NCBI GenBank assembly: GCA_019418195.1
Contig: DYCJ01000006.1
Coordinates: forward strand, 930 to 11,976
Source of the DNA: Clostridiales bacterium
Lineage (GTDB): Bacteria > Bacillota > Clostridia > Lachnospirales > Lachnospiraceae
Length of the DNA stretch: 11,047 nucleotides
Direction: 5' to 3'
Every line of letters starts with the position of its first letter. Position 1 is the first letter of the stretch. The notes beneath the pieces are model-generated. The model made no database searches. It was given only the letters and a program-made list of their open reading frames with translations, and had not been told where the DNA came from. Shown one piece after another: positions 1 through 11,047 of the stretch. The position numbers and the translations under genes were made by a program.

Positions 1-987
1 GGATATGACATTCAATATATCGGCTCATACAACGGCATTGAAAAGGAACTCATCGAACCATTCGGGGTTCCTTATCACGGAATCTCTTCCGGCAAACTGA
101 GACGCTATTTCAGCGTGCAGAATTTTACAGATCCGTTCCGCGTGGTCAAAGGTTTCAGTGAAGCCAGAAAACTTATCAAAGACCTCAAACCTGATGTGAT
201 CTTTTCTAAAGGCGGTTTCGTATCTGTACCGGTCGTCCTTGCCGGAAAGCGGTGTAAGGTACCGGTGATCATCCACGAATCGGATATGACTCCGGGCCTT
301 GCAAATAAGATAGCGATTCCATCAGCAGCGAAAGTGTGCTGTAACTTTCCTGAGACGCTTGACTCTCTCCCGAAGGGAAAAGCCGTCCTCACAGGTTCTC
401 CCATCCGTCAGGAGCTGCTGTCGGGAAATAAGATCGCTGCCATGGATCTCTGCGGCTTTACTGCAGACAAACCTGTCATTCTGGTGATCGGGGGCAGCCT
501 CGGCTCTGTCATTGTAAACAACGCAGTGCGCAAGAGTCTGCCGGAACTGCTGAAAGAGTTCCAGATCATCCATCTGTGCGGTAAGGGCAAGACGGACGAA
601 TCTCTAAACGGTACGAAAGGTTACTGCCAGTATGAATATATCAAGGACGAGCTCCGGGATATCTTTGCTCTTGCAGATATCGTAATCTCAAGAGCAGGCG
701 CAAATGCCATCTGTGAGCTTCTCGCACTTCGGAAACCGAACCTTCTGATCCCGCTCTCCGCAAAAGCAAGCCGCGGTGACCAGATCTTAAATGCACGGTC
801 CTTTGAACGTCAGGGCTTCAGTATGGTACTTGAGGAAGAAGAACTTACGGAAGAGACTCTTGTTTCAGCCGTTCATAAACTCTATGACAACCGCGGAACT
901 TTTATCGATGCTATGAGAAATTCCGATCAGCAGGATTCCATCGATACGATCATCTCTCTGATCGAAGATGCAGCATCCGGCAAATAA
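1..987 (+). CDS. murG: MurG, lipid II-forming GlcNAc transferase (5' end missing)
   Basis: MurG transfers GlcNAc from UDP-GlcNAc to undecaprenyl-pyrophosphoryl-MurNAc-pentapeptide (lipid I) on the cytoplasmic membrane face, making lipid II for peptidoglycan. The reading frame is open from base 1, so the gene enters the window already in progress; 328 residues are visible. With a usual length of about 350-360, only some 25-30 N-terminal residues, including the first glycine-rich loop, should be missing. Visible family motifs are FSKGGFVSVPV, IHESDMTPGLANK, the C-domain loop VIGGSLGS, and the UDP-GlcNAc-binding stretch ADIVISRAGANAICELL followed by LLIPL and a GDQ..NA segment. The HESD variant, in place of the commoner HExN, is also found in some Firmicutes homologues. 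The ATG at 115 is internal because homology runs upstream of it. The gene ends at a TAA followed by a hairpin terminator. Confidence 0.95.
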   Translation, partial: GYDIQYIGSYNGIEKELIEPFGVPYHGISSGKLRRYFSVQNFTDPFRVVKGFSEARKLIKDLKPDVIFSKGGFVSVPVVLAGKRCKVPVIIHESDMTPGLANKIAIPSAAKVCCNFPETLDSLPKGKAVLTGSPIRQELLSGNKIAAMDLCGFTADKPVILVIGGSLGSVIVNNAVRKSLPELLKEFQIIHLCGKGKTDESLNGTKGYCQYEYIKDELRDIFALADIVISRAGANAICELLALRKPNLLIPLSAKASRGDQILNARSFERQGFSMVLEEEELTEETLVSAVHKLYDNRGTFIDAMRNSDQQDSIDTIISLIEDAASGK

Positions 988-1012
988 AATTGCGCTGTTC
1001 CTGTTTATGATC

Positions 1013-1044
1013 CAGCAGGTGTATTAAAGCACCTGCTGATTTTC
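1013..1044 (+). terminator. Rho-independent terminator after murG
   Basis: A perfect 9-bp stem, CAGCAGGTG (1013-1021) and CACCTGCTG (1030-1038), encloses the 8-base loop TATTAAAG. It is followed on the plus strand by ATTTTCT. The short T run fits termination of murG. On the minus strand there is no T run after the stem, so it is probably a weak stop for the converging sigma factor gene. Confidence 0.8.
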
Positions 1045-1052
1045 TGTCAGTT

Positions 1053-1595
1053 CTACCTGTTCATTTCTTCGTATTCCACACCGTATGTTTTCTTAATCCA
1101 CTTTCTCGCTCTGCTCAATAGAGTATGCAGAGCTCCCAGACGCATGCCCATCATCTCCGCTACTCTCTCCTGAGGTATTTCCATATAGTAGGCGAGATAG
1201 ACCGCTTCATACCAGCGTGGATTTTTCTCCAGCAGTTCCTTGAATATCCTGTCGTGAAGTTTCGCTCTGTCCCTCTCAAGTGCATCTTCCGAATATTCCT
1301 CTTCCACACTTTCCCTTCTTGGTTCTTCCGGAGGCTCATCACTGTCTATACTCAGGACCTCACGGCTGTGCTTTTCCTTATAATTCAATGCTGCATGCTT
1401 TGCAGTCGTGAACAGCCATGCAGACACATTTCCGCCTTTGAGGTCATCGAATCTTATGTACAATTTCAGAAATGTATCCTGAGTAATGTCTTCTGCCGCA
1501 TCGTAATTGTCACCTGAATAAATGTATGCCGCTTTCAGGACGAGATTCTTATACTTCTTATAAATCTCGTTAAACTCACGATTACCTGTCAACAT
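1053..1595 (-). CDS. ECF-type RNA polymerase sigma factor
   Basis: A 180-residue sigma-70 family protein of extracytoplasmic-function size. It would bind core RNA polymerase and direct it to its own promoter set. Region 2 spans about residues 7-75, with AAEDITQDTFLKLY (core binding and -10 recognition) and VSAWLFTTAKHAALNYKEK. A variable acidic linker covers about 83-110. Region 4, the -35-binding helix-turn-helix, spans about 113-170 and includes PQERVAEMMGMRLGALHTLL and SRARKWIKK. The ATG at 1593-1595 is preceded by CGGAGT at good spacing. It starts 12 bases after the stop of the HIT gene, so the two are probably co-transcribed. No anti-sigma factor or signalling partner is next to it, so its stimulus and regulon cannot be inferred here. 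Confidence 0.9.
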   Translation of the reverse strand: MLTGNREFNEIYKKYKNLVLKAAYIYSGDNYDAAEDITQDTFLKLYIRFDDLKGGNVSAWLFTTAKHAALNYKEKHSREVLSIDSDEPPEEPRRESVEEEYSEDALERDRAKLHDRIFKELLEKNPRWYEAVYLAYYMEIPQERVAEMMGMRLGALHTLLSRARKWIKKTYGVEYEEMNR

Positions 1596-1607
1596 AATTA
1601 CTCCGGT

Positions 1608-2015
1608 TTATTTCATTTTCTCAAGGATCTCATCTCTTACTTCATCAGTCAGTTCTCCGACTTTCCATTCCAGTCCGACCTGATCTCCTTTATATCTCGG
1701 GATCAGATGCATGTGGAAATGAAATACTGTCTGTCCCGCACACTCCTCATTGTTCTGCACGATATTATATCCGTCGCATCCGAGCACGTCTGTCAGCTTC
1801 TTCACCATCTTTTTGGCAAGGACCATAGCCTTTGCTGCCAGCTCATCATCAATATCATACAGATTTCTAAAGTGCTCTTTCGGCAGGATAAGGGCATGTC
1901 CTTTTGACGCCGGTCCCAGATCCAGGATCACTCTGAAGTCATCGTCCTCATAAAGTGTTGCAGACGGAATCTCTCCTGCTGCAATTTTACAAAAAATACA
2001 ATCTTTGTCTCTCAT
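1608..2015 (-). CDS. HIT family protein (HINT-like nucleotide phosphoramidase/hydrolase)
   Basis: A 135-residue histidine-triad protein. HINT-branch members hydrolyse AMP-linked phosphoramidates or related nucleotide conjugates in the cytosol; the exact substrate cannot be read from sequence. The triad HFHMH is at residues 99-103, with the catalytic region reading GQTVFHFHMHLIPR. CIFC at 6-9 and His48 in KEHF match the zinc site of many bacterial HIT proteins. The usual KGHALILPKEHF segment is present. The frame stays open upstream to 2282, but I place the start at the ATG at 2013-2015. It has AGAGGA six bases upstream and the N-terminus MRDKDCIFCKI, as in the family. It leads a probable two-gene unit with the sigma factor. 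Confidence 0.93.
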   Translation of the reverse strand: MRDKDCIFCKIAAGEIPSATLYEDDDFRVILDLGPASKGHALILPKEHFRNLYDIDDELAAKAMVLAKKMVKKLTDVLGCDGYNIVQNNEECAGQTVFHFHMHLIPRYKGDQVGLEWKVGELTDEVRDEILEKMK

Positions 2016-2051
2016 ATTAATTCCTCTTTTCCACAGAATATTTATGTAAGT

Positions 2052-2057
2052 AGTATA
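2052..2057 (-). promoter_or_regulatory. Putative -10 box of the HIT/sigma unit
   Basis: On the minus strand the sequence reads TATACT about 37 bases upstream of the HIT start. It matches the sigma-A -10 consensus at five of six positions. No good -35 box lies at 16-18 bases, which would fit a promoter that needs an activator. The Spo0A-box-like pair lies upstream of it. Confidence 0.45.
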
Positions 2058-2089
2058 GACCATTTTCTGGAAAAAGAGAAGTTTTAGTT

Positions 2090-2108
2090 TTCGTCGAAAT
2101 TGGTCGAA
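2090..2108 (+). promoter_or_regulatory. Tandem Spo0A-box-like sites
   Basis: TTCGTCGAA (2090-2098) and TTGGTCGAA (2100-2108) each match eight of nine positions of the Spo0A box TTTGTCRAA, the single mismatch being at position 3. They are in the same orientation and 10 bp apart, one helical turn. They lie between the divergent HIT/sigma and histidine kinase genes. They sit just upstream of the predicted kinase -35 box and about 40 bp behind the HIT -10 box. The consensus is recalled from Bacillus and Clostridium work; binding is inference. Confidence 0.45.
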
Positions 2109-2117
2109 CGATTTTTG

Positions 2118-2146
2118 TTGAATGCAGTCAGTCGCCATGATACACT
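2118..2146 (+). promoter_or_regulatory. Putative promoter of the histidine kinase gene
   Basis: TTGAAT (2118-2123), a 17-base spacer and TACACT (2141-2146) form a moderate sigma-A type promoter. A TG one base before the -10 box gives an extended -10 element. Transcription would begin near 2153, leaving a leader of about 55 bases. The Spo0A-like boxes end 9 bases before the -35 box, an activator-type position. Confidence 0.45.
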
Positions 2147-2208
2147 GAAAGATAGTGGATATTTCTCTGTACTTATCAGGTTTCAGAATCAGGAAGAAAG
2201 GGATTATT

Positions 2209-2940
2209 ATGCTCAGTAATATAGATATCAACCAGATGAACCGGTTAATGGAAGAAAATGAAGATGCAAAACAGATCATCACACAGCTTTTGGAGAATCA
2301 TCATACTTCTGTATCTATGATCGCGCATGAAATCCGCAATCCTCTGACACTTGTGTCCTCCTCTCTTCAGATCATAGAGGCCCAGCATCCCGAAGTGAAA
2401 GAATTCCACAACTGGAACCAGACTATGGAAGATGTCCGTTTTATGTGTGATCTGCTGAATGAATTGTCTTCTTTTAATAACAGCAGTACGCTTCACCATT
2501 CTGTATTTTCCATTGAGAAGCTTTTGAAAAATATCGCTGTGTCTTTTGCTATCTCACTGGATGCGGCTGACAGTAATATTGAGTTTTCCTCAAAGATCAT
2601 GCCCCGGATGGGCGATTTTACCGGTGACAAGATCAAACTGGAAGAAGTAATCCTCAATCTTCTGCAGAATGCAAAAGATGCCGTTGGTCCTCAGGGCAGG
2701 ATCACACTCTCTGCGGAACGTAAAAATGATACTATAGTGATCTGCTGCCAGGACAATGGCTGCGGAATCCCTTCCGATCAGATAGATTCAATATTTGATC
2801 CGTTCGTCACCCACAAGGAAAACGGTACAGGGCTCGGCCTTTCATCGACCAAACGTATAACAGAAGCTCATGGAGGAACGATCCATGCAGAATCCTCGCC
2901 TGAAACGGGAACTGTTTTTACCGTCACTCTCCCTGTCTGA
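2209..2940 (+). CDS. Soluble orphan sensor histidine kinase
   Basis: A 243-residue two-component kinase with no membrane segment and only a short N-terminal region of about 33 residues. It therefore probably senses a cytoplasmic cue or relies on partners. The H-box MIAHEIRNPLT carries phospho-acceptor His40. The ATPase domain follows, with the N-box EEVILNLLQNAKDAV (about 145-159), G1 box DNGCGIP (182-188), F-box IFDPFVTHKENG and G2 box GTGLGLSSTK (206-215). The core resembles Spo0A-phosphorylating kinases (KinA to KinE type), which are also HisKA plus HATPase and often lack a neighbouring response regulator. None is present here. An in-frame ATG exists at 2155, but I chose 2209 because AGGAAGAAAGGGA precedes it and the extra 18 residues look unlike a domain. 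The sporulation link is inference. Confidence 0.9.
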   Translation: MLSNIDINQMNRLMEENEDAKQIITQLLENHHTSVSMIAHEIRNPLTLVSSSLQIIEAQHPEVKEFHNWNQTMEDVRFMCDLLNELSSFNNSSTLHHSVFSIEKLLKNIAVSFAISLDAADSNIEFSSKIMPRMGDFTGDKIKLEEVILNLLQNAKDAVGPQGRITLSAERKNDTIVICCQDNGCGIPSDQIDSIFDPFVTHKENGTGLGLSSTKRITEAHGGTIHAESSPETGTVFTVTLPV

Positions 2941-2950
2941 CTGTTTTATA

Positions 2951-2992
2951 TTTCTAATACTGCCTGTTTCTAATACTGTTTTCTTAATACTG
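2951..2992. repeat. Three copies of a 12-base motif at the rhomboid stop codon
   Basis: TTTCTAATACTG occurs at 2951-2962 and exactly again at 2967-2978. A near copy, TTCTTAATACTG, lies at 2981-2992. The third copy overlaps the rhomboid stop, so on the minus strand the codons for Gln-Tyr-stop recur twice downstream. It looks like a small local duplication in the gap between two converging genes. No hairpin terminator is apparent there. Confidence 0.6.
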
Positions 2993-3571
2993 CTTTCTCC
3001 GATACAGCAGGACCGCCAGCAGAAATCCTGAGACAACTCCGCCAATATGTGCAAGATTGTCTACCCCTGTGCTTGTCAGACCGAAGTAGAGACTGAGAAT
3101 AACCATGACCAGCATCCCGCGTCCGGACAGTCGTCCAAGTCTTCCTCTGTTTGCTATCACGACATACAAGAGTGCACCCATAAGTCCGAAAATCGCGCCT
3201 GACGCTCCTGCGGACACTGCCGGCTGCTCCAGTGTAAGATCGTAGAAAAGCGAGACTATATTTCCAATTATTCCGCTCGCAAAATAAATGATCACAAAAC
3301 GTACTTTTCCGATCTCCAGTTCCAGATTCCAGCCGAGAGCCCCCAGCAGCACCATGTTGTTGAGCAGATGGGTGATTCCGAAATGCAGGAACAGACAGGT
3401 AAATATTCTGTAATACTCGTGCCCCTCTATGATATTCGGTTCATACATAGCCCCATGCTGCAGCATAAATACTGCATCCTCGGTATCTCCGAACATGGTC
3501 AGGATAAAAAATACTGCTACATTTATAACGATCAGCGCAACCGTACAGATCGCTTCGGGTTTCTGTCTCAC
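2984..3571 (-). CDS. Rhomboid family intramembrane serine protease
   Basis: A 195-residue polytopic membrane protein of the rhomboid family. Rhomboids cleave substrate membrane helices inside the bilayer with a Ser-His dyad. The catalytic serine is Ser124 in AGASGAIFG, and the base is His175 in DNLAHIGGVVSGF. The oxyanion-side motif HLLNN is present with His68 and Asn72. Hydrophobic segments occur at about 8-27, 56-80, 91-110, 120-141, 151-168 and 172-190, fitting the six-helix GlpG core without extra domains. The start is GTG at 3569-3571, preceded by AGAGGA at eight bases. The natural substrate is unknown. The gene converges with the histidine kinase and stands 78 bases from RhuM. Confidence 0.93.
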   Translation of the reverse strand: MRQKPEAICTVALIVINVAVFFILTMFGDTEDAVFMLQHGAMYEPNIIEGHEYYRIFTCLFLHFGITHLLNNMVLLGALGWNLELEIGKVRFVIIYFASGIIGNIVSLFYDLTLEQPAVSAGASGAIFGLMGALLYVVIANRGRLGRLSGRGMLVMVILSLYFGLTSTGVDNLAHIGGVVSGFLLAVLLYRRKQY

Positions 3572-3600
3572 CTGTTATTCCTCTTTTCATTATTGATACA

Positions 3601-3619
3601 TCACACTGTGAACTTCACA
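3601..3619. promoter_or_regulatory. Overlapping palindromes upstream of the rhomboid gene
   Basis: TGTGAACTTCACA (3607-3619) is a perfect 6-1-6 palindrome. It overlaps TCACACTGTGA (3601-3611), a perfect 5-1-5 palindrome, so TCACA/TGTGA units alternate three times. The site lies 30-48 bases upstream of the rhomboid start, in the 78-base gap after RhuM. It could be an operator; no clear promoter is visible beside it. Confidence 0.3.
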
Positions 3620-3649
3620 TCCCCTGCTGGGAATGGAAGACTAACAACG

Positions 3650-4672
3650 TTACTTTTCCTCGGTGCTGGCTACAAGACGATCAAAATCGCTCTGATACAA
3701 ACGGTCTTGGATAACACGATATTGTTCAAATTCGCTTTCCGCAAAGGCTTTTGCGATTGCCGCAGTAACTTTCCCTTTATCCTGCAAAATTTCAGCATCG
3801 TTAAATTGCAGGAACGCATCTAACTTGGAAGCCCAGTCTGCCATTGTCATAGGGATATGTCGTCTGGCCTGCCTTGTGGCATAATCCAGATACATCGTGA
3901 CAATTTCATTTAACTCCTGCATTTCATCGGTGGATAAGTAATTTTTTGCGATAGATACATCAGATTTTACAATCTTGCCACCGGGAGCATTGCGCCAGGA
4001 TGTTAATCCCATGTGCTCTTTCGTGTGATCTGCCCTTGTTACAATAACCTCCGCAGCAGTGTTGCCATGAACGGCATAATACATCTTATTCTGTACTGTT
4101 GCAAAGAATTCTTTCGTAATTTGACTATCAAGGGAATAATCAACGGCAGTAGCATAAATGTCCGTGATTTTCTGATAGAAACGGCGCTCACTGGCCCGAA
4201 TTTCCTGTATTTCAGAAATCAGGTGGTCAAAATAGTCCTCATCAAAGATTTGACCATTAATCAGTCTGCTCTTGTCCAGAACATATCCTTGTTTAGCAAA
4301 AGTGTCCAGCACCTTTGTTGCCCACTGCCGGAACTGCGTTGCTCTGCCGGAGTTAACACGGTAACCAACAGCGATGATAGCGGATAATGAATAGAACTTA
4401 TATTGATAAGTTTTTCCGTTGTCAGCAACTTGTGCAAAATTTGCACAAGTTAAATCTTCAGATAATTCACCTCTTTCATAGATATTTTTGAGATGCTTTG
4501 TAACAACGCTTCTGTCCACATCGAAAAGCTGACTAATCGCTTTTTGTGTCAGCCATACATCATGATCCTGCACACGGACTTCAATCCCATCCTCGTGGGC
4601 ATCCATCGTGAACACAAGGAAATCTACGGTACTGTTTCGAATTTGAAATTTCCTGTTCTTATTTGCGGACAT
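3650..4672 (-). CDS. RhuM family protein (virulence RhuM-like)
   Basis: A 340-residue cytosolic protein of the RhuM family, named after a Salmonella SPI-3 gene and common on mobile elements and in defence-type gene clusters. Its biochemical role is not established. The N-terminal part (about 28-130) resembles a Bro-N-like or helix-turn-helix DNA-binding fold and contains VWLTQKAISQLFDVDRSVV, KHLKNIYERGEL and the family segment YSLSAIIAVGYRVNSGR. The central part has a helical stretch (about 150-195). Next come the conserved MYYAVHGNTAAEVI and RADHTKEHMGLTSW segments, and then YLSTDEMQELNEIVTMYLDYA. Length is normal and the frame intact. It starts at ATG 4670-4672 behind a modest GGTGAT. Its own promoter and apparently more AT-rich sequence set it apart from the Tad genes, suggesting separate acquisition. 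No restriction-modification or toxin partner is adjacent. Confidence 0.88.
   Translation of the reverse strand: MSANKNRKFQIRNSTVDFLVFTMDAHEDGIEVRVQDHDVWLTQKAISQLFDVDRSVVTKHLKNIYERGELSEDLTCANFAQVADNGKTYQYKFYSLSAIIAVGYRVNSGRATQFRQWATKVLDTFAKQGYVLDKSRLINGQIFDEDYFDHLISEIQEIRASERRFYQKITDIYATAVDYSLDSQITKEFFATVQNKMYYAVHGNTAAEVIVTRADHTKEHMGLTSWRNAPGGKIVKSDVSIAKNYLSTDEMQELNEIVTMYLDYATRQARRHIPMTMADWASKLDAFLQFNDAEILQDKGKVTAAIAKAFAESEFEQYRVIQDRLYQSDFDRLVASTEEK
4427..4451. repeat. Perfect 25-base palindrome inside RhuM
   Basis: AACTTGTGCAAA (4427-4438), a single central A, and TTTGCACAAGTT (4440-4451) are perfect inverted copies. They lie within the RhuM coding region at about residues 74-82, encoding LTCANFAQV. 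The symmetry could form a 12-bp hairpin or serve as a dimeric protein site. Confidence 0.75.
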
Positions 4673-4721
4673 TATATATCACCGTCCAATCATTTATCAT
4701 CAGATTTATTTTGTATTCTCA

Positions 4722-4751
4722 ATTATACTATCTCTTTGCTCTTTTTATCAA
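4722..4751 (-). promoter_or_regulatory. Sigma-A type promoter of RhuM
   Basis: On the minus strand TTGATA (4746-4751), an 18-base spacer and TATAAT (4722-4727) form a near-consensus promoter. Transcription should start near 4715 and leave a leader of about 43 bases before the RhuM ATG. It lies wholly in the gap after the DUF6382 stop codon, so RhuM can be expressed independently of the Tad operon. Confidence 0.75.
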
Positions 4752-4759
4752 CCGTCAAC

Positions 4760-5572
4760 TCAGAACGAGACGTCTTGTCCATCCATTTCCGTAATAAGAT
4801 CATCCCATTCCCCCCATCGCCCGGTCTTTATCCGGTTTACCGCCTTTTTGATCAGACCATACTTTACAGGCTTTTCTTTTATCAGCTCAGCGTCCGTTTT
4901 TCTCTGATATGTCTTTTCCTGTTGTATTTCTCCCTCCTCATTGTCTTCGTTTACTGAGAATACGGCACCTTCTGACAGACTGCTCTCCTTTTTTGTTTTT
5001 TCCTTCTGCTCTGTCTTCCATATCTTTTCTTCTTCCCTGCACGCCTCGATGATCTTCTTTAATTCGTAATTCTCCCTGATCGTCTCTTTATGCATCTTGT
5101 ATACAAAAAATATCCCGGCTGTATCCTGATAGTCCAGATTTTTCACAAAATATTCTGTCATAGCATGAAAGGAAGCACACAATGGCTGTCTTTCTTCGGC
5201 TTTTGATATTGGAAGATAACAGAATCTGTATCTGCCATCACGTATAAATATAAGTTCAGGCGACAGCAAAAGTCCGTCCGGATCGAGCAGATGTTCCCTC
5301 AGATCATCCACCGTATCTATGAGATCTTTTGTGAACCTTACGACATCCTCCTTTTTCATCTCTTTCCCGGCGAATTCTTTCTGCATACTGTTACCGCCAT
5401 TGATACGATAGGTATATCTGGTCTGCCCGTCTCTCCCGCTCCCTTTTACTTTCATAAGTCCGGAGATTTCATTACTGTTCAGCATACGTATCTGATAGGT
5501 TTCTTTATACGGAACCTCAAGATCAATATGAATATCTGTATATTCCCAGTTATTTTCAAATGTCACATTCAC
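4760..5572 (-). CDS. DUF6382 domain protein without an FHA domain
   Basis: The N-terminal ~175 residues resemble DUF6382, a domain found in Clostridia at Tad-like loci and usually followed by a phosphothreonine-binding FHA domain. No FHA signature (GR, SxxH, NG) is visible here. From about residue 178 the protein is a charged, probably disordered tail with runs of Lys and Glu. It ends in a short segment with GRWGEWDDLITEM. No signal peptide or membrane helix is seen, so it is probably cytosolic. At 270 residues it is shorter than FHA-bearing relatives. I chose GTG at 5570-5572 as start because GAGG lies eight bases upstream; the GTG at 5581 overlaps that ribosome site. It is the last gene of the Tad operon, about 75 bases after TadE. 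A regulatory or scaffolding role in pilus assembly is inferred. Confidence 0.7.
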   Translation of the reverse strand: MNVTFENNWEYTDIHIDLEVPYKETYQIRMLNSNEISGLMKVKGSGRDGQTRYTYRINGGNSMQKEFAGKEMKKEDVVRFTKDLIDTVDDLREHLLDPDGLLLSPELIFIRDGRYRFCYLPISKAEERQPLCASFHAMTEYFVKNLDYQDTAGIFFVYKMHKETIRENYELKKIIEACREEEKIWKTEQKEKTKKESSLSEGAVFSVNEDNEEGEIQQEKTYQRKTDAELIKEKPVKYGLIKKAVNRIKTGRWGEWDDLITEMDGQDVSF

Positions 5573-5647
5573 TTCTGTCACCTCACACGCTGCATCATCT
5601 TCATCACATATTCATATACAGTCTTTCAAGTCCTTTGCACTTCAACA

Positions 5648-6091
5648 TTAATTCATACGCCGGATATTCTTCTCCGGCTTTACGATCAAAGCTTTCTGAG
5701 AGATCTTCAGCTTCATAAATGATCTCTGTGCATCAGCAGTCACTGTAACCTCCTCGTCGGTTTCTGATACAGATATGTCTACATCTGTCATATAGATCAG
5801 TTTTCCATTCGTCCTTTCCCTGAAGAATCCTTCCAGATCATATTCTGTGTCTGCCCTTCTTTCCGCCTGAACACCAAGAATCGCAGTCTCACTCGCCGCG
5901 CCGTTCAATACTGCCTTGTCATGATAATAAAAGACCGCATGCATGATAAGGACGAACAGTCCCAGGAACAGCGGTATGATATAAGACATTTCAATGACTG
6001 TGCTTCCCTTTACTGTACGCTTTATTGTACGCATTACTATATTCTTTACTGGTATTCTTTTCTCTCTTCTGTCCTTTTCAGTATGCGCCAA
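5648..6091 (-). CDS. TadE-like minor pilin
   Basis: A 147-residue pseudopilin-like protein. A basic N-terminal stretch of about 28 residues precedes GSTVIEMSYIIPLFLGL (29-45), the TadE signature with a hydrophobic helix running to about 56. The rest would be extracytoplasmic and is rich in beta-type sequence. TadE-like proteins are matured by the Tad prepilin peptidase and act in pilus assembly or at its tip. The start is TTG at 6089-6091. GGAGGG (6099-6104) lies seven bases upstream, and both lie inside the end of the prepilin peptidase gene, so the genes overlap by 14 bases and are probably translationally coupled. Confidence 0.85.
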   Translation of the reverse strand: MAHTEKDRREKRIPVKNIVMRTIKRTVKGSTVIEMSYIIPLFLGLFVLIMHAVFYYHDKAVLNGAASETAILGVQAERRADTEYDLEGFFRERTNGKLIYMTDVDISVSETDEEVTVTADAQRSFMKLKISQKALIVKPEKNIRRMN

Positions 6092-6572
6092 TGATCATCC
6101 CTCCGATATATGCAGCCGTAAGAAACGGTACAAAAGGAAATGCTGATTTTCTGTGAAATTTCTTCCTGAGCAGCATGAAGATTGAAAAAAGGGCCGCCAT
6201 GGAAAATGCTGTGACAAGCAGGAAAAGAATATTCCAGAAGCCAAGGAAACCTCCCATGATCAGGATCAGTATACTGTCCCCGTATCCGAAAGCCTCTTCC
6301 GTTACTCTGCTGACGACCATGAATACAATCCCTACGCCGGCGCCTGCTGCCAGTAACATTACATGGATATTTCTCCCGCATAAAAATCCTGCAGTCAGGA
6401 TGATGAATCCGGACATCAGCGCCGCGAGACTGAGTTTTTTCCACTTTATATCCATAAGCATAAGAATGATCATATATACAGCAAATAACAGCTGGCACAG
6501 GGTCCACCTGTTTTCCATGATAAAGTCCATGATCATTTCGTTCATCCGCTGTGTCCCGAACACCTGGAACAT
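6078..6572 (-). CDS. Prepilin peptidase, TadV/CpaA type (A24 aspartic protease)
   Basis: A 164-residue polytopic membrane protease that would cleave the leaders of the Flp pilin and TadE-like pseudopilins at the cytoplasmic membrane face. The two catalytic aspartates are visible: Asp41 in LMDIKWKKLS, at the end of the first helix, and Asp99 in the GYGD motif (96-99). The late FPFVPFLTAAY segment (145-155) is also typical. It lacks the N-methyltransferase domain of PilD-type enzymes, as expected for the short TadV group. The ATG at 6570-6572 follows GGAGG-rich sequence, and the gene starts 31 bases inside the preceding TadE-like gene. Downstream it overlaps TadE by 14 bases. Confidence 0.92.
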   Translation of the reverse strand: MFQVFGTQRMNEMIMDFIMENRWTLCQLLFAVYMIILMLMDIKWKKLSLAALMSGFIILTAGFLCGRNIHVMLLAAGAGVGIVFMVVSRVTEEAFGYGDSILILIMGGFLGFWNILFLLVTAFSMAALFSIFMLLRKKFHRKSAFPFVPFLTAAYIGGMIIGAY

Positions 6573-7381
6573 CCTCCCACACCTCCTGTCTCTGATCTCT
6601 CAACTGCATGAATCGTACGTTTCAATCCGCTGCAATTTAATGAATTGTGATACTTTGTTCCGTTGTCTGTTATGTATACGCCTGTCATGGCCGGTCCGAT
6701 CACACACTTATCACAGGCGTGATACCTCCCTCCGATTTCATTTCTTATCCCGTCCAATTCCTCATACGGGACATATCGGATGGAAAGTCGAAGATAGGAG
6801 CAGTTATAATCATCATGATACACAGAACCGTTATCTGTCATATAGACGATCCCGGAATCCTCTCCGCTCATTCCGCCGTCCTCATATCCTCTCCAGGAAC
6901 TGAGCCTGAACGACTCTTCAAGTTCCGCTGAAGGACTGCCCATGACCGGCAGAGGTATCATGACCTTATAATTTACTGTAATATTCATCTCTCCCGTCAC
7001 AGGGGATACGTAAGACTTCCAGCAGGAGATTCCGGCACTTCCGTCTTTCAGGATACTCCTGCTGATCCTGTCTTCCCCGATAAGAGAGACAATATCTGAC
7101 TTCAATTTTACTGTATTGAGTACCGGGATGACTGCCGTATCTTCCGCGGCACTTTTTGCTGCATTGTGAGCAGCATTTGTAATACTGATCCTGATACTCT
7201 GTATCTCGATCAGCCAGATCAGACACAGCGCGGCAAACAGAAAAAGAGGTATGCCGAAAGAGGCTTCTATCGTAACGCTGCCGCTTTGTCTGAACAGATT
7301 TTTCTTTTCATTCCTCATCCCCGGTACAGATGCCCTTTCCGGTTTCATCAGGGTAATATCTTTATTCGTATGTATCGTCAT
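6542..7381 (-). CDS. TadE-like protein with two C-terminal Cys/His repeats
   Basis: Up to 279 residues. SGSVTIEASFGIPLFLFAAL (33-52) is a TadE-type pilin-like signal with a membrane helix to about 60. The following domain should be outside the membrane. The C-terminus carries a duplicated module: residues 179-226 begin VYMTDNGSVYHDDYNCSYL and end YHACDKC; residues 235-274 begin VYITDNGTKYHNSLNCSGL and end GGCSRC. Each has a His (189, 245), one Cys (194, 250) and a CxxC pair (223/226, 271/274), suggesting metal binding or disulfides. The start is uncertain: ATG 7381 has AAAGGA about 14 bases upstream, ATG 7348 has no clear site, and ATG 7318 gives the most typical TadE N-terminus but lies within an arm of a 25-bp inverted repeat. 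It overlaps the peptidase gene by 31 bases. Confidence 0.85.
   Translation of the reverse strand: MTIHTNKDITLMKPERASVPGMRNEKKNLFRQSGSVTIEASFGIPLFLFAALCLIWLIEIQSIRISITNAAHNAAKSAAEDTAVIPVLNTVKLKSDIVSLIGEDRISRSILKDGSAGISCWKSYVSPVTGEMNITVNYKVMIPLPVMGSPSAELEESFRLSSWRGYEDGGMSGEDSGIVYMTDNGSVYHDDYNCSYLRLSIRYVPYEELDGIRNEIGGRYHACDKCVIGPAMTGVYITDNGTKYHNSLNCSGLKRTIHAVERSETGGVGGCSRCSGHSG
7315..7339. repeat. Left arm of a 25-bp perfect inverted repeat
   Basis: The 25 bases here (minus-strand core GGGCATCTGTACCGGGG) recur exactly, in opposite orientation, at 7461-7485. This arm lies inside the TadE-like coding region, spanning codon 15 to the first base of codon 23, and includes the alternative start codon ATG at 7316-7318. 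The flanking bases on either side do not match. Confidence 0.9.
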
Positions 7382-7430
7382 CGCAGCCGATTTTTTCCTT
7401 TCGTATGGACATATATTTGATAGTTACATT

Positions 7431-7455
7431 GGAATTCGCATGAGGGAATGCGCAT
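7431..7455. repeat. Two 11-base near-identical direct repeats
   Basis: GGAATTCGCAT (7431-7441) and GGAATGCGCAT (7445-7455) differ at one base and are spaced 14 bases apart, centre to centre. They lie in the 110-base untranslated gap between the DUF5702 gene and the TadE-like gene, within the segment enclosed by the 25-bp inverted repeat. They may be paired protein sites or chance. Confidence 0.4.
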
Positions 7456-7460
7456 AGGAT

Positions 7461-7485
7461 GAAAGGGCATCTGTACCGGGGATGA
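7461..7485. repeat. Right arm of the 25-bp perfect inverted repeat
   Basis: Exact reverse complement of 7315-7339, separated from it by 121 bp. This arm begins six bases after the stop codon of the DUF5702 gene in the direction of transcription. In the operon mRNA the two arms could pair into a 25-bp stem around the leader and first 14 codons of the TadE-like gene. Confidence 0.9.
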
Positions 7486-7491
7486 TATTGG

Positions 7492-8988
7492 TCATTCATA
7501 TCCGAAATATACTGGAAATGTATACGTGATACCGCCTAATATCTCTGACGTATTCTTCACCTCTATTTTTGTAATACACTGGTCTGTTCTGAACCAGTCC
7601 ATACCATATTCCATCTTTATATTCTCTTCGATCCGGTCCAGTACACGCATATTTATGTCATCCGGATCTTTCAGGAAGAGGAACATTCTCAGATAATCTT
7701 TGTATGTGATCCCGCCGGGTATGTCAGAGCCGTCAATCTGCTCTGTTCCGCTTCCCAGCGTCAGAAGAGATGAAAGAGGAAGCTGCCATGTATCGGAACT
7801 TTTTATAAGAGCCGTCCTGTTACCGGAAAGCAATGTCCGGATATCGACTACACTTTCGCCTGCAGCCCATGCCAGAAGGATCAGCTGTTTCAGTACCTCC
7901 GCTGCTTCCGGAATGAGAAGAACTGTTGTCACGGCAACAGCAAGAGCTGTTACTTCTGACTGCTTTGCCGAGTCTCCCATGAGATAGACGTAATTCAATG
8001 CCATGCGCACCAGAAATAATTTCATCAGGAATGATTCCAGATTTTCTTTATCAGAAGACTTCCCCTCGAGTATATATTCCGCCTCATATGCAAGAGAGCG
8101 ATTTCCTGTTTCTTTGTTTTCTCCCGTACTTACACTTTGACCATCATCCGGCACCGCACTGGAAAAGTTTTTCAGCACATATTCGTTAAACAGAAGCTTT
8201 TCCTCCGGTCCGTTCGTTCCCTGCCTGACCGGAAATGTTCCTCTTCCTGTATTCAGACTCCTGGCAGAAGGCTGTGTATCAAGTTCTATCGCCAGACCGG
8301 AAAGCTCCATATCTTTCGGCATTACGACAGAGAGGATACCTGACTTTTCAATCTGATCGATACATGTAAACGGACCTCCTTCCGTCAGATTTTCCATTCC
8401 TGTAGAATCCGGCGAGATCACATCTGTTCCCGGATCTGCGAAGTCCGTATCCTGATTTTCCTGCGTATCAGCTGCGCCGTCTTCCCCTGGGAACTGTGCA
8501 CTTTCCATCAGGTCATTCACTTCATCGAGGATGTTTCCTTCTGTTTCTTCCATTTCTTCTCCCTGTATTGCCTGCTCCTCCCACCGGGAAGTAAGGCCGG
8601 TAAAATCGCGGATGAGTGAAAGCCCATATCTCTCCTCCATATACTGAAGTACCTGTTCGCGGAAGGCCTGTCCGTTTAAATCTGTCAGATACTGGATTCC
8701 CGTAATCTCCTGTTCCATACCAGCAGTGCCATAATAGTGCATCCTTCCGATCAGCCTTTCATCGCTGTATTCTCCCGTCCCGTAACTTCCCTCTATGGCA
8801 AATACATGATAGTCCTCCAGAAGCTTTCTGTGGTATTCTCCAAACACCGAGAACGCCGCCCTGTCTGCCGCGAGACGGTTCAGATTCTTCGTCGTATGTA
8901 TGACAGAAACTTCAAGAATCCCCAGCACAAAAGACACCATAAGTATAAAAACGATACTCAGGAATGCCGTGATCTCCGCTTTCTTCAT
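7492..8988 (-). CDS. DUF5702 domain protein, Tad-locus pseudopilin-like membrane protein
   Basis: A 498-residue protein resembling DUF5702 proteins, which occur in Lachnospiraceae-type Tad loci and have no assigned function. Residues 2-30 (KKAEITAFLSIVFILMVSFV) form a pilin-like N-terminal helix; most of the remainder should face outward. Near the N-terminus the family pattern NRLAADRAAFSVFGEYHRKLLEDYHVFAI is seen in pieces. An acidic low-complexity stretch spans about 142-200. Two hydrophobic patches near 348-382 may be buried helices rather than true membrane spans. The C-terminus is ITYTFPVYFGYE. ATG at 8986-8988 follows GGGGAT by six bases and lies two bases after the pilin stop, implying coupling. 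A minor pilin or surface-subunit role, TadG-like by position, is inferred. Confidence 0.8.
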   Translation of the reverse strand: MKKAEITAFLSIVFILMVSFVLGILEVSVIHTTKNLNRLAADRAAFSVFGEYHRKLLEDYHVFAIEGSYGTGEYSDERLIGRMHYYGTAGMEQEITGIQYLTDLNGQAFREQVLQYMEERYGLSLIRDFTGLTSRWEEQAIQGEEMEETEGNILDEVNDLMESAQFPGEDGAADTQENQDTDFADPGTDVISPDSTGMENLTEGGPFTCIDQIEKSGILSVVMPKDMELSGLAIELDTQPSARSLNTGRGTFPVRQGTNGPEEKLLFNEYVLKNFSSAVPDDGQSVSTGENKETGNRSLAYEAEYILEGKSSDKENLESFLMKLFLVRMALNYVYLMGDSAKQSEVTALAVAVTTVLLIPEAAEVLKQLILLAWAAGESVVDIRTLLSGNRTALIKSSDTWQLPLSSLLTLGSGTEQIDGSDIPGGITYKDYLRMFLFLKDPDDINMRVLDRIEENIKMEYGMDWFRTDQCITKIEVKNTSEILGGITYTFPVYFGYE

Positions 8989-8990
8989 AG

Positions 8991-9212
8991 TCAGATCCCC
9001 GAACTCTCCGATACGATCTTATCGAATATCGTATTGATCAGATCGATCAGCTGATTTTTGAAGATTAGCAGCAACGCGATCACGATGACAAGGATCAGGA
9101 CAAGTTCGATCACCGTGATCCCCGACACATATCGATGCCGCATATAGATTTCCTTCCATTTCTTTTTGACAGACCCTGTTTTCTGTTTTAATCTTGTTAT
9201 GATTTTTCCCAA
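8991..9212 (-). CDS. Flp1-like type IVb pilin
   Basis: A 73-residue prepilin, probably the major pilus subunit. The basic leader (1-31) ends in the processing site SG/ITVIEL: cleavage after Gly31 leaves Glu36 at mature position +5. The hydrophobic helix VIELVLILVIVIALLLIF follows, then KNQLIDLINTIFDKI, matching the short Flp1-like pattern. The mature pilin would be about 42 residues. I chose TTG at 9210-9212 because AAGGAGG lies eight bases upstream. An ATG at 9143 with AAGGA seven bases upstream would give a shorter leader and cannot be excluded. The frame is open upstream to 9281, but that overlaps the TadC-like gene. The gene is 25 bases after TadC and 2 bases before DUF5702. Confidence 0.85.
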   Translation of the reverse strand: MGKIITRLKQKTGSVKKKWKEIYMRHRYVSGITVIELVLILVIVIALLLIFKNQLIDLINTIFDKIVSESSGI

Positions 9213-9220
9213 TAACCTTT

Positions 9221-9227
9221 CCTCCTT
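9221..9227 (-). promoter_or_regulatory. Strong ribosome binding site setting the TTG start of the Flp pilin
   Basis: AAGGAGG on the minus strand lies eight bases before TTG 9210-9212. It is one of the strongest ribosome sites in the window, fitting high expression of a major pilin, and it argues against the longer open frame. Confidence 0.7.
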
Positions 9228-9237
9228 TTTTCTGTTA

Positions 9238-10491
9238 TCAGATCTGTATGGAGAAGAACGCCGGAATGATAACGATCGCAAACACGATGATAAGCATAAG
9301 GAACATCGGGATCATCAGTTTTGTTCCGGCTTCTTCTCCAAGTTTCTTCGCCAGATTCTTTCTGTCTTCAAATGCTTCTTCCGCTTCTCGCCCCAGTATC
9401 TCTGTGAGTCCTCCCGAGCCTTTTCTCAGATTCTGGGCAAGCAGGGTCCCGAACTTTCTGTAGGAAGATACATTGCAGCGCATACCGTATTTTTCGTAGC
9501 ATTCGCCTTCCGGTATGCCTCCTCGTATCTGGTGCATGGCATATACCATCTCATCGTATGCTTTTCTTCCTGCTTTTCCCGACTGCTGCTTTTCATAATC
9601 CCGGGCAATCATAAACCAGGCCCTCCTGATGGTCATACCTGCACGTATATACAGATTGAACTTATTAACGATCTTAGGATAATCCAGCGTCATCTGGCGG
9701 ATCTGCTTTTTCTCTTCTTCCTTTTTCCTTTGGTTATCTGACACGATGAGCATAAACGCCGCTCCCACGCCGAGGATAAGAATTGCTCCTGCCCTGGTCT
9801 CTGTCCCGTAATCCCACTGGAGTACTTCACCGTTTACCTGATCGGGAAGAACCATGTAGTTTTCTGTACCAGTCTCTTCATCTGCCCGGATGACGCTGTT
9901 CTCAACATCTTTCATCAACTTTTCATCACTGCTTAAAACCGGCTGAAATACCTTAATGTAGAATTCATGAGATGCTTTCTCACCTTCATATGACATCACA
10001 GCCGTCAGCTTAACGACAGTCCCTTCTTCTGTCAGGCTATCCTCCTGAATACATCCCCGGCTGTCGATCACGTCATATCGGTCCGGCTGCCACGAAACTG
10101 CTATGCCCGCATCGGGAACTTCTGTGATCAGGTCAAGGTCATATCTCACTTCGTCAAGACTTTCATTTTCTCCGAGGATCAATGTCTCAAGTTTCTCACC
10201 TGTATCTTCAAATGCTTTTTTCAATTCTTCCTCATTATATTTTCGGCCGGAAACTGAAATATTCATCTCCTCTTCTTTATCTCCGATCCGGACTTTCATC
10301 CCGTGGGTCTGGTCTTTTCCGTCTGCATCTCTCTCAAGAATCTTTTCCCCGTTTTCATTTGTCCTGATTTCCCTGCTGTTATCCCACATGTATACACATA
10401 CAAAGCAGACCACAGCAGCTGCTGCCAGTATTCCCGCTTTTAAATAAACCGGATTCTCTCTGACCGTCTTCTTAATTCTTTTCCATATCAT
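9238..10491 (-). CDS. tadC: TadC-like type II secretion F domain protein with an extracytoplasmic Ig-like insert
   Basis: A 417-residue inner-membrane platform protein. TadC-type proteins pair with TadB and couple the TadA ATPase to pilus assembly. The C-terminal T2SSF domain spans about 265-413: DYPKIVNKFNLYIRAGMTI, then RKFGTLLAQNLRKGSGGL, then GEEAGTKLMIPMFLMLIIVF and a final helix. A second helix lies at 234-251. The N-terminal half is unusual: a helix at 17-35, then about 195 residues that should lie outside. Residues about 104-182 (LGENESLDEVRYDLDLI, then VSWQPDRYDVID, then VKLTAVMSYEGE) resemble atrophied bacterial Ig domains. ATG 10489-10491 follows AAGGAG by five bases and lies 14 bases after the TadB stop; the frame is open upstream to 10671 but that part overlaps TadB. 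Confidence 0.88.
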   Translation of the reverse strand: MIWKRIKKTVRENPVYLKAGILAAAAVVCFVCVYMWDNSREIRTNENGEKILERDADGKDQTHGMKVRIGDKEEEMNISVSGRKYNEEELKKAFEDTGEKLETLILGENESLDEVRYDLDLITEVPDAGIAVSWQPDRYDVIDSRGCIQEDSLTEEGTVVKLTAVMSYEGEKASHEFYIKVFQPVLSSDEKLMKDVENSVIRADEETGTENYMVLPDQVNGEVLQWDYGTETRAGAILILGVGAAFMLIVSDNQRKKEEEKKQIRQMTLDYPKIVNKFNLYIRAGMTIRRAWFMIARDYEKQQSGKAGRKAYDEMVYAMHQIRGGIPEGECYEKYGMRCNVSSYRKFGTLLAQNLRKGSGGLTEILGREAEEAFEDRKNLAKKLGEEAGTKLMIPMFLMLIIVFAIVIIPAFFSIQI

Positions 10492-10505
10492 TTCTGCTCC
10501 TTTGC

Positions 10506-11047
10506 TCACACATCGATCCGAATGATCCTTCTTCCAATACAATAAGCCGCAATATATACACACAGACATACTGTCATAATGATCATCCCCGCCATATTTC
10601 CGTACAGTACACTCAGGAATTCCCCGAAAGTCAGCTTCATATAAAGAATGATCGCAAACGGAACAGCGCACATGATCTCAAATTCCAGTTTATTCGAGGC
10701 GATCATCGTCTGGATCTCTTTTTCCGTATCAATTTTTCCGCTTATGATCCTGACCGCGTTCCTTATGATCGTGATGCTGTCTCCTCCGCTTTTCTTTGCC
10801 GCTGCAAATACATTTACAAAATCTTCTACATCTTCCTGACCTGTGCGCTCCGCAAATTGCTCAAGTACCCCGGCTACCGGCATTTTCAGTTCAAGCTGAT
10901 GTGTCATCCTGTCATATTCCTTTCGAATCCTGGATTCTTTATCATACAGAGGGACCAGCTCCCGGCTCACTTCACGTATTGCATTTTCCAAAGAGTATCC
11001 CGCTTTCAGTACTGCCGCCATTTCCTGTATACTGTCACGGAACTGCA
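10506..11047 (-). CDS. tadB: TadB-like type II secretion F domain protein (5' end outside the window)
   Basis: The frame is open to the window edge, and the residues before the first visible ATG (11019-11021) read QFRDSIQE, the usual continuation of TadB proteins, so the gene begins beyond 11047. About 179 C-terminal residues are visible. The T2SSF domain shows MAAVLKAGYSLENAIREVS near its start and FAAAKKSGGDSITIIRNAV in the second helical pair. Two membrane segments follow: MCAVPFAIILYMKLTF and MIIMTVCLCVYIAAYCI. TadB works with TadC as the inner-membrane platform of the Tad pilus. Fourteen bases separate its stop from the TadC-like start, consistent with one transcript. Confidence 0.88.
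   Translation of the reverse strand, partial: QFRDSIQEMAAVLKAGYSLENAIREVSRELVPLYDKESRIRKEYDRMTHQLELKMPVAGVLEQFAERTGQEDVEDFVNVFAAAKKSGGDSITIIRNAVRIISGKIDTEKEIQTMIASNKLEFEIMCAVPFAIILYMKLTFGEFLSVLYGNMAGMIIMTVCLCVYIAAYCIGRRIIRIDV

What the first reader, a model, noticed from the sequence alone, without database searches (positions are those of the whole stretch)
7315..7485. Perfect 25-bp inverted repeat enclosing the start of a Tad-operon gene: possible DNA switch or RNA hairpin
Seen directly: 7315-7339 and 7461-7485 are exact inverted copies with 121 bp between them. The enclosed segment holds the annotated start (7381), its ribosome site and the second ATG (7348) of the larger TadE-like gene. 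The left arm is coding sequence; the right arm starts six bases after the preceding stop codon. Arm length and spacing resemble known invertible switches in Clostridia, such as those of C. difficile surface genes. If the segment flipped, the gene would lose its first 14 codons; the new in-frame upstream sequence has a TAG at original 7455-7457, leaving only ATG 7318 as a start. Alternatively, a 25-bp mRNA stem would hide ATG 7318, and ribosomes ending the DUF5702 gene would melt one arm. A switch is inference; no recombinase is in view.
Basis: partly seen in the sequence, partly recalled or inferred. Interest (0 to 1): 0.75.

Follow-up and report, generated by a model that had tools for sequence, protein, structure and literature searches.

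The report
Conserved mRNA helix before pilus gene
The two mirror-image DNA stretches are probably not a flip switch: they let the messenger RNA fold into a long double helix around the start of a pilus gene, a fold kept in most of the related gut bacteria examined although its letters keep changing, which points to hidden control of how much pilus protein is made.

Summary
The perfect 25-bp inverted repeat is real and acts in the mRNA. In genus Mediterraneibacter, 42 distinct loci carry a 24-35 bp helix at the same DUF5702/TadE-like junction. Of 109 loci from other genera of the family, 95 carry a helix of 20-42 positions there with different letters, against 1 of 545 shuffles. Where the arms disagree, the mismatch is G.U in the mRNA sense: 25 G.U to 2 A.C in the genus, 157 to 17 outside it, although background substitutions would favour A.C. 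DNA recombination sites predict no such bias, and 0 of 42 genus loops are flipped. In 60 of the 95, the best-supported start of the TadE-like gene, with its Shine-Dalgarno site, lies in the 5' arm; the 3' arm lies about 41 codons into that gene. In the window's clade the start has moved into the loop, yet the helix stays. Most likely role: translational control of the minor-pilin gene, tied to ribosomes finishing DUF5702; RNase III processing is the main rival. 0 of 19 loci from other families of the order have it. Rfam gave no match in the window or 20 family loci.

The parts
7461..7485 (-). 5' arm of the mRNA helix (P1), 6 nt after the DUF5702 stop
   Evidence: pairing conserved
7315..7339 (-). 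3' arm of the helix, codons 15-23 of the TadE-like reading frame (codes E-R-A-S-V-P-G-M and one more base), upstream of the class III prepilin-type motif SG/SVTIEA (motif name recalled)
7340..7460 (-). loop closed by P1; holds the ribosome site and start predicted for this clade
7437..7452 (-). small stem-loop P2 with loop UCCCUC, weaker covariation support
   Evidence: (76.9% of cells paired; changes on both sides in 5 of 6 pairs); RNAalifold did not include it
7396..7402 (-). Shine-Dalgarno-like GAAAGGA in the loop, 14 nt before the start
   Evidence: AAAGGA is in the loop of all 42 genus loci
7379..7381 (-). predicted start codon of the TadE-like gene (loop start)
7468..7470 (-). ATG inside the 5' arm: inferred relic of the start codon that other genera use; ATG in 34 of 40 aligned genus loci, GTG in 3, ATA in 2, GTA in 1
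   Evidence: for the counts; position matches in-frame arm starts; relic status is inference
7378..7470 (-). 30-codon reading frame from that ATG, ending in TGA that overlaps the loop start (ATGA); its length varies among relatives, probably incidental
6542..7381 (-). TadE-like minor pilin gene that the helix precedes and enters (no Pfam match; named from position and motif)
7492..8988 (-). upstream DUF5702 gene (PF18960)

Best explanation
The inverted repeat encodes a long-range double helix in the polycistronic Tad pilus mRNA. Shown by comparison: pairing on the sense RNA strand is under selection in Mediterraneibacter and in most of the other Lachnospiraceae genera examined. Shown by anatomy: in the commonest form the 5' arm starts a few nucleotides after the DUF5702 stop and contains the best-supported Shine-Dalgarno site and start codon of the TadE-like gene, while the 3' arm lies about 41 codons into the same gene and is complementary to them, written into a lengthened prepilin leader. 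Inferred: the helix keeps the start closed; a ribosome terminating on DUF5702 covers or melts the 5' arm, so translation of the minor pilin depends on translation of its upstream partner, and a ribosome passing the 3' arm holds the helix open for the next. In the window's clade a ribosome site and start lie inside the loop. The helix is still selected there and still sits between the DUF5702 stop and codons 15-23 of the TadE-like gene, but how it acts there is less clear: access, pausing or mRNA fate rather than direct masking.
For: Sense-strand mismatches G.U to A.C: 25:2 (1 other) in 42 genus loci and 157:17 (34 others) in 89 family loci, while differences in flanking sequence of 13 hand-picked pairs run the other way, C/T 1172 to A/G 1937. 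P1: 99.4% of cells paired, 17 of 27 pairs changed on both sides; for P1 and P2 together 0 of 500 shuffles reach any measure, and slid versions pair at 37-49%. RNAalifold finds P1 unaided: 26 pairs, 16 with changes on both sides. Helix score >=18 in 95 of 109 family loci against 1 of 545 shuffles and 1 of 298 other windows; that one is the strong helix of L121, whose reading frame had been misassigned. Own arms score 18.4 on average, arms swapped between genera 0.28 (2000 swaps, highest 20). Best-supported start in the 5' arm in 60 of 95 loci; mean chance that Shine-Dalgarno to start is unpaired is 0.13 with the 3' arm and 0.39 without, rising in 58 of 60. Distance from stop to arm: median 9 nt, n=132.
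Against: In loop-start loci, the window's kind, the helix does not mask the start: 0.53 unpaired with the 3' arm, 0.45 without (n=52), so masking alone cannot explain retention there. A perfect 25-bp helix may be too stable for a terminating ribosome to open in time. The review seen in passages (PMC12548453) reports that predicted structure just after an upstream stop correlated with weaker coupling. 14 of 109 family loci fell below the cut-off (L121 misassigned; L195 and L125 just under it). Of 15 genus genomes without a pattern pair, 10 have no DUF5702 match, 2 have a helix with other letters and 3 have DUF5702 without one. In 35 of the 95 loci no arm start was the best-supported one. No expression data were available.
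Confidence: 0.6

Rival explanations
1. RNase III processing site: the long helix is cut, separating the upstream pilin and DUF5702 message from the minor-pilin genes and silencing downstream mRNAs that ribosomes do not hold open. This would set unequal amounts of subunits.
For: Helix of 24-35 bp in the genus and 20-42 positions in the family, which fits a double-strand cutter (requirement of about two turns recalled). It would serve both start layouts, in the arm or in the loop. The 5' arm begins a median of 9 nt after the upstream stop.
Against: Cutting would remove the start or first codons of the TadE-like gene in both layouts; a cutter does not explain why the 5' arm so often holds the Shine-Dalgarno site and start (60 of 95). 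No cleavage data.
Confidence: 0.22
2. Invertible DNA switch (inverton): a recombinase flips 7340-7460 and turns the gene on and off.
Against: G.U bias in the sense strand; turnover of arm letters between genera; 0 of 42 genus loops flipped; no recombinase among the ten window proteins scanned; no other inverted repeat of comparable strength within 420 nt spacing in 413 kb of the fetched loci.
Confidence: 0.03
3. mRNA stability or insulation helix: it shields the upstream pilin message from 3' decay, or pauses ribosomes or RNA polymerase, with no direct role in start-site access.
For: Fits the loop-start loci, where the start is open.
Against: Does not explain the Shine-Dalgarno site and start lying in the 5' arm in 60 of 95 loci.
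Confidence: 0.12
4. Readthrough or bypass element that fuses DUF5702 to the TadE-like protein.
For: The helix begins a median of 9 nt after the stop, a spacing recalled for readthrough stimulators. In the genus 18 of 37 loci are in register.
Against: Outside the genus the two frames stand in no fixed relation: 23, 28 and 28 loci in the three registers; in both sets together only 18 of 116 are in register and open.
Confidence: 0.01

Closest known systems
Translational coupling by RNA unfolding (f1 genes VII/IX, MS2 coat/lysis, E. coli rpmI-rplT; named in review PMC12548453, passages seen)
   Same: Neighbouring genes on one strand; structure at the downstream ribosome site that upstream translation is thought to open.
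   Different: Here the partner strand lies about 41 codons downstream inside the regulated gene, the helix is long and nearly perfect, it is kept in most genera examined of a bacterial family while its sequence turns over, and in the window's clade the start lies outside the helix.
DNA invertons
   Same: Inverted repeats around a start region.
   Different: One orientation in all 42 genus loci, letters not conserved as a recombination site, G.U bias specific to the RNA sense strand.
RNase III processing hairpins in operons (recalled)
   Same: Long, nearly perfect double-stranded RNA between genes.
   Different: One arm is coding sequence; cleavage untested.

Membership tests
Translationally coupled gene pair (RNA-unfolding type) | Downstream ribosome site and start lie in inhibitory structure | tested here: inconclusive
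   Met in 60 of 95 family loci; not met in the window and its genus, where the supported start is in the loop in 38 of 42 loci
Translationally coupled gene pair (RNA-unfolding type) | Upstream gene ends next to the structure | tested here: met
   Median 9 nt from stop to 5' arm, 111 of 132 loci within -15 to 30
Translationally coupled gene pair (RNA-unfolding type) | Downstream output depends on upstream translation | not testable with these tools
   Needs reporters
Invertible DNA switch | Inverted repeats flank the segment | tested here: met
Invertible DNA switch | Both orientations occur | tested here: not met
   0 of 42 genus loci flipped, orientation taken from the flanking reading frames; assemblies only, no read data
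Invertible DNA switch | Arms conserved as a recombinase site | tested here: not met
   Letters turn over between genera with pairing kept, although a core around GATGCCCTTTC recurs
Invertible DNA switch | Cognate recombinase | tested here: inconclusive
   None among ten window proteins; the rest of the genome was not searched for one
RNase III processing site | Helix of about 22 bp or more | tested here: met
   25 bp in the window; the threshold is recalled
RNase III processing site | Cleavage in cells | not testable with these tools
   no RNA data
Known Rfam family | Match at the gathering score | tested here: not met
   0 matches in the window and in 20 family loci; one weak hit far below threshold near the junction
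Intrinsic terminator | Short hairpin followed by a U run | tested here: not met
   121-nt loop and no U run after the 3' arm (sequence)

The most novel reading that the evidence does not exclude
A family-wide ribosome-traffic latch: each Tad pilus mRNA is licensed for minor-pilin synthesis only if a ribosome finishing DUF5702 reaches the junction before the 3' arm closes; elongating ribosomes then hold the helix open, and a gap in traffic locks it shut, perhaps irreversibly by RNase III. The strand that closes the Shine-Dalgarno site is written into a lengthened prepilin leader peptide, so protein and RNA codes constrain each other.
Probability: 0.3. Interest if true: 0.78.

Novelty: new variant of a known kind. 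Interest (0 to 1): 0.62.

Why it matters
It is a conserved long-range mRNA helix, unmatched in Rfam in the stretches tested, at the same gene junction in 95 of 109 other-genus loci examined. It offers about a hundred natural variants in which sequence has changed and pairing has not, in two layouts (start in the arm, start in the loop), so the question of how an operon sets unequal subunit amounts can be tested directly. It also warns that some perfect inverted repeats that look like phase switches are RNA structures, and gives a simple sense-strand G.U test to tell them apart.

Tried and rejected
DNA switch: rejected. Arms as a repeated site elsewhere in the genome: a close facing pair was found at one place in 40 of 58 genus genomes; other hits were single, mostly with two mismatches, a few with one, and two further exact ones in G062; reversed-pattern controls gave 7 hits in 6 genomes. 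Readthrough or fusion: rejected. A conserved small peptide from the 5'-arm ATG: rejected as the common function, since its length varies and 3 of 40 aligned loci have ATA or GTA there. Mutational strand bias as the cause of the G.U excess: rejected. Cruciform DNA: the strand also folds with DNA parameters, which does not discriminate; the G.U bias does. Papers: DUF5702 returns 0 papers; the listings (translational coupling, Tad pili in Lachnospiraceae, invertons, TadE and mRNA structure, structured RNA, RNase III) showed nothing on this element in the titles and abstract starts listed, which are capped lists. Only passages of PMC12548453 and a term search without hits in PMC11892184 were read.

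Rows dropped or not reached: 109 of the 143 non-genus genomes with a DUF5702 match were examined; the other 34, G100 and lower-scoring ones, were not fetched. Alignment A1 holds 40 of the 42 genus loci; L024 and L026 were left out by hand because of long loops. The Watson-Crick-only count kept 131 of 137 loci with helix score >=18. The tree used 8 hand-picked genus loci and all 109 family loci; its bootstrap had not settled and its root is a midpoint. Outside the family, 19 of the 33 genomes with a match had loci to examine. The strand of locus L087 was first chosen by helix score; its flanking DUF5702 reading frame agrees. The counts printed at the end (family G.U 341, A.C 26) come from a score that favours G.U and were not used as evidence of bias. 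The helix score also allows G.U, in data and controls alike. The output was cut; its counts were remade by another rule.

Full report
What was checked. The inverted repeat is exactly as described: 25 of 25 bases, 121 bp apart, the longest perfect one listed for the window. A dinucleotide-shuffle control for the arm core gives 0 of 200. The window holds a Tad (Flp) pilus operon on the minus strand: two T2SSF proteins, Flp1-like pilin, DUF5702, the TadE-like gene, prepilin peptidase, TadE, DUF6382. The window's own assembly is not held; the nearest held genome matches the junction at 99%. 22 named records carry the same exact facing arm core; most are titled Mediterraneibacter, several from chickens.

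It is conserved in the genus. The junction was found by DNA similarity in 27 of 61 genomes, all 27 among the 37 of the genus, and a close facing arm pair in 40 of 58 genus genomes by pattern. Three more with diverged arms (G019, G033, G036) come. These 43 genomes give 42 distinct loci with a 24-35 bp helix. Of the other 15 genus genomes, 10 have no DUF5702 match, some being incomplete; G012 and G002 have a helix with other letters (scores 26.7 and 33.5); G069, G018 and G068 have DUF5702 but no helix at the cut-off. In 33 of the 42 loci the pilin-type motif was found after the 3' arm, which codes E-R-A-S or close variants in most. RNAalifold recovers the helix from the alignment unaided, with changes on both sides at 16 of 26 pairs. 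Counted directly, 17 of 27 P1 pairs have changes on both sides and 99.4% of P1 cells are paired; for P1 and P2 together 0 of 500 shuffles reach any measure. A small stem-loop in the loop, with a conserved UCCCUC, has weaker support: 76.9% of cells paired, changes on both sides in 5 of 6 pairs, and RNAalifold did not include it.

It is conserved in the family although the sequence is not. DUF5702 was found in 144 of 150 family genomes, each of a different genus. The junctions of 109 of the 143 non-genus ones were examined: 29 returned and 80 fetched; the 34 not fetched were mostly the lower-scoring matches. In 95 of 109 a helix scores at least 18; the same score is reached by 1 of 545 shuffles and 1 of 298 other windows of the same loci, and that one window is the strong helix of L121, whose reading frame had been misassigned. 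Two more, L195 and L125, fall just below the cut-off with the same kind of arms. With a stricter Watson-Crick-only score of 16, 67 of 110 loci pass, G001 included. Arms paired within a locus score 18.4 on average, arms swapped between genera 0.28. No other inverted repeat of Watson-Crick score 18 within 420 nt occurs in 413 kb of these loci. Outside the family, 0 of 19 loci of other families in the same order reach 18 (best 13.8). There a TadE-type motif was found after the DUF5702 stop in 15 of 19, within 6 codons in 8 of those. Among the 11 family loci of the same search, 8 reach 18; L210, L217 and L220 do not, and L217 has a short leader. So the helix, and often the lengthened leader that carries one arm of it, look like a feature of this family.

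RNA, not DNA. If the arms were DNA recombination sites, a one-base disagreement would be as likely to read A.C as G.U on the coding strand. It reads G.U 25 times and A.C 2 times in the genus, 157 and 17 times in the family, with 1 and 34 other mismatches (helices found with all mismatches penalised equally). A strand bias in mutation cannot explain this: in flanks of 13 hand-picked pairs, A/G differences (1937) outnumber C/T differences (1172), which would favour A.C. Also, all 42 genus loops have the ribosome site on the same strand, with orientation set by the flanking reading frames.

What the helix covers. In 60 of the 95 loci the best-supported in-frame start, by a Shine-Dalgarno rule, is inside the 5' arm, with sites such as AAGGAGGTGA before it, and the 3' arm lies a median of 41.5 codons downstream. 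In the other 35, 14 have it in the loop, 6 elsewhere, 12 have none by this rule and 3 lack a usable frame. For the 60, the stretch from Shine-Dalgarno to start is unpaired with probability 0.13 on average with the 3' arm and 0.39 without. The 5' arm begins a median of 9 nt after the upstream stop. This is the layout of a start that is shut until a ribosome arrives from the upstream gene; that step is inferred, on the RNA-unfolding model of coupling described in PMC12548453 (passages).

The window's own clade differs. In 38 of 42 genus loci and 14 of 95 family loci the supported start lies in the loop, and there the helix does not close it: 0.53 unpaired with the 3' arm, 0.45 without, lower without it in 42 of 52. 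On a DUF5702 tree, 19 of the 21 loop-start rows fall in one well-supported group of 25 rows that also holds four arm-start rows (midpoint root). The arm-start layout is therefore probably older, and the conserved ATGCCCTTTC in the window's 5' arm (ATG at 7470-7468; exact in 28 of 40 aligned loci, ATG in 34) is probably the fossil of the older start codon. Pairing is still selected in this clade, so the helix has a use there that start masking does not explain. This is the main open point, and why RNase III processing and mRNA-stability roles are kept as rivals.

What is known. Rfam has no match in the window or in 20 family loci at the curated thresholds, and only a weak hit below threshold near the junction. 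No paper in the searched library mentions DUF5702, and the other listings showed nothing on this element. The principle, structure at a downstream start opened by upstream translation, is known. The form is new to me: a long, nearly perfect helix whose second strand is written into the leader of the regulated gene, kept across a family while its letters change.

Verdict. Observation confirmed; DNA switch not supported; RNA helix supported strongly; translational control is the most likely role (0.6), RNase III processing second (0.22).

Noticed in passing
loops of arm-start loci, e.g. L155, L165, L168, L177, L180, L187, L191: Many arm-start leaders share a short motif L-Q-V/A followed by R or P (e.g. 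TLQVRIP) in the loop, a possible second conserved element of leader or RNA.
   Followed up: no
window 7378-7470 (-): A 30-codon reading frame from the 5'-arm ATG ends in TGA that overlaps the TadE-like start (ATGA); in relatives it ends at other places, so it looks incidental, but it could add reinitiation in this species.
   Followed up: partly
window 6542-7381 (-) and arm-start loci: Starts of TadE-like genes in this family are easy to misannotate; in many genera the likely start lies in the 5' arm, far upstream of the pilin-type motif.
   Followed up: partly
window 3650-4672 (-): A RhuM-family gene (PF13310) lies between the Tad operon and a rhomboid gene; whether it is a recent insertion was not checked.
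   Followed up: no
L121: DUF5702 in this genus was reported with one in-frame TAG by the search; a strong helix lies elsewhere in the locus than the script first looked.
   Followed up: partly
G062 (L088, L089): This genus genome has exact arm-core matches on three contigs (C28, C54, C75), two of them close to contig ends, so it may hold a second junction broken between contigs.
   Followed up: no
L243 (G018), L244 and L245 (G068): Two genus genomes carry a much longer DUF5702 protein (open frames of 898 and 1245 residues) without the helix, perhaps a different Tad cluster.
   Followed up: no
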